NCBI RefSeq assembly: GCF_902833145.1
Contig: NZ_CADFEN010000018.1
Coordinates: 1 to 64,000, forward strand
Direction: 5' to 3'
Length of the DNA: 64,000 nucleotides
Source: Burkholderia sp. BCC0506
Lineage (GTDB): Bacteria > Pseudomonadota > Gammaproteobacteria > Burkholderiales > Burkholderiaceae
Below are positions 1-64,000 of the stretch, piece by piece. Numbering within the stretch: position 1 is the first letter of the stretch; every line of letters starts with the position of its first letter. The translations under genes and the position numbers were made by a program. Below the pieces are notes generated by a model, which worked only from the letters and a program-made list of their open reading frames with translations, made no database searches and was not told the origin of the DNA.

Positions 1-3
1 GGT

Positions 4-1224
4 TCATCGAGGATTACCGGGGAACGCGGCGCGAATCTTGAGGAAGAAGTATTCGTCGTCGCGGTACCCGTAAGCTCGACGCTTGATGACCTTGATGGTG
101 TTGTTGATGCCTTCAACGATGCTGGTATTGAGCGGATGGCGGCAGCGAGTCACGATGCCGTGCCAGTAGCCCTGCAAACGCTCGGCGAACTTTTGCAGGG
201 CCGCGATCCCACTTTGCTGAGCCTGCTCGAACCATTGTTCCCAAGCCTTTTGCGCCCAGGCCGGCTTTCGGTAGAACCAGAGCCGCTTGAGCTCGTCGCG
301 TAACACGTAGACGCATAACAGCGACTGATTGGCCGCCAGCAATTCCTTCAGGTGCACGGCCTGATCCGGCTTGAGGTTGTGGCGGTTGCGCAGCAACAGC
401 CAGCGGCTGGACTTCAGAACCTTGCGGGCTGGCTTGTCATGTCGGAGTTGATTGGCCTGATCGACCCGCACCCGATCGATCACTTCGCGGCCGTACTTGG
501 CCACGACGTGGTACAGGTCGAAGACGATTTCCGCCTGCGGACACTGTTCCCTGATTTCGAGTTCATAGGCCGTGGTCATGTCGATCGCGACCGCTTCGAT
601 ACGCTTGGCTGCGCCTTCGGGAAGCTGTTCGAAGAAGGCCCGGGCCGTCTCACGTGAGCGTCCCGGTCCGATCCAGAGTACTTGCCGGCTGATCGGGTCG
701 ACCACCACCGTGGCGTAGCGATGACCTTTATGCAGCGCGAACTCGTCCATCGCCAGATAGCGGATCGTTGACCAATCGGGCTCGCTCACGCGCGCCCGCA
801 GGCGCATCTTGTCGATCGATTTGACCGTGTGCCAGCCCAGATCGTAGAAGGCCGCCACCGCCTGCACGCTGGCCGCTTGCAGCAGTTTCTCGCAAGCCTT
901 GGCGAAGCGCTCCGTCACTCTCTGGTAACGGCCCAGCCACGCCAGCTTCTCCAGTCGCGGGCCGCCGCAGCGTTCGCACCAGACCCGGCGACGAGGCACA
1001 TGCAACACCACCCGGTATTCGAATAGCGGCAAGTCACGCACCCGACGAACCGTCGTCTCGTGGATCTGCTGGCAGCGTGCCCCACATTGCTCGCAGTACA
1101 TGATCTTGCTGACCGGCTTTAAATACAGCGACAGCGTACGGCCTTCGCCTTCCGGCCATTCCACACGCTCCAGCCGGTAGCCTGTCCAGCAGCCCAGTGC
1201 CTGAAGTGCCTTGCGATCGAGCAA
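4..1224 (-). CDS. ISL3 family transposase
   Basis: A 406-residue DDE transposase, full length for ISL3. An N-terminal zinc-ribbon-like region has C44-x2-C47-x3-C51 and C83-x2-C86. The RNase-H-like catalytic domain shows D160 (in LAMDE), D215 (in AIDMTTAY) and E371 (in SIVEGINN), with the DLYHV motif near 236 typical of the family. The start is TTG at 1222-1224. It is supported by a strong Shine-Dalgarno (AGGAGAGG) five bases upstream, and no nearby ATG fits. The reading frame is intact, so the element may be active. The gene points the same way as rpiA, so read-through from rpiA would enter it. Confidence 0.9.
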   Translation of the reverse strand: MLDRKALQALGCWTGYRLERVEWPEGEGRTLSLYLKPVSKIMYCEQCGARCQQIHETTVRRVRDLPLFEYRVVLHVPRRRVWCERCGGPRLEKLAWLGRYQRVTERFAKACEKLLQAASVQAVAAFYDLGWHTVKSIDKMRLRARVSEPDWSTIRYLAMDEFALHKGHRYATVVVDPISRQVLWIGPGRSRETARAFFEQLPEGAAKRIEAVAIDMTTAYELEIREQCPQAEIVFDLYHVVAKYGREVIDRVRVDQANQLRHDKPARKVLKSSRWLLLRNRHNLKPDQAVHLKELLAANQSLLCVYVLRDELKRLWFYRKPAWAQKAWEQWFEQAQQSGIAALQKFAERLQGYWHGIVTRCRHPLNTSIVEGINNTIKVIKRRAYGYRDDEYFFLKIRAAFPGNPR

Positions 1225-1274
1225 TTGCCTCTCCTGACGTCCTTAAAGTCAGGCGTCAGGTTACGCAATTGCTC
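1219..1274 (-). promoter_or_regulatory. Nested inverted repeat over transposase start
   Basis: The outer arms GAGCAATTGC (1219-1228) and GCAATTGCTC (1265-1274) match perfectly over 10 bp. The inner arms CCTGACG (1233-1239) and CGTCAGG (1254-1260) match over 7 bp. In minus-strand RNA the 3' arms contain the Shine-Dalgarno and the TTG start of the transposase, so a transcript entering from outside could fold and hide both. The repeats are seen directly; the regulatory role is inferred by analogy with IS10 and IS50. Confidence 0.55.
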
Positions 1275-1306
1275 TCAAACCCTCCACGGTTTCCTGCGAT
1301 GAACCC

Positions 1307-1344
1307 AAAAAAAGGCCCGGAAGGCGCGCCGCGCCTGCCGGACC
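1307..1344 (-). terminator. rpiA rho-independent terminator
   Basis: On the minus strand a 13-bp stem (GGTCCGGCAGGCG with CGCCTTCCGGGCC, one mismatch and one G-T pair) with a short GC loop is followed by seven T residues. It lies about 75 bases past the rpiA stop. The IS right end directly follows the T-tract. Confidence 0.8.
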
Positions 1345-1420
1345 CCGGTTTTATACAAGATTTAAACATTCAATCCGTGACAGCGCTACCGCGCCATTAC
1401 GGACTGCTTCTCATTCTGAT

Positions 1421-2116
1421 TCAGGCAGCCGGATAAACGATCGTTTCAACGCCGTTTTCCGTGCCGAGCAAGCACAGATTCGCGCCGCGCTCGGCGAACA
1501 GGCCGACCGTCACGACGCCCGGCCATGCGTTCACCTGTGCTTCGAAACCGCGCGGATCGGCGATCTGCAGGCCCTTCACGTCGAGGATCTCGTTGCCGTT
1601 GTCGGTGATGTAGGGGGCGCCGTCCTTCGTCACGCGCAGCACGGGCACGCCGCCGAGCGCGGTCACGCGCCGGCCGATCGCCGTGCGGGCCATCGGCACG
1701 ACCTCGATCGGCAGCGGGAACGCGCCGAGCACCGGCACGCGCTTGCTGCTGTCCGCGATGCAGACGAACGTGTCGGCCACCGACGCGACGATCTTCTCGC
1801 GCGTCAGCGCGCCGCCGCCGCCCTTGATCATCGCGCCGCCGGCGTCGATCTCGTCGGCGCCGTCGACGTACACCTGCAGCGAGTCGACCTCGTTCAGGTC
1901 GAACACCTTGATGCCGTGCGATTTCAGGCGTTCGGTCGTGGCAACCGAGCTCGACACGGCACCGCGATAGCGCGACTTGACGGCGGCGAGCGCGTCGATG
2001 AAGCAGTTGGCGGTCGAGCCGGTGCCGACACCGATCACGGCGCCTTCCGGCACGTTCCGGATCACGTAATCGGCGGCGGCCTGGCCGACGAGGCGTTTGA
2101 GTTCGTCTTGAGTCAT
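1421..2116 (-). CDS. rpiA: Ribose-5-phosphate isomerase A
   Basis: Interconverts ribose 5-phosphate and ribulose 5-phosphate in the non-oxidative pentose phosphate pathway, in the cytoplasm. The 231-residue protein is full length. It carries the phosphate-binding GTGST at 31-35, the catalytic region YVDGADEID with D85 and D88, and the [11 protein letters not shown] loop with K98 and the general base E107. The start is the ATG at 2114-2116, which gives the family N-terminus ([14 protein letters not shown]). The open frame continues upstream, but that part is only the other-frame reading of the amidase gene. It is monocistronic in appearance, with its own terminator. Confidence 0.97.
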
Positions 2117-2207
2117 GGGGTGTAATGCTGCGGGATTGCGGAAAACCGCCAGTTTACCGGAGTCGGCGAACGCCCCCGCGTTTTTCGGCGTGCGCGACGC
2201 CGCGTAC

Positions 2208-3080
2208 TCAGCGCGTATCGGCCGCCGGTACCGGATCCATCGGCTGCGTGCCGGGGAAGTACTTGTCGAGCAGCGCCTGCGCGATCGCATCGCTTTCCGC
2301 GTCCGGGTTGCCCGCGTAGTCGGACGGCCGGAAATGCATCTGGAATGCCGCGAACACGCGCCGCGTGCGCGTATCGAGCACGCCGTCGGTCGGCACGTCG
2401 TAGCCGTAGCGGGCGAGCTTGAGTTGCAGCTCGCGCACGTCGACGGGCGCGTGCGGATCGCGGCCCGCGAGCCGCGCGGCGACGCTCGCGTCGTCCGGCC
2501 ATGCGCCGATGCCGGCTTGCGCGAGCGCATGCCACGGGAACAGCGGCCCCGGATCGATCTTGCGTTGCGGCGCGATGTCGCTGTGCCCGACCACGCGCGT
2601 CGGCGCAATCCCGTAGCGCGCGACGATGTCCTTCGACAGGCGCGTCAGCGCGTCGACCTGTTCGGGCGGATACGGCTGCCAGGTGCGATGCTGCGGATCG
2701 AGCGGGCCGCGGTTCACGTTCTCGATGCCGATCGATACCGCGTTCAGCTCGGTCGCGCCCTGCCACTCGCTGACGCCCGCGTGCCACGCGCGCTGCGCCT
2801 CCGCAACGAGCTGGTAGACGACGGGCCTGCCGCGTTCGACGCGCGGCTGCGGCGGGATCACGTAATGCACGCTGACCGAATCGCCGGTCAGCGTATGCAG
2901 CGATTTCGCCTCGTCGCTTTCGGTGTAATGCATCACGAGAAAGCGGACCCGCGAATCGGCACCGCGCGCGTGGAGGCTCGTGTCGGCGTAGTAGGTGCCC
3001 CGTTCGACGAGCGACGGCGACGTGCAGGCCGCGAGCAGGCCGAGCACGGCGCAGGAGATGCCGACACGGAACAGGATCAT
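2208..3080 (-). CDS. AmiD-like N-acetylmuramoyl-L-alanine amidase lipoprotein
   Basis: A 290-residue outer-membrane-type lipoprotein that probably cleaves the lactyl-amide bond of (anhydro)muropeptides during cell-wall recycling. The signal peptide ends in the lipobox LLAAC with C19. The Amidase_2/PGRP fold has zinc ligands H51 (VMHYT), H166 (VVGHSD) and D176 (KIDPGP), with K174 and E120 as likely catalytic partners. A peptidoglycan-binding domain follows at about 210-275 ([19 protein letters not shown]). ATG 3080 is chosen because it opens the lipoprotein signal; the longer frame upstream is a shadow of rlmB. E. coli AmiD has the same domain order. The cell-wall role is inferred from the family. 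Confidence 0.9.
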
Positions 3081-3187
3081 CGTTCGCGAATTCCTGAGAG
3101 TCGCGTGCCGCCTTGCGTCGGGGCACGCGTCGTTCGGGTCGTTCGAGGCCCGCGCATCGCGCGCGGGACGGGCGGGGTCAGGCCGGG

Positions 3188-3931
3188 TCAGCCCTTCGCG
3201 CGCCGCTGGCGCACGGCTTCGTACAGGCACACGCCGCTGGCGACCGACACGTTCAGGCTTTCCACGCTGCCGGCCATCGGGATGCTCATCACTTCGTCGC
3301 AGGTGTCGCGCGTGAGCCGGCGCATGCCTTCGCCTTCCGCGCCCATCACGAGCGCGACCGGGCCGTCGAGCTTCGTTTCGTAGAGCGTCGCCGGCGCCTC
3401 GTCCGACGTACCGATGATCCACACGCCGGCTTCCTTCAGCTCGCGCAGCGCACGGGCGAGGTTCGTCACCGTGATGTACGGCACCGTATCGGCTGCACCG
3501 CTCGCCACCTTGGCAGCGGTCGCGTTCAGGCCGACCGCCCGGTCGCGCGGCGCGATCACCGCGTGCGCGCCGGCCGAATCGGCGACCCGCAGGCACGCGC
3601 CGAGGTTGTGCGGATCGGTGACGCCGTCGAGCACGAGCAGCAGCGCGGGCCCCTGGATGCCGTCGAGCAACTCGGACAGGTTCTGCGCGAGCGGCATGTC
3701 CTCGACGCGCGCGACGACGCCCTGGTGGCGCTCGGTGTGCGCGAGGCCCCACAGCCGCGTTTCGTCGGCCGCGATCAGCCGCACGCCCGCTTCCTTCGCG
3801 GCGTGCAGGAACTCCTGCATGCGGCGGTCGCGGCGCGTCTGATCGTACAGCACCTCCGCCACCGTCGATGCATCGTGCCGCAAACGTGCGGTCACCGCAT
3901 GAAAACCGTAAAGAACCTTCAGACGTGACAT
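3188..3931 (-). CDS. rlmB: 23S rRNA (guanosine-2'-O-)-methyltransferase RlmB
   Basis: A SpoU/TrmH-type SPOUT methyltransferase that methylates the 2'-O of G2251 in the 23S rRNA P-loop (E. coli numbering). The 247-residue length is typical. The N-terminal substrate-binding domain (1-80) opens with LYGFHAV. Motif 1 is [10 protein letters not shown] near 107-116, motif 2 is VMGAEGEGM near 190, and motif 3 is [17 protein letters not shown], which forms the SAM-binding knot. It lies 148 bases downstream of rnr on the same strand, the same rnr-rlmB pairing as in many gamma- and beta-proteobacteria. Confidence 0.96.
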
Positions 3932-4079
3932 GACTGGAACAACCTTCGATCAAACGTGCGGCCGCGCGACGTGCGCAGCCGCGATCCATGGAAAAGGAAA
4001 GCGCCGCGTGGCCGGCCGATGACCGGTGACGCGGCGTCTCTCGATACTGCGGGGCGTGCGCGTACGCCGCCCCGAACGC

Positions 4080-6560
4080 TCAATACTTCTTGCGGGCGCG
4101 GGCCTTCTTCGCGGTCGGCTTCGCCGGCACACCGCCACTGCCGCCGCCCTTCTTCTTCGCGGCGGCACGCGCGGCGCGCGCCTCCTTCACCGCGACGCTC
4201 GGTGCGCTCGCGGCCTTCTTGCGACGCGGCACGGCCTCCTCCACCGGCGGCAGCGCACGCACGCGCGGACCGTTGCCACTGCCGTTGCGATCGCCGCCGG
4301 CAGCCGGCGCGGGCGACGGACGCGGCGCCTTCACCGGCGTATCGCGCACGAGGCGGAAATCGATCTTGCGCGCATCGAGATCGACGCGGCTCACCTGAAC
4401 GCGCACGCGATCCGACAGGCGATAGCGGATGCCCGTGCGTTCGCCGCGCAGCTCGTTCTTGATCTCGTCGTACTGGAAGTAGTCCGAGCCGAGCTCCGTC
4501 ACGTGCACGAGCCCTTCGATGAACAGCGTGTCGAGCTGCACGAAGATGCCGAACGACGTCACGCCGTTCACCATCCCGCCGTACTCCTCGCCGAGCTTGT
4601 CGCGCATGAAGTAGCACTTCAGCCACGCCTCGACGTCGCGCGACGCTTCGTCCGCACGGCGCTCGTTCGCCGAGCAGTGCAGCCCGAGCTCCTCCCAGAT
4701 CGCGGTATTCGCGCGCGAGCGGCCGCGCGCTTCGTCGTCGGCCTGCTGCATCGCGCGGGCGCGCGGCGACAGCGCGGTATTGAGTTCGAAACCTTCCGGC
4801 GCCTTCGGCACGTACTTCTTGCCGGACAGGATCGCGTAGATCGCGCGGTGCGTGAGCAGGTCAGGATAGCGGCGGATCGGGCTCGTGAAGTGCGCGTACG
4901 CCTCGTACGCGAGACCGAAGTGGCCGATGTTGTCCGGGCTGTAGACCGCCTGCTGCATCGAGCGCAGCAGCATCGGCTGCAGCATCTGCGCGTCCGGCCG
5001 GTCGCGGATCTGCGCCATCAGCGCCGCGTAGTCGCTCGCATGCGGCTTGTCGCCGCCGCCGAGCGACAGGCCCATGCCGCGCAGGAACGCACGCAGGTTC
5101 TCGAGCTTCTCCGGCGTCGGCCCCGCGTGCACGCGGTACAGGCCCGGATGCTTGTGGCGCTTCAGGAAATCGGCCGCACAGACGTTCGCGGCCAGCATGC
5201 ATTCCTCGATCAGCTTGTGCGCGTCGTTGCGCTGGCGCGGCACGATCTGCTCGATCTTGCCTTGCGAGTTGCAGACGATGTAGGTCTCGGTCGTGTCGAA
5301 GTCGATCGCGCCGCGCTTTTGACGCGCGGCGAACAGCGACTTGTACACGCCGTACAGATCCTGCAGGTGCGGCAGCAGATCCGCGCGGCGCGCGGCCTCC
5401 GGCCCCTTCGTGTTCGACAGCACGGCCGCGACTTCGGTGTACGTGAGGCGCGCCGCCGAGTGGATCACGGCCGGATAGAACTGGTATGCCTTGATCTCGC
5501 CGCGCGCGGTGATCACCATGTCGCACGCGAGCACGCAGCGATCGACCTGCGGATTCAGCGAACAGAGGCCGTTCGACAGCTTCTCCGGCAGCATCGGGAT
5601 CACGCGGCGCGGGAAGTAGACCGACGTGCTGCGCTCGAGCGCGTCGGCGTCGAGCCCGCTACCCGGCTGCACGTAGTGCGACACGTCGGCGATCGCGACG
5701 ATCAGACGGAAGCCGTCGCCGCGGCCGACCTTGGTCGGCTCGCAGTACACGGCATCGTCGAAGTCGCGCGCGTCCTCGCCATCGATCGTCACGAGCGGCA
5801 CGTCGCGCAGATCGACGCGGAAACGCAGATCGGCCGGCCGCACCTTGTCGGGCAGCGCGGCGGCTTCGTCGAGCGCCGGCTGGCTGAACTCGTGCGGCAC
5901 ACCGTACTTGCGCACCGCGATTTCGATTTCCATGCCCGGATCGTCGATATCGCCGAGCACCTCGACGACACGGCCGAGCGGCTGCGAATGGCGGCTCGGG
6001 AAATCGGTCAGCTCGACGACGACGACCTGCCCGACCTTCGCCTTCTTCACGTTCTGCGTGATCAGGATGTCGTGGCCGATGCGCTTGTCTTCCGGCGCGA
6101 CGATCAGCGCACCGTTCTCGTTCAGCAGGCGGCCGATCACGCGCTTGTTCGCGCGCTCGGTGACTTCGACGACATGCCCTTCCGGCCGGCCGCGGCGATC
6201 GTAGCCGACGATCCGCGCGAGCACGCGGTCGTTGTGCATCACTTTCTGCATTTCGCCGTTCGGCAAAAACAGGTCGTCCTGGCCGTCGTCGCGGATCACG
6301 AACCCGTAGCCGTCGCGATGCCCCTGCACGCGTCCGGCGACGAAGTTCGACGGATGGGTCAGCTGGTAGTGGCCACGCTTGTCGAGGCGGATCTGGCCGT
6401 CGCGCTCCATCGCGGCGACACGCCGGAAGAACCCCTCGCGCTCCTGACGCTTGATCGACAGTGCTTCGGCGATGTCGTTGGCGGCCAGCGGCGCGTCGCT
6501 CGTACGCAGCACGCCGAGAATTTCTTCACGGCTCGGAATGGGGTACGGATATTTGCTCAA
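4080..6560 (-). CDS. rnr: Ribonuclease R
   Basis: A processive 3'-to-5' exoribonuclease that degrades structured RNA and takes part in rRNA and tmRNA-linked mRNA quality control. The 826 residues comprise an N-terminal winged-helix region (10-70), cold-shock OB domains (about 75-230), the RNB catalytic domain with the Mg-binding motif DGEDARDFDDA at 260-270, and an S1 domain near 640-730. A long basic Ala/Lys/Arg-rich tail (about 735-826) ends in KKARARKKY. The tail is typical of RNase R and separates it from RNase II. The start MSKYPYPIPSREEIL matches the family. A large open frame on the opposite strand here is a GC-rich shadow. Confidence 0.97.
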   Translation of the reverse strand: MSKYPYPIPSREEILGVLRTSDAPLAANDIAEALSIKRQEREGFFRRVAAMERDGQIRLDKRGHYQLTHPSNFVAGRVQGHRDGYGFVIRDDGQDDLFLPNGEMQKVMHNDRVLARIVGYDRRGRPEGHVVEVTERANKRVIGRLLNENGALIVAPEDKRIGHDILITQNVKKAKVGQVVVVELTDFPSRHSQPLGRVVEVLGDIDDPGMEIEIAVRKYGVPHEFSQPALDEAAALPDKVRPADLRFRVDLRDVPLVTIDGEDARDFDDAVYCEPTKVGRGDGFRLIVAIADVSHYVQPGSGLDADALERSTSVYFPRRVIPMLPEKLSNGLCSLNPQVDRCVLACDMVITARGEIKAYQFYPAVIHSAARLTYTEVAAVLSNTKGPEAARRADLLPHLQDLYGVYKSLFAARQKRGAIDFDTTETYIVCNSQGKIEQIVPRQRNDAHKLIEECMLAANVCAADFLKRHKHPGLYRVHAGPTPEKLENLRAFLRGMGLSLGGGDKPHASDYAALMAQIRDRPDAQMLQPMLLRSMQQAVYSPDNIGHFGLAYEAYAHFTSPIRRYPDLLTHRAIYAILSGKKYVPKAPEGFELNTALSPRARAMQQADDEARGRSRANTAIWEELGLHCSANERRADEASRDVEAWLKCYFMRDKLGEEYGGMVNGVTSFGIFVQLDTLFIEGLVHVTELGSDYFQYDEIKNELRGERTGIRYRLSDRVRVQVSRVDLDARKIDFRLVRDTPVKAPRPSPAPAAGGDRNGSGNGPRVRALPPVEEAVPRRKKAASAPSVAVKEARAARAAAKKKGGGSGGVPAKPTAKKARARKKY

Positions 6561-6746
6561 GGGTTTGTCGATGATTGTTCTCGTTGCGTTGACTGATGGT
6601 GCACGGCATCAACATAGAGGTGTCCGTCAGACAGTTCTATATTGACGGCGGCGGGTCATTCTATCACCCGCCTTGTGTCGCCAAATGACGGGAATGCCGC
6701 CGGCACGCGCGGCGGCGGCCGGTTCGCGATCCCTCGCAAAAAAGTG

Positions 6747-6774
6747 TTGACAGGAATAATTGGGGCGCTATAAT
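6747..6774 (+). promoter_or_regulatory. Sigma-70 promoter of tRNA-Leu copy 1
   Basis: A perfect -35 TTGACA (6747-6752) and a perfect -10 TATAAT (6769-6774) are separated by 16 bp. The tRNA begins 37 bases after the -10. Confidence 0.85.
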
Positions 6775-6810
6775 TTCGCTTCTTTGCAGCAAGCAGCTAC
6801 TGCAAAACGT

Positions 6811-6897
6811 GCCCAGGTGGCGGAATTGGTAGACGCACTAGGTTCAGGTCCTAGCGGTGGCAACATCGTGGAGGTTCGAGTCCTCTCCTGGGCACCA
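6811..6897 (+). tRNA. leuT-CAG: tRNA-Leu(CAG), copy 1
   Basis: An 87-nt class II tRNA with encoded CCA. The acceptor stem GCCCAGG pairs with CCTGGGC. The anticodon arm CTAGG-TTCAGGT-CCTAG gives anticodon CAG (reads CUG). There is a long variable arm, and GGTTCGAGTCC forms the T arm. It has its own promoter and terminator and is identical to the copies at 8189 and 8519. Confidence 0.97.
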
Positions 6898-6906
6898 TCT
6901 GTTTTT

Positions 6907-6936
6907 AAAAAGGTCGGCTTCTAGCCGGCCTTTTTT
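6907..6936 (+). terminator. Terminator of tRNA-Leu copy 1
   Basis: AAAAA-GGTCGGC-TTCTA-GCCGGCC-TTTTTT: a 7-bp stem with one G-T pair and a T-tract, ten bases after the CCA end. Confidence 0.9.
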
Positions 6937-7083
6937 CATTTCAGCGCTCGCATTGCGAGTGCCTGTCCTGGGCGCTTATGTCGGCCGCTCCGATCGATAG
7001 CAGAATTTATCGGTTATCAATCGCTCCCCCCGTTGTTACGTTAGCCGCCTCGCTTTCAACGCATCCAACGAGGAGCCTCCTTC

Positions 7084-8073
7084 ATGACGTCGATGAACCG
7101 CCGCGCATTCGCACGCACGATGCTGGCCGCGGGCCTCGCTGTCGCCGGTGTCCGCGCGCACGCCGAGAACGCGCCGGCCACACTGCGCATCGGTTACCAG
7201 AAGTCGTCGACGCTGATCACGCTGCTCAAGACGCGCGGCACGCTCGAGCAAGCGCTGACGCCGCTCGGCCTTCACGTGTCCTGGCATGAATTCGCAAGCG
7301 GATTGCCGCTGACCGAAGCACTCAATGTCGGCGCCGTCGACTTCAGCGCCGACGTGGCCGATACGGTGCCGGTCTTCGCGCAGGCCGCGCATGCGCGTTT
7401 CGTGTACGTCGCGCAGGAAGCGCCTTCGCCGAGGGCGCAGGCGATCGTCGTCAAACAGGACAGCCCGCTGCGCACGCTCGCCGATCTCAAGGGCCGGCGG
7501 ATCGCGGTCACGAAAGCGGCCGGCAGCCACTACCTGCTGCTTGCCGCGCTCGCACGCGCGAAGCTCGCGCCCGCCGATGTGGCGGTCCATTACCTGACGC
7601 CCGCGGACGGCCGCGCCGCATTCGAGCGCGGCAGCGTGGACGCCTGGATCACATGGGATCCCTATGTCGCGTCGGTCGACCGGAATCCCGACGTGCGGAT
7701 CCTGGCCGACGGCAACGGACTCGCGTCGTACCAACGCTATTACCTCGCATCGAGCAGCTTCGCCGCCGCGCGCCCCGACGTCGTCCAGATCCTGTTCGAC
7801 CAACTGTCGCAGGCCGGCGCGTGGTTGCGCGACCATCCGCAGGAAGCCGCGAACACGCTTGCGCCGATCTGGGGGCTCGACGCCACGACGATCGCACGCG
7901 CGAATGCGCGACGCAGCTACGTCGTCCGCGCGGTGGCCCCGCAAAACTTCGGCGAGCAACAGAAGATCGCCGATACGTTCCTGGCGGCTGGGCTGCTACC
8001 CGCCCGCGTCGACACGAGCCAGGCGCAGCGCTGGAATTTCACGACGAAGCGCGCGGAGCCGGTCGGCGCGTGA
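7084..8073 (+). CDS. Sulfonate/taurine-type ABC transporter substrate-binding protein
   Basis: A 329-residue periplasmic solute-binding protein of the SsuA/TauA (NMT1) family. The N-terminus MTSMNRRAFARTMLAAGL carries a twin-arginine-like RRAFAR (6-11) before a hydrophobic segment and an AHA cleavage site, so Tat export is plausible. The family core IGYQKSSTLITLLKTRGTLE and the GAVDFSADVADTVPVFAQAA region suit aliphatic sulfonate binding. The Shine-Dalgarno GAGGAG lies about nine bases before ATG 7084. No ATPase or permease gene is beside it; it stands alone between tRNA-Leu copies 1 and 2. It is an orphan receptor, or serves a transporter elsewhere. The exact substrate cannot be read from sequence. 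Confidence 0.85.
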   Translation: MTSMNRRAFARTMLAAGLAVAGVRAHAENAPATLRIGYQKSSTLITLLKTRGTLEQALTPLGLHVSWHEFASGLPLTEALNVGAVDFSADVADTVPVFAQAAHARFVYVAQEAPSPRAQAIVVKQDSPLRTLADLKGRRIAVTKAAGSHYLLLAALARAKLAPADVAVHYLTPADGRAAFERGSVDAWITWDPYVASVDRNPDVRILADGNGLASYQRYYLASSSFAAARPDVVQILFDQLSQAGAWLRDHPQEAANTLAPIWGLDATTIARANARRSYVVRAVAPQNFGEQQKIADTFLAAGLLPARVDTSQAQRWNFTTKRAEPVGA

Positions 8074-8129
8074 GTAATGGTCGACTGCGCGAGGCGCGCA
8101 ATATTTTTATCGCCCCGGATGAAATTATG

Positions 8130-8157
8130 TTGACAGACTCCGCCGGCACGCTACAAT
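8130..8157 (+). promoter_or_regulatory. Sigma-70 promoter of tRNA-Leu copy 2
   Basis: TTGACA (8130-8135), a 16-bp spacer, then TACAAT (8152-8157). The leader up to the tRNA is almost identical to that of copy 3 and differs from copy 1. Confidence 0.8.
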
Positions 8158-8188
8158 AGCGGTCTTCGCACTGCAGCAAGCGAAACGT

Positions 8189-8275
8189 GCCCAGGTGGCG
8201 GAATTGGTAGACGCACTAGGTTCAGGTCCTAGCGGTGGCAACATCGTGGAGGTTCGAGTCCTCTCCTGGGCACCA
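8189..8275 (+). tRNA. leuT-CAG: tRNA-Leu(CAG), copy 2
   Basis: Identical over 87 nt to copy 1, with anticodon CAG in the loop TTCAGGT and an encoded CCA. Promoter, leader, tRNA and terminator form a unit of about 180 bases that recurs at copy 3. Confidence 0.97.
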
Positions 8276-8284
8276 TCTGTTTTT

Positions 8285-8313
8285 AAAAAGGTCGGCTTCT
8301 AGCCGGCCTTTTT
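8285..8313 (+). terminator. Terminator of tRNA-Leu copy 2
   Basis: The same hairpin as copy 1 (GGTCGGC-TTCTA-GCCGGCC), followed by five T residues. Confidence 0.88.
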
Positions 8314-8459
8314 CATTTCCGGCGCACAAATCGATATGCGGGCTCGCACCAACCTATTGGCCCCGCCGACATCTCCCCGCGCATCAGCGATGCGTGTGAG
8401 CCGTCGCGTTGCACAATCGAGCCGCCTGATTGATATTTTCGTCCGCCCCTCAAATTCTG

Positions 8460-8487
8460 TTGACAGATTCTTCGGGCACGCTACAAT
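8460..8487 (+). promoter_or_regulatory. Sigma-70 promoter of tRNA-Leu copy 3
   Basis: TTGACA (8460-8465), a 16-bp spacer, then TACAAT (8482-8487). The downstream leader matches copy 2. Confidence 0.8.
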
Positions 8488-8518
8488 AGCGGTCTTCGCA
8501 CTGCAGCAAGCGAAACGT

Positions 8519-8605
8519 GCCCAGGTGGCGGAATTGGTAGACGCACTAGGTTCAGGTCCTAGCGGTGGCAACATCGTGGAGGTTCGAGTCCTCTCCTGGG
8601 CACCA
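8519..8605 (+). tRNA. leuT-CAG: tRNA-Leu(CAG), copy 3
   Basis: The third identical 87-nt copy, with the same anticodon CAG and encoded CCA. CUG is the dominant leucine codon in GC-rich genomes, so extra gene dosage is plausible. Confidence 0.97.
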
Positions 8606-8615
8606 TCTGTTTTCT

Positions 8616-8645
8616 AAAAAGGTCGGCTTCTAGCCGGCCTTTTTT
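8616..8645 (+). terminator. Terminator of tRNA-Leu copy 3
   Basis: AAAAA-GGTCGGC-TTCTA-GCCGGCC-TTTTTT, as in copy 1. Confidence 0.88.
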
Positions 8646-8653
8646 CATTTCAA

Positions 8654-8760
8654 GCCCAGGAAGCAAAGCGCCTGCGCGCTTTGCGCGAGGACTCGAAAGG
8701 CTGCGCTTGCAAGCGCAGCCGGGGTCGCGCATGTGTGACCGAGTCCTCTCCTGGGCGCCA
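8654..8760 (+). pseudogene. tRNA-Leu-like relic with hairpin-filled interior
   Basis: The ends are those of the neighbouring tRNA-Leu: GCCCAGG (8654-8660) pairs perfectly with CCTGGGC (8750-8756), followed by a discriminator G and CCA (8758-8760). The 3' part (GAGTCCTCTCCTGGGC) matches the true tRNAs. The interior is unrelated. It has a 9-bp hairpin (GCAAAGCGC 8663-8671 with GCGCTTTGC 8676-8684). An 8-bp stem (AGGACTCG 8688-8695 with CGAGTCCT 8740-8747) encloses a 10-bp palindromic hairpin (8699-8720) and a weaker one (8724-8739). There is no anticodon arm or D arm, so it is not a decoding tRNA. It has no promoter of its own but keeps an array-type terminator. Confidence 0.7.
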
Positions 8761-8770
8761 TCTGTTTTCT

Positions 8771-8800
8771 AAAAAGGTCGGCTTGCAGCCGACCTTTTTT
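8771..8800 (+). terminator. Terminator after the tRNA-like relic
   Basis: AAAAA-GGTCGGC-TTGCA-GCCGACC-TTTTTT, a perfect 7-bp stem. Compared with copies 1-3 the loop changed and the G-T pair became G-C through a compensating base. Confidence 0.88.
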
Positions 8801-8842
8801 CATTTCCGCTCCGTAAAGCACGACCCCGCCTTGCCACGCGAC

Positions 8843-9346
8843 TCAGACAACCCCTGTGACGCGTACAGCATGCTGAATCCCACCCCTCGCCATTTTCGCG
8901 TACGGACAAATCGCCTCGGTATCGGCAACCAGCGCACGCGCGTCAGCGGTCGCGACGCCCGGCATGCTGACCTCGAGATCGAGCGCGAGCGCAAACAGGC
9001 CATCCGCCGGATCGCGCTGAAAGGTCGCGCGAGCCGAGATCGCGAGATCGTCTGGCAAGCGTATCCGGCGCTTCATCGCAACGAGCGCCAGTGCGCCATG
9101 AAAGCATGCCGCGAAGCCGGCCGCGAACAATTGCTCCGGATTCGTGCCGCCACCCGCGCCGCCGAGTTCAACAGGCAACCGCAACGACACATCGAGTTCG
9201 CCGGTCGTCGAGCGCGCGCGCCCGGACGATCGTCCATGCGCCGCTTCTCCGCCGGTGACGGTCACGGTGGTCGTGTAAAGCGGCAGCGGCTCACTGCCGG
9301 TGTAGGGATCGAGCAGCGATATCGAAGGCCGCGTCGGACGATGCAT
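8843..9346 (-). CDS. OsmC/Ohr family peroxide-reducing protein
   Basis: A 167-residue protein of the Ohr/OsmC family, thiol peroxidases that reduce organic hydroperoxides using lipoylated partners. Both redox cysteines are present: C81 in FAAGFAACFHGAL and C147 in EAICPYAKMARG. The NPEQLF motif with E71 is typical of Ohr. The start ATG 9346 (MHRPTRPSISLLDPYTG) has GGGAGA upstream. The frame is open further upstream, but that part is Arg-rich and unlike the family. The N-terminus is some 25 residues longer than classical Ohr. No OhrR regulator gene is adjacent. Confidence 0.88.
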   Translation of the reverse strand: MHRPTRPSISLLDPYTGSEPLPLYTTTVTVTGGEAAHGRSSGRARSTTGELDVSLRLPVELGGAGGGTNPEQLFAAGFAACFHGALALVAMKRRIRLPDDLAISARATFQRDPADGLFALALDLEVSMPGVATADARALVADTEAICPYAKMARGGIQHAVRVTGVV

Positions 9347-9634
9347 GGACTTTCTCCCAGACAAAGCAGACGCGAGGCAGCGCCGCCGCGCCGCGTCGAT
9401 TGAACGAGCGACGATGTGGGCGCCCGGTGACCGCTCTCGCCGACATCGTTTTCTCCGAGCTGCCATGACAGATGCAGCCCGACGTGCGATCGTGACCCAC
9501 GACGGGAAACGATTCCATCAGACGAATTCGAAATTTCCAGCCTTGCTGCGCACCACATCGAAAGCCCGGGCTCCCCGCCCCTCTCTAAACCAAAACCGGG
9601 ATTTCCCTAGGCTGACAGCACGCCGCTCACGCGG
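9347..9634. other. Intergenic region between ohr-like and ROK genes
   Basis: No convincing gene is seen here. The interval must hold the divergent promoters of the Ohr-like gene and the sugar operon; no clear -35/-10 pair stands out. It ends at the 27-bp palindrome before the ROK gene. Confidence 0.5.
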
Positions 9635-9661
9635 TTAAATAAATCAACGTGATTTATTTAA
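9635..9661. promoter_or_regulatory. Perfect palindromic operator upstream of ROK regulator
   Basis: The 12-bp arms TTAAATAAATCA (9635-9646) and TGATTTATTTAA (9650-9661) are separated by ACG and match perfectly. The AT-rich 27-bp site in GC-rich DNA sits 36 bases before the ROK start at 9698. ROK repressors such as NagC and Mlc bind AT-rich operators of similar size. It is probably the autoregulatory operator of the sugar operon. Confidence 0.75.
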
Positions 9662-9697
9662 TGCGCCGCCGAGCGGCGCGACATGGAAGGAGACGCC

Positions 9698-10945
9698 ATG
9701 AGAAGCCCGCACTTCGGCCAGGGAAGCAATTCGGCCAACGTGCGCCGTTACAACGAGCGCCTGCTGCTGAAGACGCTGCGCCGCGCCGGCAGCGCATCGA
9801 AGGCCGACCTCGCCCGTCTCGCGAACATGACGGGCACGGCGGTCGGCAGCATCATCGGCGCGCTCGCCGACGCGAAGCTGATCGAATTCGCTGGCCGCAC
9901 CGAAGGCCAGCGCGGCCAGCCGGCTTCGCTGATCCGCCTCGATCCGCGCGGTGCGTTCGGCATCGGCGTCCATCTCGACCGCATGCGCATCGAGACGGCA
10001 CTCGTCAATTTCGCGGGCGACGTGCTCGGCCGCCGCTCGCACGACACGCTGCTTCCGCCGCCTGCCGACGTGCTCGAAATCGTGCGTCACGACATCGACG
10101 CGATGCAGGCCCTGCTCCCCGACCATGAACGCGCGCGCCTGACCGGCATCGGCGTCGCCCAGCCGTACAACCTCGGCGCGTGGATGCGCGAACTCGGCCT
10201 CGCGCCCGACACCTTCCGCGCGTGGGAAGACGTCGATTTCGCGGCCGACCTCGGCCGCACGCTGTCGCTGCCCGTATTCGGCGAAAACGACGGCAACGCG
10301 GCCGCGATCGCCGAACTGTTCTACGGATACGGCCGCCAGTGCGACGATTTCGTCTACCTGTTCATCGGGCCGGCGATCGGCGGCGGCATCGCAATCGACG
10401 GCGACTGCCTGCGCGGCGTGACCGGCAATGCCGGCGACATCGCGGTGATTCCGGTGCCGCCGAGCCGGCTGGCCTCCGCGCCGCCGCCGCGCGGCCCCTG
10501 GGACATCCTGCTCGCGCGCGCATCGCTGCATGCGCTCGTGCGCCACCTGCGCCATCACGGCGAGACGGTCGAGAACCGCGCCGATCTCGAAGCGTGCATC
10601 GCCCGCGGCCTGCCGGCCGTCGACGAATGGATCGACGACTGCGTCGACGCGCTCGCGCCGGCGTTGCGCGCGGTGCTGTGCGTGATCGACGCGCCGGTGG
10701 TCGTGCTCGACGCCGACACCGACGCGGGCCTGCTCGACGCGGTCACGACCCGCCTGCGCGCGGCGCTCGTGGCCACCGCGCCCGAAGCGCGCGGCACGCC
10801 CGTGCTCGTGCGCGGCACGTTCGGCGCCGATGCCGGCGCGATCGGCGCCGCCACGCTCCCGATGTTTTTCAATTTCTCCCCGCGGGCCGGCATCCTCAAG
10901 GGCGCCCGCACCGATTTGCAGGAGGTCCACCATGTCGCGTTCTGA
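9698..10945 (+). CDS. ROK-family transcriptional regulator (FrcR/NagC-like)
   Basis: The first gene of a sugar-uptake operon and probably its repressor. A winged-helix DNA-binding domain (about residues 15-75, with [21 protein letters not shown] and [12 protein letters not shown]) precedes a ROK sugar-kinase-like fold. ATG 9698 is preferred over ATG 9683 because GGAAGGAG precedes it, giving 415 residues. The kinase side looks degenerate: the usual GTGIGGGI phosphate loop reads IGPAIGGGI, and the zinc motif CxCGxxGC is absent where [11 protein letters not shown] continues into a Pro-rich stretch. It therefore probably senses a ligand without phosphorylating it. The stop overlaps the ATPase start by 14 bases. 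An frcR-like arrangement with a PfkB kinase suggests fructose or a related sugar. Confidence 0.88.
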
Positions 10946-12485
10946 GTCGCCCCGCCCGCTGCTCGAGATGCGCGGGATCAGCAAGACGTTCCCGGCCGTG
11001 CGCGCGCTCGACAACGTCAGTCTGACCGTCTATCCGGGCGAAATCCATTCGCTGATGGGCGAGAACGGCGCGGGCAAATCGACGCTGATGAAGATCCTGT
11101 CGGGCGCGTACCGCGCCGACGCCGGCGGCGAGATCCTGATCGACGGCGAACGCATCGACATCGACGGCCCGCTCGCCGCGCGCGATGCCGGCGTCGCGGT
11201 GATCTACCAGGAGCTGTGCCTGTCGCCGAACCTGACCGTCGCGGAAAACATCTACGTCGGCCGCGAACTGCGGCGCGGCAACCGGCGCTGGGGCACGATC
11301 GACCGCGCGGCGATGGCGCGCGGCTGCCAGGACGTGCTGACGCGCCTGGGCGCCCCGTTCGGGCCCGACACGCTCGTCGACACGCTGTCGATCGCCGAAC
11401 AGCAGCTCGTCGAGATCGCGCGCGCCGTGCACACCCGCGCCCGCATCCTGGTCATGGACGAACCGACCACGCCGCTGTCGTCGCGCGAAACCGAACACCT
11501 GTTCCGCCTGATCCGCCAATTGCGCGAGGAAGGCCTCGCGATCATCTACATCAGCCACCGGATGGCGGAAATCTACGAACTGTCCGACCGCGTGTCGGTG
11601 CTGCGCGACGGGTCGTACGTCGGCACGCTCGAACGCGCGGCGCTGTCGGCCGAGCGGCTCGTCGCGATGATGGTGGGCCGCGACATCTCGGGCTTCTACA
11701 AGAAGGAACACGCGCCGTACGATCCCGGCCACCTGCTGCTGTCGGTACGCGACATCGCCGACGGCGCGCGCGTGCGAGGCTGCAGCCTCGACCTGCACGC
11801 CGGCGAAGTGCTCGGCATCGCGGGGCTCGTCGGCGCGGGCCGCACCGAACTCGCGCGGCTGATCTTCGGGGCCGAGCCGCGCGTGCGCGGCGACGTGAAG
11901 CTGGGCGAGCGCACGTTCGGCGCGCACTCGCCGCGCGACGCGATCGACGCGGGCCTCGTCTACCTGACGGAAGACCGCAAGCGCCAGGGCCTGTTCCTCG
12001 ACATGAGCGTGCGCGACAACATCAACATCTCGGTGTGCAACCGCGATGCCCGGCTCGGCGCGCTCGACCTCGCGCGCGGCGCCGAACGGGCGCGCGACGC
12101 GATCGCGTCGCTGTCGATCCGCGTGCCGCACGCGAACGTCAACGTCGGCGCGCTGTCGGGCGGCAACCAGCAGAAAGTGCTGCTGTCGCGCCTGCTCGAG
12201 ACGAAGCCGCGCGTGCTGATCCTCGACGAGCCGACACGCGGCGTCGACATCGGCGCGAAATCCGAGATCTACCGGATCATCAACGAACTGGCCCGTGCCG
12301 GCGTGGGCGTGATCGTGATCTCGAGCGAACTGCCGGAGATCATCGGCGTCGCCGATCGCGTGCTCGTGATGCGCGAAGGCGAGATCGCCGGCGAACTCGG
12401 CGGGCACACGCATACGCCTATCACGCAGGAAGCGATCATCGCGCTCGCCACCGGCTCGCAGGCTGAACTGGCCGACGCGCACTGA
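10932..12485 (+). CDS. Sugar ABC transporter ATP-binding protein (RbsA/FrcA-like)
   Basis: A 517-residue tandem ATPase of the CUT2 class that powers monosaccharide import at the inner membrane. The first cassette has Walker [10 protein letters not shown] at 43-51, signature [14 protein letters not shown], and Walker [10 protein letters not shown] near 171-179. The second cassette has a degenerate Walker A ([10 protein letters not shown]), signature [15 protein letters not shown] near 407, and [10 protein letters not shown]. An unequal pair of sites is normal for RbsA and XylG. The start ATG 10932 follows AGGAGGTCCACC, inside the end of the ROK gene, so translation is probably coupled. Confidence 0.95.
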
Positions 12486-12525
12486 CCACGGCCCCTTCAT
12501 TTCCCTCTTCATTCAAGGTATCGAA

Positions 12526-13563
12526 ATGATCAACCCGACCAAGCAGCGGAACCTCGCTTCCGCGACCGCCCACCCGGTCGCCAACCGTACGCCCCTGATG
12601 CGCGGCGCCGATCATCGCGCCCGCATGCAATCGCTGATCCGCACGGCCGGCATGCTGCCGGTGCTGCTGGTCCTCTGCGTCGGCTTCGGCTTCCTGACCG
12701 ACGGCTTCTTCACGCTGCAGAACCTGTCGATCGTCACGCAGCAGGCGTCGATCAACATCGTGCTCGCCGCCGGCATGACCTTCGTGATCCTGACGGGCGG
12801 CATCGACCTGTCGGTCGGCTCGGTGCTCGCCGCCGCGGCCGTCGCGGCGCTCATCGCATCGACCATTCCCGGCTGGGGCTGGCTCGGCGTGCCGTTCGCG
12901 CTGGCCGTCGGCCTCGTGTTCGGCGCGATCAACGGCGGACTGATCTCGTTCCTGCGCCTGCCGCCGTTCATCGTCACGCTCGGCGCGATGACGGCCGTGC
13001 GCGGCGTCGCACGCCTGATCGGCAACGACACGACCGTGTTCAATCCGCAACTGCCGTTCGCGTTCATCGGCAACGGCTCGATCCTCGGCGTGCCGTGGCT
13101 CGTCGTGATCGCATGCGCGGTGATCGCGATCTCGTGGTTCATCCTGCGCCGTACGGTGCTCGGGATGCGCATCTATTCGGTCGGCGGCAACCCGGAAGCC
13201 GCGCGTCTGTCGGGCATCAACGTGCGGGCGATCCAGATGTTCGTGTATGCGGCGTCGGGCCTGCTCGCCGGCCTCGGCGCGGTGATGTCGGCCGCGCGCC
13301 TGTATGCGGCCAACGGCCTGCAGCTCGGCCAGTCGTACGAGCTCGACGCGATCGCCGCGGTGATCCTCGGCGGCACGAGCTTCGTCGGCGGCGTCGGTTC
13401 GATCGTCGGCACGCTGATCGGCGCGCTGATCATCGCGGTGCTGACCAACGGGCTCGTGCTGCTCGGCGTGTCCGACATCTGGCAGTACATCATCAAGGGG
13501 CTGGTGATCATCGGCGCGGTCGCGCTCGACCGCTATCGCCAGCGCGATTCCGCCCGTACCTGA
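12526..13563 (+). CDS. Sugar ABC transporter permease (RbsC/FrcC-like)
   Basis: A 345-residue CUT2 permease with about 8-10 membrane segments from residue 39 on. Family signatures are AGMTFVILTGGIDLSVGSVLA (first half) and GGTSFVGGVGSIVGTLIGALI (second half), with the cytoplasmic GxNPEAARLSGI ATPase-contact loop between them (SVGGNPEAARLSGINV). It lies 40 bases after the ATPase gene and forms the channel with two copies of itself. The first 35 residues are a hydrophilic extension that some homologues lack. Confidence 0.94.
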   Translation: MINPTKQRNLASATAHPVANRTPLMRGADHRARMQSLIRTAGMLPVLLVLCVGFGFLTDGFFTLQNLSIVTQQASINIVLAAGMTFVILTGGIDLSVGSVLAAAAVAALIASTIPGWGWLGVPFALAVGLVFGAINGGLISFLRLPPFIVTLGAMTAVRGVARLIGNDTTVFNPQLPFAFIGNGSILGVPWLVVIACAVIAISWFILRRTVLGMRIYSVGGNPEAARLSGINVRAIQMFVYAASGLLAGLGAVMSAARLYAANGLQLGQSYELDAIAAVILGGTSFVGGVGSIVGTLIGALIIAVLTNGLVLLGVSDIWQYIIKGLVIIGAVALDRYRQRDSART

Positions 13564-13650
13564 CACGCTTCCCTCAACCGCTCGACCATCGGGGCGCAGG
13601 CAGGTCCTCCTGCGCCCGTTCGCCAACAGACCTCACGGAGACACAACGAC

Positions 13651-14595
13651 ATGTTCAAGCACACCGCCGCCCTGACCGCCGTCGCCTGCGCACTCGCCTT
13701 CGGCGCGACCGCCGCCCATGCAGCCGACAAGCCGCTGAAATCGATCGGCGTCACGGTCGGGTCGCTCGGCAATCCGTACTTCGTCACGATCGTGAAAGGC
13801 GCCGAAGCGCGCGCGAAGCAGCTCAACCCGACTGCGAAGGTCACGGCCGTATCGGCCGACTACGACCTGAACAAGCAGTTCACGCAGATCGACAACTTCA
13901 TTTCCGCGCACGTCGACATGATCCTGCTGAACGCGACCGACCCGAAGGCGATCGAGCCGGCGGTGAAGAAGGCGCAGGCGGCGGGCATCACGGTCGTCGC
14001 GGTGGACGTCGCGGCCGCCGGCGCGAACGCGACCGTGCAGACCAACAACGTGAAGGCCGGCGAACTCGCGTGCGACTACCTCGCGAAGAAGCTGAACGGC
14101 AAGGGCAACGTGATCATCGAGAACGGCCCGCAGGTGTCGGCCGTGATCGACCGCGTGAACGGCTGCAAGGCCGTGCTCGCGAAGAATCCGGGCATCAAGC
14201 TGTTGTCGAGCGACCAGGACGGCAAGGGCTCGCGCGAAGGCGGGATGAACGCGATGCAGGGTTACCTGACGCGCTTTCCGAAGCTAGACGGCGTGTTCAC
14301 GATCAACGACCCGCAGGCGATCGGCAGCGATCTCGCGGCGAAACAGCTCAACCGCCCGAACATCGTGATCACGTCGGTCGACGGCGCGCCCGACATCGAG
14401 GTCGCACTCAAGTCGAACACGCTCGTGCAGGCGTCGTCGAGCCAGGATCCGTGGGCGATGGCGCAGCAGGCCGTGAATGTCGGCTACGGGATCATGAACG
14501 GTCAGAAGCCGGCCAATCCGATGATCCTGATCGAGCCCACACTCGTCACGCGCGACAACGTGAAGACCTACAAGGGCTGGAGCTCCCCGCGCTGA
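13651..14595 (+). CDS. Sugar ABC transporter substrate-binding protein (RbsB/FrcB-like)
   Basis: A 314-residue periplasmic type I binding protein (peripla_BP_4). The Sec signal peptide ends at AAHAADKP (about residue 25). The mature part opens with SIGVTVGSLGNPYFVTIVKGAE, the classical first strand and helix of ribose/fructose-binding proteins. DMILLNATDPKAIEPAV and FTINDPQAIGSDLAAKQ are the hinge-region motifs. It delivers a monosaccharide to the permease upstream. Placing the binding protein third after the ATPase and permease is unusual but keeps one operon direction. The ligand cannot be fixed from sequence; fructose, ribose or mannose are the family choices. Confidence 0.93.
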   Translation: MFKHTAALTAVACALAFGATAAHAADKPLKSIGVTVGSLGNPYFVTIVKGAEARAKQLNPTAKVTAVSADYDLNKQFTQIDNFISAHVDMILLNATDPKAIEPAVKKAQAAGITVVAVDVAAAGANATVQTNNVKAGELACDYLAKKLNGKGNVIIENGPQVSAVIDRVNGCKAVLAKNPGIKLLSSDQDGKGSREGGMNAMQGYLTRFPKLDGVFTINDPQAIGSDLAAKQLNRPNIVITSVDGAPDIEVALKSNTLVQASSSQDPWAMAQQAVNVGYGIMNGQKPANPMILIEPTLVTRDNVKTYKGWSSPR

Positions 14596-14722
14596 TCGCG
14601 CCGGCCGCCCGCGTAGGCGGGTGGTGTCAGACCGCGTCGCCGCGCGCGCCGGCCGGCACTGCCCGCCTGTTCAGATCAACCGCTGTACGGCCGCGCGCGA
14701 CGCCGCGGCACGAGGTTTTCAC

Positions 14723-15658
14723 ATGACGACGACGTTTCCCCGCCTGATCGTATTCGGCGAGGCGCTGACCGATTTCATCCGCGACGACGCACAGCACTGG
14801 CACAGCGTCGCCGGCGGCTCGTGCTGGAACGTCGCGCGCGTCGGCGCGCGGCTCGGCGTGCCGACCGCCTTCGCCGGCACGGTCAGCCGCGACACCTTCG
14901 GCGACGAGCTGATGCGCAAGAGCGCCGACGCGGGACTCGACATGCGTTTCATCCGGCAGGTCGACCGCGCCCCGCTGCTCGCGATGGTCGTGTCGAAGCA
15001 GCCGCCCCACTATTTCTTCATCGGCGAGAACAGCGCCGATCTCGCCTTCGATCCGGCCGACTTGCCGGCCGGCGCCTTCGACGCGGCCGACATCGTGCAC
15101 GTCGGCTCGCTCGGCGTCGTGCGCGAGCCGCTCGCGTCGCGCCTGATCGAACTCGCGCAGGCGGCGCGGGCGGCCGGCAAGCGCATCTCGTTCGATCCGA
15201 ACTTCCGGGCGCCGATGGCCGCGCCGTCGTATCGCGACACGCTGCGCCGGCTGACCGCGCTCGCCGACTGGATCAAGGTATCCGACGAGGATCTGCGCGG
15301 GCTGTTTCCCGAGCTCGACGAAGCGGCCGCGCTCGCGCAACTGCGCGCGTGGGCGCCCGACGCGACGCTGCTCGTCACGCGCGGCGCCGCCGGCATGCAG
15401 CTGCTGCATCGCGATACCGTGCTGTTCCAGCCCGCGTTCCCCACCGAGGTGGCCGACACGGTCGGCTGCGGCGACGCGAGCATCGGCGGCTGGCTCGCGA
15501 GCCAGCTCGCACGGCCCGATGCGACGGCCGCCGAGCATCTGCGTTACGCGGCCGCGTGCGCGGCCGTCGCCTGCGCGCATGCGGGCGCCTATGCGCCGAC
15601 CGCCGCGGAAGTCGCCGACATGATCGGTCGCACCGCCGGCGCCGCGCTTTCGCACTAG
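14723..15658 (+). CDS. PfkB-family carbohydrate kinase (fructokinase-like)
   Basis: A 311-residue ribokinase-superfamily kinase that probably phosphorylates the sugar imported by the operon. The N-terminal PfkB region FGEALTDFI and GGSCWNVARVGARLGV bind the sugar. The C-terminal signature DTVGCGDASIGGW holds the anion hole and catalytic Asp; the usual DTxGAGD has Cys in place of Ala. ATG 14723 is chosen; the upstream extension is unlike the family. It begins 127 bases after the binding-protein gene and closes the operon. Fructokinase is preferred because ROK-transporter-PfkB clusters of this type (frc) handle fructose, but ribokinase is not excluded. Confidence 0.88.
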   Translation: MTTTFPRLIVFGEALTDFIRDDAQHWHSVAGGSCWNVARVGARLGVPTAFAGTVSRDTFGDELMRKSADAGLDMRFIRQVDRAPLLAMVVSKQPPHYFFIGENSADLAFDPADLPAGAFDAADIVHVGSLGVVREPLASRLIELAQAARAAGKRISFDPNFRAPMAAPSYRDTLRRLTALADWIKVSDEDLRGLFPELDEAAALAQLRAWAPDATLLVTRGAAGMQLLHRDTVLFQPAFPTEVADTVGCGDASIGGWLASQLARPDATAAEHLRYAAACAAVACAHAGAYAPTAAEVADMIGRTAGAALSH

Positions 15659-15675
15659 ACCGCGCCGACGCGCCG

Positions 15676-17406
15676 TCACGCGGCGCGCGTGCCGTCGCCG
15701 CCGCCCGGCGGCCTGCCGGCCTGCAGCAGTTGCAGGCTCTCGTCGACGCTCAGCTCCGACATCGCTTCGTCGCGCAATGTATCGTCGGCCGCGCGGCGCA
15801 GCGCATGCAGCGCGTGCGTCTTGAGCCGGGCGAGCGCGAGCCGCAGCCCGCGCGCCGCGCATTCGGCCGCGAACGTGCGCAACGATTCGATCGTCGTGCC
15901 GTCGACATCCGGCGTTTCCTCGAGACTCAACATCACGGTATGCGCGTCCGGCGCGGCCTTCATCAGCGCCCGCACGCGATTGAGCATCCGGTCCGCATTC
16001 GCGAAGAACAGCTGCGCCTCGGGCCGCACGATCAGCACGCCCGGCACCGGCTTCGCATCGGCATGGCTCGCGACGTCGACGAAATCGTGGCTGTCGCGCA
16101 GCCGGCCGAGCACGCTGACGTTCGGCTCGGACAGCTTGCGCAGCGTCAGCAGCAGGCTCACGCCGATGGCCGCGAGCAGCCCGTGCAGCACGCCGAGCAC
16201 GAGCACCGCGAGCAGCGCCGCGATCACGACGAGCCGGTCGCGATGCCAGGCCCAGTACGGCCGGAACACGGACGGATGCAGCGAATGGCTGACCGCGAAG
16301 ATCACGATGGCCGCGAGCACGGGCTCGGGCGTGCGCGCGAGCTGCGGCAACAGCAGCCAGACGATCAGCGCGACCACGCCGGCCGCCCACATCCCCGCGA
16401 AACGCGATTGCGCACCGGCCGCCTCGTTCGCCGACGTCGCCGAATAGCCGGCGCCGACCGGCATCCCGTGCAGCAGGCCCGACACGAGGTTCGCGCAGCC
16501 GAGCGCGACGAGGTCGCGGTTCGGCGACACGGTATCGCCGTGCTTCAGCGCGAAGTTGCGGATCGATCCGTACGATTCCGCATACAGGATCAGCATCAGC
16601 GCGAAGGCGAGTTCGACCGTCTGCATCCATGCATTGCGGTCGAGATGCGGCAAGCCGAATTCGAGGTGCCGGAAGTCGATATGGCCGACGATCGCGATTC
16701 CGTACCGCTGCCAGTCGATCACGTAGCCCGCCGCGATCGACAGCACGATCACGACGAGCGTCGCGGGCACGCGCGAGCGGCGCCCGAGCACGAACAGCAA
16801 CGCGAGCGCAGTCGCGCCGAGCACGACGCTCGGGAGGTTCGCGTGCGGCGCACCGCTGACCAGATCGAGTGCGACGTGCGGCGCATCGCTGTGCTGCACG
16901 GCAATCGCGAGAATCTTCGGCAACTGCTTGATGACGATCGTCAGCGCGAGGCCGAACGTGAAGCCGCGCAGCACGGGTCGCGCGACGAAATCCGACATGC
17001 CGCCGAGCCGCGCGGCGCCGGCCAGGATGAACAGCACGCCCGTCATCGCGACGAGCGCCGCCGCGAGCGCGAGCTGCGCGGCCAGCGCCATCCCGGATTC
17101 GGCGAGCACGGTCGCGGCGAGCACCGCGGCCGACGACGATGTGGACGACACGATCGCGAAGCGGCTGCTGCCCGTCAGCGCATAGACGACGAGCCCCGAC
17201 AGCAGCGCGATCAGGCCGGCCTGCGGCGGCAGGTTGGCGAGCCCCGCGTACGCGACCGCCTCGGGAATCAGCAGGCCGGCGATCGACAGGCCGGCCAGCG
17301 CATCGAGGCCGATGCGTTGCGAGCGCGGCGCGGGCGGCGCGTCGAGCGCCGCGAAATGGTCCGGATGCTGCGGGCCGGCGTCGGGGCGGATCGGGGCGGT
17401 CGTCAT
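15676..17406 (-). CDS. SulP family anion transporter
   Basis: A 576-residue SLC26/SulP inner-membrane transporter for sulfate, bicarbonate or dicarboxylates. Residues 1-25 are cytoplasmic. About 12-14 membrane segments span 30-430, beginning with the family motif GLSIAGLLIPEAVAYAGLANLPPQ. A C-terminal STAS domain lies at about 445-555 (VPGVLIVRPEAQLFFANAD, then MLSLEETPDVDGTTIESL). The gene converges on the PfkB kinase, 17 bases apart, and lies 24 bases after the ParB-like gene in a probable two-gene operon. The substrate cannot be assigned. Confidence 0.9.
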   Translation of the reverse strand: MTTAPIRPDAGPQHPDHFAALDAPPAPRSQRIGLDALAGLSIAGLLIPEAVAYAGLANLPPQAGLIALLSGLVVYALTGSSRFAIVSSTSSSAAVLAATVLAESGMALAAQLALAAALVAMTGVLFILAGAARLGGMSDFVARPVLRGFTFGLALTIVIKQLPKILAIAVQHSDAPHVALDLVSGAPHANLPSVVLGATALALLFVLGRRSRVPATLVVIVLSIAAGYVIDWQRYGIAIVGHIDFRHLEFGLPHLDRNAWMQTVELAFALMLILYAESYGSIRNFALKHGDTVSPNRDLVALGCANLVSGLLHGMPVGAGYSATSANEAAGAQSRFAGMWAAGVVALIVWLLLPQLARTPEPVLAAIVIFAVSHSLHPSVFRPYWAWHRDRLVVIAALLAVLVLGVLHGLLAAIGVSLLLTLRKLSEPNVSVLGRLRDSHDFVDVASHADAKPVPGVLIVRPEAQLFFANADRMLNRVRALMKAAPDAHTVMLSLEETPDVDGTTIESLRTFAAECAARGLRLALARLKTHALHALRRAADDTLRDEAMSELSVDESLQLLQAGRPPGGGDGTRAA

Positions 17407-17430
17407 GACGCGGTCGGCGCCGTGGGCCGG

Positions 17431-18057
17431 TCAGGGTTTGACGGCAATCACGCCCGACCAGCCGGGCAGATAGCGCGCGTCCTGGTCGTGCGCGCGACGC
17501 AGCGCGACGTCGAGCGCCTTCGCGAAGTTCTTGCGGATCTGGTCGAGCGTCACGTGCTGGCGCAGATAGTCGGCCCACAGGAATTCGCTGAACGGCGTCG
17601 CGTCCTTCGCATAGCCGCCGGCCGTGCGCAGTTCGCCGGCGAGGCTGCGGTACGGGTCGTCCTCGAGCCCCGTCAGCGCCTTCGGCAAGTGCGCATAGTC
17701 GCGCCGCGAGCCGTCCGCGCCGAACGGATGCACCCACTGGTTGTGTTCCATCATCCGCCAGAAGATCGTGTCGTCGAGCCACGACAGATCCTTCAGCAGC
17801 ATCGCGTTCACGCGCGACTCGCCCTCCTCGATCAGCGCGAGACCGAGATGGTGGTGATCGGTGATGTAATGCAGCCCGCCCGGGCCGAGCACGGCCGGGA
17901 ACCAGTGCGATTCGATCGCGGCCTTGCGGGCGCGCTTGTTCAGCGCCTTCCAGTGCTTGCGTTTCGCCTTGACTTCGCGATAGCCGACCGTCATCTGGGT
18001 CGGACGCAGCGCGTCGAGCCTGACGGGAATCAGATGAACGTCGTTGCCGAGTGCCAT
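17431..18057 (-). CDS. ParB-like (ParBc_2/Srx-type) protein
   Basis: A 208-residue soluble protein of the ParB/sulfiredoxin superfamily, ParBc_2 type. Visible family features are the N-terminal IPVRLDALRPTQMTVGYREV, where ParB box I sits, and YITDHHHLGLALIEEG, the H-rich counterpart of the GERR/HRR nucleotide-binding motif. There is no helix-turn-helix domain, so it is not a chromosome-partition ParB. The triple His could bind metal or nucleotide. It is followed after 24 bases by the SulP transporter gene. The function is unknown; the annotation is at family level only. Confidence 0.75.
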   Translation of the reverse strand: MALGNDVHLIPVRLDALRPTQMTVGYREVKAKRKHWKALNKRARKAAIESHWFPAVLGPGGLHYITDHHHLGLALIEEGESRVNAMLLKDLSWLDDTIFWRMMEHNQWVHPFGADGSRRDYAHLPKALTGLEDDPYRSLAGELRTAGGYAKDATPFSEFLWADYLRQHVTLDQIRKNFAKALDVALRRAHDQDARYLPGWSGVIAVKP

Positions 18058-18182
18058 GGTCGTACCCCATGTTGCGAAATTCCGGCAACGATACTCCTGA
18101 TCCTGCGAGCCGTTAATACGTCACGACCGCGATACACGCCCGGTTGACGATCTCTGACACCTGCCGCATGCACGACGCCGCG

Positions 18183-18725
18183 CTACGCGCGCAAATCGTC
18201 GCGTTCGAGACGATGACGAATGTAAGGAATGCCGTCGTGCACGACGCTCACGCGCCGCATGCCGAGCTTGCGCGCCACGTTCAGCGAGCCGTCGTTGGCC
18301 TCCGCGATATCGGCGATCACGCGCGGCAGGCGCACGGTATCGAACGCGTGCCGCACGACGGCCGCCGCGGCCTCGGTCGCGATGCCGCGCCCCCACGTCG
18401 CCCGCACGAGCCGCCAGCCGATCTCGACGTCGCGCGACCCGTCCTTGTAGTCGGGAATCAGCAGCATCCAGCCGATGAACACCTCGGGCGCGGCCTTCTC
18501 GAAGATCGACCAGTAGCCGAGGCCCGGCGGATAGTCGCGCGTGATGCGGTGCGTGACGAAGCGACGATGCTCGACGGGGTCGTGCCACGGGCCCGCGATG
18601 TGCCGCGTGACCTCGGGATCGCGATCCATCTCGATGCACGCATCGAGGTCGGCCAGCACGCGCGGACGCAGCCACAACCGGGCAGTTTCGAGCACGGGCA
18701 ATGTGTCGACGGAACGGTCGTTCAT
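18183..18725 (-). CDS. GNAT family N-acetyltransferase (RimJ/RimL-like)
   Basis: A 180-residue acetyltransferase of the Acetyltransf_3 type, which acetylates protein N-termini or small amines with acetyl-CoA. It opens with LETARLWLRPRVLADLDA, typical of RimJ/RimL relatives. The acetyl-CoA-binding motif A is EIGWRLVRATWGRGIATEAA, and IAEANDGSLNVARKLGM matches the SxxxxekxGF end motif. ATG 18725 has CAGGAG seven bases upstream; the open frame before it is rejected. It stands alone, divergent from the MFS gene. The substrate is unknown. Confidence 0.88.
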   Translation of the reverse strand: MNDRSVDTLPVLETARLWLRPRVLADLDACIEMDRDPEVTRHIAGPWHDPVEHRRFVTHRITRDYPPGLGYWSIFEKAAPEVFIGWMLLIPDYKDGSRDVEIGWRLVRATWGRGIATEAAAAVVRHAFDTVRLPRVIADIAEANDGSLNVARKLGMRRVSVVHDGIPYIRHRLERDDLRA

Positions 18726-19006
18726 CTGGACTCCTGATTCGGTGACGATACGCATCGCACGCATTACAGAACGGATACAAACAGCCTTCCGGAATGATAC
18801 AGGCACCTGTCGCGTGCCTCGCGCCGTGCCGTTTCCGTTTCCGAAACAGTGCATTTCGTAGGGATTATTCCCGATTCGGGGGTATCGCGCCCCACATCGC
18901 GCGGCGCGGAAGCCTACACTCGATCCATGCCCCCCGCGCCACGCGCGAGCCGGGCCGGCATCCGCATGCCTGTCGCGAACGCGCAAGCCAACGAGGAGAC
19001 CCGGAC

Positions 19007-20227
19007 ATGAGCTGGACCCGCGAGCAACGCAACGTCACGATCGCCGCCTACCTGGGCTGGACGCTGGACGCGTTCGACTTTTTCCTGATGGTGTTCGTGC
19101 TGAAGGATATCGCCGCGGAATTCGCGTCGACGATCCCGGCCGTCGCGTTCGCGCTCACGCTGACGCTCGCGATGCGCCCGCTCGGCGCGCTGATCTTCGG
19201 CCGGCTCGCCGACCGCTTCGGCCGCCGCCCGACGCTGATGGTCAACATCGCGTGCTATTCGCTGCTCGAACTTGCGTCGGGTTTCGCACCGAGCCTGACC
19301 GCGCTGCTCGTGCTGCGCGCGCTGTTCGGCATCGCGATGGGCGGCGAATGGGGCGTCGGCTCCGCGCTGACGATGGAAACCGTGCCGACCCACGCTCGCG
19401 GCGTCGTGTCCGGGCTGCTGCAGGCCGGCTACCCGAGCGGCTATCTGCTCGCGTCGGTCGTGTTCGGCCTGTTCTACCAGATCATCGGCTGGCGCGGGAT
19501 GTTCATGGTCGGCGTGCTGCCCGCGCTGCTCGTGCTGTACGTGCGCGCACACGTGCCCGAATCGCCTGCATGGAAACAGATGGAGAAGCGCCCGCGTCCG
19601 AGTCTCGGCGCCACGCTGAAACAGAACTGGAAGCTCACGATCTACGCGATCGTGCTGATGACCGCGTTCAACTTCTTCTCGCACGGCACGCAGGATCTCT
19701 ACCCGACCTTCCTGCGCGAACAGCATCACTTCGATCCGCATACGGTGTCGTGGATCACGATCGTGCTGAACATCGGCGCGATCGTCGGCGGCCTGTCGTT
19801 CGGTGCGATCTCGGAGCGGATCGGCCGGCGCCGCGCGATCTTCATCGCCGCGCTGATCGCGCTGCCCGTGCTGCCGCTGTGGGCGTTCTCGAGCGGCCCG
19901 GTCGCGCTCGCCGCCGGCGCGTTCCTGATGCAGATCTCGGTACAGGGCGCGTGGGGCGTGATACCGGTTCACCTGAACGAGATCTCGCCCGACGAGATCC
20001 GGGCGACCTTCCCCGGCGTCGTCTATCAGCTCGGCAACCTGCTTGCATCGGGCAACGCGACGATGCAGGCGTCGCTCGCCGTGTCGAACCACGACAATTA
20101 CGGCTTCGCGCTCGCGCTCGTGGCCGGCATCGTGGCCGTCGCGATCGCCGTGCTGATCCTGTTCAGCCGCGAACGACGCGGTATCGACATGACGCAATCG
20201 GTCAATACGCGTAGCGCCGTCGGGTGA
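19007..20227 (+). CDS. MFS transporter, sialate/lactate (SHS) type
   Basis: A 406-residue major facilitator with 12 predicted membrane segments, probably a proton-coupled carboxylate importer. The SHS-family N-terminus AAYLGWTLDAFDFFLMVFVLKDIA and the loop GRLADRFGRRPTL are clear, and the 2-3 region GIAMGGEWGVGSALTMETVP is typical of sialate/lactate carriers. ATG 19007 follows ACGAGGAGACCCGGAC. A frame opening at 18794 would add 71 residues that are not membrane-like. No catabolic gene lies in the same operon, so the substrate is open. Confidence 0.87.
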   Translation: MSWTREQRNVTIAAYLGWTLDAFDFFLMVFVLKDIAAEFASTIPAVAFALTLTLAMRPLGALIFGRLADRFGRRPTLMVNIACYSLLELASGFAPSLTALLVLRALFGIAMGGEWGVGSALTMETVPTHARGVVSGLLQAGYPSGYLLASVVFGLFYQIIGWRGMFMVGVLPALLVLYVRAHVPESPAWKQMEKRPRPSLGATLKQNWKLTIYAIVLMTAFNFFSHGTQDLYPTFLREQHHFDPHTVSWITIVLNIGAIVGGLSFGAISERIGRRRAIFIAALIALPVLPLWAFSSGPVALAAGAFLMQISVQGAWGVIPVHLNEISPDEIRATFPGVVYQLGNLLASGNATMQASLAVSNHDNYGFALALVAGIVAVAIAVLILFSRERRGIDMTQSVNTRSAVG

Positions 20228-20373
20228 ACCCGCACGTTGCGGCACCGCATCATCGCGCGCGCCCTGTCCCGCCGGGAGCGTGCGCCGCGCTTTCCGCAAC
20301 CGCACATCGAACTAGAGGAATTGGTCCAGATTCCGCGCTTGCCCGGCCTGCCCGCGTTTTTTTATCTTAATAA

Positions 20374-20386
20374 AAACGACTGTTTG
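20374..20386. promoter_or_regulatory. PsrA-type operator before TetR gene
   Basis: AAAC-GACT-GTTTG, preceded by A, 57 bases before the TetR start. Pseudomonas PsrA, a TetR regulator of fatty-acid genes, recognises (G/C)AAAC-N2-4-GTTT(G/C). The site lies in a short AT-rich stretch that probably also holds the promoter. Confidence 0.5.
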
Positions 20387-20442
20387 AATCAGATAATCAA
20401 ATCACCTGTTCGCGGCCGGGAAACCGGCATGGGAGGCGGAAC

Positions 20443-21264
20443 ATGGCAGTAAGTCAGGAGGGGCGGCCATCGGCGGGACGGCCGTCCGGGGCACGGTCAT
20501 CCGGCACGCGGCAGACCGGCGGGACGAAGGCGCGCATTCTCGATGCGGCCGAGGATCTGTTCATCGAACATGGCTTCGAGGCGATGTCGATGCGGCAGAT
20601 CACGTCGCGCGCGGCAGTCAATCTCGCCGCGGTCAACTACCACTTCGGCAGCAAGGAAGCGCTGATCCACGCGATGCTGTCGCGCCGGCTCGACCAGTTG
20701 AACCAGGAACGCCTCGGCATCCTCGACCGCTTCGATGCGCAGCTCGGCGCGCACATCACCTGCGAGCACGTGCTCGGCGCGATGTTCATTCCGGCGCTGA
20801 AGGCATCGCGCGATCCCGAACGCGGCGGGCCCGGGTTCCTCCGGCTGATCGGCCGTGCTTACACCGATCCGTCGCCGTTCGTGCGCAACTTCCTGACCGC
20901 GCACTACGCGAGCGTCGCGGGCCGCTTCTTCGACGCCTTCCAGCGCGCGCTGCCGCACTTGCCGCGCACCGAGCTCGGCTGGCGGCTGCACTTCGCGATC
21001 GGCGCGCTGTCCGGCGCGCTCGCGGGTGCCGAAACGGAAAGCCTGATCGACGAATTCTCGCAAGGCCGCACGATGAACGACGTGCAGATGATCGCGCGGC
21101 TGTCGTCGCTGATCGTCGCCGCGCTGAAGGCGCCGATGCCCGACAGCGCGCAACTGTCGATCTTCGCGGCGGTGCTCGACGACGCGGGCGCCAGCGAAGC
21201 GTTCGGGCTGCCGCAGTCGGGCGCGACGACCGCCGAGACGGCAACGCTGCATTCCACGAACTGA
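20443..21264 (+). CDS. TetR/AcrR regulator, PsrA-like
   Basis: A 273-residue TetR regulator. A flexible Gly/Ser/Arg-rich leader (1-28) precedes the helix-turn-helix domain at about 29-75 (ARILDAAEDLFIEHGFEAMS, then NLAAVNYHFGSKEALIHAML). The ligand domain follows, with PGFLRLIGRAYTDPSPFV typical of the PsrA/FadR-like group of Burkholderia and Pseudomonas. The start ATG 20443 has GGGAGGCGGAAC upstream. The long-chain acyl-CoA ligase gene follows after 158 bases on the same strand, so control of fatty-acid activation by acyl-CoA or free fatty acid is likely. A PsrA-type operator lies upstream, suggesting autoregulation. Confidence 0.85.
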   Translation: MAVSQEGRPSAGRPSGARSSGTRQTGGTKARILDAAEDLFIEHGFEAMSMRQITSRAAVNLAAVNYHFGSKEALIHAMLSRRLDQLNQERLGILDRFDAQLGAHITCEHVLGAMFIPALKASRDPERGGPGFLRLIGRAYTDPSPFVRNFLTAHYASVAGRFFDAFQRALPHLPRTELGWRLHFAIGALSGALAGAETESLIDEFSQGRTMNDVQMIARLSSLIVAALKAPMPDSAQLSIFAAVLDDAGASEAFGLPQSGATTAETATLHSTN

Positions 21265-21422
21265 GCCGCGCGAGGCCACGCGCGGCTTCCTGTTCACGAT
21301 TTGACCGATACGCGCGATCGGGCGCGGCGTCGAGACGCCCGCGCCGGCCGACCGCGAAGCACAGGGCATGGGCAGGCGCCGAAGCGCCGGCCCATGCCGA
21401 GAGCCAAGACCGGAGACACGTC

Positions 21423-23177
21423 ATGTCATCTTCCGCAGCAACCACCTCGGCCCAGATTCCGCCGAACACCGACGGCATCTGGTACGCGTCGTACCCGCCC
21501 GGCGTTCCGCACGAGATCGACGTCACGCAATATGCATCGCTCGTGCAGTTCTTCGACGAATGCACCACCCGCTTCGCCGACCGCGTCGCGTACGTGAGCG
21601 CCGGCGCGTCGATGACCTACCGCGCACTCGCGCAGAAGGTCGACGCGTTCGCGTCGTACCTGCAAAGCCTCGGCGTGAAGCCCGGCGACCGCGTCGCGAT
21701 CATGCTGCCGAACACGTTCCAGTATCCGGTCGCGCTGTTCGGCACGCTGAAGGCCGGCGCGATCGTCGTCAACGTGAATCCGCTCTACACCGTGCGCGAA
21801 CTCGCGCACCAGTTGAAGGACAGCGGCGCGCAGACGATTGTCGTGTTCGAGAACTTCGCGCGCACGCTGCAGGACGCGCTGCCGGAAACGCAGGTGAAGC
21901 ACATCGTCGTCACCGCACTCGGCGACCTGCTCGCCGACGGTTTCAACGCGAAAGGACGCCTGATCAATTTCGTGCTGAAGCACGTGAAGAAGCTCGTGCC
22001 GGCCTATCACCTGCCGCAGGCGATCCGGCTGCGCTCCGCCCTCGCGCTCGGCGCGCGCGGCAAGCCGCAGCCGGTGCAGGCCACGCGCGACGATCTCGCG
22101 TTCCTGCAGTACACGGGCGGTACGACCGGTGTCGCGAAAGGCGCGATGCTCACGCACGGCAACCTGATCGCGAACCTGCTGCAGGCGAAGGCCTGGATCG
22201 CCGACCAGGTATCGGGCGACGTCGAGACCGTGCTCACGCCGCTGCCGCTCTATCACATCTATTCGCTGACGGTGAACGCGTTCATCTTCATGGGCCTCGG
22301 CGGGCGCAACATCCTGATCGCGAATCCGCGCGACATGAAGATGGTGATGAAGATCATCCGCCACGAAACGTTCACGGGAATCACCGGCATCAACACGCTG
22401 TACAACGCGTTTCTCGACAACGAGGAATTCCGCAAGCGCGACTTCTCGAAGCTCAAGCTCGCGATGGCGGGCGGGATGGCGATGCAGCGTGCGGTCGCCG
22501 AGCGCTTCCAGCAGGTGACGGGCCGGCCGGTGGTCGAAGGCTACGGCCTCACCGAGTGCTCGCCGATCGTCACGATGAACCCCGTGGACCTGAACGACAT
22601 GGCCGCGTTCAGCGGTTCGATCGGCCTGCCCGCGCCGTCGACCCTCGTGCGTTTTCGGCGCGAGGACGGCACCTGGGCCGCCATCGGCGAGCCGGGCGAG
22701 CTGTGCGTGCACGGCCCGCAGGTGATGCGCGGCTACTGGCAGCGCCCCGACGAGACGGCCAAGGTGATCGACGCCGACGGCTGGCTCGGCACCGGCGACA
22801 TCGGCGTGATGGACGAGCGCGGCTTCATCCGCCTCATCGACCGCAAGAAGGACATGATCCTCGTGTCGGGCTTCAACGTGTATCCGAACGAGATCGAGGA
22901 AGTGCTCGTGATGCATCCGGGCATCAGCGAGGCCGCGGCGATCGGCATTCCGGACGAGGTACAGGGTGAACGGATCAAGGTGTTCGTCGTGCGCCGCGAC
23001 CCGACGCTGACGGTCGAGGACGTACTCGCGCACTGCCGCAAGAACCTGACCGGCTACAAGATGCCGAAATTCGTCGAGTTCCGCGACGCGCTGCCGCAGA
23101 CGAACGTCGGCAAGATCCTGCGCCGCGCGCTGCGCGACGAGGAACTCGCCAAACTCAATGCCGCGAAGCAGGCCTGA
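21423..23177 (+). CDS. fadD: Long-chain-fatty-acid-CoA ligase
   Basis: A 584-residue AMP-forming acyl-CoA synthetase that activates long-chain fatty acids for beta-oxidation or lipid synthesis at the inner membrane. The ATP/AMP P-loop YTGGTTGVAKGAMLTH lies near 229-244 and the AMP-binding motif GYGLTECSP near 374-382. GWLGTGDIGVMDERGFIRLIDRKKDMI carries the adenylation Asp and hinge, and the C-terminal lysine lies in QTNVGKILRRALRDEE. Length and motifs match E. coli FadD. The Shine-Dalgarno CGGAGA lies eight bases before ATG 21423. It is followed 29 bases later by the DUF1571 gene. Confidence 0.94.
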   Translation: MSSSAATTSAQIPPNTDGIWYASYPPGVPHEIDVTQYASLVQFFDECTTRFADRVAYVSAGASMTYRALAQKVDAFASYLQSLGVKPGDRVAIMLPNTFQYPVALFGTLKAGAIVVNVNPLYTVRELAHQLKDSGAQTIVVFENFARTLQDALPETQVKHIVVTALGDLLADGFNAKGRLINFVLKHVKKLVPAYHLPQAIRLRSALALGARGKPQPVQATRDDLAFLQYTGGTTGVAKGAMLTHGNLIANLLQAKAWIADQVSGDVETVLTPLPLYHIYSLTVNAFIFMGLGGRNILIANPRDMKMVMKIIRHETFTGITGINTLYNAFLDNEEFRKRDFSKLKLAMAGGMAMQRAVAERFQQVTGRPVVEGYGLTECSPIVTMNPVDLNDMAAFSGSIGLPAPSTLVRFRREDGTWAAIGEPGELCVHGPQVMRGYWQRPDETAKVIDADGWLGTGDIGVMDERGFIRLIDRKKDMILVSGFNVYPNEIEEVLVMHPGISEAAAIGIPDEVQGERIKVFVVRRDPTLTVEDVLAHCRKNLTGYKMPKFVEFRDALPQTNVGKILRRALRDEELAKLNAAKQA

Positions 23178-23206
23178 CCGATCCATCGCTCCGGGAGACG
23201 CTGTCG

Positions 23207-24121
23207 ATGAACGAAGGAATCAAACGCCGCGCGCGGCATGCGGCGGCGGCCGTCGCGTGCGTGCTGTCGCTCGCGCAGACGGGCCTGCATGCCCAGGAAA
23301 CGGCCGGCGCCGCGAGCGCGGCACCGGCCGTCGATCTGCCCGCGGATCTCGCAAAGGTCGCGCACGAGCCGGTCGCGCAACAGGCGCGCTGGCTGCGCAC
23401 GGCGGCCCAGCGCGGCACGCTCGCGCAACTCGACGACGCGACGCTCACGGCGCTCTTCAAGGCACTCGATCCGTTCGCCGTGCCGCTCTATATCCGCAAC
23501 GGCCCGAACGGCTACCCGTCCTACCAGTTCACGATGGTGCGTCAGGAGCGCATCAGCGGGAAATGGTCCGACACGCCCGATCGCATGCTGGTGAAGACGA
23601 CCCGCGAGCCGCTGCGCGTGTACGCGAAATGGCTGCCGGGCGGCGCCCATGCCGGGCAGGAGACCATCTACGACACGACACAGCGCAAGGACGAGATGTT
23701 CGGCCATCTCGGCGGCCTGCTCGGCAAGATACCGCTGTGGACGGCGATCGACGGCGCGCTGGCGCGTGCGCAGTCGAATCACCAGGTGAAGGATCTCGGC
23801 ACGGAGTTCATCGCGAACCTGTACCTGACCGAAGGGAAGAAATACGTGGAAGCCGGCGTGCAGCGACCGACCGACGTGAAAGCCACGACGATCGGCGGCG
23901 TGCGCGTCGTCGCACTGACCTACGAAACGCCGACCGGCCGGCCGCAGTTCTATGCGAAAAAGGAAGTGCTGGGGCTCGACCTGCACGCCCCCTATTTCCG
24001 GACCGTCGAATCCTATGACAACGACGGCAGGATCTTCGAGCGGATCGTCATCGAGAAAATCGCGCCGGCGACCTTCGACGACACCGCATTCGACCCGAAA
24101 AACCCCGACTACGCGTTCTGA
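23207..24121 (+). CDS. DUF1571 domain exported protein
   Basis: A 304-residue predicted periplasmic protein. The signal peptide runs to about residue 30 (VACVLSLAQTGLHAQE). The body has the DUF1571 pattern: RISGKWSDTPDRMLVKTTREPLRVYAKWLPGG, then AGQETIYDTT, then VEKIAP-like closing strands (IVIEKIAPATFDDTAFDP). The family is uncharacterised; the beta-rich fold may resemble lipoprotein carriers, which is speculation. It lies 29 bases downstream of fadD, so co-transcription is likely and a link to lipid handling is possible. Confidence 0.72.
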   Translation: MNEGIKRRARHAAAAVACVLSLAQTGLHAQETAGAASAAPAVDLPADLAKVAHEPVAQQARWLRTAAQRGTLAQLDDATLTALFKALDPFAVPLYIRNGPNGYPSYQFTMVRQERISGKWSDTPDRMLVKTTREPLRVYAKWLPGGAHAGQETIYDTTQRKDEMFGHLGGLLGKIPLWTAIDGALARAQSNHQVKDLGTEFIANLYLTEGKKYVEAGVQRPTDVKATTIGGVRVVALTYETPTGRPQFYAKKEVLGLDLHAPYFRTVESYDNDGRIFERIVIEKIAPATFDDTAFDPKNPDYAF

Positions 24122-24148
24122 CGCGCGCTGACGGGGTTCGCCACGGGC

Positions 24149-24430
24149 TCAATCGTCATCGTCGTCGTGGTGCCGATGCCAGTGTTTGTAATAGTGCTTG
24201 CGCCACTTGCGATAGCGATCGTCGTCGTCATCGCCGTAATAGCCATACCCGTAGCCCGGATAGGCGACAACGGCGGGCTGCGGCGCTACATAGACCGGCG
24301 CCGGCTCGACATAGACCGGCGCCACAGGTACGCCGATGCCGACTGAAAGGTCCACGTGCCCCGCCATTGCACTACCGGAAACGAGCAACGCCATGCTTCC
24401 GATCACCCCTGCCATTTGCCTCTTGTTCAT
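24149..24430 (-). CDS. Small exported Asp/His/Tyr-rich protein
   Basis: A 93-residue protein with a Sec signal peptide (MNKRQMAGVIGSMALLVSGSAMAG). A Pro/Val/Tyr-rich middle (PVAPVYVEPAPVYVAPQPAV, then YPGYGYGYYG) is followed by an acidic-histidine tail with five Asp, a basic-aromatic stretch (RYRKWRKHYYKHWHRHH) and five more Asp. The composition suggests metal binding or an extended surface tether, but no catalytic domain is seen. ATG 24430 is preferred over upstream starts because it opens the signal peptide. It is convergent with the DUF1571 gene and divergent from hfq2. Confidence 0.65.
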   Translation of the reverse strand: MNKRQMAGVIGSMALLVSGSAMAGHVDLSVGIGVPVAPVYVEPAPVYVAPQPAVVAYPGYGYGYYGDDDDDRYRKWRKHYYKHWHRHHDDDDD

Positions 24431-24723
24431 GCTCCCGATCCCTGATTGGCCGGCCCGCCCGGCTCGCGCGATCAATGTAAGCGTGGCGTGCCTACCCAGG
24501 TGATACGAGGCTGCGAGAGTCGTAACGCGACGTAACGAAACGACGATGGCCATTCGGCCGAATCGCGAAAATGCGCCGGAACGTCTATAGTGGGTTACGG
24601 TTCGACACAATCACGACTGCGCGCTTCCCTATTGAACAGGGTAGAATTCCGCCAAACGCCTTGTGGACGAACACGCCACACACGCACAACATATTCTCTG
24701 ACGCAGGCTCCTGCCGCACCTCA

Positions 24724-25299
24724 ATGGCCAATCCCGCAGAATCCCATCCGCAAAACGACTTCATCAATTCGGCGCGCAAGGAACGTAAGCGTGTTGAAAT
24801 CTATCTCGTCAACGGCATTCGTCTGACGGGGTGTATCGAGTCGTTCGACCAGTATCTGGTGATGCTGCGCACCCCCGTGGGTCTGCAAGGCATCTACAAG
24901 CGCGCGATTTCCACGATCCAGCTCGACACGGGCGGCTCGCGCCCCGGCGGCGGCCCCCGCGGCCCGCGTACCGGCGGTCGCCCCGGCGGCCGTGAAGGCG
25001 GCGGTCATAGCCCGTACGGCTCGCACGGCGGCCCGCGCGAATCGCGCGGCGACGGCGGCTACGGCTCCCGCGAGCCGCGCGAAGGCTACGGTTCGCGCGA
25101 ACCCCGCGAGGGTTACGGCTCGCGTGAACCGCGCGAAGGCTACGGCGCGCCGCGCGAGCCGCGTGAACCGCGCGAAAGCTATGGCGCGCCGCGCGACACC
25201 GGCGACGCATCCGGCAACGCCGCGCCGTCCGACTCCCGCGGCGGCAACGGGCCGGTCATCGTGACGCGCCGCCGGCGAATCGTGCCGGACGGCCAGTAA
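24724..25299 (+). CDS. hfq2: RNA chaperone Hfq2 (long-tailed Hfq)
   Basis: Binds small RNAs and mRNAs and promotes their pairing. Residues 1-66 form the Sm fold: [21 protein letters not shown], then [15 protein letters not shown] (Sm1), then [10 protein letters not shown] (Sm2). The canonical YKH of Sm2 is YKR here (K59, R60). Residues 70-191 are a low-complexity Gly/Arg/Pro tail with three GYGSREPRE repeats (111-137) and degenerate copies. At 191 residues it is more than twice the length of standard Hfq. B. cenocepacia is known to carry such a second Hfq needed for stress survival and virulence. It has its own terminator and no operon partner. Confidence 0.92.
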
Positions 25300-25302
25300 A
25301 AC

Positions 25303-25334
25303 AAAAAGGGCAAGCCAAACCGGCTTGCCCTTTT
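25303..25334. terminator. Terminator between hfq2 and DUF2968 gene
   Basis: AAAAA-GGGCAAGCC-AAACC-GGCTTGCCC-TTTT. The perfect 9-bp stem is flanked by A and T tracts, so it can serve both convergent genes. Confidence 0.9.
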
Positions 25335-25381
25335 CACTTGTATGGCCGGCGCGGCATGTCGCCGCACCGCCGTTGCCCGGT

Positions 25382-26092
25382 TCAGCGCGCCGTCGTCGGC
25401 AGGCCCGCGTCGGCCTCGCGCTGCAGCGAACGCACCTGCTGCTGCAATGCCCGCAGCTGCGCCTGGAGCTGGGCCTGTTGCGCCTGCAATGCGGCCGTTT
25501 CGCTCCGCACGCTCTTCTGGCGATCCGCCACCGCCGCCTGCTGCTGGCGGGCGATCGAAATGTCCGCCTGCAGACGCCGTGCGCGGTCCTGCGTGACTTC
25601 GATCTGCTTGTCCATTTGCGCCTTCTGCGATTCCAGCTTCGCCGCCCGCAGCTCGTTGACGGCCAGCCGCTCCGCCTGATGCGAGAAATCGCGATAGATC
25701 GCTTCCGCGCGCGTTTCGTCGTAAGTCTTGATCACGCGCCAGAACGCCTTCTGCTGGAACAACGCGACGAAATACGCACCATCCTTGACGTTGAACAGCA
25801 GGCTGGCGCCGTAGCTGCCGTTGTAGCTCGTGCGCATTTCCGTCAGCGAGTGCGCCTGGATCTGGCGCTGCAAGTCGTCGACCGTGCTCGGCCCCGTCGT
25901 CTCGCCGGCCTGCGGCTGCACCGACGTCTGCGCCTGCGAATCGATCGCCGGAATCGCAGCCACCGGCGCCGACGCCTGCTGCACCGCCGACGGATCGCTG
26001 CCTGCCAGCCCCTGCGCGAACGCGCCCTGGATGCCTCCCACCATCGCGAGCGCCAATACGCTCACCCGCCCCAACCCCGTCATATGGCTCAT
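25382..26092 (-). CDS. DUF2968 coiled-coil exported protein
   Basis: A 236-residue protein with a signal peptide ending near AFAQG (about 27), a Ser/Ala/Gln-rich linker, and a DUF2968 core (DDLQRQIQAHSLTEMRTSYN, then GASLLFNVKDGAYFVALFQQ). A long C-terminal coiled coil (about 130-230) is rich in Gln, Ala and Leu. It is probably periplasmic. The family is uncharacterised and largely confined to Burkholderia and relatives. It lies downstream of the sigma-54 activator gene on the same strand, 54 bases after it, so it may be the last gene of the Tad region. Confidence 0.75.
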   Translation of the reverse strand: MSHMTGLGRVSVLALAMVGGIQGAFAQGLAGSDPSAVQQASAPVAAIPAIDSQAQTSVQPQAGETTGPSTVDDLQRQIQAHSLTEMRTSYNGSYGASLLFNVKDGAYFVALFQQKAFWRVIKTYDETRAEAIYRDFSHQAERLAVNELRAAKLESQKAQMDKQIEVTQDRARRLQADISIARQQQAAVADRQKSVRSETAALQAQQAQLQAQLRALQQQVRSLQREADAGLPTTAR

Positions 26093-26146
26093 GAAGTTTT
26101 ATTCCCGCCCGAGTCGTTGTAATTCACCGCGATTTTATCTCATTAA

Positions 26147-27553
<1,407 letters not shown>

Positions 27554-27640
27554 TCAGTAATTGACGGGTTGCTTGGCATTGCAGATCAGTGAGCGGTTCA
27601 AGCGGCGCCCCGCGTGCTTCAATGACAGAACGTTCAGGCA

Positions 27641-29692
27641 TCATTGAACCAGCACGGGATTACCGCATTTGATCGAGTCCGGTGTGTTCGTGACATAGGC
27701 ATTCCCCAGCCCCAATCCAAGCAATTCAGCAACCGAACTCAGAACCGAATCGATCGGCTGCAGGAGCAGTGGAACAAGCACATTCGCCAACGTGGGCAGG
27801 AGCAGCGAGGTCACGCTTGACAACAACTTATTCAATATCGAATTCAAATCGATGCCCAATAACTGCAGCGCTTGAGCCAGTAGCCCCTTGTTGTCAATCA
27901 GCGAAACCGACAATGTCAGGCCATTCTTCGCGATTGCCTGTACCGCTGGCACCAGAAACTGAGTAGTAGAAACCGACTGCATGTACGGCGAAGCATCCGA
28001 CGACGTAAACTCGAGCGTCATCGGGCTCTGATTGGCGATAGGAACTGTCAGTTGGCCAGGTTTCAAGCTAACGGTGATCTTGATCTGATTCAAGTTGATC
28101 GTGCCCAACGTCAGGGTATTGATCAGCGCCGTCAACGTGTCGATCACCGGTCCGACGACGTTCGGTTGAGTACCGGTCAGCAGGTTGAGCAAACCCTGCA
28201 GGTTTACCGACACCAGTTGGATCGGTGTTGCGCTTGGACTGGAATCCGGAAGGTAGCCGCTATTTAGGTTCGTCAAATCCGGTGAACCAGCCTCCCCGAT
28301 GTAAGCAGCAAGCACGCCAGTCTGAACGTTCACTTTCGCGATCTTCTGGCTCCCGGTACACACGACGGACGTCAACCCCGCCGTCGCCGGTGCTACCGAG
28401 ACGGTGACCGGCAGATTTACCGTCACAAATGATGGCGCGCCCACGCAACCGTTGCTCCCATAGATCACTGAGTTGTCAGAGCAGTTTGACAACAGCGCCA
28501 TGGTCGTAGTGAGGGACACTGTTCCCTGCGAGGTCGACGTGTTTGTCGTGCAATCGGACGTCCCACAATTCGCTGGTCCGGGTGGACCGCTCGCCGTGGC
28601 CGGCCGAATCGCCCCGAGCTTCACTGATCCCTGCACGCTTGCGTTCACCAAAGGTCCGAGCGGAGCCGGTGTGGCGACATTAAGCGACGAGATGCTGACC
28701 GAATTCTGGCCGTTCGCGATCTGCAGCGCCGTCGACAGCAAGCCGAGCGCATTGACGCTCGCGTCGACGGCAGAGGTTCCTGTCGCGGTGGCAGCAGAAA
28801 CCAGCTGACCTAGCACAATCTGAGGCCCACCGCAGACACCACCGGAACAAAGCCCAGCGGCGATCGCGTTGAGCACGTTGAGGTTCGCCGCGACCACATT
28901 CTGCTGCGTCGCCGCCTGCAATGTTGCGTTCGCCAATTGGCCGAGCGTCACGGTACCGTTCAATACGCCTGTCGTTGTGCCGACCGGCAGATTGGCGAGA
29001 ATACCGGCCAGTTTCAGGTTGACTTGCGCCAACCCCTGGTAGTCGAGAACCTGCAGATTCAGCGCATTCGGAGACCCCGTAAGCGCTTGCAGCAACTTGT
29101 TGGTCAACCCGCCGTTCAACGTCGCCAGTGACGTGGTCAACGTAAACGTATCGGTCGGCACGCTCTTGGCAATAGCCGACGCGCTGATCGTTACGCCATT
29201 GATGAAAATCCCGCTCACGGGTTCGGAAACAGTCACGCAAACGGCGTTGACCGATTGACCCGCACTGACGGCGCCGCCTGACAGGCCGGCACATTGGTTA
29301 TTGGCGGGTAGCGGGGCTCCCGAGGTACGCGTAAACAGTGCGCTGGCGCCGCTGGTCGCCGGCGGGCTCCAGATCCCGCACGTCACGGTTGCCGTCGCCT
29401 TTCCCGACAGCAAGCTTGCCGGCACGTTCGTCAATTGATTGACTGCAGTCGTTGCAGCCGTGCACGTGGCGTCGCTGGCGGCCTGCGTAACGGCAGAAAG
29501 CGCGGCCAAATCGGCAGCCGACTGCATATGGCGTCGTTCGGCATAGTAGCGTCCGATATCCGTCGCACCCAGCACAATGACCGCTATCGCCAGGAAGATC
29601 GTCGCCATGATCCCGGCACCGCCGCGCTGGTGACGTCTGCGCAAGCAGCTGGCACGGCGCCGCCGGACCGCATGTGGTTGAATCGTGCGCAT
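27641..29692 (-). CDS. tadG: TadG-like Flp pilus assembly protein
   Basis: A 683-residue protein with an Arg-rich N-terminus (to residue 24), one membrane segment at about 27-45 (AGIMATIFLAIAVIVLGATD), and a TadE/G-like motif (YYAERRHMQSAADLAALSAV). The remaining 620 residues are extracytoplasmic, Ser/Thr/Asn/Leu-rich with several Cys pairs. ATG 29692 is chosen as the start before the Arg-rich segment. TadG is a minor pseudopilin-like component needed for Flp pilus biogenesis. A Leu-rich C-terminus (VTSLLLPTLANVLVPLLL) could associate with membrane. It begins 11 bases after the DUF3613 gene. Confidence 0.85.
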   Translation of the reverse strand: MRTIQPHAVRRRRASCLRRRHQRGGAGIMATIFLAIAVIVLGATDIGRYYAERRHMQSAADLAALSAVTQAASDATCTAATTAVNQLTNVPASLLSGKATATVTCGIWSPPATSGASALFTRTSGAPLPANNQCAGLSGGAVSAGQSVNAVCVTVSEPVSGIFINGVTISASAIAKSVPTDTFTLTTSLATLNGGLTNKLLQALTGSPNALNLQVLDYQGLAQVNLKLAGILANLPVGTTTGVLNGTVTLGQLANATLQAATQQNVVAANLNVLNAIAAGLCSGGVCGGPQIVLGQLVSAATATGTSAVDASVNALGLLSTALQIANGQNSVSISSLNVATPAPLGPLVNASVQGSVKLGAIRPATASGPPGPANCGTSDCTTNTSTSQGTVSLTTTMALLSNCSDNSVIYGSNGCVGAPSFVTVNLPVTVSVAPATAGLTSVVCTGSQKIAKVNVQTGVLAAYIGEAGSPDLTNLNSGYLPDSSPSATPIQLVSVNLQGLLNLLTGTQPNVVGPVIDTLTALINTLTLGTINLNQIKITVSLKPGQLTVPIANQSPMTLEFTSSDASPYMQSVSTTQFLVPAVQAIAKNGLTLSVSLIDNKGLLAQALQLLGIDLNSILNKLLSSVTSLLLPTLANVLVPLLLQPIDSVLSSVAELLGLGLGNAYVTNTPDSIKCGNPVLVQ

Positions 29693-29703
29693 CGCCGTCT
29701 CGC

Positions 29704-30030
29704 CTACTGCGCAGCTTGCCCGCCGCCCGACATGCCGCCGGCAGAGCCGAGCTGCGAATTCATCGTGTCCGGAATCTTGTTCTTGAACGAGTCGAGATAA
29801 CGCTGATAGACGAGCGATGCAACATCTCCGAGCACCGGCTGCGCGGGCGCCGCCACGCGATTGTCGCGCTGCATCGCGAGCCATTCCCTCGCCGAGCGTT
29901 CGACGTCGGACGCATGCGGCTCATCGACATTCTGCGCGGACGCGACAACCGGGCTCGCTACCATCCAGACGATCGCGGCCAGCGCCGCGATCCGGCCGAC
30001 GTGCATGTTGCGGTGATGTTGGTTGTTCAT
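29704..30030 (-). CDS. DUF3613 small exported protein of the Tad locus
   Basis: A 108-residue protein with a signal peptide (IAALAAIVWMVASPVVASAQ, cleaved near 32) and a short domain (VERSAREWLAMQRDN, then VLGDVASLVYQRYLDSF) matching DUF3613, which recurs in beta-proteobacterial tad loci. ATG 30030 has GGGGAG five bases upstream. An alternative ATG 30054 would overlap the tadD stop (ATGA) but lacks a Shine-Dalgarno. It is probably an accessory periplasmic subunit of pilus assembly; the exact role is unknown. Confidence 0.75.
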   Translation of the reverse strand: MNNQHHRNMHVGRIAALAAIVWMVASPVVASAQNVDEPHASDVERSAREWLAMQRDNRVAAPAQPVLGDVASLVYQRYLDSFKNKIPDTMNSQLGSAGGMSGGGQAAQ

Positions 30031-30050
30031 GTCGCTCCCCGGATGTCTGT

Positions 30051-30896
30051 TCATTGTGCAAAGCGTTGCAGCAGCGGTACGGTCTGGTCGTAGCCGAAAT
30101 TGTTCGCCATCGGTGTAATCGGCGTCGTGATGGCGGGACGCGATACCACCGGCGGCGTCGCGATTGCGCGCTGCTGTGCGTGTACCGCAGCCATCACTTT
30201 CGCGGCGTCGCCATTGATGTCCTTGCGTATATCCGCCGGCAGATGCTGCTGGTTCATCAAGCGCTGCGCATCCTGTGCGCGCCCTGCCGCAATCAAATAA
30301 AGCGCAAGATTGCTGACGATCTTCGGATTGCGCTGATCCAGTTCGGCCGCCTTCATCAGCGGCACACGTGCCCCGACGACGTCGCCGCTGCGCAACTTCG
30401 CATACGCAAGATCGGACAGCAGCGATGCGTCGGTCGGCGCGAGGCTCGACGCTTGCGCGAGCGCCTGCGCTGCCTGGTCGAAATTCCCTGCCGCCCCCGC
30501 GATCAAGCCGAGCCCGCGATAACCGCGCGCGGCAAGCGGAGTTTTCAACAACTGCGTGTAGGCGACCGAACTCGCGGCCGGCTGGTCGGTCATTCGCAGT
30601 GCGTCCGCGCGCAGCAGGATCGACTCCGGAATCACGCCATATGTCTTGTCGTATGAGTCGATATGTGCAAGCGACGCAAAGTAGAGTCCCTGCGCCTGCA
30701 TCCGCTGGATCAGGCCCAGGTACATCCCCGGCGTATCGGGCACCGACTGCTTCTGATCGGCTGCCTGCATCAGCGCCGCGCGTTCCGTCTGCGCGCTGAC
30801 ACCGTATCCGGAGTCCTTGGTCGCGCACCCACCAAGCAGCAGCATCGCTACCGCCGTCACGCCCGCTAGTACCAGCCTTTCGTTGATCCGCTTCAT
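30051..30896 (-). CDS. tadD: TadD-like TPR lipoprotein (pilotin)
   Basis: A 281-residue lipoprotein. The signal has lipobox LLLGGC (C about 23), followed by tetratricopeptide-type helices (YRGLGLIAGAAGNFDQAAQA, then LLSDLAYAKLRSGDVVGARV, then NLALYLIAAGRAQDAQRLM). In Aggregatibacter, TadD is the pilotin that helps the RcpA secretin insert in the outer membrane. ATG 30896 follows AAGGAAAG; a TTG upstream is less likely. It lies between tadC and the DUF3613 gene with tight spacing. Confidence 0.87.
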   Translation of the reverse strand: MKRINERLVLAGVTAVAMLLLGGCATKDSGYGVSAQTERAALMQAADQKQSVPDTPGMYLGLIQRMQAQGLYFASLAHIDSYDKTYGVIPESILLRADALRMTDQPAASSVAYTQLLKTPLAARGYRGLGLIAGAAGNFDQAAQALAQASSLAPTDASLLSDLAYAKLRSGDVVGARVPLMKAAELDQRNPKIVSNLALYLIAAGRAQDAQRLMNQQHLPADIRKDINGDAAKVMAAVHAQQRAIATPPVVSRPAITTPITPMANNFGYDQTVPLLQRFAQ

Positions 30897-30913
30897 CGTC
30901 TTTCCTTCTACCG

Positions 30914-31909
30914 TCAATGACGCGACGACAGCGCATGCGTCACTGCCAACAAGCCCGGCCCTGCCGTCACAATCAGCAACGCAGGCAGCAACGTCAGCAC
31001 CATCACGCCAGTCATCTTCACGGTCAAACGGCCGATCCGTTCACGCAACATTGCACGACGCGTCTCACGCAACCGGTCACCGAATTGCTTGAGCGGTTCC
31101 TGCACCGCGCCACCATGCTTGTCAACCTGAACCATCAAGCGCACGATCGCGCGCAGATCTTCATTGTCGAATCCGTTGGTCAGGCGCTGCAGCGACTGCT
31201 CTCGCGTCCGGCCTGCCGCGAACTGGCGCTGTGCAATCCCCATTTCCGAAGACAGCACGGGCATCATTCCGCGAAAATCGTTCGTCACGACCTGCAGGCT
31301 CTGATCAAGAGACAACCCGACGCCCTGCAGCAGACGCAGCATGTCGACAAGCAACGGCAGTTCGTCGACCACGCTTTGCCGCCGCTTTGCTGCGCGGCGT
31401 TGCACGTAGAGCTTCGGCAACATGAAGCCGAGCCCGAAAGCCGCAAACATGCCGACCATCCACATACCGCCCTTCATCCGTCCGCTCGCAAAAATCGCGA
31501 ACAACAGCGGCAGCCCGATTCCGCACGCGACCCGCGCGCTCAGGAACAGCCCGCGCGTGCGGGTATCGACGTAACCGCATTGCTCGAGCAGGCGGCGATC
31601 CTCTTCCGCGACAGCGTATTTGCCGAGTCCGGTATTGAGCCAGCGCACGCCAATCGTCGACAGACGATCGAGAATGCGTTCGACACGCTGCCCCCGACGT
31701 GCGTCGGATTTCGCCGGCGCCTCACCGCCGTCCGGCCCGGTCCGTGCCTTCACTGCTTCGAGCGTGGCCATGCGTCGGTCGAGCGCATCGACAAGCGCGC
31801 GCTCGGCACGCGCCGCAGCACTCGCGCGCAGCAATGCGATCATGCCCAACAGCAGCACGCCGAGTGCGCCGATCGCCACGGCGATCGCTCCGATCTGAGT
31901 TGCTGTCAT
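30914..31909 (-). CDS. tadC: TadC inner-membrane platform protein
   Basis: A 331-residue protein with an N-terminal membrane segment (about 5-27), two central segments near 120-165, the T2SSF cytoplasmic domain (LPLLVDMLRLLQGVGLSLDQ, then RGMMPVLSSEMGIAQRQFAA, then RAIVRLMVQVDKHGGAVQEP), and a C-terminal membrane segment (VKMTGVMVLTLLPALLIV). It partners TadB as the Flp pilus platform on which the TadA ATPase acts. It starts four bases after the tadB stop. Confidence 0.92.
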   Translation of the reverse strand: MTATQIGAIAVAIGALGVLLLGMIALLRASAAARAERALVDALDRRMATLEAVKARTGPDGGEAPAKSDARRGQRVERILDRLSTIGVRWLNTGLGKYAVAEEDRRLLEQCGYVDTRTRGLFLSARVACGIGLPLLFAIFASGRMKGGMWMVGMFAAFGLGFMLPKLYVQRRAAKRRQSVVDELPLLVDMLRLLQGVGLSLDQSLQVVTNDFRGMMPVLSSEMGIAQRQFAAGRTREQSLQRLTNGFDNEDLRAIVRLMVQVDKHGGAVQEPLKQFGDRLRETRRAMLRERIGRLTVKMTGVMVLTLLPALLIVTAGPGLLAVTHALSSRH

Positions 31910-31913
31910 AGCA

Positions 31914-32909
31914 TCACCTGAGCCGAGCTATTCGATACAGCCAGACGCTGCCGGCCAATTGCAACAGGAACGCAAGCATGAGGAGCGTCCGCCCGCCCGG
32001 ATCGTTCCACATCCCGTACAGATACTTCGGATTGTTTAAGACGATAAAGCTGCCGATGCCGATCGGCAGCATCACGAGAACGAACGCCGACAAGCGCGTC
32101 TCCGCTGACATCGCAGTCAATTCTCGCTCCGCCTGTTCGAGATCTCGCATGAACACTGCCATGCGTTCGAGCATCACGTCCGCCCGGCCGCCATACTTGA
32201 CCGACAATCGCAATACGGAACCGACCAACTCGAATTCGTCGGTCCGGTAGATCTTCGCGATGTGTACCATTGCGCGATCGATTTCGACACCGCCGCGCAG
32301 CATTCTCGATACGTGGTCGAGACAGCCTCGCAGCGGCTCCTCGGTCGTCAACAGTGCCGACTGGAACGCCGCCGGCACGCTGTTACCCAGCGTCACGAGA
32401 CGCACGATCCCGTCGAGGAACGATGGGATCTGCCGGACGATCTTCAGCCTGCGCCGCTGAATCCTCGACGCAAGCCAGACGCCGAGTATCGAGCCGCCGC
32501 ACGCCAGCGCCGCAAAGCACGCAAGCGCGCCACCTCGACTGCCCGCGAACGCGGCGACAACCGCCATCACGGCAAGGGCGGCGAGCGTCTTGCCGCGTGC
32601 GTCCGCGATCCCCGCGCGACTCGCAAGATTCGACAGATACTCGGACGCCGTCGCGTACCAGTGCGCCCACAACGCGTCGGACGCCACGTTTCGCGGCGCG
32701 GGCTGCGGCATGGAGCGAACAGCGCCCGTCGGCGTCGACCGCACCGCCTGCGCGGCAGCGCCGCCACGTGCACCCGGTTCGAGCCGGCTGTCGATGAAGC
32801 GCTTCGCGTCGGTCTGCACGCGCCGCGTCTCCGCGTGACGCCACAGCATCAGCGCGGCCGCGGCGCACAGCATCGCGACCGCCAGCACCCACACCATCGC
32901 GCTATACAT
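31914..32909 (-). CDS. tadB: TadB inner-membrane platform protein
   Basis: A 331-residue platform protein. The first membrane segment is at 3-20 ([20 protein letters not shown]), with two near 110-145. The T2SSF domain contains QIPSFLDGIVRLVTLGNSVP and VGSVLRLSVKYGGRADVMLE, and two C-terminal segments follow. ATG 32909 overlaps the tadA stop (ATGTATAG), so translation is probably coupled. An upstream in-frame ATG at 32957 lies within the Gly-rich tail of tadA and would add 16 Ala/Gly-rich residues. It works with TadC. Confidence 0.9.
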   Translation of the reverse strand: MYSAMVWVLAVAMLCAAAALMLWRHAETRRVQTDAKRFIDSRLEPGARGGAAAQAVRSTPTGAVRSMPQPAPRNVASDALWAHWYATASEYLSNLASRAGIADARGKTLAALAVMAVVAAFAGSRGGALACFAALACGGSILGVWLASRIQRRRLKIVRQIPSFLDGIVRLVTLGNSVPAAFQSALLTTEEPLRGCLDHVSRMLRGGVEIDRAMVHIAKIYRTDEFELVGSVLRLSVKYGGRADVMLERMAVFMRDLEQAERELTAMSAETRLSAFVLVMLPIGIGSFIVLNNPKYLYGMWNDPGGRTLLMLAFLLQLAGSVWLYRIARLR

Positions 32910-34260
32910 TGAAGCCCCCGCCGCCGCGGCCGAACCCGCCACCGCCGAAGCCGCCATCGCCGAACCCGCCGCTCGTCAACGTCTGACGGAAGCGCGCGAG
33001 CTTTGGCGAATGCGGATGAATGCCGAGGGTTTCCCAGTGGTCGACTTCCTCGCCCTCCGACGTCACGCGCGCTTCGTAACGGTAAAGCTCCTGCGTCGCG
33101 ATAATGTTGTCGGACAGCCCAGTCACTTCGGTGATCGAAAGGATCCGACGCCGCCCGTTCGACAGGCGCCCGATCTGCACGATGAAATCGATCGCATTTG
33201 CGATCTGCCGGCGCAGGCTCGATTCGGTACCCTGAAAGCCGGCAAAACCCGCCAGCATCTCGAGACGGTACAGACACTCCCGTGGAGAACTCGCGTGCAC
33301 GGTGCCCATCGACCCGTCGTGCCCCGTATTCATCGCCTGCAGCATTTCCAGCACCTCACCGCCGCGCACTTCGCCGACGATGATCCGGTCCGGACGCATC
33401 CGCAACGTATTGCGCAGCAAGTCGCGAATCGATACGACACCGGTACCGTCGAATCCGCCCGGCCGGCTCTCGAGCCGCACGACGTGCGGGTGGTTCAGCG
33501 ACAACTCGGCCGTATCCTCGATCGTCACGACACGCTCGATCTCCGGGATATGAAACGCGAGCGCGTTGAGCAGCGACGTCTTGCCGGAGCTCGTACCGCC
33601 CGACACGAGGATGTTGCAGCGCGCCTCGACCGCCGCCTGGAGCAACGTGTTGATTTCTTCGTTGAACGTCCCGTTGCCGAGCAGATCGGACGGCTTCAAC
33701 GGATCCTTACGGAATTTCCGGATCGATACGACCGGGCCGTCGATCGACAGCGGCTCGATCACGACGTTCACGCGGCCGCCATCGGGCAGTCGCGCGTCGA
33801 CCATCGGATTCGACTCGTCGAGACGGCGGCCGATCGGCGCGAGGATTCGCCGTACGATCCGCAACAGGTGCGCATTGTCGGTGAAGCGCACGGGCAGCTT
33901 TGCGAGGATGCCGTGACGAGACACGTACACGTCGTTGTAGCCGTTGATCAGGATGTCCTCAACCGCAGGATCCGCGAGCAGATCCTCGATCGGCCCGAAA
34001 CCTGCGAGTTCCTTCGTCAACGCCTCCGCGATGGTGCGCACCTCGTTCTCGTTGAGCGGAATGCGACGCAGGCGCACGAAGCTGTCGATCTCGAGATCGA
34101 CGAACTGGTTGATCGCCTGGCGGGACCATCTGCCGAACTCGGCTCCCAGCTCTTCGATGCGCGTCAGCAAATGTTCGTGCGCGGCATTCTTGATGTCGTG
34201 GAATTGCTGCGTCTGGGAGAACGGCGCTGCGCCGTCGGCAAATTGAATGTCGTGTGCCAT
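32902..34260 (-). CDS. tadA: TadA/CpaF pilus assembly ATPase
   Basis: A 452-residue type II/IV secretion ATPase that powers Flp pilus extension, and in some Tad systems retraction. Walker [11 protein letters not shown] lies near 219-228, the Asp box and Walker B around [20 protein letters not shown] and [11 protein letters not shown], and the His box in [20 protein letters not shown]. The N-terminal domain contains [19 protein letters not shown]. The C-terminus is an unusual 25-residue Gly/Phe-rich tail ([20 protein letters not shown]) beyond the catalytic core. Confidence 0.95.
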
Positions 34261-34263
34261 CGC

Positions 34264-35538
34264 TTACGACCGCTTGGACGAGGGTTGAATGAAGCGCTTC
34301 AGCGCGGACAGGCCGGCCGCCGAACGCGGACCGGCGGATCTGACCGACACGCCTGGCAGCCGCGCAGCCAGCGACTCGAGCGCGCGCACGTACGGGTCGC
34401 GCTCTGCCGTATCGACAATGAGCCGCCCCTGGTTCGCCGCATGACCGATCGCAACACGACGGGACGGCAAGGTACCGACCAGCGACAAGCCAAGACGCTC
34501 CGCGATCTGCGCGGGTGTCAGGTCGAGTGCCGGGTCGTACTGGTTGACGACGAGCCGTACGCGATCGGTATTGACGCCTGCGTCACGCAGCCCGGTGAGC
34601 AAATCGGCCGCCGACACGATCGACGCGACGCCCTGATCGCAAACAAGCCACGCTTCGTCAGCCGAGTTCGTGATCTGAGCCACAAATTCGCGATTCGAGA
34701 AGCCGCCGAGATCGATGATCTGCTGATCGAAGAACGCGCGAAAACGGTTCAGCAAACCGGCACACGACGCATACGAGACATCGCGCAGCGCGCTGAGGTC
34801 GGCCGGCAGCGTCGTCAGCGCCACGCCGCTCTCGTGTCGACTCAGCGCGGTATTCACGAACGTCCGGTCGATGCGGCGCAGGTTGTGCACCGCATCGATG
34901 AAATGGAATTCGCAGCGGGTATTCAGGAACAGCGCGCCATCACCTGCCGGCAGCCCCAGATCGACGAGCGCGGTCTGGCGACCGGCCGGCGTACCGCCGT
35001 TCGGCACACCATCCGCTCCCGAGCCCGCCGCGCGCTTCTGTAGCCATACGGCGAGATTCGCCGCGAGCGTGCTGACCCCCATGCCCGCGCGTGCGCCCAG
35101 CAGCGCGAGGAGCTTGCCGTGTCGGCTCGCCGGTTCGCCGACATTCGCAAGTAACCCGCGCGTCGTCCGCAATGCATCCTCTGCCGGCGCCGACACATCG
35201 ATGAAATCGCGCACACCGGCACGCAACGCTGCGAGCGTGCTCTCCGGCTGGGCCAGTGAGCCGAGCGCGACGATGGGCAATCCCGGATGCGCGGCGCGAA
35301 CCGCGGCGGCAGCAATGCTCGCCGCGGGCTTACCGTCCGAGAAATCGATAAAGACAAGCGCCGGATTGAGGCCCGTGATGCGCTGGGCAAGCATGCCCGG
35401 TTCGAGTGATGCGGAATCGACCGCACCGGCCGACACCAGCGCATCGGCTAGCCATCGAACATGCGCTTCCTGTTGCGATGCGCAAACGAAATAGTCGGTC
35501 ACGGCGGGTTCAGACAATGATTGGATTCGCGCGTTCAT
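34264..35538 (-). CDS. tadZ: TadZ/CpaE-like localisation factor
   Basis: A 424-residue MinD/ParA-superfamily protein with a receiver-like N-terminal domain (about 14-135). In related systems TadZ sits at the pole and recruits the Tad machine. The deviant P-loop is atypical: RAGMGVST at 150-157 has Val where the ATP-contacting Lys should be, while the following helix (LAANLAVWL) is normal. Nucleotide hydrolysis is therefore doubtful and a scaffold role more likely. ATG 35538 is chosen at MNARIQSLSE. It ends four bases before tadA. Confidence 0.87.
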   Translation of the reverse strand: MNARIQSLSEPAVTDYFVCASQQEAHVRWLADALVSAGAVDSASLEPGMLAQRITGLNPALVFIDFSDGKPAASIAAAAVRAAHPGLPIVALGSLAQPESTLAALRAGVRDFIDVSAPAEDALRTTRGLLANVGEPASRHGKLLALLGARAGMGVSTLAANLAVWLQKRAAGSGADGVPNGGTPAGRQTALVDLGLPAGDGALFLNTRCEFHFIDAVHNLRRIDRTFVNTALSRHESGVALTTLPADLSALRDVSYASCAGLLNRFRAFFDQQIIDLGGFSNREFVAQITNSADEAWLVCDQGVASIVSAADLLTGLRDAGVNTDRVRLVVNQYDPALDLTPAQIAERLGLSLVGTLPSRRVAIGHAANQGRLIVDTAERDPYVRALESLAARLPGVSVRSAGPRSAAGLSALKRFIQPSSKRS

Positions 35539-35598
35539 GTTGAACACCCCCGATTGCGCAAGGCGTACCGAAGCACCGCAACGCGCGATGCCTCGCAC

Positions 35599-36927
35599 TC
35601 ATTTCGAAAACCCCGGTGCGGCGTCAGGCGATGCGGCGCCGCCCAGATACGACTGCCAGACCGGCCCATTACGCTGTTCGGACAATTCCCCTGGCGTGGC
35701 AGGCAGCACCGCCCCCTTCGCGATTGGCGCAACGAGATGCGGCGTCACGATGAACAGCAACTCCTTGTCATTTTGCTGATAGTTCAGATTCTTGAAGAAC
35801 GTACCGATGATCGGCAAATCACCGAGTAGCGGCACCTTGTTCACGTTCGACATCGTCTGGCGATCGATCAGACCGCCAATCACGAAGCTTTCGCCATCGC
35901 CGAGCTCGACGGTCGTGTCGGCACGGCGCGTCGTAATCCCCGGCACCGCAACGCCGCTGATCGTCACACTGTTCACATAATCGAGCTGGCTCGATTCCGG
36001 CGCAACCTTCAACGCAATCCGTTGCGGACTCAGCACCGTGGGAGTCAGCGACAGTCCGACACCGTACTGCTTCCACTGGATCGCGGTCGAGCCAAGCCCT
36101 TGCGGCGAGGGCACCGGAATCTCGCCGCCGGCGAGGAAGCTCGCACTCTGGCCGGACAACGCGACAAGCGTCGGTTCCGCGAGCACGCGGGCGAGATTGT
36201 TCGCCTCTAGCAGCGACAGGTCGGCGAAAATCCCGCGTCCTGCGGCATTCACGACCAGATTGAACGCGGACGAAACAGGCGAACCGAGCGTCGGAATGTA
36301 ACCCGCCGAACCGGGGGATCCACCGCTATACGATTGCACGCCGCCCGGCGAGAAGGATCCGAACGAAAAGCCGTTGCTTTGCTTGAAGAAATTGAATCCG
36401 ACCTGCTTGAGCACCGAGCGGCTGAATTCGACGACCCGCACGTCAACCTGCACGACACTCTTGCCCCCCAACGTCGAGCGATCGATCACGGTACCCTTCC
36501 CGCTCATGCTCTTGGCGACCGCGGCCGCACGCGCATGCGCATCGAGCGACGCCGACGAGCCCTGCAGCACGGCCGTGCCACCGTATGCATTCACGCGCGG
36601 CGTCGAGCCGTCGAGCACCGCCTGCGCAGCGGCATCGACGACCGCGACGTTCCAGACCGTCGGTTCGTCGTGACCGCGCTCCCACAGCATCACATTCGTC
36701 GCGCCGGGCGCTTTCGCCGTCAGCAGCACGGAACCCGACCGGGTGCCCTTCATGATCAGCACGTCGGCGATTGCCGGATCACCGACCGCGACGCGCTGCA
36801 GTGTCCGGCCCGCCGAAAGCTGCCGCTGCGCGCCGACCGCGAGCTCGATCGTGCCGTTCGCGCTTGCAAGCGAGGCGAAAGTCATCGTGCAGAGAGCAAT
36901 CCCGAATGCAATCAGTGTGTTTTTCAT
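35599..36927 (-). CDS. rcpA: RcpA/CpaC outer-membrane secretin
   Basis: A 442-residue secretin through which the Flp pilus leaves the cell. The signal peptide ends near SLASANG (about 24). The N-terminal region has a BON-like/N0 pilus domain (TIELAVGAQRQLSAGRTLQR, then DVLIMKGTRSGSVLLTAKAPG). The secretin core shows VLAEPTLVALSGQSASFLAGGEIPVP and the C-terminal signature VPLLGDLPIIGTFFKNLN. It lacks a pilotin-binding lipobox and may rely on TadD. ATG 36927 opens the signal peptide; the longer frame is not plausible. It lies 65 bases after rcpC. Confidence 0.93.
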   Translation of the reverse strand: MKNTLIAFGIALCTMTFASLASANGTIELAVGAQRQLSAGRTLQRVAVGDPAIADVLIMKGTRSGSVLLTAKAPGATNVMLWERGHDEPTVWNVAVVDAAAQAVLDGSTPRVNAYGGTAVLQGSSASLDAHARAAAVAKSMSGKGTVIDRSTLGGKSVVQVDVRVVEFSRSVLKQVGFNFFKQSNGFSFGSFSPGGVQSYSGGSPGSAGYIPTLGSPVSSAFNLVVNAAGRGIFADLSLLEANNLARVLAEPTLVALSGQSASFLAGGEIPVPSPQGLGSTAIQWKQYGVGLSLTPTVLSPQRIALKVAPESSQLDYVNSVTISGVAVPGITTRRADTTVELGDGESFVIGGLIDRQTMSNVNKVPLLGDLPIIGTFFKNLNYQQNDKELLFIVTPHLVAPIAKGAVLPATPGELSEQRNGPVWQSYLGGAASPDAAPGFSK

Positions 36928-36992
36928 TGTTTGGTAGGCCGTCACGCGGCCCTTTACGTGTCGTCGCTGATATCGATGGCCGTCGATGTCGT

Positions 36993-37925
36993 TCAATAGG
37001 CAACCGTTTCCGACCGGCCGCCACGGATCACTTCAATGCCACCACCGCCGCCCCCGCCCGGCCGCACTGCCGGCGGCAGGCGCGATGGCAGTGGCGGCAC
37101 GTTCACGTTGGCCACCGGAGTTCTGGGCGTGCCGGACAGTTGCTGCAGCGAAACGCCCGCGGCGGCGAGCGCCGACGGCGACAGCTTGGTGTCCGTACGC
37201 ACCGCGACCGTCTGCATTGCAAGCTCGTCGTCGCGCGGGTTGCGCAACGCGAAAGTCAGGCGTCCGCTCGCCTCGCCGAGCGTCAGCGCATCGACTTGCG
37301 CGGTCGGCACGGCAAGCACTGCGATGCGGACACCGGACGGTTGACCGTTGTTGCCGTTGGCGGTGTTGCCGCTGTCTCGATCGGGCGTTGCGTCGCCGAA
37401 CGACAACACACGCACCTTCGACAACAGCAGCCGCGCCTGTGTCTGCGAAACTTCGCTGTCAAGCATCGTGCCGCCACCTTCGCGCTTCAAATTCAGAAAT
37501 ACGTCGACGAAATTGCCGGGCCGTAGCCGATTGCCGACCGCATTGGTTTCGTCTACCCGCACCGCGACCGCACGTTCCCCCGGCTGTACATCCTCGGCAA
37601 GCCCGGAGACCAGTGCCCCCGCAACAACCGGCGACGAAGCCGGGATATCCGCTGCCGGCACCCGGCCAACCAGCACGGAAGGATCGGCAAATGCGCCTGC
37701 CGGTGCCGGTGTGGTCGGCCGGATCTTGAGTGCGTCGGCCGTGATCGGCTGGCCAGCGGGCAATACGCGCGTCGCGACCACGACCGGAACCGGGCTTGCA
37801 GCAGCGGGCTGCTGAACCGGGGGCACGTTCTGCGCACTGCGTCCGAGCATCCACGCGTAGATTCCGAGCAATACCGCGATTCCGATCAGCAGCCCCGCGA
37901 TGATCTTCGTTAAATTGTTGGCCAT
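36993..37925 (-). CDS. rcpC: RcpC/CpaB pilus assembly protein
   Basis: A 310-residue periplasmic protein anchored by an N-terminal membrane segment at about 8-27 (IIAGLLIGIAVLLGIYAWML). A SAF domain follows near 47-115 (VVATRVLPAGQPITADALKI). The RcpC/CpaB domain has GERAVAVRVDETNAVGNRLRPGNFVDVF. The C-terminal tail has seven consecutive Gly. CpaB homologues stabilise or regulate the secretin complex. It lies between tadE and rcpA, in the standard Tad order. Confidence 0.92.
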   Translation of the reverse strand: MANNLTKIIAGLLIGIAVLLGIYAWMLGRSAQNVPPVQQPAAASPVPVVVATRVLPAGQPITADALKIRPTTPAPAGAFADPSVLVGRVPAADIPASSPVVAGALVSGLAEDVQPGERAVAVRVDETNAVGNRLRPGNFVDVFLNLKREGGGTMLDSEVSQTQARLLLSKVRVLSFGDATPDRDSGNTANGNNGQPSGVRIAVLAVPTAQVDALTLGEASGRLTFALRNPRDDELAMQTVAVRTDTKLSPSALAAAGVSLQQLSGTPRTPVANVNVPPLPSRLPPAVRPGGGGGGGIEVIRGGRSETVAY

Positions 37926-38011
37926 GTTGTTGTGTGGATGCCGAAATGAAAGTCCGATAGGTTTCTGTCGAAATCGCGCGTCAGCGTGCCCGTCGCGTCA
38001 CGATACGTCCT

Positions 38012-38458
38012 TCAAAGGATCGACTGCGGAATTTGCACGACCGCCGTACTCGTCAACGGTTGAGTCAATACGGTCCCCAAGAACGGCATGTTCGTTATCC
38101 AGCTCTGCGGACTGTAGTTCACCGTGACGGACAGGCAATACAACGCAGGTGGAGTCGACGTGTCATAACTGCACGGCGGCGCCACGACCTGCGGTGTGCC
38201 GACATTCAGCCAGGACACGACATTCTGTGCGGTGGCGGTGGCGTTCGCGATACGCGCAGCAAGGCTCGGGGCGTAACTCAACCCGGCCCGCGCGCCCTCG
38301 CTGGCGGCGAACGTCAAGCTCTGCTGAATCGTGAAAATCATCCCGAAACTGACGATGCCGTAGAAAACCATGAACAGCAACGGAAACACGATTGCAAACT
38401 CGACCGCCGTCGCGCCACGCTGCCGACGTCGCCCCCATCGCTGTTTCTGCCGTTTCAT
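38012..38458 (-). CDS. tadE: TadE-like pseudopilin
   Basis: A 148-residue TadE family protein. The prepilin-like motif RQRGATAVEFAIVFPLL (G15/A16, E20) is followed by a membrane helix to about 45 and a small extracytoplasmic domain with two cysteines (APPCSYDTSTPPALYCLSVT). In Aggregatibacter TadE is cut by TadV and needed for pilus formation. Its ATG overlaps the tadV stop by four bases (ATGA). Confidence 0.9.
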   Translation of the reverse strand: MKRQKQRWGRRRQRGATAVEFAIVFPLLFMVFYGIVSFGMIFTIQQSLTFAASEGARAGLSYAPSLAARIANATATAQNVVSWLNVGTPQVVAPPCSYDTSTPPALYCLSVTVNYSPQSWITNMPFLGTVLTQPLTSTAVVQIPQSIL

Positions 38459-38955
38459 CGTGCGCCCCCCGTTGCGACGAGCAAGACGACCCACGCGGCA
38501 GCGGGAGCCGCGAGGCATGCCGCATAGGGGGTTGCTCGATATCTGCCAAGTGTTAGCGACGGTTTGTTCCGGCGCCGCAGAGCGCCGATCGACGTGCGCG
38601 ACAACAGCATCAGGACAAGTACATGAATACCGGCGGCGAGACTGGCGGTAATCCAGATCCAAAGCAGCGCATTCGCGCCGCACCATACGCCGATCACGGC
38701 AAAGATCTTGACGTCCGCCGCGCCCATGACGCGCAGCAAAAAAAGCGGGAAAAACGCGGCCAACCCGACCAGCAAGCCGATCACGGCCTGCTTCGGGAAA
38801 ATGCCGAACGGACTGGCGTTCAGATAGGCGCTGCCCAGGCCACAAAGCAACCCCGCCAAGACAAGCGAATTCGGAACGCGCCGAAAACGGATGTCACTGG
38901 TTGCGACAAGCGCAGCCCAGACCAGGAACACCCCGCTGAAAATGAAATGTGCCAT
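38455..38955 (-). CDS. tadV: TadV/CpaA prepilin peptidase
   Basis: A 166-residue A24-family aspartic peptidase, integral to the inner membrane with four to five helices. The catalytic Asp residues are D21 (SDIRFRRVPNS) and D81 (GAADVKIF). The usual GxGD motif reads GAAD, a Gly-to-Ala change before the Asp. It cleaves the leader of Flp pilin and of TadE. It lacks the N-terminal methylase domain of PilD, as is normal for TadV. Confidence 0.9.
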   Translation of the reverse strand: MAHFIFSGVFLVWAALVATSDIRFRRVPNSLVLAGLLCGLGSAYLNASPFGIFPKQAVIGLLVGLAAFFPLFLLRVMGAADVKIFAVIGVWCGANALLWIWITASLAAGIHVLVLMLLSRTSIGALRRRNKPSLTLGRYRATPYAACLAAPAAAWVVLLVATGGAR

Positions 38956-38980
38956 CGCACCGCAACCTGCGATAAATGTG

Positions 38981-39018
38981 GCGGAGGGGAGGACCGCCTA
39001 GGGCAATCCTCCCTCCGC
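38981..39018 (-). terminator. Hairpin between flp and tadV (probable attenuator)
   Basis: GCGGAGGGGAGGA (38981-38993) pairs with TCCTCCCTCCGC (39007-39018) with one bulged base, a strong GC stem with a 13-base loop and no clear T-tract. It lies about 50 bases downstream of the flp stop and 25 bases before tadV, a place where partial termination or 3'-end protection would favour pilin over assembly proteins. Confidence 0.5.
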
Positions 39019-39070
39019 AACACCAAGACGACTCGATGCTCCGAGGTCGTACTAATTAACGTCAGGTGGG

Positions 39071-39280
39071 TTACTTAAAGATGGTGGCCGCCGTGCAGTT
39101 CGTGGCCGTCGACGGAGCGCTGATACATGACCCGAGATTCGAGAACATGTTACCGAGACTCGTGCCGATCGACGAAGCACCCGCCAGGATCGCAACAGCG
39201 ATAAGACCCGCAATCAGCCCGTACTCGATCGCGGTAACCCCGTCTTCTTCCTTAAGGAAACGCTTGATGATTGCTTTCAT
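39071..39280 (-). CDS. flp: Flp family type IVb pilin
   Basis: A 69-residue major pilin precursor. The short basic leader MKAIIKRFLKEEDG is cut after G14, before V15-TAIEYGLIAGLIAVAI with E19 and Y20, the Flp hallmark. The hydrophobic helix runs to about 35, followed by a small domain with two Cys (GSCISAPSTATNC). ATG 39280 has GAGGAAT upstream. It is the first gene of the Tad locus and probably the most strongly expressed. Confidence 0.95.
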   Translation of the reverse strand: MKAIIKRFLKEEDGVTAIEYGLIAGLIAVAILAGASSIGTSLGNMFSNLGSCISAPSTATNCTAATIFK

Positions 39281-39881
39281 TTTATTCCTCGTGCCTGTAT
39301 TTACGTTTTCTGGCCTTTTATACGTATACGTCCCCGCATATCTGGCCGTTTTGCCCCGGACCGTTCGCCACATCCGCTGTAGCGACAACCGGGTGCGCTT
39401 TCTTTATAGGTCGCCCCGAAGGGCATTGCTCACGATTTGATGCAAGTTAACATTCGCGATAGCGCTCCTCCTCGAACGTAGTGTACCGAACCGTACATTT
39501 CCTTACATCTGCTCCCGATTCTATATCCGATCCTATTTAAATTCCAACCTCTTTCAACCACTCTAACGGAAAAAAGTCACCAGGAGCACAACGCATTTGT
39601 ACGGCCTTTCGGTACGACTTACACATAGGATTTACGATAGGTTAGATGTACACACCTAATCCACCAGTAAAACAATTGACCCGTCCACCAAGCCTGCGTG
39701 GGCCCCACGTTACGCCGCACGCGTAACGCCAATGTTGTGACGTTACGTTACGAAACGGCCGAAACCGTTCTCATTCATCCGCACTTAAACAGATTCAACA
39801 ATCTTTCAGTTCCCGTAAATTCCTTTTCCGACAAGGAATTGCCTCGTTTAAAACCCGCCGCCGAGCCGGCGGACGCCGAAA
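39281..39881. other. Divergent regulatory region, flp versus repeat-lipoprotein operon
   Basis: About 600 bases without a gene, clearly more AT-rich than the surroundings. It holds short inverted elements, including the 10-bp palindrome TATACGTATA (39319-39328), GCCC-CGAA-GGGC (39413-39424) and TAGGT/ACCTA arms near 39640-39657. These might be promoter parts or activator sites. No -24/-12 element was found facing flp in the 200 bases before its start, so flp probably uses another sigma factor. Confidence 0.5.
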
Positions 39882-39897
39882 TGGCACGACAGTTGCA
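39882..39897 (+). promoter_or_regulatory. Sigma-54 (-24/-12) promoter
   Basis: TGGCACGACAGTTGCA matches the consensus TGGCACG-N4-TTGC(A/T) at every defined base, with GG and GC at the required spacing. It faces the first repeat-lipoprotein gene; transcription would begin about 12 bases on, leaving a leader of roughly 50 bases. A sigma-54 activator gene lies at the far end of the neighbouring Tad locus. Confidence 0.85.
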
Positions 39898-39959
39898 GAG
39901 TAGTCCTCGCACCACTCAACACAACGCAGTTCACAACACATTTTTAATGCGAGGACGAA

Positions 39960-41645
39960 ATGGACATCAAGGTTATCCCTCATGGCGTGTTCCGGACGAC
40001 TCTGATCGCGGCCACCGTTGCAGCCATGCTCTCCCTCTCCGCGTGCGGCGGCTCCGGCTCCATCAGCCAGGGTCTCGGCGGCGGCTCGAGCTCCGGCGGC
40101 GGCGATACGATCTCCACGTCCGGCGGCAACGGCTCGAGCGGCACCTCGGGTACGAGCGGTACGTCGGGCACCAGCGGCACCTCGGGTACGAGCGGCACGT
40201 CCGGCACCAGCGGCACCTCGGGCACGAGCGGCACGTCCGGCACCAGTGGTACCTCCGGTACGAGCGGCACCTCCGGCACCAGCGGTACCTCGGGTGTGTC
40301 GTCGAACGCAGTGGGAACTGTCCTCGCAAGCAGCAGCAACATCATCACGAATGCCGGCAGCACCGTCTCCGGTCTCGGCTCCGTCATCGGCAGCCAGACG
40401 CTGCCGGGCGTCAATCCGGCCACCACGCAAGCCGCTGGCGGCATCGTGCAAAGCGTCGGCGGCGCGGTCACTGCCCTGGGCAACGGCCTCGGCAGCGGCC
40501 TCGGCCAGCTCGGCGCGACGAAGGATCCGGTCGGCACCACGGTCGCCAGCACCGGCGGCGTGATCAATCAGCTCGGCGGCGCAGTCACGCAAACGGGCAA
40601 TCTGGTCACGAGCCTCGGCAGCGGCCCGCTGTCGCCGCTCGCGCCGGTCACGGGCGCCGTCGGCGGCCTCGTCACGACGGTCGGCGGCGCCGTGTCGAAC
40701 GGCGGCACCACGCTCACCAACGTGCTGTCGACCGGCCCGATCCAGCAAGTCACGCAAACGGTCAGCTCGGCCATCACGCCGATCACGACGATGGTCGGCC
40801 AGACGACCCAGACGATCGGCACGGCAACCGGCCTCGGTGCGCCGGTCAACACGCTGCTCGGCACGGTCGGCAACGGGCTGAACCAGGCCGGCGCCCTGCT
40901 CGCATCGACGGGCGGCAACCCGGTCACCACGGGCCTCGGCAACACCGTCTCGTCGACGGGCAACACCGTGAAGGCCGTCGGCGGCCTGCTCACGGGCGGC
41001 ACCGGCGGCGTGACCAACCCGCTCGCCCCGCTCACGGGCCTCGTGTCGACGGTCACCGGCGCACTCGGCGGCGCAACGGGTGGCGGCAGCGGCCCGCTCG
41101 CGCCGGTTACCGGCCTCGTCTCGACGGTCACCGGTGCGCTCGGCGGCGCGGCAGGCGGCAGCGGCGGCCCGCTTGCTCCGGTCACGGGCCTCGTCTCCAC
41201 GGTCACCGGTGCGCTCGGCGGCGCGGCAGGCGGCAGCGGCGGTCCGCTCGCTCCGGTCACGGGCCTCGTCTCCACGGTCACCGGCGCACTCGGCGGCGCG
41301 GCAGGCGGCAGCGGCGGTCCGCTCGCTCCGGTCACGGGTCTCGTCTCGACGGTCACCGGCGCACTCGGCGGCGCCGCGGGCGGCACCAGCGGTGGCCCGC
41401 TCGCGCCGGTCACGGGTCTCCTCGGCGCGGTCACGGGCGCGCTCGGCGGCGTAACGGGTGGCGCAGGCGGCAGCAGCCCGCTCGCCCCGGTGACGAACGC
41501 CGTCTCCACGGTGACGAGCACGGTCGGCGTACCGGCACTGAGCGGCGGCACGGGTGCCGTCACGAGCTCGGGCGCGTCGTCGAATCCGCTTGCGCCCGTC
41601 ACGTCGCTGATCGGCGGCCTGCTCGGCGGCACGCACGGCAAGTAA
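39960..41645 (+). CDS. Collagen-like (Gly-Thr-Ser) repeat lipoprotein
   Basis: A 561-residue predicted outer-membrane lipoprotein. Signal peptide with lipobox LSAC near residue 29, then a Gly/Ser linker, then 17 consecutive GTS triplets (about 61-111), a Gly-x-y collagen-type pattern. A Val/Gly/Thr-rich region follows with KDPVGTTV motifs. About six units of 25 residues built on GPLAPVTGLVSTVTGALGG lie near 354-507. The C-terminus is PLAPVTSLIGGLLGG. No catalytic motif is seen. It is paralogous to the next gene. Related Burkholderia proteins are annotated as collagen-like; a surface or adhesion role is inferred. It is the first gene behind the sigma-54 promoter. Confidence 0.8.
   Translation: MDIKVIPHGVFRTTLIAATVAAMLSLSACGGSGSISQGLGGGSSSGGGDTISTSGGNGSSGTSGTSGTSGTSGTSGTSGTSGTSGTSGTSGTSGTSGTSGTSGTSGTSGTSGVSSNAVGTVLASSSNIITNAGSTVSGLGSVIGSQTLPGVNPATTQAAGGIVQSVGGAVTALGNGLGSGLGQLGATKDPVGTTVASTGGVINQLGGAVTQTGNLVTSLGSGPLSPLAPVTGAVGGLVTTVGGAVSNGGTTLTNVLSTGPIQQVTQTVSSAITPITTMVGQTTQTIGTATGLGAPVNTLLGTVGNGLNQAGALLASTGGNPVTTGLGNTVSSTGNTVKAVGGLLTGGTGGVTNPLAPLTGLVSTVTGALGGATGGGSGPLAPVTGLVSTVTGALGGAAGGSGGPLAPVTGLVSTVTGALGGAAGGSGGPLAPVTGLVSTVTGALGGAAGGSGGPLAPVTGLVSTVTGALGGAAGGTSGGPLAPVTGLLGAVTGALGGVTGGAGGSSPLAPVTNAVSTVTSTVGVPALSGGTGAVTSSGASSNPLAPVTSLIGGLLGGTHGK
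40140..40301 (+). repeat. Tandem 9-bp Gly-Thr-Ser coding repeat
   Basis: Seventeen 9-bp units encode Gly-Thr-Ser (40140-40292), then one Gly-Val-Ser unit. Ser codons mostly alternate between TCG or TCC and AGC or AGT, so the DNA repeat is closer to 18 bp. Copy number can change in frame by slippage. Confidence 0.9.
41019..41480 (+). repeat. 75-bp tandem repeats (25-residue PLAPVTG units)
   Basis: About six near-identical units encode PLAPVTGLVSTVTGALGG plus a Gly/Ala/Ser linker. The DNA is highly conserved between the central units, a sign of recent duplication or gene conversion. Similar units occur in the next gene (42751-43010). Confidence 0.88.
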
Positions 41646-41685
41646 TCCGACATCCATTCATCGACAAGACAGCGAGGAGTCCACC

Positions 41686-43110
41686 ATGTCCCAGCAACGT
41701 TCCATCACGACGGCCGCGCTGCGCCAGTGGCGCGCGCCCCTCACCGCCTTCGCCGCGGCGTGCCTGCTGGCCGCCTGCGGCGGTGGCGGTGTCAGCTCGC
41801 CGCCCTCCAGCAGCAACGACAACAACAATCCGAGCACGAGCGGCACGTCCGGGACGAGCGGCACCAGCGGCTCGTCGACCGGCACCAAGGGGGTCATCAG
41901 CACGGTCGGCCAGACGGCCACCGACCTCGGCAGCACGGTCGGCAACATCAGCCTGCCGGGCCTCGGCGACGGCGTGACGAAGGGTGTCGGCAGCACGCTG
42001 TCCAGCACCGGCACGATCGTCGGCGCGGCAGCCGATGCGGTGAGCAACGGGCTGGGACAGATCGGCTCGACGAAGGACCCGGTCGGCACCACGGTGGCCG
42101 GTCTCGGCAACGTCGTCGGTGCGACCAGCAACACGGTGTCCGGCCTGAGCTCGACGGTCAAGGCGCTGGGCACGGGCCCGCTGGCGCCGCTCGCGCCGGT
42201 CACGACGCCGGTCGGCACCGTGCTCGACACGGTGGCCAACGGCCTGACGGCCGCCGGCACGACGATCGGCTCGACGCTGTCGTCGGGCGCCGTGCAGCAG
42301 GTCACGCAACCGATCAGCTCGGCGATCACGCCGCTCGTGATCACCGCCGGCCAGGTCACGCAGCAGGTCGGCACGACGACCGGCCTCGGCCAACCCGTCT
42401 CGGGCCTGCTCGGCCAGATCGGCGGTGCAATCAGCTCGGCCGGCAAGCAGGTCGGCGGCACGTCGAGCCAGCCGCTCGTCGGCGACGTCGGCCAGCTCGT
42501 GACCGCGGTGGGCAACACCGTGACCAACGCAGGCGGCCTCGTCAACCCGAACGGCCCGAATGGCGCAGCACCGATCCCCGGCCTGATCACGAGCCTCGTC
42601 GGCGGCTCGACGGCAACCGTCCAGAACGGCTCGTCGTCGGGTTCCGGTTCGACGAACCCGCTCGGCGGCTTGTTGTCGGGTCTCGGCTCGACGCCGCTCG
42701 GCTCGCTCACGGGCACGCTCGGCGGCGCAACGGGCGGCTCGGGCAGCGGCCCGCTCGCACCGGTGACCGGCCTCGTCTCCACGGTGACCGGCGCACTGGG
42801 TGGCGCAGCAGGCGGCGGCAGCGGCCCGCTCGCGCCCGTCACGAATCTCGTGTCGACGGTCACCGGCACGCTCGGCGGCGCAACGGGTGGCGCGGGCGGT
42901 GCAAACCCTCTCGCGCCCGTCACCGGTTTGCTGAATACTGTCACCGGAGCAGTTGGCGGTGCAGCAGGGTCCGGGGGCTCGAGCCCGCTCGCGCCGGTCA
43001 CGTCGCTGGTCGGCAGCGTGTCGGGTACGGCATCGTCGGGCAGCAGCTCGACGGGCCTGCTGGCACCGGTCACGGGGTTGCTGGGTACGCTGGGCAGCGT
43101 TGGCAAGTAA
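41686..43110 (+). CDS. Repeat lipoprotein, paralogue of the collagen-like protein
   Basis: A 474-residue lipoprotein with lipobox LLAAC near residue 28 (AACLLAACGGGG), a Ser/Asn linker, only three GTS triplets (41842-41868), then the same Gly/Val/Thr-rich body (STKDPVGTTVAGLGNVVG). About four PLAPVTGLVSTVTGALGG units lie near 356-445, and the C-terminus is LLAPVTGLLGTLGSVGK. It starts 40 bases after the first paralogue, in the same operon, with GAGGAG before the ATG. The two genes arose by duplication and differ mainly in repeat number. A cell-surface location is inferred from the lipobox. Confidence 0.8.
   Translation: MSQQRSITTAALRQWRAPLTAFAAACLLAACGGGGVSSPPSSSNDNNNPSTSGTSGTSGTSGSSTGTKGVISTVGQTATDLGSTVGNISLPGLGDGVTKGVGSTLSSTGTIVGAAADAVSNGLGQIGSTKDPVGTTVAGLGNVVGATSNTVSGLSSTVKALGTGPLAPLAPVTTPVGTVLDTVANGLTAAGTTIGSTLSSGAVQQVTQPISSAITPLVITAGQVTQQVGTTTGLGQPVSGLLGQIGGAISSAGKQVGGTSSQPLVGDVGQLVTAVGNTVTNAGGLVNPNGPNGAAPIPGLITSLVGGSTATVQNGSSSGSGSTNPLGGLLSGLGSTPLGSLTGTLGGATGGSGSGPLAPVTGLVSTVTGALGGAAGGGSGPLAPVTNLVSTVTGTLGGATGGAGGANPLAPVTGLLNTVTGAVGGAAGSGGSSPLAPVTSLVGSVSGTASSGSSSTGLLAPVTGLLGTLGSVGK
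42751..43010 (+). repeat. PLAPVTG-unit tandem repeats in second paralogue
   Basis: About four units of 75-80 bp encode variants of PLAPVTGLVSTVTGALGG. They are more diverged from each other than those of the upstream gene. Confidence 0.8.
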
Positions 43111-43254
43111 GGACGGCGGTCGCATCATCGCAGCCGGAGCGAATGGCGCGGCCGTACAAACACAACCGGCATTGCGGCACGCGGCGCGCGACACCCTGGT
43201 GTTGCGCGCCGGCATTACCAAGAAGACGAAAAGCAAGGCCTACGAGGAAGAACA

Positions 43255-44940
43255 ATGAAATCCAGACTCGACAGATGGATGATGCTGCTCGCTATCGCGG
43301 CGGCAGGTACGGCACAGGCACAAACGCGCGTCGGCGGTAACCCGCTCGACTCCCTTCCCCAGATCAACGCGCCGAAGACAGGGCCGAACGTCACCGTTCA
43401 GGTGGCGCCGCAGGCGCCGCAATTGCAGGAGCTGTTGTCGCGACACCTGACGCCGAAGACGTTCCAGGTCGAAGGTGTGAAGTCGATACCGTTCGAGGAA
43501 ATCACGCGCCGCTTCACGCCGCTCGTCGGCAAGGACATCACGATCGGCGAGCTGATCGAAACCGCCAACGGCGTGACGACGCTGTACCAGGAACGCGGCT
43601 ACGCGCTGTCGTTCGCGTTCGTTCCCGCGCAGACGTTCGAGGACGGCGTCGTGCGCATCACGGTGGTCGAAGGCTACGTGGCGGACGTCAAGGTCACCGG
43701 CAAACCCGGCGCGATGGAACCGAAGATCCGCGCGATTGCCGCGCATATCACGGCCGACCGACCGCTGCGCCGCGCGACGTTCGAGCGCTACGTGAACACG
43801 TTCGGCCTGCTGCCCGGCCTCACGGTGAAGGCGAATGTCCCGCCCCCGCAAACCACCGACGGCGCGACGACGCTCGAGCTCGCGGTGGATCGCAAGCCGT
43901 TCAACGTCAGCACGGGTATCGACTTCAACCATCCGGGCGTCCAGGGCCTCATCACCGCGACCGAGAACGGCCTCACGCGGTTCGGCGAGCAACTGAGCAT
44001 CTCGGCGCTCGCGCCGCCGGGACGCGACAAGCAAACCTACTTCGCGTTCAGCGGCGCCCTGCCCGTCGGCAGCAGCGGCCTGATCACGCGCCTCGATGCC
44101 AGCACGTATCGCGGCAAGCCGACCGACAACCCGGGGTTGCCGTCGACCATCGAGCGCACCGTAAAGAACGAGAAACTTGGTCTTTCGGCCTCCTATCCGA
44201 TCTTGCTGAACAACCAGCGCAGCCTGCTCGGCACGGTGTCGGGTTATGCGTCGCACAACGAGGACCGCTACCAGAACAAGATCAACGGCGCGAGTCTCGA
44301 CAACCGATCGCAGGTTCGCGTGCTGCAAATGCAGCTCGACTACACGAGTGTTCAGCCGAAACAGGTACGCAAACTGAGCATCAACGTCGCCAAGGCGTTC
44401 GACATCCTCGGCGCATCGAAATCGCAAATCGGCGTGAACGGCGGCACCACGACGGTTTATCCGGACCCGACGTCGCTGACCTTCGTCCGCACCGGCGCGA
44501 CCTTCACGCAGACGAACGAATGGCCGTTCCGGATCGGCACGTCGGTTTCGCTGACCGGCCAATACAGCCCCGACTCGCTGCCGACGTCCGAGCAGATCTC
44601 GTTCGGCTCGACGCGCTATGCGCTCGGCTATCAACCTGGCGAAGCGTCAGGCGACTCGGGCTGGGGGATGTCGCTGGAGGTCAACCGCGGCTTCACGCCG
44701 GGCTGGACGTATCTGAAAACGATCACGCCGTACATCGCGTACGACATGGCGCGCGTGTATCTGCACGCGGGAACGCCGTCACCGAGCCGCATGTCGTCGG
44801 TCGGCCTCGGCGTGCGGCTTACGGACAGCCGCTACTACAGCCTCGACCTGAACGTCGCCAAACCGGTGGGCGATGCGCCGGTCGAAAGCGCGTCACGCAG
44901 CCCACGCATCAACGCCGCGTTCTCGTATCAGCTCAACTGA
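43255..44940 (+). CDS. TpsB/ShlB/FhaC-family outer-membrane transporter
   Basis: A 561-residue two-partner-secretion-type transporter of the Omp85 superfamily. The signal peptide ends near GTAQAQ (about 23). A POTRA domain lies near 68-150 (FQVEGVKSIPFEEITRRFTP, then TTLYQERGYALSFAFVPAQ). The 16-stranded barrel follows with the family signatures FNVSTGIDFNHPGVQGLITA and ALGYQPGEASGDSGWGMSLEV, ending at NAAFSYQLN. It begins 144 bases after the second repeat lipoprotein on the same strand. No TpsA-type haemagglutinin or haemolysin gene lies in the window, so its cargo may be the repeat lipoproteins or a distant protein. Confidence 0.88.
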   Translation: MKSRLDRWMMLLAIAAAGTAQAQTRVGGNPLDSLPQINAPKTGPNVTVQVAPQAPQLQELLSRHLTPKTFQVEGVKSIPFEEITRRFTPLVGKDITIGELIETANGVTTLYQERGYALSFAFVPAQTFEDGVVRITVVEGYVADVKVTGKPGAMEPKIRAIAAHITADRPLRRATFERYVNTFGLLPGLTVKANVPPPQTTDGATTLELAVDRKPFNVSTGIDFNHPGVQGLITATENGLTRFGEQLSISALAPPGRDKQTYFAFSGALPVGSSGLITRLDASTYRGKPTDNPGLPSTIERTVKNEKLGLSASYPILLNNQRSLLGTVSGYASHNEDRYQNKINGASLDNRSQVRVLQMQLDYTSVQPKQVRKLSINVAKAFDILGASKSQIGVNGGTTTVYPDPTSLTFVRTGATFTQTNEWPFRIGTSVSLTGQYSPDSLPTSEQISFGSTRYALGYQPGEASGDSGWGMSLEVNRGFTPGWTYLKTITPYIAYDMARVYLHAGTPSPSRMSSVGLGVRLTDSRYYSLDLNVAKPVGDAPVESASRSPRINAAFSYQLN

Positions 44941-44958
44941 TCGGTCACCAAAGCCACG

Positions 44959-44983
44959 AACAGCCCGCGTCACGCGGGCTGTT
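44959..44983 (+). terminator. Hairpin after the TpsB-like gene
   Basis: AACAGCCCGCG (44959-44969), TCA, CGCGGGCTGTT (44973-44983): a perfect 11-bp stem followed by a short T run. It probably ends the repeat-lipoprotein/transporter operon. Confidence 0.75.
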
Positions 44984-45113
44984 TCGATTAGAGTCCCCTC
45001 TATCAAACGTGGCGCGCGGTTTCACGTATTCTGGCGAAGCTCGCAACATGCCCGCCCTATGCAGACGGTCGTGCGGGCGAATCGAACAGACATGCAAAAC
45101 AAGGAGGATGACA

Positions 45114-45575
45114 ATGATTCAACTGACCCGCCCGTTGCGCGCAATCGCCATTGCCGGCGCCCTGCTCACGTGCGCTGCGCCCACGTTCGCGCAAGCCGAC
45201 AGCCCCGTCGGCATGTGGCAGACGATCGACGACAACACCCATCAACCGAAGGCACTCGTGCAGATCGCCGAGGACGGCGACGGCTCGCTGACGGGCAAGG
45301 TCGTCAAGGGCCTGGGCGCGAACGATACGCCCGATCGTCGCTGCACCGCATGCACGGACGAACGCAAGGACCAGCTCATCAAGGGCATGACGATCATCAA
45401 GGCGATGAAGAAGGAAGGCGACCACTGGGACGGCGGCAACATTCTCGACCCGGAGAACGGCAAGGTCTACAAGTGCAAGATGACGCTTGAAGACGGCGGC
45501 CAGAAGCTCGTGGTGCGCGGCTACATCGGCGTGTCGCTGCTCGGTCGCTCGCAAACCTGGATTCGCCAGCAATAA
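45114..45575 (+). CDS. DUF2147 exported protein
   Basis: A 153-residue predicted periplasmic protein with signal peptide ending near PTFAQADS (about 26). The DUF2147 core is SPVGMWQTIDDNTHQPKALV, then GSLTGKVVKGLG, then CTACTDERKDQLIKGMTII, then WDGGNILDPENGKVYKCKMT, then VRGYIGVSLLGRSQTW. Three Cys lie in the middle. ATG 45114 sits six bases after AAGGAGG; an ATG at 45108 touches the Shine-Dalgarno and is unlikely. It is separated from the TpsB-like gene by a terminator, so it is probably expressed on its own. The function of the family is unknown. Confidence 0.85.
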   Translation: MIQLTRPLRAIAIAGALLTCAAPTFAQADSPVGMWQTIDDNTHQPKALVQIAEDGDGSLTGKVVKGLGANDTPDRRCTACTDERKDQLIKGMTIIKAMKKEGDHWDGGNILDPENGKVYKCKMTLEDGGQKLVVRGYIGVSLLGRSQTWIRQQ

Positions 45576-45607
45576 CGCCATACGCGCCAAACGCGCGGCT
45601 CAATGAA

Positions 45608-45641
45608 AAATCGGCCTGCGACGATGTCGCCAGGCCGATTT
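45608..45641. terminator. Terminator after DUF2147 gene
   Basis: AAATCGGCCTG and CAGGCCGATTT form a perfect 11-bp stem around a 12-base loop, with A-rich and T-rich flanks. It serves the DUF2147 gene and possibly the convergent transposase remnant. Confidence 0.85.
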
Positions 45642-45676
45642 ATTTTGGTGCGCACACAACGGAAAGCGGATGGACA

Positions 45677-46087
45677 TCACGCCGCGTGCTTCATCGCGTC
45701 CGCTGCATAGGTACCCGGTGCGCGATACGCGGGTGCGGCGTTGCTACGCGCCAGCGCCGCCTTCGATTGCGTATGCTTGCGCATCCGCGCGGATAGTTCA
45801 TTGCACAGATTCATGCCGGCGTCGCCATAAAGCTCACGCATGACATTCATCAGCGTGCCCGTTTCGTGCCACACCTTGAAGCGGCGATGGCATGTTTGAT
45901 ACGACGGGTAACGGCGCGGCATGGCCGACCACGTTGCACCGCTGTAGATCACCCAGAGCACCCCGTTCAGCACGGCGCGCGTATTGGCTAGCGGCCGGCC
46001 GCGCAACTCGGTACGCGGCTGCATTTCGGGCAGAAGCGGCGCGACGCAGCGCCATTCGTGGTCGGTCAAATCGCGATACGGTGTCAT
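45677..46087 (-). pseudogene. IS5-type transposase N-terminal domain (truncated or domesticated)
   Basis: A 136-residue reading frame whose first 90 residues match the N-terminal domain (DUF4096) of IS5-group transposases: LTDHEWRCVAPLLPEM, then GRPLANTRAVLNGVLWVIYSGATWSAMPRRYPSYQTCHRRF. The DDE catalytic domain is absent; after LCNELSARM the tail (KAALARSNAAPAYRAPG) is unlike transposases. No terminal inverted repeats were found. It is most simply a remnant, although the frame is clean and ATG 46087 has GGAG upstream, so a retained DNA-binding protein cannot be excluded. Confidence 0.7.
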
Positions 46088-46234
46088 GGGCATCTCCAGC
46101 TAATAACCATGACACCACGATATCGGCTCACCTCAGCGATGAATATAAGACAAATCCGAAAATACCCGCAGATCGGCAGAATCTAACCGAAATTGACGTT
46201 TAAACCCCGCCAATTACCGAAGCCCTCGATCAGT

Positions 46235-47332
46235 TCAGGTCAACGATGTATCGACGATGCGGCGCGGCGTTTCGAGATACTCCTTCGACTGCATCTCGAC
46301 GATGCGCGAGACCGTCCGCGCGAATTCGTTGGCCATCGGGCCTTCGACGTACAACGCCTCGGCCGGCACCGCCGCGGACATCAGCAGCTTGACCTTGTGG
46401 TCGTACAGCACGTCGATGAGCCACGTGAAGCGGCGCGCTTCGGACGCCATCCGCGGCGACATCTGCGGCACCTCGGACAGCACGATCGCATGGAAGCGGC
46501 TCGCCAGTTCGAGGTAGTCGTTCTGCGAACGCGGGCCGCCGCACAGTGTCGCGAAATCGAACCATACGACGCCGTCCGCCTTGCGCAGCGCCTTCAGTTC
46601 GCGCTTCTCGATATGCAGGATCGGGCTTTCGTCCGGCACCGCGGCAAGCTTCGCGAATGCATGGCGCAGCTCGCGATCGGCATCCGCGCCGAGCGGCGTG
46701 TGATACATCTTCACCTGCGCGAGCGTGCGCTGGCGATAATCGACCCCCGCATCGACGTTGAGCACGTCGAGCTTTTCCTTGATCAGCGCGATCGCCGGCA
46801 GCATGCGGTCGCGATGCAGGCCATCCGGATACAGATCGTCGGGATCGTAATTGGACGTCATCACGAACTGCACGCCGTTGTTGAACAGGCGATCGAGCAG
46901 GCGGTACAGGATCATCGCGTCGGCGATGTCCGACACATGGAATTCGTCGAAGCAGATCAGCCGGTAACGCTTCGCGATGCGTCGCGCGAGTTCGTCGAGC
47001 GGATCGGCCTGCCCTTTCAGCTCTTCGAGCTCGCGGTGCACTTCGCGCATGAATTCGTGGAAATGCAGGCGCGTCTTGCGCTGCACGGGTACGACTGCGT
47101 AGAAGCTGTCCATCAGGAAGCTCTTGCCGCGGCCGACACCGCCCCACATGTAGACGCCGCGCGGGAGATCCGGGTGATTGATGAGCTTCTTGAACGCGTT
47201 CGAGCGACGCGCCTTGTAGTCGACCCATTCGTCGAAACAGCGCTGCAGGCGATCGACGGCCGCGCGCTGAGCGGGATCGGACTGATAGCCGCGCGTGGTC
47301 AGTTCGCGCGTGTAGTATTCGGTGACGTTCAT
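46235..47332 (-). CDS. zapE: Cell division protein ZapE (AFG1-like ATPase)
   Basis: A 365-residue AFG1/ZapE P-loop ATPase. In E. coli ZapE joins the late divisome and affects Z-ring stability. Walker A GGVGRGKSFL lies at 64-73, Walker B RLICFDEFHVSD near 122-133, and sensor FVMTSNYDPDDLYPDGLHRD follows. ATG 47332 is chosen at MNVTEYYTREL; the longer frame runs through the upstream hairpin. It lies 98 bases after lpdA on the same strand, the usual order in Burkholderia, and may receive read-through from the suc operon. Confidence 0.92.
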   Translation of the reverse strand: MNVTEYYTRELTTRGYQSDPAQRAAVDRLQRCFDEWVDYKARRSNAFKKLINHPDLPRGVYMWGGVGRGKSFLMDSFYAVVPVQRKTRLHFHEFMREVHRELEELKGQADPLDELARRIAKRYRLICFDEFHVSDIADAMILYRLLDRLFNNGVQFVMTSNYDPDDLYPDGLHRDRMLPAIALIKEKLDVLNVDAGVDYRQRTLAQVKMYHTPLGADADRELRHAFAKLAAVPDESPILHIEKRELKALRKADGVVWFDFATLCGGPRSQNDYLELASRFHAIVLSEVPQMSPRMASEARRFTWLIDVLYDHKVKLLMSAAVPAEALYVEGPMANEFARTVSRIVEMQSKEYLETPRRIVDTSLT

Positions 47333-47350
47333 CGGGCAAACCGGAAAGAA

Positions 47351-47382
47351 CGAAGGCGGGCGGGAAACCCCGCCCGCCTTCG
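47351..47382. terminator. 14-bp perfect hairpin between lpdA and zapE
   Basis: CGAAGGCGGGCGGG (47351-47364), AAAC, CCCGCCCGCCTTCG (47369-47382). The stem is very stable but has no T-tract on the minus strand. It lies 48 bases past the lpdA stop and 19 bases before the zapE start, so it may be a terminator or a 3'-end stabiliser. Confidence 0.6.
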
Positions 47383-47430
47383 TCATGAGACGGCTGTGCC
47401 GGCCGGCGGCCGGCAGGCGCTACACCGTGC

Positions 47431-48861
47431 TCAGCTGTTCAGCGAGCGCTTGTCGACGGCGAGCGCCGCTTCGCGCATCACTTCCGACATCGACGGGTGC
47501 GGATGGCAGATTCGGGCGATGTCTTCCGACGCCGCCTTGAACTCCATCGCCACCACGGCTTCCGCGATCAGGTCCGACGCGTTCGCGGCGATCACGTGCA
47601 CGCCGAGCAGTTCGTCGGTCTTCGCATCCGCGATCATCTTCACGAAACCGTCCGGCGCGTTCATGCCGAGCGCGCGGCCGTTGATCGAGAACGGGAACTT
47701 GCCCGTCTTGATCTCGCGGCCTTCCGCCTTCAGCTGCTGCTCCGTCTTGCCGACCCATGCGATTTCCGGGTACGTGTAGATCACCCACGGAATGCAGTTG
47801 TAGTCGATGTGCGGCTTCTGGCCGTCGATCACTTCCGCGACCAGCACGCCTTCGTCTTCCGCCTTGTGCGCGAGCATCGGGCCGCGCACCACGTCGCCGA
47901 TCGCGTACACGTTCGGCACCGCCGTACGGCAGTGGTCGTCCACGTCGATGAAGCCGCGCTCGTTCGCCTTCAGGCCGATGGCCTCGAGGCCGAGGTTGTC
48001 GGTGTTCGGCACGCGGCCGACCGACACGATCAGGCGATCGGCGTCGAGCGTCTGCGCGTTGCCGTCCTTGTCCGTGTAGGCGATCGACACGCCGTTCGCG
48101 GTCGTCTTCACTTCGCCGATCTTCACGCCGAGATGGATGTCGAGGCCCTGCTTCTTGAACAGCTTGGCCGCTTCCTTCGCGAGCGCTTCGTCGGCTGCGC
48201 CGAGGAACGCCGGCAGCGCTTCGAGCACCGTCACGTCGGCACCCAGGCGACGCCACACCGAGCCGAGCTCGAGGCCGATCACGCCCGCGCCGATCACGGC
48301 GAGCTTCTTCGGCACCGAGTCGAACGTGAGCGCGCCTTCGTTGTCCGACACGATCTTGTTGTCGACCGGAATGCCCGGCAGGTGACGCGCCTTCGAGCCC
48401 GTCGCGATGATCACGTTCTTCGCGGTGACGACTTCGGTTTCACCCTCGCCACTCACTTCGATCTGCACGCCGGCGTCGGTCTTGCCGGTGAACTTGCCAT
48501 GGCCCTTCAGCCAGGTGATCTTGTTCTTCTTGAACAGGAACTCGATCCCGCTCGTCATCTTCTCGACGATCGCATCCTTGCGGCCGAGCATCTTCGCGAC
48601 GTCGATCTTCACGCCGTCGACCGTGATGCCGTGGTCGGCCAGGTGATGCGACGCGTTCTCGAACTCTTCGGACGACGCAAGCAGCGCCTTCGACGGGATG
48701 CAGCCGACGTTCAGGCAGGTGCCGCCGAGCTTCAGCGCGCCGGCCGGGTTCTTCCACTTCTCGATACAGGCAACGGTCTTGCCGAGCTGCGCTGCGCGAA
48801 TCGCGGCGATGTAGCCGCCGGGGCCGGCGCCGATCACGACGACGTCAAATTCCTTGGACAT
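47431..48861 (-). CDS. lpdA: Dihydrolipoamide dehydrogenase (E3 of 2-oxoglutarate dehydrogenase)
   Basis: A 476-residue flavoprotein that reoxidises dihydrolipoamide with NAD+. FAD-binding GAGPGG is at 11-16 and the redox-active disulfide C49/C54 in [13 protein letters not shown]. The NAD-binding [20 protein letters not shown] is central, and the C-terminal catalytic His-Glu pair sits in [16 protein letters not shown]. It is the third gene of the suc/odh operon, 81 bases after sucB. Confidence 0.96.
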
Positions 48862-48942
48862 GACAATCCTTTCTACTTGTACGCCCGCAGGTTCGCGCGT
48901 GGGGGCGAACCTGCGGAACGGGTCGATGCAGTGAGACTCGGC

Positions 48943-50220
48943 TTACAGGTCGAGCAGCAGGCGTGCCGGATCTTCCAGCGCATCCTTCATCGCGACGAGC
49001 GACAGCACGGCTTCGCGGCCGTCGATGATACGGTGGTCGTACGACAGCGCGAGGTAGTTGATCGGGCGGATCACGATCTGGCCGTTCTCGACGACCGGGC
49101 GCTCCTTCGTCGCGTGCACGCCGAGGATGGCCGACTGCGGCGGGTTGATGATCGGCGTCGACAGCATCGAGCCGAACACGCCGCCGTTCGAGATCGAGAA
49201 CGTACCGCCCGTCATTTCCTCGATCGACAGCTTGCCGTCCTTCGCCTTCTGGCCGAATTCGGCGATCTTCTTCTCGATCTCGGCGAGGCTCAGCTGATCC
49301 GCGTTGCGCAGGATCGGCACGACCAGGCCGCGCGGCGAACCGACCGCGATACCGATGTCGAAGTAGCCGTGGTAGACGATGTCGTTACCGTCGATCGACG
49401 CGTTCACGAGCGGGAACTTCTTCAGCGCATGGACAGCCGCCTTCACGAAGAACGACATGAAGCCGAGCTTCACGCCGTGTTCCTTCTCGAACTTGTCCTT
49501 GTACTTGTTGCGCAGCTCCATGACCGGCGCCATGTTCACTTCGTTGAACGTCGTCAGGATCGCGTTGGTCTGCTGCGATTCGAGCAGACGCTCGGCGATA
49601 CGCGCACGCAAGCGCGACATCGGCACGCGCTGTTCCGGACGGTCGTTCAGCCAGGTCGCTGCCGACGCCGGCACCTTCACTTCCGGCAGCGACGGCTTCG
49701 CGGCGGCGGTCTTCGCCGGTGCGGCGGCCGGCGCAGCCTTCGGCGCGCTGCCTGCTGCCAGCGCGTCGCCCTTCGTGACGCGGCCGTCGCGGCCCGAACC
49801 TGCGACGTCGCCCGTCGACAGGCCCTTCTCGGCCAGCAGCTTCGCTGCGGCCGGCGATGCGGCGGCCGAGCTCGATGCGGTTGCGGCAACCGGCTGTGCG
49901 GCCGGTGCGGCTGCAGCAGGCGCTGCCGCCGGCTTGACTTCGGCGGCGCCCGCCGCTGCTTCGGCGGCACCTGCCTTCGCTTCGGTGTCGATCGTCGCGA
50001 TCACCTGATCGGCGACCACCGTGTCACCGTCGTTCTGCAGCACTTGCGCGAGCACGCCGGCTGCCGGCGCCGGCACTTCGAGGACGACCTTGTCGGTCTC
50101 GAGCTCGATCAGGATTTCGTCCTGCGCGACTGCTTCGCCCGGCTTCTTCTTCCACTGCAGCATGGTGGCTTCCGACACCGACTCCGACAGCTGGGGGACT
50201 TTGACTTCTACGATAGCCAT
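48943..50220 (-). CDS. sucB: Dihydrolipoyllysine-residue succinyltransferase (E2)
   Basis: A 425-residue E2 core of the 2-oxoglutarate dehydrogenase complex, transferring succinyl groups to CoA. The lipoyl domain (1-77) has K44 in ETDKVVLEV. An Ala/Pro-rich linker precedes the E1/E3-binding domain near 117-150 ([20 protein letters not shown], then [10 protein letters not shown]). The catalytic domain ends with [13 protein letters not shown], with H396 and D400. It lies between sucA and lpdA. Confidence 0.97.
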
Positions 50221-50354
50221 GTGATTTTCCTGGATGCTTAATCTGGGGTATGACGAGGTTCGTGCGATTCCTTCGGCCGGTGCGGCGCGCGACGCGCCCG
50301 GCAGGCCGAAAGAACGGGAAAGCGCTCGCGCCTTCCCGTTTCGCTTGACGTCGG

Positions 50355-53219
50355 TTATTTCGCGATCGATGCGCTCTTCAGGCGGCCGAATGCCCCTTCG
50401 ATCAGGGCCTTCTGCTGCTCGTAGTGCTTCGCGTAGTAGCCAACCGCCGGCGAGGCCGAAGCCGGACGGCCGCTGTATGCCAGCTTCTGCCCTTCCTTCA
50501 TGCCTTCCTTCAGGTGGTGCTCGACGTAGAACCAGGGGCCCTGGTTCTGCGGCTCGTCCTGCACCCAGACCACTTCAGTCGCGTTCTCGTACTTCTTCAT
50601 TTCCGCTTCGAACTGCTTGTGCGCGAACGGATACAGCTGCTCGATACGGATGATCGCGACGTCGTTCGCCTTCGCTTCGCGGCGGTGCGCGACGAGGTCG
50701 TAGTACACGCGGCCCGAGCACACCAGCACGCGCTTGACCTTCTTCGCGTCGATGCCGCCGTCGGTTTCGCCCAGCACCGGCTGGAACGAGCCCTTCGCCA
50801 GTTCCGACAGGTCCGACACCGCTTCCTTGTGACGCAGCAGCGACTTCGGCGTGGCGACGATCAGCGGCTTGCGGAACAGGCGGATCATCTGGCGACGCAG
50901 CAGGTGGAAGATCTGCGCCGGCGTCGTCGGCTGGACGACCTGCATGTTGTGGTCAGCGCACAGTTGCAGGAAACGCTCGATACGCGTCGACGAGTGCTCC
51001 GGACCCTGGCCTTCGTAGCCGTGCGGCAGCAGCATCGTGAGACCCGACACGCGGCCCCACTTCACTTCGCCCGACGAGATGAACTGGTCGATCACGACCT
51101 GCGCGCCGTTCACGAAGTCGCCGAACTGCGCTTCCCACAGCACGAGCGTGTTCGGCTCGGCGGTCGAGTAACCGTATTCGAAGCCCAGCACCGCTTCTTC
51201 CGACAGCACCGAGTCGATCACCGTGAACTTCGCCTGGCCTTCGGCGATGTTCTGCAGCGGCACGTACGTGCCGTCGTTCCAGCGCTCGCGGTTCTGGTCG
51301 TGCAGCACCGCGTGACGGTGCGTGAACGTGCCGCGGCCCGAGTCCTGGCCCGTCAGGCGCACCGAGTAGCCCGATGCGACGAGCGACGCGAATGCGAGGT
51401 GTTCGCCCATGCCCCAGTCGAGCGGCTGCTCGCCGCGCGCCATGTTGCGGCGGTCGTTGATCACGCGCTCGACGAGCGGGTGAACCTTGAAGTTTTCCGG
51501 GACCGTCGTGATGCGTTCACCCAGGCGCTTCAGCTCGGCGAGCGGCACGGCCGTGTCGGCTGCGTCCGTCCACTTGCGGTTCAGGAACGGAACCCAGTCG
51601 ACCGCGTACTTGCTCTTGTAGTTCGACAGGACCGGATCGACGGTGTGGTGGCCGTCGTCCATCGCCTTGCGGTACGCCTTCACGTAGTTGTCAGCGTCCT
51701 CGGCGGTGATCACGCCCTGCTGCACGAGCTTCTCGGCGTACAGCGCACGGGTGCCCGGGTGCTGCGCGATCTTCTTGTACATCAGCGGCTGCGTGACCGC
51801 CGGCGTGTCCTGCTCGTTGTGGCCCAGCTTGCGGAAGCAGACGATGTCGATCACGACATCCTTGTGGAACTGCATCCGGTAGTCGATCGCGATCTGGGTC
51901 GCGAGCACGACGGCTTCCGGATCGTCGCCGTTCACGTGCAGCACCGGCGCCTCGATCATCTTGACGACGTCGGTACAGTACAGCGTCGAGCGCGCGTCGC
52001 GCGGGTCGGACGTCGTGAAGCCGATCTGGTTGTTGATGACGATGTGCAGCGTGCCGTGCGTGCCGTAACCGCGCGTCTGCGCGAGGTTCAGCGTTTCCAT
52101 CACGACGCCCTGGCCCGCGAAGGCCGCGTCACCGTGGATCTGCACCGGCAGCACTTGCAGGCCGTCTTCGTCGCCGCGACGGTCCATCCGCGCCTTCGCG
52201 GAACCTTCGACCACCGGGTTCACGATTTCGAGGTGCGACGGGTTGAACGCGAGCGACAGGTGGACCGGGCCGCCTTCCGTCGACACGTCCGACGAGAAGC
52301 CCTTGTGGTACTTCACGTCGCCGGCCGGCAGGTCGTCGACGTGCTTGCCTTCGAATTCGGCGAACAGGTCGGCCGGCATCTTGCCCAGCGTGTTGACCAG
52401 CACGTTCAGGCGGCCGCGGTGAGCCATGCCGATGATGATTTCCTGCACGCCGCGCTTGCCCGCGTGCTGGACGACTTCGTCCATCGCCGCGATGAAGCTT
52501 TCGCCGCCTTCGAGCGAGAAGCGCTTCTGGCCGACGTACTTGGTGTGCAGGTAGCGCTCGAGGCCTTCGGCGGCCGTCAGGCGATTCAGGATGTGCTTCT
52601 TCTTGTCGATCGAGAACGACGGCGTCGCGCGGATCGATTCCAGGCGCTCCTGCCACCAGCGCTTCTGTTCCGGATCGCTGATGTACATGTATTCGGCGCC
52701 GATCGTGCCGCAGTACGTGTCGCGCAGACCCTTGACGATGTCGCGCAGCGAAGCCTGGTCGAAACCGAAGTACAGGTTGCTTGCGCTGTATGTCTGGTCG
52801 AGGTCGCCTTCGGAGAAGTCGTAGAAAGCAGGTTCGAGTTCGGGAATGGCGGGACGTTCGCGACGCTTCAGCGGATCGAGGTTGGCCCATTGCGAGCCGA
52901 GGAAGCGGTAGGCGCTGATGAGCGACTGGACGTGCACCTGCTTGCGTGCGGTCGCGAGGTTGCTGGTGCTTTCACGCGGGATGAAGGCATTGGCCTTCGC
53001 ACGCTCGGCGAACGATTCGACGATCGGGAAGTGAGCAACGTCATTGGCGTTCGAGCCGTCGGTTGCAGGGACGTTCTGCAGCGCGTCGAAATACTCTCGC
53101 CAGTTCTCCGGCACCGACGCCGGATTGTTGAGGTATGCATCGTACAGTTCTTCAACGTACGAAGCATTGCCGCCGAACAGATAGGAGTTCAGCTGAAACT
53201 GCTTCATTACATCTGACAT
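50355..53219 (-). CDS. sucA: 2-oxoglutarate dehydrogenase E1 component
   Basis: The 954-residue thiamine-diphosphate-dependent E1 that decarboxylates 2-oxoglutarate in the TCA cycle. The N-terminal [21 protein letters not shown] helix is typical. TPP-site motifs include [19 protein letters not shown], then [19 protein letters not shown], then [20 protein letters not shown]. The C-terminal half contains [20 protein letters not shown] and [17 protein letters not shown] 53219 is chosen. It is the first gene of the sucA-sucB-lpdA operon. Large open frames on the opposite strand are shadows. Confidence 0.97.
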
Positions 53220-53482
53220 TTTACGCTCACCTTTCTTCGAGCTTCTCGAGAAATAGCGGGTTACTCAACCTTCCGCGACACGGCCTGACCGTTTAGCGGA
53301 TTGCGAATCAAGTCTTGCTTGGAAGGACCTAAAACTTGCGTGCGCGCAGCATATCACAGAACCGATACCGGAGTTCACGGCGGAATGTGCGTGAAAGCAC
53401 CGTGCGGCGGGGTTTTGCCGGATTGCGCCGGCGCGCGGGAACAGTGTTTTGCAGGCAATCCGGTTGCACGGTGCGCGGATGC
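53220..53482. other. Promoter region of the suc operon
   Basis: A non-coding interval of about 260 bases upstream of sucA. It must hold the suc promoter on the minus strand; no -35/-10 pair is clear enough to name. The next feature to the right is the typA terminator. Confidence 0.45.
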
Positions 53483-53512
53483 AAAAAAGGCTGCCCGGAG
53501 GCAGCCCTTTTT
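53483..53512 (-). terminator. typA terminator
   Basis: GGCTGCC-CGGA-GGCAGCC is flanked by AAAAAA and a T-rich run, so on the minus strand the stem is followed by six T residues. It lies about 30 bases past the typA stop. Confidence 0.9.
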
Positions 53513-53537
53513 CGTCGTGCTCGGGAACGGTCGATGC

Positions 53538-55364
<1,827 letters not shown>

Positions 55365-55392
55365 AGAAACCTGGAAATCGTTTGAACGCGCA

Positions 55393-55427
55393 AACGCGCG
55401 CGCTCGTTTTGCACGGGCGCGCGCGTT
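55393..55427 (-). promoter_or_regulatory. GC-rich hairpin in typA leader
   Basis: AACGCGCGCGC (55393-55403) and GCGCGCGCGTT (55417-55427) form a perfect 11-bp stem with a 13-base loop, 29 bases before the typA start. A -10-like TATAAT on the minus strand lies at 55447-55452, which would place the hairpin in the transcribed leader. Confidence 0.45.
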
Positions 55428-55628
55428 GCAGCTTGGAAAGCCTCAAATTATAGCACGTGCGAGTGTCGAGAGCCGACCCGGACGGTGCGACGCAGCAAAA
55501 CGACCTGCACCGCCCTCCTTTCCCGAACAAACGACGCGCTTGCCGACCACCGTCGGCGGCGCGAAAAACCTTATCGAGATAAGGGATTCTCGCCGGACAC
55601 AGCGCGCGCTTTGCCGTTCGATTAACAT

Positions 55629-55657
55629 TTGCCGCGGCAAGCAATTGTCCCTATACT
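55629..55657 (+). promoter_or_regulatory. MarR-gene promoter with overlapping palindrome
   Basis: A -10 TATACT (55652-55657) and -35-like TTGCCG (55629-55634) are separated by 17 bp. The -35 lies within the perfect 12-bp palindrome TTGCCGCGGCAA (55629-55640), followed by CAATTG. A MarR dimer bound there would block polymerase. The start codon lies 35 bases after the -10. Confidence 0.6.
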
Positions 55658-55691
55658 GCTGCCTAGTCAACTATTGCAGCTTCAGGGTTTT

Positions 55692-56186
55692 ATGTCGGAT
55701 TCTCCTACCCCACCGTCCGTGTCGCCGCTGTCTTCGTATCAGATGAACGACAGCGTCGGTTATTTGATGTCACGCGTGAAGTCGGTGATGACCAACCTCG
55801 TCACGCAACGCACGCAGGAAGAGCTCGGCATCACGGGCACGCAGGCGAGCATGCTGTTCATGATCGCGGTCGGCAGATGCTCGACGGCGGCCGAGCTCGC
55901 GCGCGAATACGGAATCGACGCAAGCGCGGTCACGCGCCTGCTCGACCGGGTCGAGAAACGCGGCCTGCTGTCGCGCGTGCGCAGCGTCGAGGATCGGCGC
56001 GTCGTGCGGCTCGAGCTCACCGACGAAGGCCGTGCGCTGGCCGAACGGCTGCCGCCCATTTTCCGCAGCGTGCTCGACCAGGTGCTGGACGGGTTTACGC
56101 CGGAAGAAGTCGGGTTCCTGAAGAGCATGTTGCGCCGCATTCTCAGCAACTATTGCGAGACGGCCGGCGGTAGCATCACGCAATAG
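55692..56186 (+). CDS. MarR family regulator of the efflux operon
   Basis: A 164-residue winged-helix repressor: [20 protein letters not shown] dimer helix, recognition region [30 protein letters not shown], and wing [23 protein letters not shown] 55692 is chosen; an upstream ATG at 55629 would lie on the promoter palindrome. It is the first gene before an outer-membrane factor, EmrA and EmrB on the same strand, like E. coli emrR. It probably represses the operon and is released by small aromatic or lipophilic compounds. Confidence 0.9.
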
Positions 56187-56270
56187 TTGCCATAACAATT
56201 ACTTTTGACAGATTAATGTAAGGAAATCCTTGCAGTGTCCATCATTCATTCCGAGTCAGGGGTTAGCACG

Positions 56271-57767
56271 ATGAAATCGTCCCCGTTGTCCGTGCGCGCC
56301 GGGTCGTGCCGCGCCGCCGTCGCCGCCGCGGTCGCCGCCCTGGCGCTGGCGGGCTGCGCGAATTACATCGGCATCAAGAGCGACAAGCAGATCGCCCCCG
56401 CGTCGCAGTTCGAATCCGCCCAGAGCCTGCCGGCCCAGGGCGGCCAGTGGCCGGCACTCGACTGGGCGAGCCAGTTCGGCGATCCGCAACTGCCGAAACT
56501 GATCGACGAAGCGCTGCAAGGCAACCCGTCGATCGCGCAGGCGCAGGCGCGTATCGCGAAGGCCTCGTCGTACATCGAATCGTCGCGCTCGAACCTGATG
56601 CCGAAGGCCGAAGCCAGCTATTCGTGGACGCGCGAACTGTATTCGGCGAACGGGCTGTTCCCGCCCCCGTACGGCGGCCAGTGGTACAGCGAGAACAACG
56701 CGCTCGCGAGCGCGTCGTGGGAACTCGACCTGTGGGGCAAGAACCGCGAACGCCTGCATACGGCCGTATCGCAGGAAAAAGCCGCCGAAGCCGACATGCA
56801 ACAGGCCCGCATCACGCTCGCGTCGTCGGTCGCGCGCACCTACAACTCGCTCGCGCAGCTCTATGCGCTGCGCGACATCGCGCAACGCGAGATCGCCAAC
56901 CGCGAGACGGTCGGCAAGATCACCGACGGTCGCGTATCGGCCGGCCTCGACACCAACGTCGAACGCCAGACGGCCCGCGGCAACATCGCGACGACGCAGG
57001 CTTCGCTGTCGGACCTCGACGGCCAGATCACGACGGTGCGCTACCAGCTCGCCGCGCTGCTCGGCAAGGGTCCGGATCGCGGGCTGCAGATCGCGGCGCC
57101 CGTGATGAACCCCGGCGGCAACGTCACGCTGCCCGGCAACCTGCCGGCCGATCTCGTCTCGCGCCGCCCCGACATCGTCGCCGCGCGCTGGCAGGTCGAA
57201 GCCGCGATGCACGACGTGAAGGAAGCGAAGGCCGAGTTCTACCCCGACGTGAACCTCGCGGCCGGTTTCGGCTTCGATGCGTTCGGCTGGGGCAAATTCC
57301 TGAACTTCGCGAGCCGCCAGGCGCAGTTCGGCCCGGCGATCCACCTGCCGATCTTCGACGCCGGCGCGCTGCGCGCGCAACTCAAGGGCCGCTACGCCGA
57401 CTTCGACCTGTCGGTCGCGAACTACAACCAGACGCTGATCAGCGCGCTGAACGACGTCGCCACGCAGGTCGCGTCGATCCGCGCGATCGATCGCCAGATG
57501 GGCGACGCCCAACGTGCGCTCGACGCGTCGACGCGCGCGTACGATCTCGCGGTCATCCGCTACAAGGCCGGCCTGTCGCCGCAACTGCAGGTGCTGACGG
57601 CGGACAGCAACCGCCTCGCAGCGGAACAGACGGTGACCAACCTGAAGATGCGCCGGCGCGACATGCAGCTCGCCCTGATCAAGGCGCTCGGCGGCGGGTT
57701 CGACGCGACCGGCACGCCGCTCGCCGCACCCGATGCGGCCACGCCGACCCGACAAGCCGCCAACTGA
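56271..57767 (+). CDS. Outer-membrane efflux factor (NodT/OprM family lipoprotein)
   Basis: A 498-residue TolC-like outer-membrane lipoprotein forming the exit duct of a tripartite pump. Signal and lipobox ALAGC (C about 30), then two OEP repeats with coiled-coil hairpins. NodT-family motifs are ELDLWGKNRERLHTA, then VSAGLDTNVERQTARGNIA, then LPADLVSRRPDIVAARWQVE, then FPDVNLAAGFG-like PDVNLAAGFGFDAFGWG. ATG 56271 opens the lipoprotein signal; a GTG at 56235 is an alternative. It sits between marR and emrA. Confidence 0.92.
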   Translation: MKSSPLSVRAGSCRAAVAAAVAALALAGCANYIGIKSDKQIAPASQFESAQSLPAQGGQWPALDWASQFGDPQLPKLIDEALQGNPSIAQAQARIAKASSYIESSRSNLMPKAEASYSWTRELYSANGLFPPPYGGQWYSENNALASASWELDLWGKNRERLHTAVSQEKAAEADMQQARITLASSVARTYNSLAQLYALRDIAQREIANRETVGKITDGRVSAGLDTNVERQTARGNIATTQASLSDLDGQITTVRYQLAALLGKGPDRGLQIAAPVMNPGGNVTLPGNLPADLVSRRPDIVAARWQVEAAMHDVKEAKAEFYPDVNLAAGFGFDAFGWGKFLNFASRQAQFGPAIHLPIFDAGALRAQLKGRYADFDLSVANYNQTLISALNDVATQVASIRAIDRQMGDAQRALDASTRAYDLAVIRYKAGLSPQLQVLTADSNRLAAEQTVTNLKMRRRDMQLALIKALGGGFDATGTPLAAPDAATPTRQAAN

Positions 57768-57819
57768 GCCGGCGCCACCACTACGCAGACACTCGAAATA
57801 ACGGACGGAGAAAATCGCC

Positions 57820-59034
57820 ATGAGCGACCAACAAAACGCCGCCAGCGCGCAGCCGCAGAACAACGGCAAGCGCAAACGAATGATGACGTTGCTCGTCGCG
57901 GTCATCGTGATCGCGGCCATCGCATACGGCCTGTACTACTTCCTCGTCGCCCGCTTCCATGAAGACACCGACGATGCCTACGTGAACGGCAACGTCGTAC
58001 AGATCACGCCGCAAGTCACCGGCACCGTGATCGCCGTGAAGGCCGACGATACGCAAACCGTCAAGGCCGGCGATCCGCTCGTCGTGCTCGATCCGGCCGA
58101 TTCGCAGGTCGCGCTGCAGCAGGCGGAAGCCAACCTCGCGCAGACGGTGCGCCAGGTGCGCGGCCTGTTCGTCAACGACGACCAGTACCGCGCGCAAGTC
58201 GCGCTGCGTCAGTCCGACCTGTCGAAGGCCCAGGACGACCTGCGTCGCCGCCTGGCCGTCGCGCAGACGGGCACCGTCTCGCAGGAAGAAATCTCGCATG
58301 CCCGCGACGCGGTGAAGGCCGCCCAGGCATCGCTCGACGCCGCGCAGCAGCAACTCGCATCGAATCGCGCATTGACCGCGAACACGACGATCGCATCGCA
58401 CCCGAACGTGATGGCCGCCGCCGCGAAGGTGCGCGATGCGTACCTCGCGAACGCACGTAACGTGCTGCCGGCGCCGGTTACCGGCTACGTCGCGAAGCGC
58501 TCGGTGCAGGTGGGCCAACGCGTGTCGCCCGGCAACCCGCTGATGTCGGTGGTGCCGCTCAATGCCGTGTGGGTCGATGCGAACTTCAAGGAAGTCCAGC
58601 TGAAGCACATGCGCATCGGCCAGCCGGTCGAGATGACGGCCGACATCTACGGTTCGTCGGTCACGTACCACGGCAAGGTCGTCGGTTTCTCCGCCGGCAC
58701 GGGCTCGGCGTTCTCGCTGCTGCCGGCGCAGAACGCGACCGGCAACTGGATCAAGGTCGTGCAGCGCCTGCCGGTGCGAATCGAGCTCGACCCGAAGGAA
58801 CTCGACAAGCATCCGCTGCGTATCGGCCTGTCGATGCAGGTCGACGTGGACATCAAGGACGAACGCGGCGACCAGCTCGTCAATGCGCCGAACACCATCT
58901 ACGAGACCAACGTGTTCGCGAAATACGGCGACGAAGCCGACGCCGAAATCGCACGCATCATCGCCGAGAACGCGGGCAGCAACGCGCCGGCGCCGGTCGC
59001 GGCCAAGCAGAACAGCGCCGCGAAAATGATGTAA
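57820..59034 (+). CDS. emrA: EmrA-like membrane fusion protein
   Basis: A 404-residue periplasmic adaptor of the HlyD family. The N-terminal membrane anchor is at about 25-45 (LVAVIVIAAIAYGLYYFLV), followed by the barrel-sandwich part EDTDDAYVNGNVVQITPQVT and GTVIAVKADDTQTVKAGDPL. A coiled coil spans about 85-200, and the second lipoyl half contains APVTGYVAKRSVQVGQRVSPG. It links EmrB in the inner membrane to the outer-membrane factor encoded 52 bases upstream. Confidence 0.94.
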   Translation: MSDQQNAASAQPQNNGKRKRMMTLLVAVIVIAAIAYGLYYFLVARFHEDTDDAYVNGNVVQITPQVTGTVIAVKADDTQTVKAGDPLVVLDPADSQVALQQAEANLAQTVRQVRGLFVNDDQYRAQVALRQSDLSKAQDDLRRRLAVAQTGTVSQEEISHARDAVKAAQASLDAAQQQLASNRALTANTTIASHPNVMAAAAKVRDAYLANARNVLPAPVTGYVAKRSVQVGQRVSPGNPLMSVVPLNAVWVDANFKEVQLKHMRIGQPVEMTADIYGSSVTYHGKVVGFSAGTGSAFSLLPAQNATGNWIKVVQRLPVRIELDPKELDKHPLRIGLSMQVDVDIKDERGDQLVNAPNTIYETNVFAKYGDEADAEIARIIAENAGSNAPAPVAAKQNSAAKMM

Positions 59035-59062
59035 CCGTTCCGACTCCGGAAAGACAACCGAC

Positions 59063-60622
59063 ATGGCACAGGCTCCTGTCTCCCACCCGCCCTTGCAGGG
59101 CGGGCAACTCATACTCGGGACGATCGCGGTATCGCTCGCGGTGTTCATGAACGTGCTCGACACGTCCATCGCGAACGTCGCGATCCCGACCATCTCGGGC
59201 GACCTCGGCGTGTCGTCCGACCAGGGCACGTGGGTCATCACGTCGTTCGCGGTCGCGAACGCCATCTCGGTGCCGCTGACCGGCTGGCTGACCGACCGTT
59301 TCGGGCAAGTCCGCCTGTTCCTGTCGTCGATCATCCTGTTCGTCATCTCGTCGTGGATGTGCGGGCTGTCGCCGAACCTGCCGTTCCTGCTCGCCTCGCG
59401 CGTGCTGCAGGGCGCGGTCGCCGGACCGATGATTCCGCTGTCGCAAGCGCTCCTGCTGTCGAGCTATCCGCGCGCGAAGGCACCGATGGCGCTCGCGCTA
59501 TGGGCGATGACGACGCTGATCGCGCCCGTCGCGGGCCCGATTCTCGGCGGCTGGATCTCGGACAACTATTCGTGGCCGTGGATCTTCTACGTCAACATCC
59601 CGGTCGGCATCGCCGCCGCCGCCGCGACGTGGGTGATCTATCGCAATCGGGAGTCGGCCGTACGCCGCGCGCCGATCGACGGCGTGGGTCTCGCGCTGCT
59701 GGTCGTCTGGGTCGGCTCGCTGCAGATCATGCTCGACAAGGGCAAGGATCTCGACTGGTTCGCGTCGACGACCATCGTCGTGCTCGCGCTGACCGCCATC
59801 ATCGCGTTCGCGTTCTTCGTGATCTGGGAGCTGACCGCCGAGCACCCGGTCGTCGACCTGTCGCTGTTCCGCATACGGAACTTCACCGGCGGCACGGTCG
59901 CGCTGTCGATCGGGTACGGCCTGTACTTCGGCAATCTCGTGCTGTTGCCGCTGTGGCTGCAGACGCAAATCGGCTACACCGCGACCGACGCCGGCCTCGT
60001 GATGGCGCCGGTCGGGTTGTTCGCCATCCTGTTGTCGCCACTCACCGGGAAGTATCTGCCGCGCACCGATCCGCGCTTCATCTCGACGGCGTCGTTCCTG
60101 ACGTTTGCGCTGTGCTTCTGGATGCGTTCGCGCTACACGACGGGCGTCGACGAATGGTCGCTGACGCTGCCGACGCTCGTACAGGGTATCGCGATGGCCG
60201 GCTTCTTCATCCCGCTGGTGTCGATCACGTTGTCCGGCCTGCCCGGCCACCGCATTCCCGCGGCGTCCGGCCTGTCGAACTTCGTGCGGATCATGTGCGG
60301 CGGTATCGGCACGTCGATCTTCCAGACCGCGTGGGACCACCGCAACAATTTCCATCACGCGCAACTGGTCGAGCAGGCGAACCCGTACAACCCGACGTTC
60401 AACCAGGCCGTCACGCAGATGGGCAACCTCGGGCTGTCGCAGAACCAGGCGCACGGGCTCATCAACAACATGGCCACGCAACAGGCCGCGCAGCTCGGCG
60501 TGAACGATCTTTTCTATATCTCGGCAGTCATCTTCGTGCTGCTGATCGGACTGATCTGGATCACCAAGCCCGAACGCGCGGGCGGCGGCGATGCCGGTGC
60601 GGCGGCGTCGGCAGCGCACTGA
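59063..60622 (+). CDS. emrB: EmrB-like MFS multidrug transporter (DHA2 family)
   Basis: A 519-residue drug:H+ antiporter with 14 predicted membrane segments. DHA2 motifs are LDTSIANVAIPTISGDLGVS (motif D1), WLTDRFGQVRLF (motif A), and SRVLQGAVAGPMIPLSQALL, with APVAGPILGGWISDNYSWPWIF (motif C). It is the last gene of the MarR-OMF-EmrA-EmrB operon. Related pumps expel hydrophobic uncouplers and antibiotics; the actual substrates are not readable from sequence. Confidence 0.95.
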   Translation: MAQAPVSHPPLQGGQLILGTIAVSLAVFMNVLDTSIANVAIPTISGDLGVSSDQGTWVITSFAVANAISVPLTGWLTDRFGQVRLFLSSIILFVISSWMCGLSPNLPFLLASRVLQGAVAGPMIPLSQALLLSSYPRAKAPMALALWAMTTLIAPVAGPILGGWISDNYSWPWIFYVNIPVGIAAAAATWVIYRNRESAVRRAPIDGVGLALLVVWVGSLQIMLDKGKDLDWFASTTIVVLALTAIIAFAFFVIWELTAEHPVVDLSLFRIRNFTGGTVALSIGYGLYFGNLVLLPLWLQTQIGYTATDAGLVMAPVGLFAILLSPLTGKYLPRTDPRFISTASFLTFALCFWMRSRYTTGVDEWSLTLPTLVQGIAMAGFFIPLVSITLSGLPGHRIPAASGLSNFVRIMCGGIGTSIFQTAWDHRNNFHHAQLVEQANPYNPTFNQAVTQMGNLGLSQNQAHGLINNMATQQAAQLGVNDLFYISAVIFVLLIGLIWITKPERAGGGDAGAAASAAH

Positions 60623-60661
60623 GCGCTACCTGGCACTGCATCACTGCACGTCATGCCAAAC

Positions 60662-60692
60662 AAAAAGCCCGGTCGAAACGACCGGGCTTTTT
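60662..60692. terminator. Bidirectional terminator between emrB and truB
   Basis: AAAAAGCCCGGTCG (60662-60675), AAA, CGACCGGGCTTTTT (60679-60692): a perfect stem with A and T tracts on both sides, suited to both convergent operons. Confidence 0.93.
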
Positions 60693-60727
60693 GCATTCTG
60701 CTACGTTCACTTGCGTGCGCTGCTGCG

Positions 60728-61660
60728 TCATGGAGCCGTCACGACAAGCCGTTCCGGGGCAAGCACGCCATTCGCCTTGCGCGCCACGCCGAGCAGCCGC
60801 GTTGCGTCGTACACGCGCACGCGCTCGCCATCGGCCGCGTCGATCGGCTCGAGCGCCGACAGCGGCAGGCGCTGGCCGTGCAGAAACCGCTTCGCGGACG
60901 CGTCGTCGAGCCGAATGGCGGGAAACGTCGACAGCAACGCATCGACCGGCTGAAGCCACGCGTCGCGCGCCGCTTCGGCAGCGTCCGACAGCGCATCGAG
61001 CGTCACCGCATGCTCGAGCGTCAGCGCACCGACGCCCGTGCGACGCAGCATCGTCAGATGCGCACCGCAGCCGAGCGCCTCGCCGATATCTTCCGCGAGC
61101 GTACGCACGTAGGTTCCCTTGCTGCAAGTCACGCGAAACGTCACGTCGGGCAGCTCGCAGGCAAGCAGTTCGAGCGCATGGATCGTCACGTTGCGACCTT
61201 CCCGTTCGACGGTCTGGCCGGCCCGCGCGTATTCATACAACGGCTTGCCGTCGCGCTTGAGCGCCGAATACATCGGCGGCACCTGCACGATGTCGCCGGT
61301 GAAGCGCACGAGTGCGGCTTCCACCGCCGCGCGATCGCATTCGACGGGCCGCGTGTCGATCACGTCGCCTTCCGCGTCGCCGGTGGCCGTGCGCTGGCCC
61401 AGACGCATCGTCGCTTCGTAGGTCTTGTCGGCGTCGAGCAAGTCCTGCGAAAACTTGGTCGCCTCGCCGAAACACAGCGGCAGCAGGCCCGAAGCCAGCG
61501 GATCCAGCGTGCCGGTGTGGCCGGCTTTCTTCGCGAGAAGCAGGCGCTTTGCGCGAATCAGCGCATCGTTGCTCGACAGGCCGACCGGCTTGTCGAGCAG
61601 AAGAACGCCGTCCAGCACGCGCCGGGGCACGCGCGGACGTTGGGGTGCTGCATTCGTCAT
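60728..61660 (-). CDS. truB: tRNA pseudouridine-55 synthase TruB
   Basis: A 310-residue enzyme that converts U55 of tRNA T-loops to pseudouridine. The N-terminal KPVGLSSNDALIRAKR and the catalytic loop GHTGTLDPLASGLLPLCFGE with D53 are clear. A thumb-loop region follows (VQVPPMYSALKRDGKPLYEY), then RVTCSKGTYVRTLAEDIGEALG and a C-terminal PUA-like domain. It lies 13 bases after rbfA, in the standard nusA-infB-rbfA-truB operon order. Confidence 0.96.
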   Translation of the reverse strand: MTNAAPQRPRVPRRVLDGVLLLDKPVGLSSNDALIRAKRLLLAKKAGHTGTLDPLASGLLPLCFGEATKFSQDLLDADKTYEATMRLGQRTATGDAEGDVIDTRPVECDRAAVEAALVRFTGDIVQVPPMYSALKRDGKPLYEYARAGQTVEREGRNVTIHALELLACELPDVTFRVTCSKGTYVRTLAEDIGEALGCGAHLTMLRRTGVGALTLEHAVTLDALSDAAEAARDAWLQPVDALLSTFPAIRLDDASAKRFLHGQRLPLSALEPIDAADGERVRVYDATRLLGVARKANGVLAPERLVVTAP

Positions 61661-61673
61661 AGGCCGGTCGAGC

Positions 61674-62072
61674 TCAGTCGTCCTTGGCAGGCGCGTCGGC
61701 CTCGTCGTCGTCCTTCGCGCGCGTCGAATTCGCTTCCTTGATCAGGCGCGACATTTCCACGGCCTTCTCGATCGTCTGGTCGTAGTGGAAATGCAGCGTC
61801 GGCACCGTATGAATGTGCAGGCGCTTGAACAGCAGGTTGTGCAGGTGACCCGACGCATGGTTCAGCGCCTCCTGCGTCTTGTCCGGATCGCCGGTGAGCG
61901 CCGTGAAGTAGACCTTCGCGTGCGCATAGTCCGGCGTGAGTTCCACGCTCTGGATGGTCACGATGCCGATGCGCGGATCCTTGACCTCGCGCATGATGAG
62001 CTCGGACAGATCGCGCTGAATCTGGTCGGCGATCTGAACGTTGCGATTGGGGGAAGTACGTTTCCTGGACAT
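61674..62072 (-). CDS. rbfA: 30S ribosome-binding factor RbfA
   Basis: A 132-residue KH-fold factor that helps mature the 16S rRNA 5' end and is important in the cold. Family motifs are [28 protein letters not shown], then [16 protein letters not shown], then [28 protein letters not shown]. The C-terminal 15 residues are acidic and Asp-rich. It sits between infB (113 bases upstream) and truB. Confidence 0.95.
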
Positions 62073-62185
62073 GATCGATCCGTGATCCGTTTATCAGGAT
62101 GAAGCGGCAGCCATTTCGGCACGCCACCATGAAAATGGGCGGGACAGGCCCAAGCCTGCCCCGCCCATGAGCCGATACGCGACGA

Positions 62186-64000
62186 TTACAGCGTACGCGC
62201 GACTTCGGTCACTTCGAAGACTTCGAACTGGTCGCCTTCGATGATGTCGTTGAAGTTCTTCACCGACATACCGCACTCGAAGCCCTGCTTCACTTCCTTC
62301 ACGTCGTCCTTGAAGCGCTTCAGCGATTCGAGTTCGCCCGTGAAGATCACGACGTTGTTGCGCAGCACGCGCACCGACGACGAGCGCTTGACGATACCGT
62401 CCGTGACCATACAGCCTGCGACCGTGCCGACCTTCGGTACCTTGAAGACCTGGCGCACCTCGACCATGCCGGTCACGACTTCGCGCTTCTCCGGCGCCAG
62501 CATGCCCGACATCGCCGCCTTCACCTCATCCACTGCGTCGTAGATGATGTTGTAGTAGCGGATATCGATGCCGTTCGCCTCGGCCAGCTTGCGTGCCTGT
62601 GCATCCGCACGCGTGTTGAAGCCGATGATGACCGCCTTCGATGCCGTCGCGAGGTTGACGTCGTTTTCGCTGATGCCACCGACCGCGCTGTGCACGATCT
62701 GCACGCGCACTTCGTCGGTCGACAGCTTGAGCAGCGACTGCACGAGCGCTTCCTGCGAACCCTGCACGTCTGCCTTGATGATGAGCGGCAGGTTCTGCAC
62801 TTCGCCTTCGCCCATCTGCTCGAGCATGCTTTCCAGCTTCGCGGCCTGCTGCTTCGCCAGCTTCACGTCGCGGAACTTGCCCTGACGGAACAGCGCAATT
62901 TCACGCGCCTTGCGCTCGTCCGGCAGCACGATCACTTCCTCGCCCGCACCCGGCACTTCCGACAGACCCTGGATTTCGACCGGGATCGACGGGCCGGCTT
63001 CCTTCGTCGGCTTGCCGTTCTCGTCGAGCATCGCACGGACGCGGCCGTAGGCCGTCCCTGCCAGCACGATGTCACCGCGGTTCAGCGTACCGGACTGCAC
63101 GAGGATCGTCGCGACCGGGCCTTTACCCTTGTCGAGCTTCGCTTCGATCACGATGCCCTTGGCCGGCGCTTCGACCGGTGCCTTCAGTTCCAGCACTTCG
63201 GCCTGCAGCAGCACGTTCTCGAGCAGATCGTCGATGCCCGCGCCCGTCTTGGCCGACACCGGCACGAACGGCGAATCGCCACCGTACTCTTCCGGCACGA
63301 CGCCTTCCGCGACCAGCTCCTGCTTGACGCGATCCGGGTTCGCTTCCGGCTTGTCGATCTTGTTGATCGCAACGACGATCGGCACGCCACCCGCCTTCGC
63401 GTGGGCGATGGCTTCCTTCGTCTGCGGCATCACGCCGTCGTCGGCCGCCACCACCAGCACCACGATGTCGGTCGCCTTCGCGCCGCGTGCACGCATCGCC
63501 GTGAACGCTTCGTGACCCGGCGTATCGAGGAACGTGATGACGCCGCGCGGCGTGTCGACGTGATAAGCGCCGATGTGCTGCGTGATGCCGCCCGCTTCGC
63601 CCGCGGCAACCTTTGCGCGACGGATGTGGTCGAGCAGCGAGGTCTTGCCGTGGTCGACGTGACCCATCACCGTGACGACCGGCGGACGCGGCAGTTGCTC
63701 CGCATCGGTACCGGTTTCGCCTTCGACGAGCAGCGCTTCCGGATCGTCCAGCTTCGCGGCAACCGCGCGGTGGCCCAGTTCCTCGACGATGATCATCGCC
63801 GTTTCCTGGTCCAGCACCTGGTTGATCGTGACCATCTGGCCCATCTTCATCATCACCTTGATGACTTCGGAGGCCTTGATCGACATCTTGTGCGCGAGAT
63901 CGGCAACCGACACGGTTTCCGGCACGTGCACTTCACGAACGATCGGTTCGGTCGGCGCCTGGAACGACGATGCGTTGTCCTGGTGACGGCCGCGCCCCTT
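62186..64000 (-). CDS. infB: Translation initiation factor IF-2 (3' part, cut by window)
   Basis: The C-terminal 604 residues of IF-2; the 5' end lies beyond 64000. Visible parts are the KGRGRHQ linker, the IF2_N-like region ([20 protein letters not shown]), G1 [15 protein letters not shown]3 [16 protein letters not shown]4 [13 protein letters not shown], domain II and III, and the fMet-tRNA-binding C-terminal domain ([20 protein letters not shown], ending [11 protein letters not shown]). It places initiator tRNA on the 30S subunit. It is the head of the rbfA-truB part of the operon. Confidence 0.97.

Follow-up and report, generated by a model that had tools for sequence, protein, structure and literature searches.

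A conserved, very probable sigma-54 promoter ahead of a collagen-like lipoprotein operon in Burkholderia and its proposed activation by GtrR

We propose that positions 39882-39897 of the window (the whole stretch of DNA analysed, 64,000 nucleotides of contig C18 in a 7.29 Mb, 45-contig Burkholderia genome) are the sigma-54 promoter of an operon for two lipoproteins and a TpsB-type transporter, that this promoter would be switched on by the activator GtrR through boxes at 39708-39752, and that it belongs to a small genus-wide adhesin regulon. On the comparisons presented below, this reading as a whole has a probability of roughly 0.77.

The promoter element and the genes around it

The element TGGCACGACAGTTGCA lies on the + strand at 39882-39897, with zero mismatches to the consensus TGGCACRNNNNTTGCW; ten bases separate its GG at -24 from its GC at -12, both inside TGGCACR-N4-TTGCW. 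It is the sole exact match to that consensus within the window. An earlier sequence-only reading of this DNA had called an exact and correctly spaced -24/-12 element here, about 60 bases before the start codon of the repeat-lipoprotein operon and facing away from flp, and both points held, the element lying upstream of the ATG at 39960. Judged from the element, the transcription start is predicted at 39908 (+), 12 nt past the GC of the -12 element, and is followed by a 52-nt leader, an AGGA ribosome-binding site and the ATG. The main text of the J2315 start-site paper, searched for terms related to the site, contains none of them.

The earlier reading had also taken exact matches to be rare enough by chance to decide the matter, which proved overstated. 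The exact consensus occurs eight times in the genome, versus two occurrences of the reversed pattern, and 21.9 Mb of third-order Markov sequence also gave eight matches, or about 2.7 per genome; with about 0.02 matches expected in 64 kb and one seen, a single exact match is unusual in the window, yet it is no proof by itself. In a GC-rich genome, and in spite of the enrichment, one exact -24/-12 match alone is weak evidence. We regard conservation as stronger evidence for the promoter than the exactness of the match. A scan with the TpsB protein provided 36 named Burkholderia loci, two of which (L007 and L031) stop short of the site, and in all 34 usable loci GG-N10-GC is kept with its spacing upstream of the orthologous BCAL1524-type lipoprotein gene (exact in 29, TGGCATG in four and TGGTACG in one). 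The element at 39882-39897 is very probably a real sigma-54 promoter upstream of a collagen-like surface-lipoprotein operon.

The first operon gene (39960..41645, +) encodes a Collagen_mid lipoprotein of the BCAL1524 type, with (GTS)n repeats, a PF15984 match (E 4.5e-67) and the lipobox LSAC. It is followed by a second Collagen_mid lipoprotein, of the BCAL1523 type (41686..43110, +), recognized by its PF15984 match (E 1.1e-63) and translation, and by a TpsB-type outer-membrane transporter of the BCAL1522 type (43255..44940, +), recognized by its POTRA_2 and ShlB domain matches. A gene for a DUF2147 protein of the BCAL1520 type, assigned by domain match and gene order, lies at 45114..45575 (+) and may or may not be on the same transcript. 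The operon order and gene lengths match BCAL1524-1523-1522 (and 1520) of B. cenocepacia J2315, beside the flp/tad cluster (PMC10224339), and most of the named relatives nearest to the locus are species of the Burkholderia cepacia complex. PF15984 matches above the family cut-off, a lipobox and GXX repeats were all found, as expected of Collagen_mid lipoproteins. The operon does not qualify as a two-partner secretion pair: TpsB domains are present, and no TPS-domain match was obtained among the operon proteins scanned. TpsB-type transporters adjoin Collagen_mid-type lipoproteins in other genera and families too (L213, L214, L218), and the lipoproteins may be the cargo, an unusual use of such a transporter.

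Between 39050 and 45700, a sigma-70 scan reported a total of three sigma-70-like sites: a pair at 39518-39557 on the flp strand and one at 43100. Upstream of the operon on the + strand this simple scan reported none. A terminator scan of the same interval gave two terminator-like sites, the predicted sites being fewer than in shuffles, and an Rfam scan of 39000-40200 gave no RNA element match.

The sequence-only reading had further placed two surface-structure loci under one control system. A sigma-54 promoter was supported for the lipoprotein operon and not for flp/tad: in the alignment of 34 loci, the part of the intergenic region next to flp contains no conserved -24/-12 element, and a scan with at most one mismatch to TGGC-N7-TTGCW found no sigma-54 promoter for the divergent flp pilin gene (39071..39280, -). 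A flp-side TTGCA, conserved in most loci, was rejected as a sigma-54 element because the GG at -24 is missing. Any shared control of flp would therefore have to take an indirect route or use another kind of promoter. As judged by sequence, the stronger tie of the promoter is to two collagen-like lipoprotein genes elsewhere in the genome.

Other conserved blocks were observed between flp and the lipoprotein gene. On the flp side, the block TTGATGCAAGTTAACATTCGCGATAG at 39437-39462 is strongly conserved in most loci, and a conserved TTCTTTATA lies closer to flp; together they look like a flp operator and promoter, with no sigma-54 fit. The block TTACGATAGGTTAGATGTACACACCTAATCC at 39632-39662 contains a near-perfect TTAG..CTAA dyad, and the core of the block (TTACGATAGGTTAGAT) is almost invariant across the 34 aligned loci. 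A mostly conserved TTCCTT-N7-AAGGAA dyad at 39820-39838, about 43 bp upstream of the sigma-54 element, is a possible site for a further regulator.

Enhancer-like boxes and the shared promoter layout

Sigma-54 enhancer sites commonly lie about 80-200 bp upstream of the promoter. A search for such sites, as the earlier reading had recommended, revealed conserved putative boxes at 39708-39752, which are likely to be the enhancer of the promoter at 39882. Proposed GtrR box 1 is the dyad CGTTACG-N7-CGTAACG (39708..39728), its arms near-invariant and its spacer variable in the 34 loci; proposed GtrR box 2, CGTTACGTTACG (39741..39752), keeps a near-fixed distance to box 1 and to the promoter. The exact GTTACG-N7-CGTAAC dyad has one genomic occurrence, at box 1. 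The single box GTTACGTTACG proved too loose (two genomic matches versus six in the reversed control), and the dyad, searched with one mismatch tolerated, had fewer matches in the genome than its control, so that only the longer box patterns discriminate.

The 39-base pattern GTTACG-N7-CGTAACG-N12-CGTTACG, located at 39709-39747, occurs without mismatch in 60 of 61 Burkholderia genomes. Of 337 genomes from other genera of the family, none has the exact pattern and 12 contain matches with one or two mismatches. The Burkholderia genome without the exact pattern, G240, does match the composite pattern described below, and its dyad probably has a six-base spacer, like that of the matching named locus L015. 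Thirty enhancer loci were fetched from this search. The distance from the start of the enhancer to the start of the TGGCAY/TTGCA element is 172-188 bp (172-175 in 28 loci, 184 and 188 in the other two). Of the 30 loci, 29 are followed by a called lipobox protein, L082 being the one in which none was called.

The genome contains four Collagen_mid genes, two of which form part of the operon. Each of the other two, which are unlinked, is preceded by CGTAAC-N11/12-GTTACG and by a sigma-54 element 38-39 nt from the ATG (TGGCACGGTAGATGCT and TGGCGCGGAATTTGCA). The composite pattern CGTAACN{9,16}GTTACGN{115,145}TGGCN8TGC, which joins enhancer half-sites and sigma-54 core, matches exactly three times in the 7.29 Mb, each time at a Collagen_mid operon (the flp-linked one and the two unlinked paralogues). 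Over 61 Burkholderia genomes, four of which differ from the 61 searched with the 39-base pattern, it gave 141 matches versus two with the reversed control, and it was absent from 21.9 Mb of Markov sequence. Matches of the flp-linked type, judged by sequence, occur in 60 of these 61 genomes; the exception, G181, has none, probably because its -24 sequence is TGGT, as in the similar named locus L030. The same layout at two unlinked paralogues suggests that the promoter is one of a small adhesin regulon. This layout, shared by the operon and the two paralogues, appears to be new here, neither the promoter nor the regulator being given in the accessible parts of PMC10224339 and PMC10303873.

The layout was followed among relatives of these genes. 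Class A comprises 24 loci (L061, L098-L120), of which L106 and L120 are short and of unassignable orientation; all 22 loci used have a half-site pair and a sigma-54-like element. The element lies at -54/-55 in 17 loci; in L104, L109, L110 and L119 it was placed through the composite pattern, the called start being too far upstream, and in L118 the element TGGCATGGTAGCTGCT has a gap of 111 bp, just beyond the composite range. The expected negatives came out as predicted. Six of six counterparts of the second operon gene (L121-L126) have neither a half-site pair nor a properly placed sigma-54 element, two single half-sites and two loose CGGC...TGC matches being present among them. A fifth paralogue, taken as BCAL2397-like, has no half-site and no element in the 350 bp upstream in six of six loci.

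Between the first GTTACG in the right-hand box and the -24 element, the gap measures 133-145 at flp-linked promoters (133-134 in 43 of 50), mostly 131-134 in class A, mostly 140 with a group at 128 in class B, and 116-117 in the glycosyltransferase type. Some of the steps between these classes are near one helical turn and others are not.

Forty further regions, selected by hand from the composite matches, comprised 28 before class A or B lipoproteins (three of which, L145, L165 and L171, were assigned by lipobox and N-terminus alone, the stretch ending at a contig end), five flp-linked ones, five before other genes and two, L162 and L169, that look like chance. The two chance-like composite matches lie on G110 C1 and G240 C148. 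The other genes are a large repeat protein in L163, L168 and L170, and in L164 and L167 a glycosyltransferase gene with a further membrane-protein-like frame, Pfam having been run on L167 only. By genome, the composite precedes the large repeat protein in G401, G382 and G333, with no Pfam match in the two proteins scanned (L163 and L170), and in G401 and G382 it also precedes a gene cluster headed by the glycosyltransferase (Pfam match in L167). The repeat protein and the glycosyltransferase cluster are possible extra targets; in one Burkholderia clade the regulon seems to have extended to them.

The activator GtrR and alternative explanations

A sigma-54 activator is encoded in the same region, as the sequence-only reading had pointed out, and the comparisons below tie it to the promoter, gene and enhancer being found together in several genera. 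The gene, gtrR (26147..27538, -), encodes a sigma-54 AAA+ domain (PF00158, E 1.3e-61) with a GSFTGA loop and a Fis-type HTH (PF02954, E 1e-10); its receiver-like N-terminus has no Pfam match and resembles a degenerate receiver. GSFTGA or GAFTGA, together with the Walker A sequence GETGVGK, was found in five of five aligned GtrR sequences. The protein is near-identical over its full length to PDB 7vbs/7vbw, deposited as a sigma-54-dependent regulator; its length of 463 aa fits GtrR, and the N-terminus of the PDB chain is the peptide encoded by the gtrR cloning primer (PMC8174753). The gene lies at the far end of the adjacent tad pilus cluster, a position consistent with BCAL1536, and on these matches we identify the activator as GtrR (BCAL1536). 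Beyond the gtrR end of the cluster, a 242-aa frame at 24571-25299 has an Hfq domain and is longer than the usual Hfq; Burkholderia carries a second, longer Hfq.

The bclACB genes are a target of GtrR. They are BDSF-regulated (PMC8174753), cepI is a published GtrR target (PMC12838280), and GtrR itself is a partner of the BDSF/c-di-GMP receptor RpfR (PMC12838280, PMC9684580). At E<=1e-150, gtrR was found in 60 of 61 Burkholderia genomes, the miss being G400, which is 82% complete. In an order-wide draw of 150 genomes including the source genome, GtrR was found at E<=1e-100 in five, namely the source genome and four of the 149 others, all four outside Burkholderia.

About 159 kb of flank was read around four distant gtrR genes, giving eight regions, the paired regions overlapping at gtrR. 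In three of the four genomes gtrR has tad and Collagen_mid-type genes in its neighbourhood. Half-site clusters (starts at most 30 bp apart) occur nowhere in the eight regions except at these Collagen_mid-type operons, where they start 72-174 bp before the starts of sigma-54-like elements. In G009 (same family, 75% identity) the locus is syntenic, and GTTACG-N8-CGTAACG and CGTTACGTTACG begin 135-174 bp ahead of TGGCACGCGTCCTGCA, which precedes a Collagen_mid gene. G408, from another family, has two GTTACG whose starts lie 150 and 162 bp ahead of TGGCACGCTCTTTGCG, again followed by a Collagen_mid gene. A third family is represented by G519, in which four CGTAAC begin 72-89 bp ahead of TGGCACATGTCTTGCT; next come a diguanylate-cyclase gene and then a repeat lipoprotein similar to that of the window (tblastn, 39% over 147 aa). 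In G492, gtrR and tad are present, but the region fetched contains neither boxes nor a Collagen_mid match, and a repeat search in the outgroup promoters gave little beyond the half-sites. The 14 residues of the GtrR recognition helix are identical in five aligned sequences except for the first L, which is I in L211. This co-occurrence of gtrR and boxes across genera is, in our judgement, the main evidence that GtrR would read the boxes. In one distant genome the gene that comes first after the boxes and the sigma-54-like element (L218:1492-2589) encodes a GGDEF diguanylate cyclase (PF00990, E 5e-42), pointing to a link with c-di-GMP within that operon.

In the proposed mechanism, GtrR would bind the CGTAAC/GTTACG half-sites at 39708-39752 and oligomerise on them, the DNA would loop so that GtrR contacts the sigma-54 polymerase waiting at 39882, and ATP hydrolysis by GtrR would open the promoter, with a start near 39908 and a transcript for the two Collagen_mid lipoproteins and the TpsB-type transporter. 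Because GtrR is the published partner of RpfR, the operon would be expected to respond to the BDSF quorum-sensing signal and to rise with cell density. GtrR binding, looping, RpoN dependence and the BDSF response are what we infer from the arrangement of these sites. We also lean, with less assurance, towards GtrR being a dedicated sigma-54 activator of a genus-wide collagen-like adhesin regulon (three promoters here) that reads CGTAAC/GTTACG, through which RpfR would control tad (by linkage), the lipoproteins and the TpsB exporter. It counts against the proposal that cepI is not among the three composite matches in the genome; cepI may be read differently, or the box may not be the sole GtrR site. 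G492, the two chance-like composite matches and the 12 genomes of other genera with near matches to the enhancer also weigh against it. Published expression data are consistent with the proposed control and not specific to it: BCAL1520, 1523 and 1524 rise together with flp genes on contact with host-membrane vesicles (PMC7970998), and in a cepR mutant BCAL1520 and several pilus-assembly genes fall, BCAL1523/1524 not being in the accessible part of the table (PMC2753556).

The promoter element, the enhancer-like boxes, their near-fixed spacing and conservation, the three-promoter set and the co-occurrence with gtrR were observed directly, and other explanations can be weighed against them. That the -24/-12 sequence is a chance match in a GC-rich genome, the operon being read from a sigma-70 promoter, would fit the eight exact matches genome-wide against two to three expected, a setting in which single matches mislead. 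The element nevertheless keeps its position in all 34 loci that reach it, and the simple scan reported no + strand sigma-70-like site upstream of the operon; given this conservation and the composite counts, we reject a chance match as very improbable.

It is unlikely, though worth serious attention, that the promoter is a true sigma-54 promoter whose boxes belong to another enhancer-binding protein, the gtrR-tad linkage being incidental. A search with the sigma-54 AAA+ region of GtrR finds 20 matches in the genome, 19 besides GtrR itself, and the accessible parts of PMC12838280, PMC9684580 and PMC8174753 describe GtrR targets without reference to sigma-54; set against this are the joint occurrence of boxes and gtrR in other genera and families and the near-identical recognition helix, in a comparison that covers GtrR alone among the activators there. 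Considerably less probable is that the boxes bind a non-sigma-54 adhesion regulator, for instance of the CRP or LuxR type, and that the sigma-54 element is driven separately. The further conserved blocks at 39437-39462, 39632-39662 and 39820-39838 and the effect of CepR on neighbouring cluster genes (PMC2753556) would suit such a regulator, but the near-fixed distance from boxes to sigma-54 element at three different promoters, and the joint absence of boxes and element at the fifth paralogue, argue against this reading.

Relation to known systems

A single consensus match, weak in a GC-rich genome, becomes a candidate regulon through conservation and layout. GtrR is a published global regulator of B. 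cenocepacia and gains here a candidate DNA box and a candidate promoter, with a short list of targets. A specific candidate route of control also emerges for the collagen-like adhesins induced on contact, no regulator of which is named in the accessible parts of PMC10224339 and PMC10303873. If the proposal is true, an entire adhesion programme would come under the control of RpfR, the BDSF/c-di-GMP receptor.

VpsR and FleQ, like GtrR, have a degenerate receiver-like N-terminus and a Fis-type HTH. These c-di-GMP-binding regulators of the enhancer-binding type also share with GtrR an AAA+ domain and surface-matrix targets (PMC5552954). VpsR works without RpoN (PMC5552954), whereas in GtrR the sigma-54 contact loop is preserved, as are the -24/-12 elements of its proposed targets.

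The BerB-RpoN-berA system of B. cenocepacia (PMC5552954, PMC9684580) resembles the proposed GtrR system in that an enhancer-binding protein tied to RpfR and c-di-GMP serves an RpoN-dependent surface component of biofilms. It differs in its activator gene, in its target, which is an exopolysaccharide regulator, and in having been tested at the bench, whereas the GtrR case is built from sequence; deletion of gtrR left the BerB-controlled colony phenotype unaltered (PMC9684580). In RpfR-GtrR signalling (PMC12838280, PMC8174753) the activator is the same protein as that of the window, and the accessible parts of these two papers give no GtrR box, sigma-54 requirement or collagen-like target. Among the collagen-like lipoproteins of the B. 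cepacia complex (PMC10224339, PMC10303873), BCAL1523 and BCAL1524 are the genes of this very operon, and BCAL1524 promotes auto-aggregation and occurs in outer-membrane vesicles.
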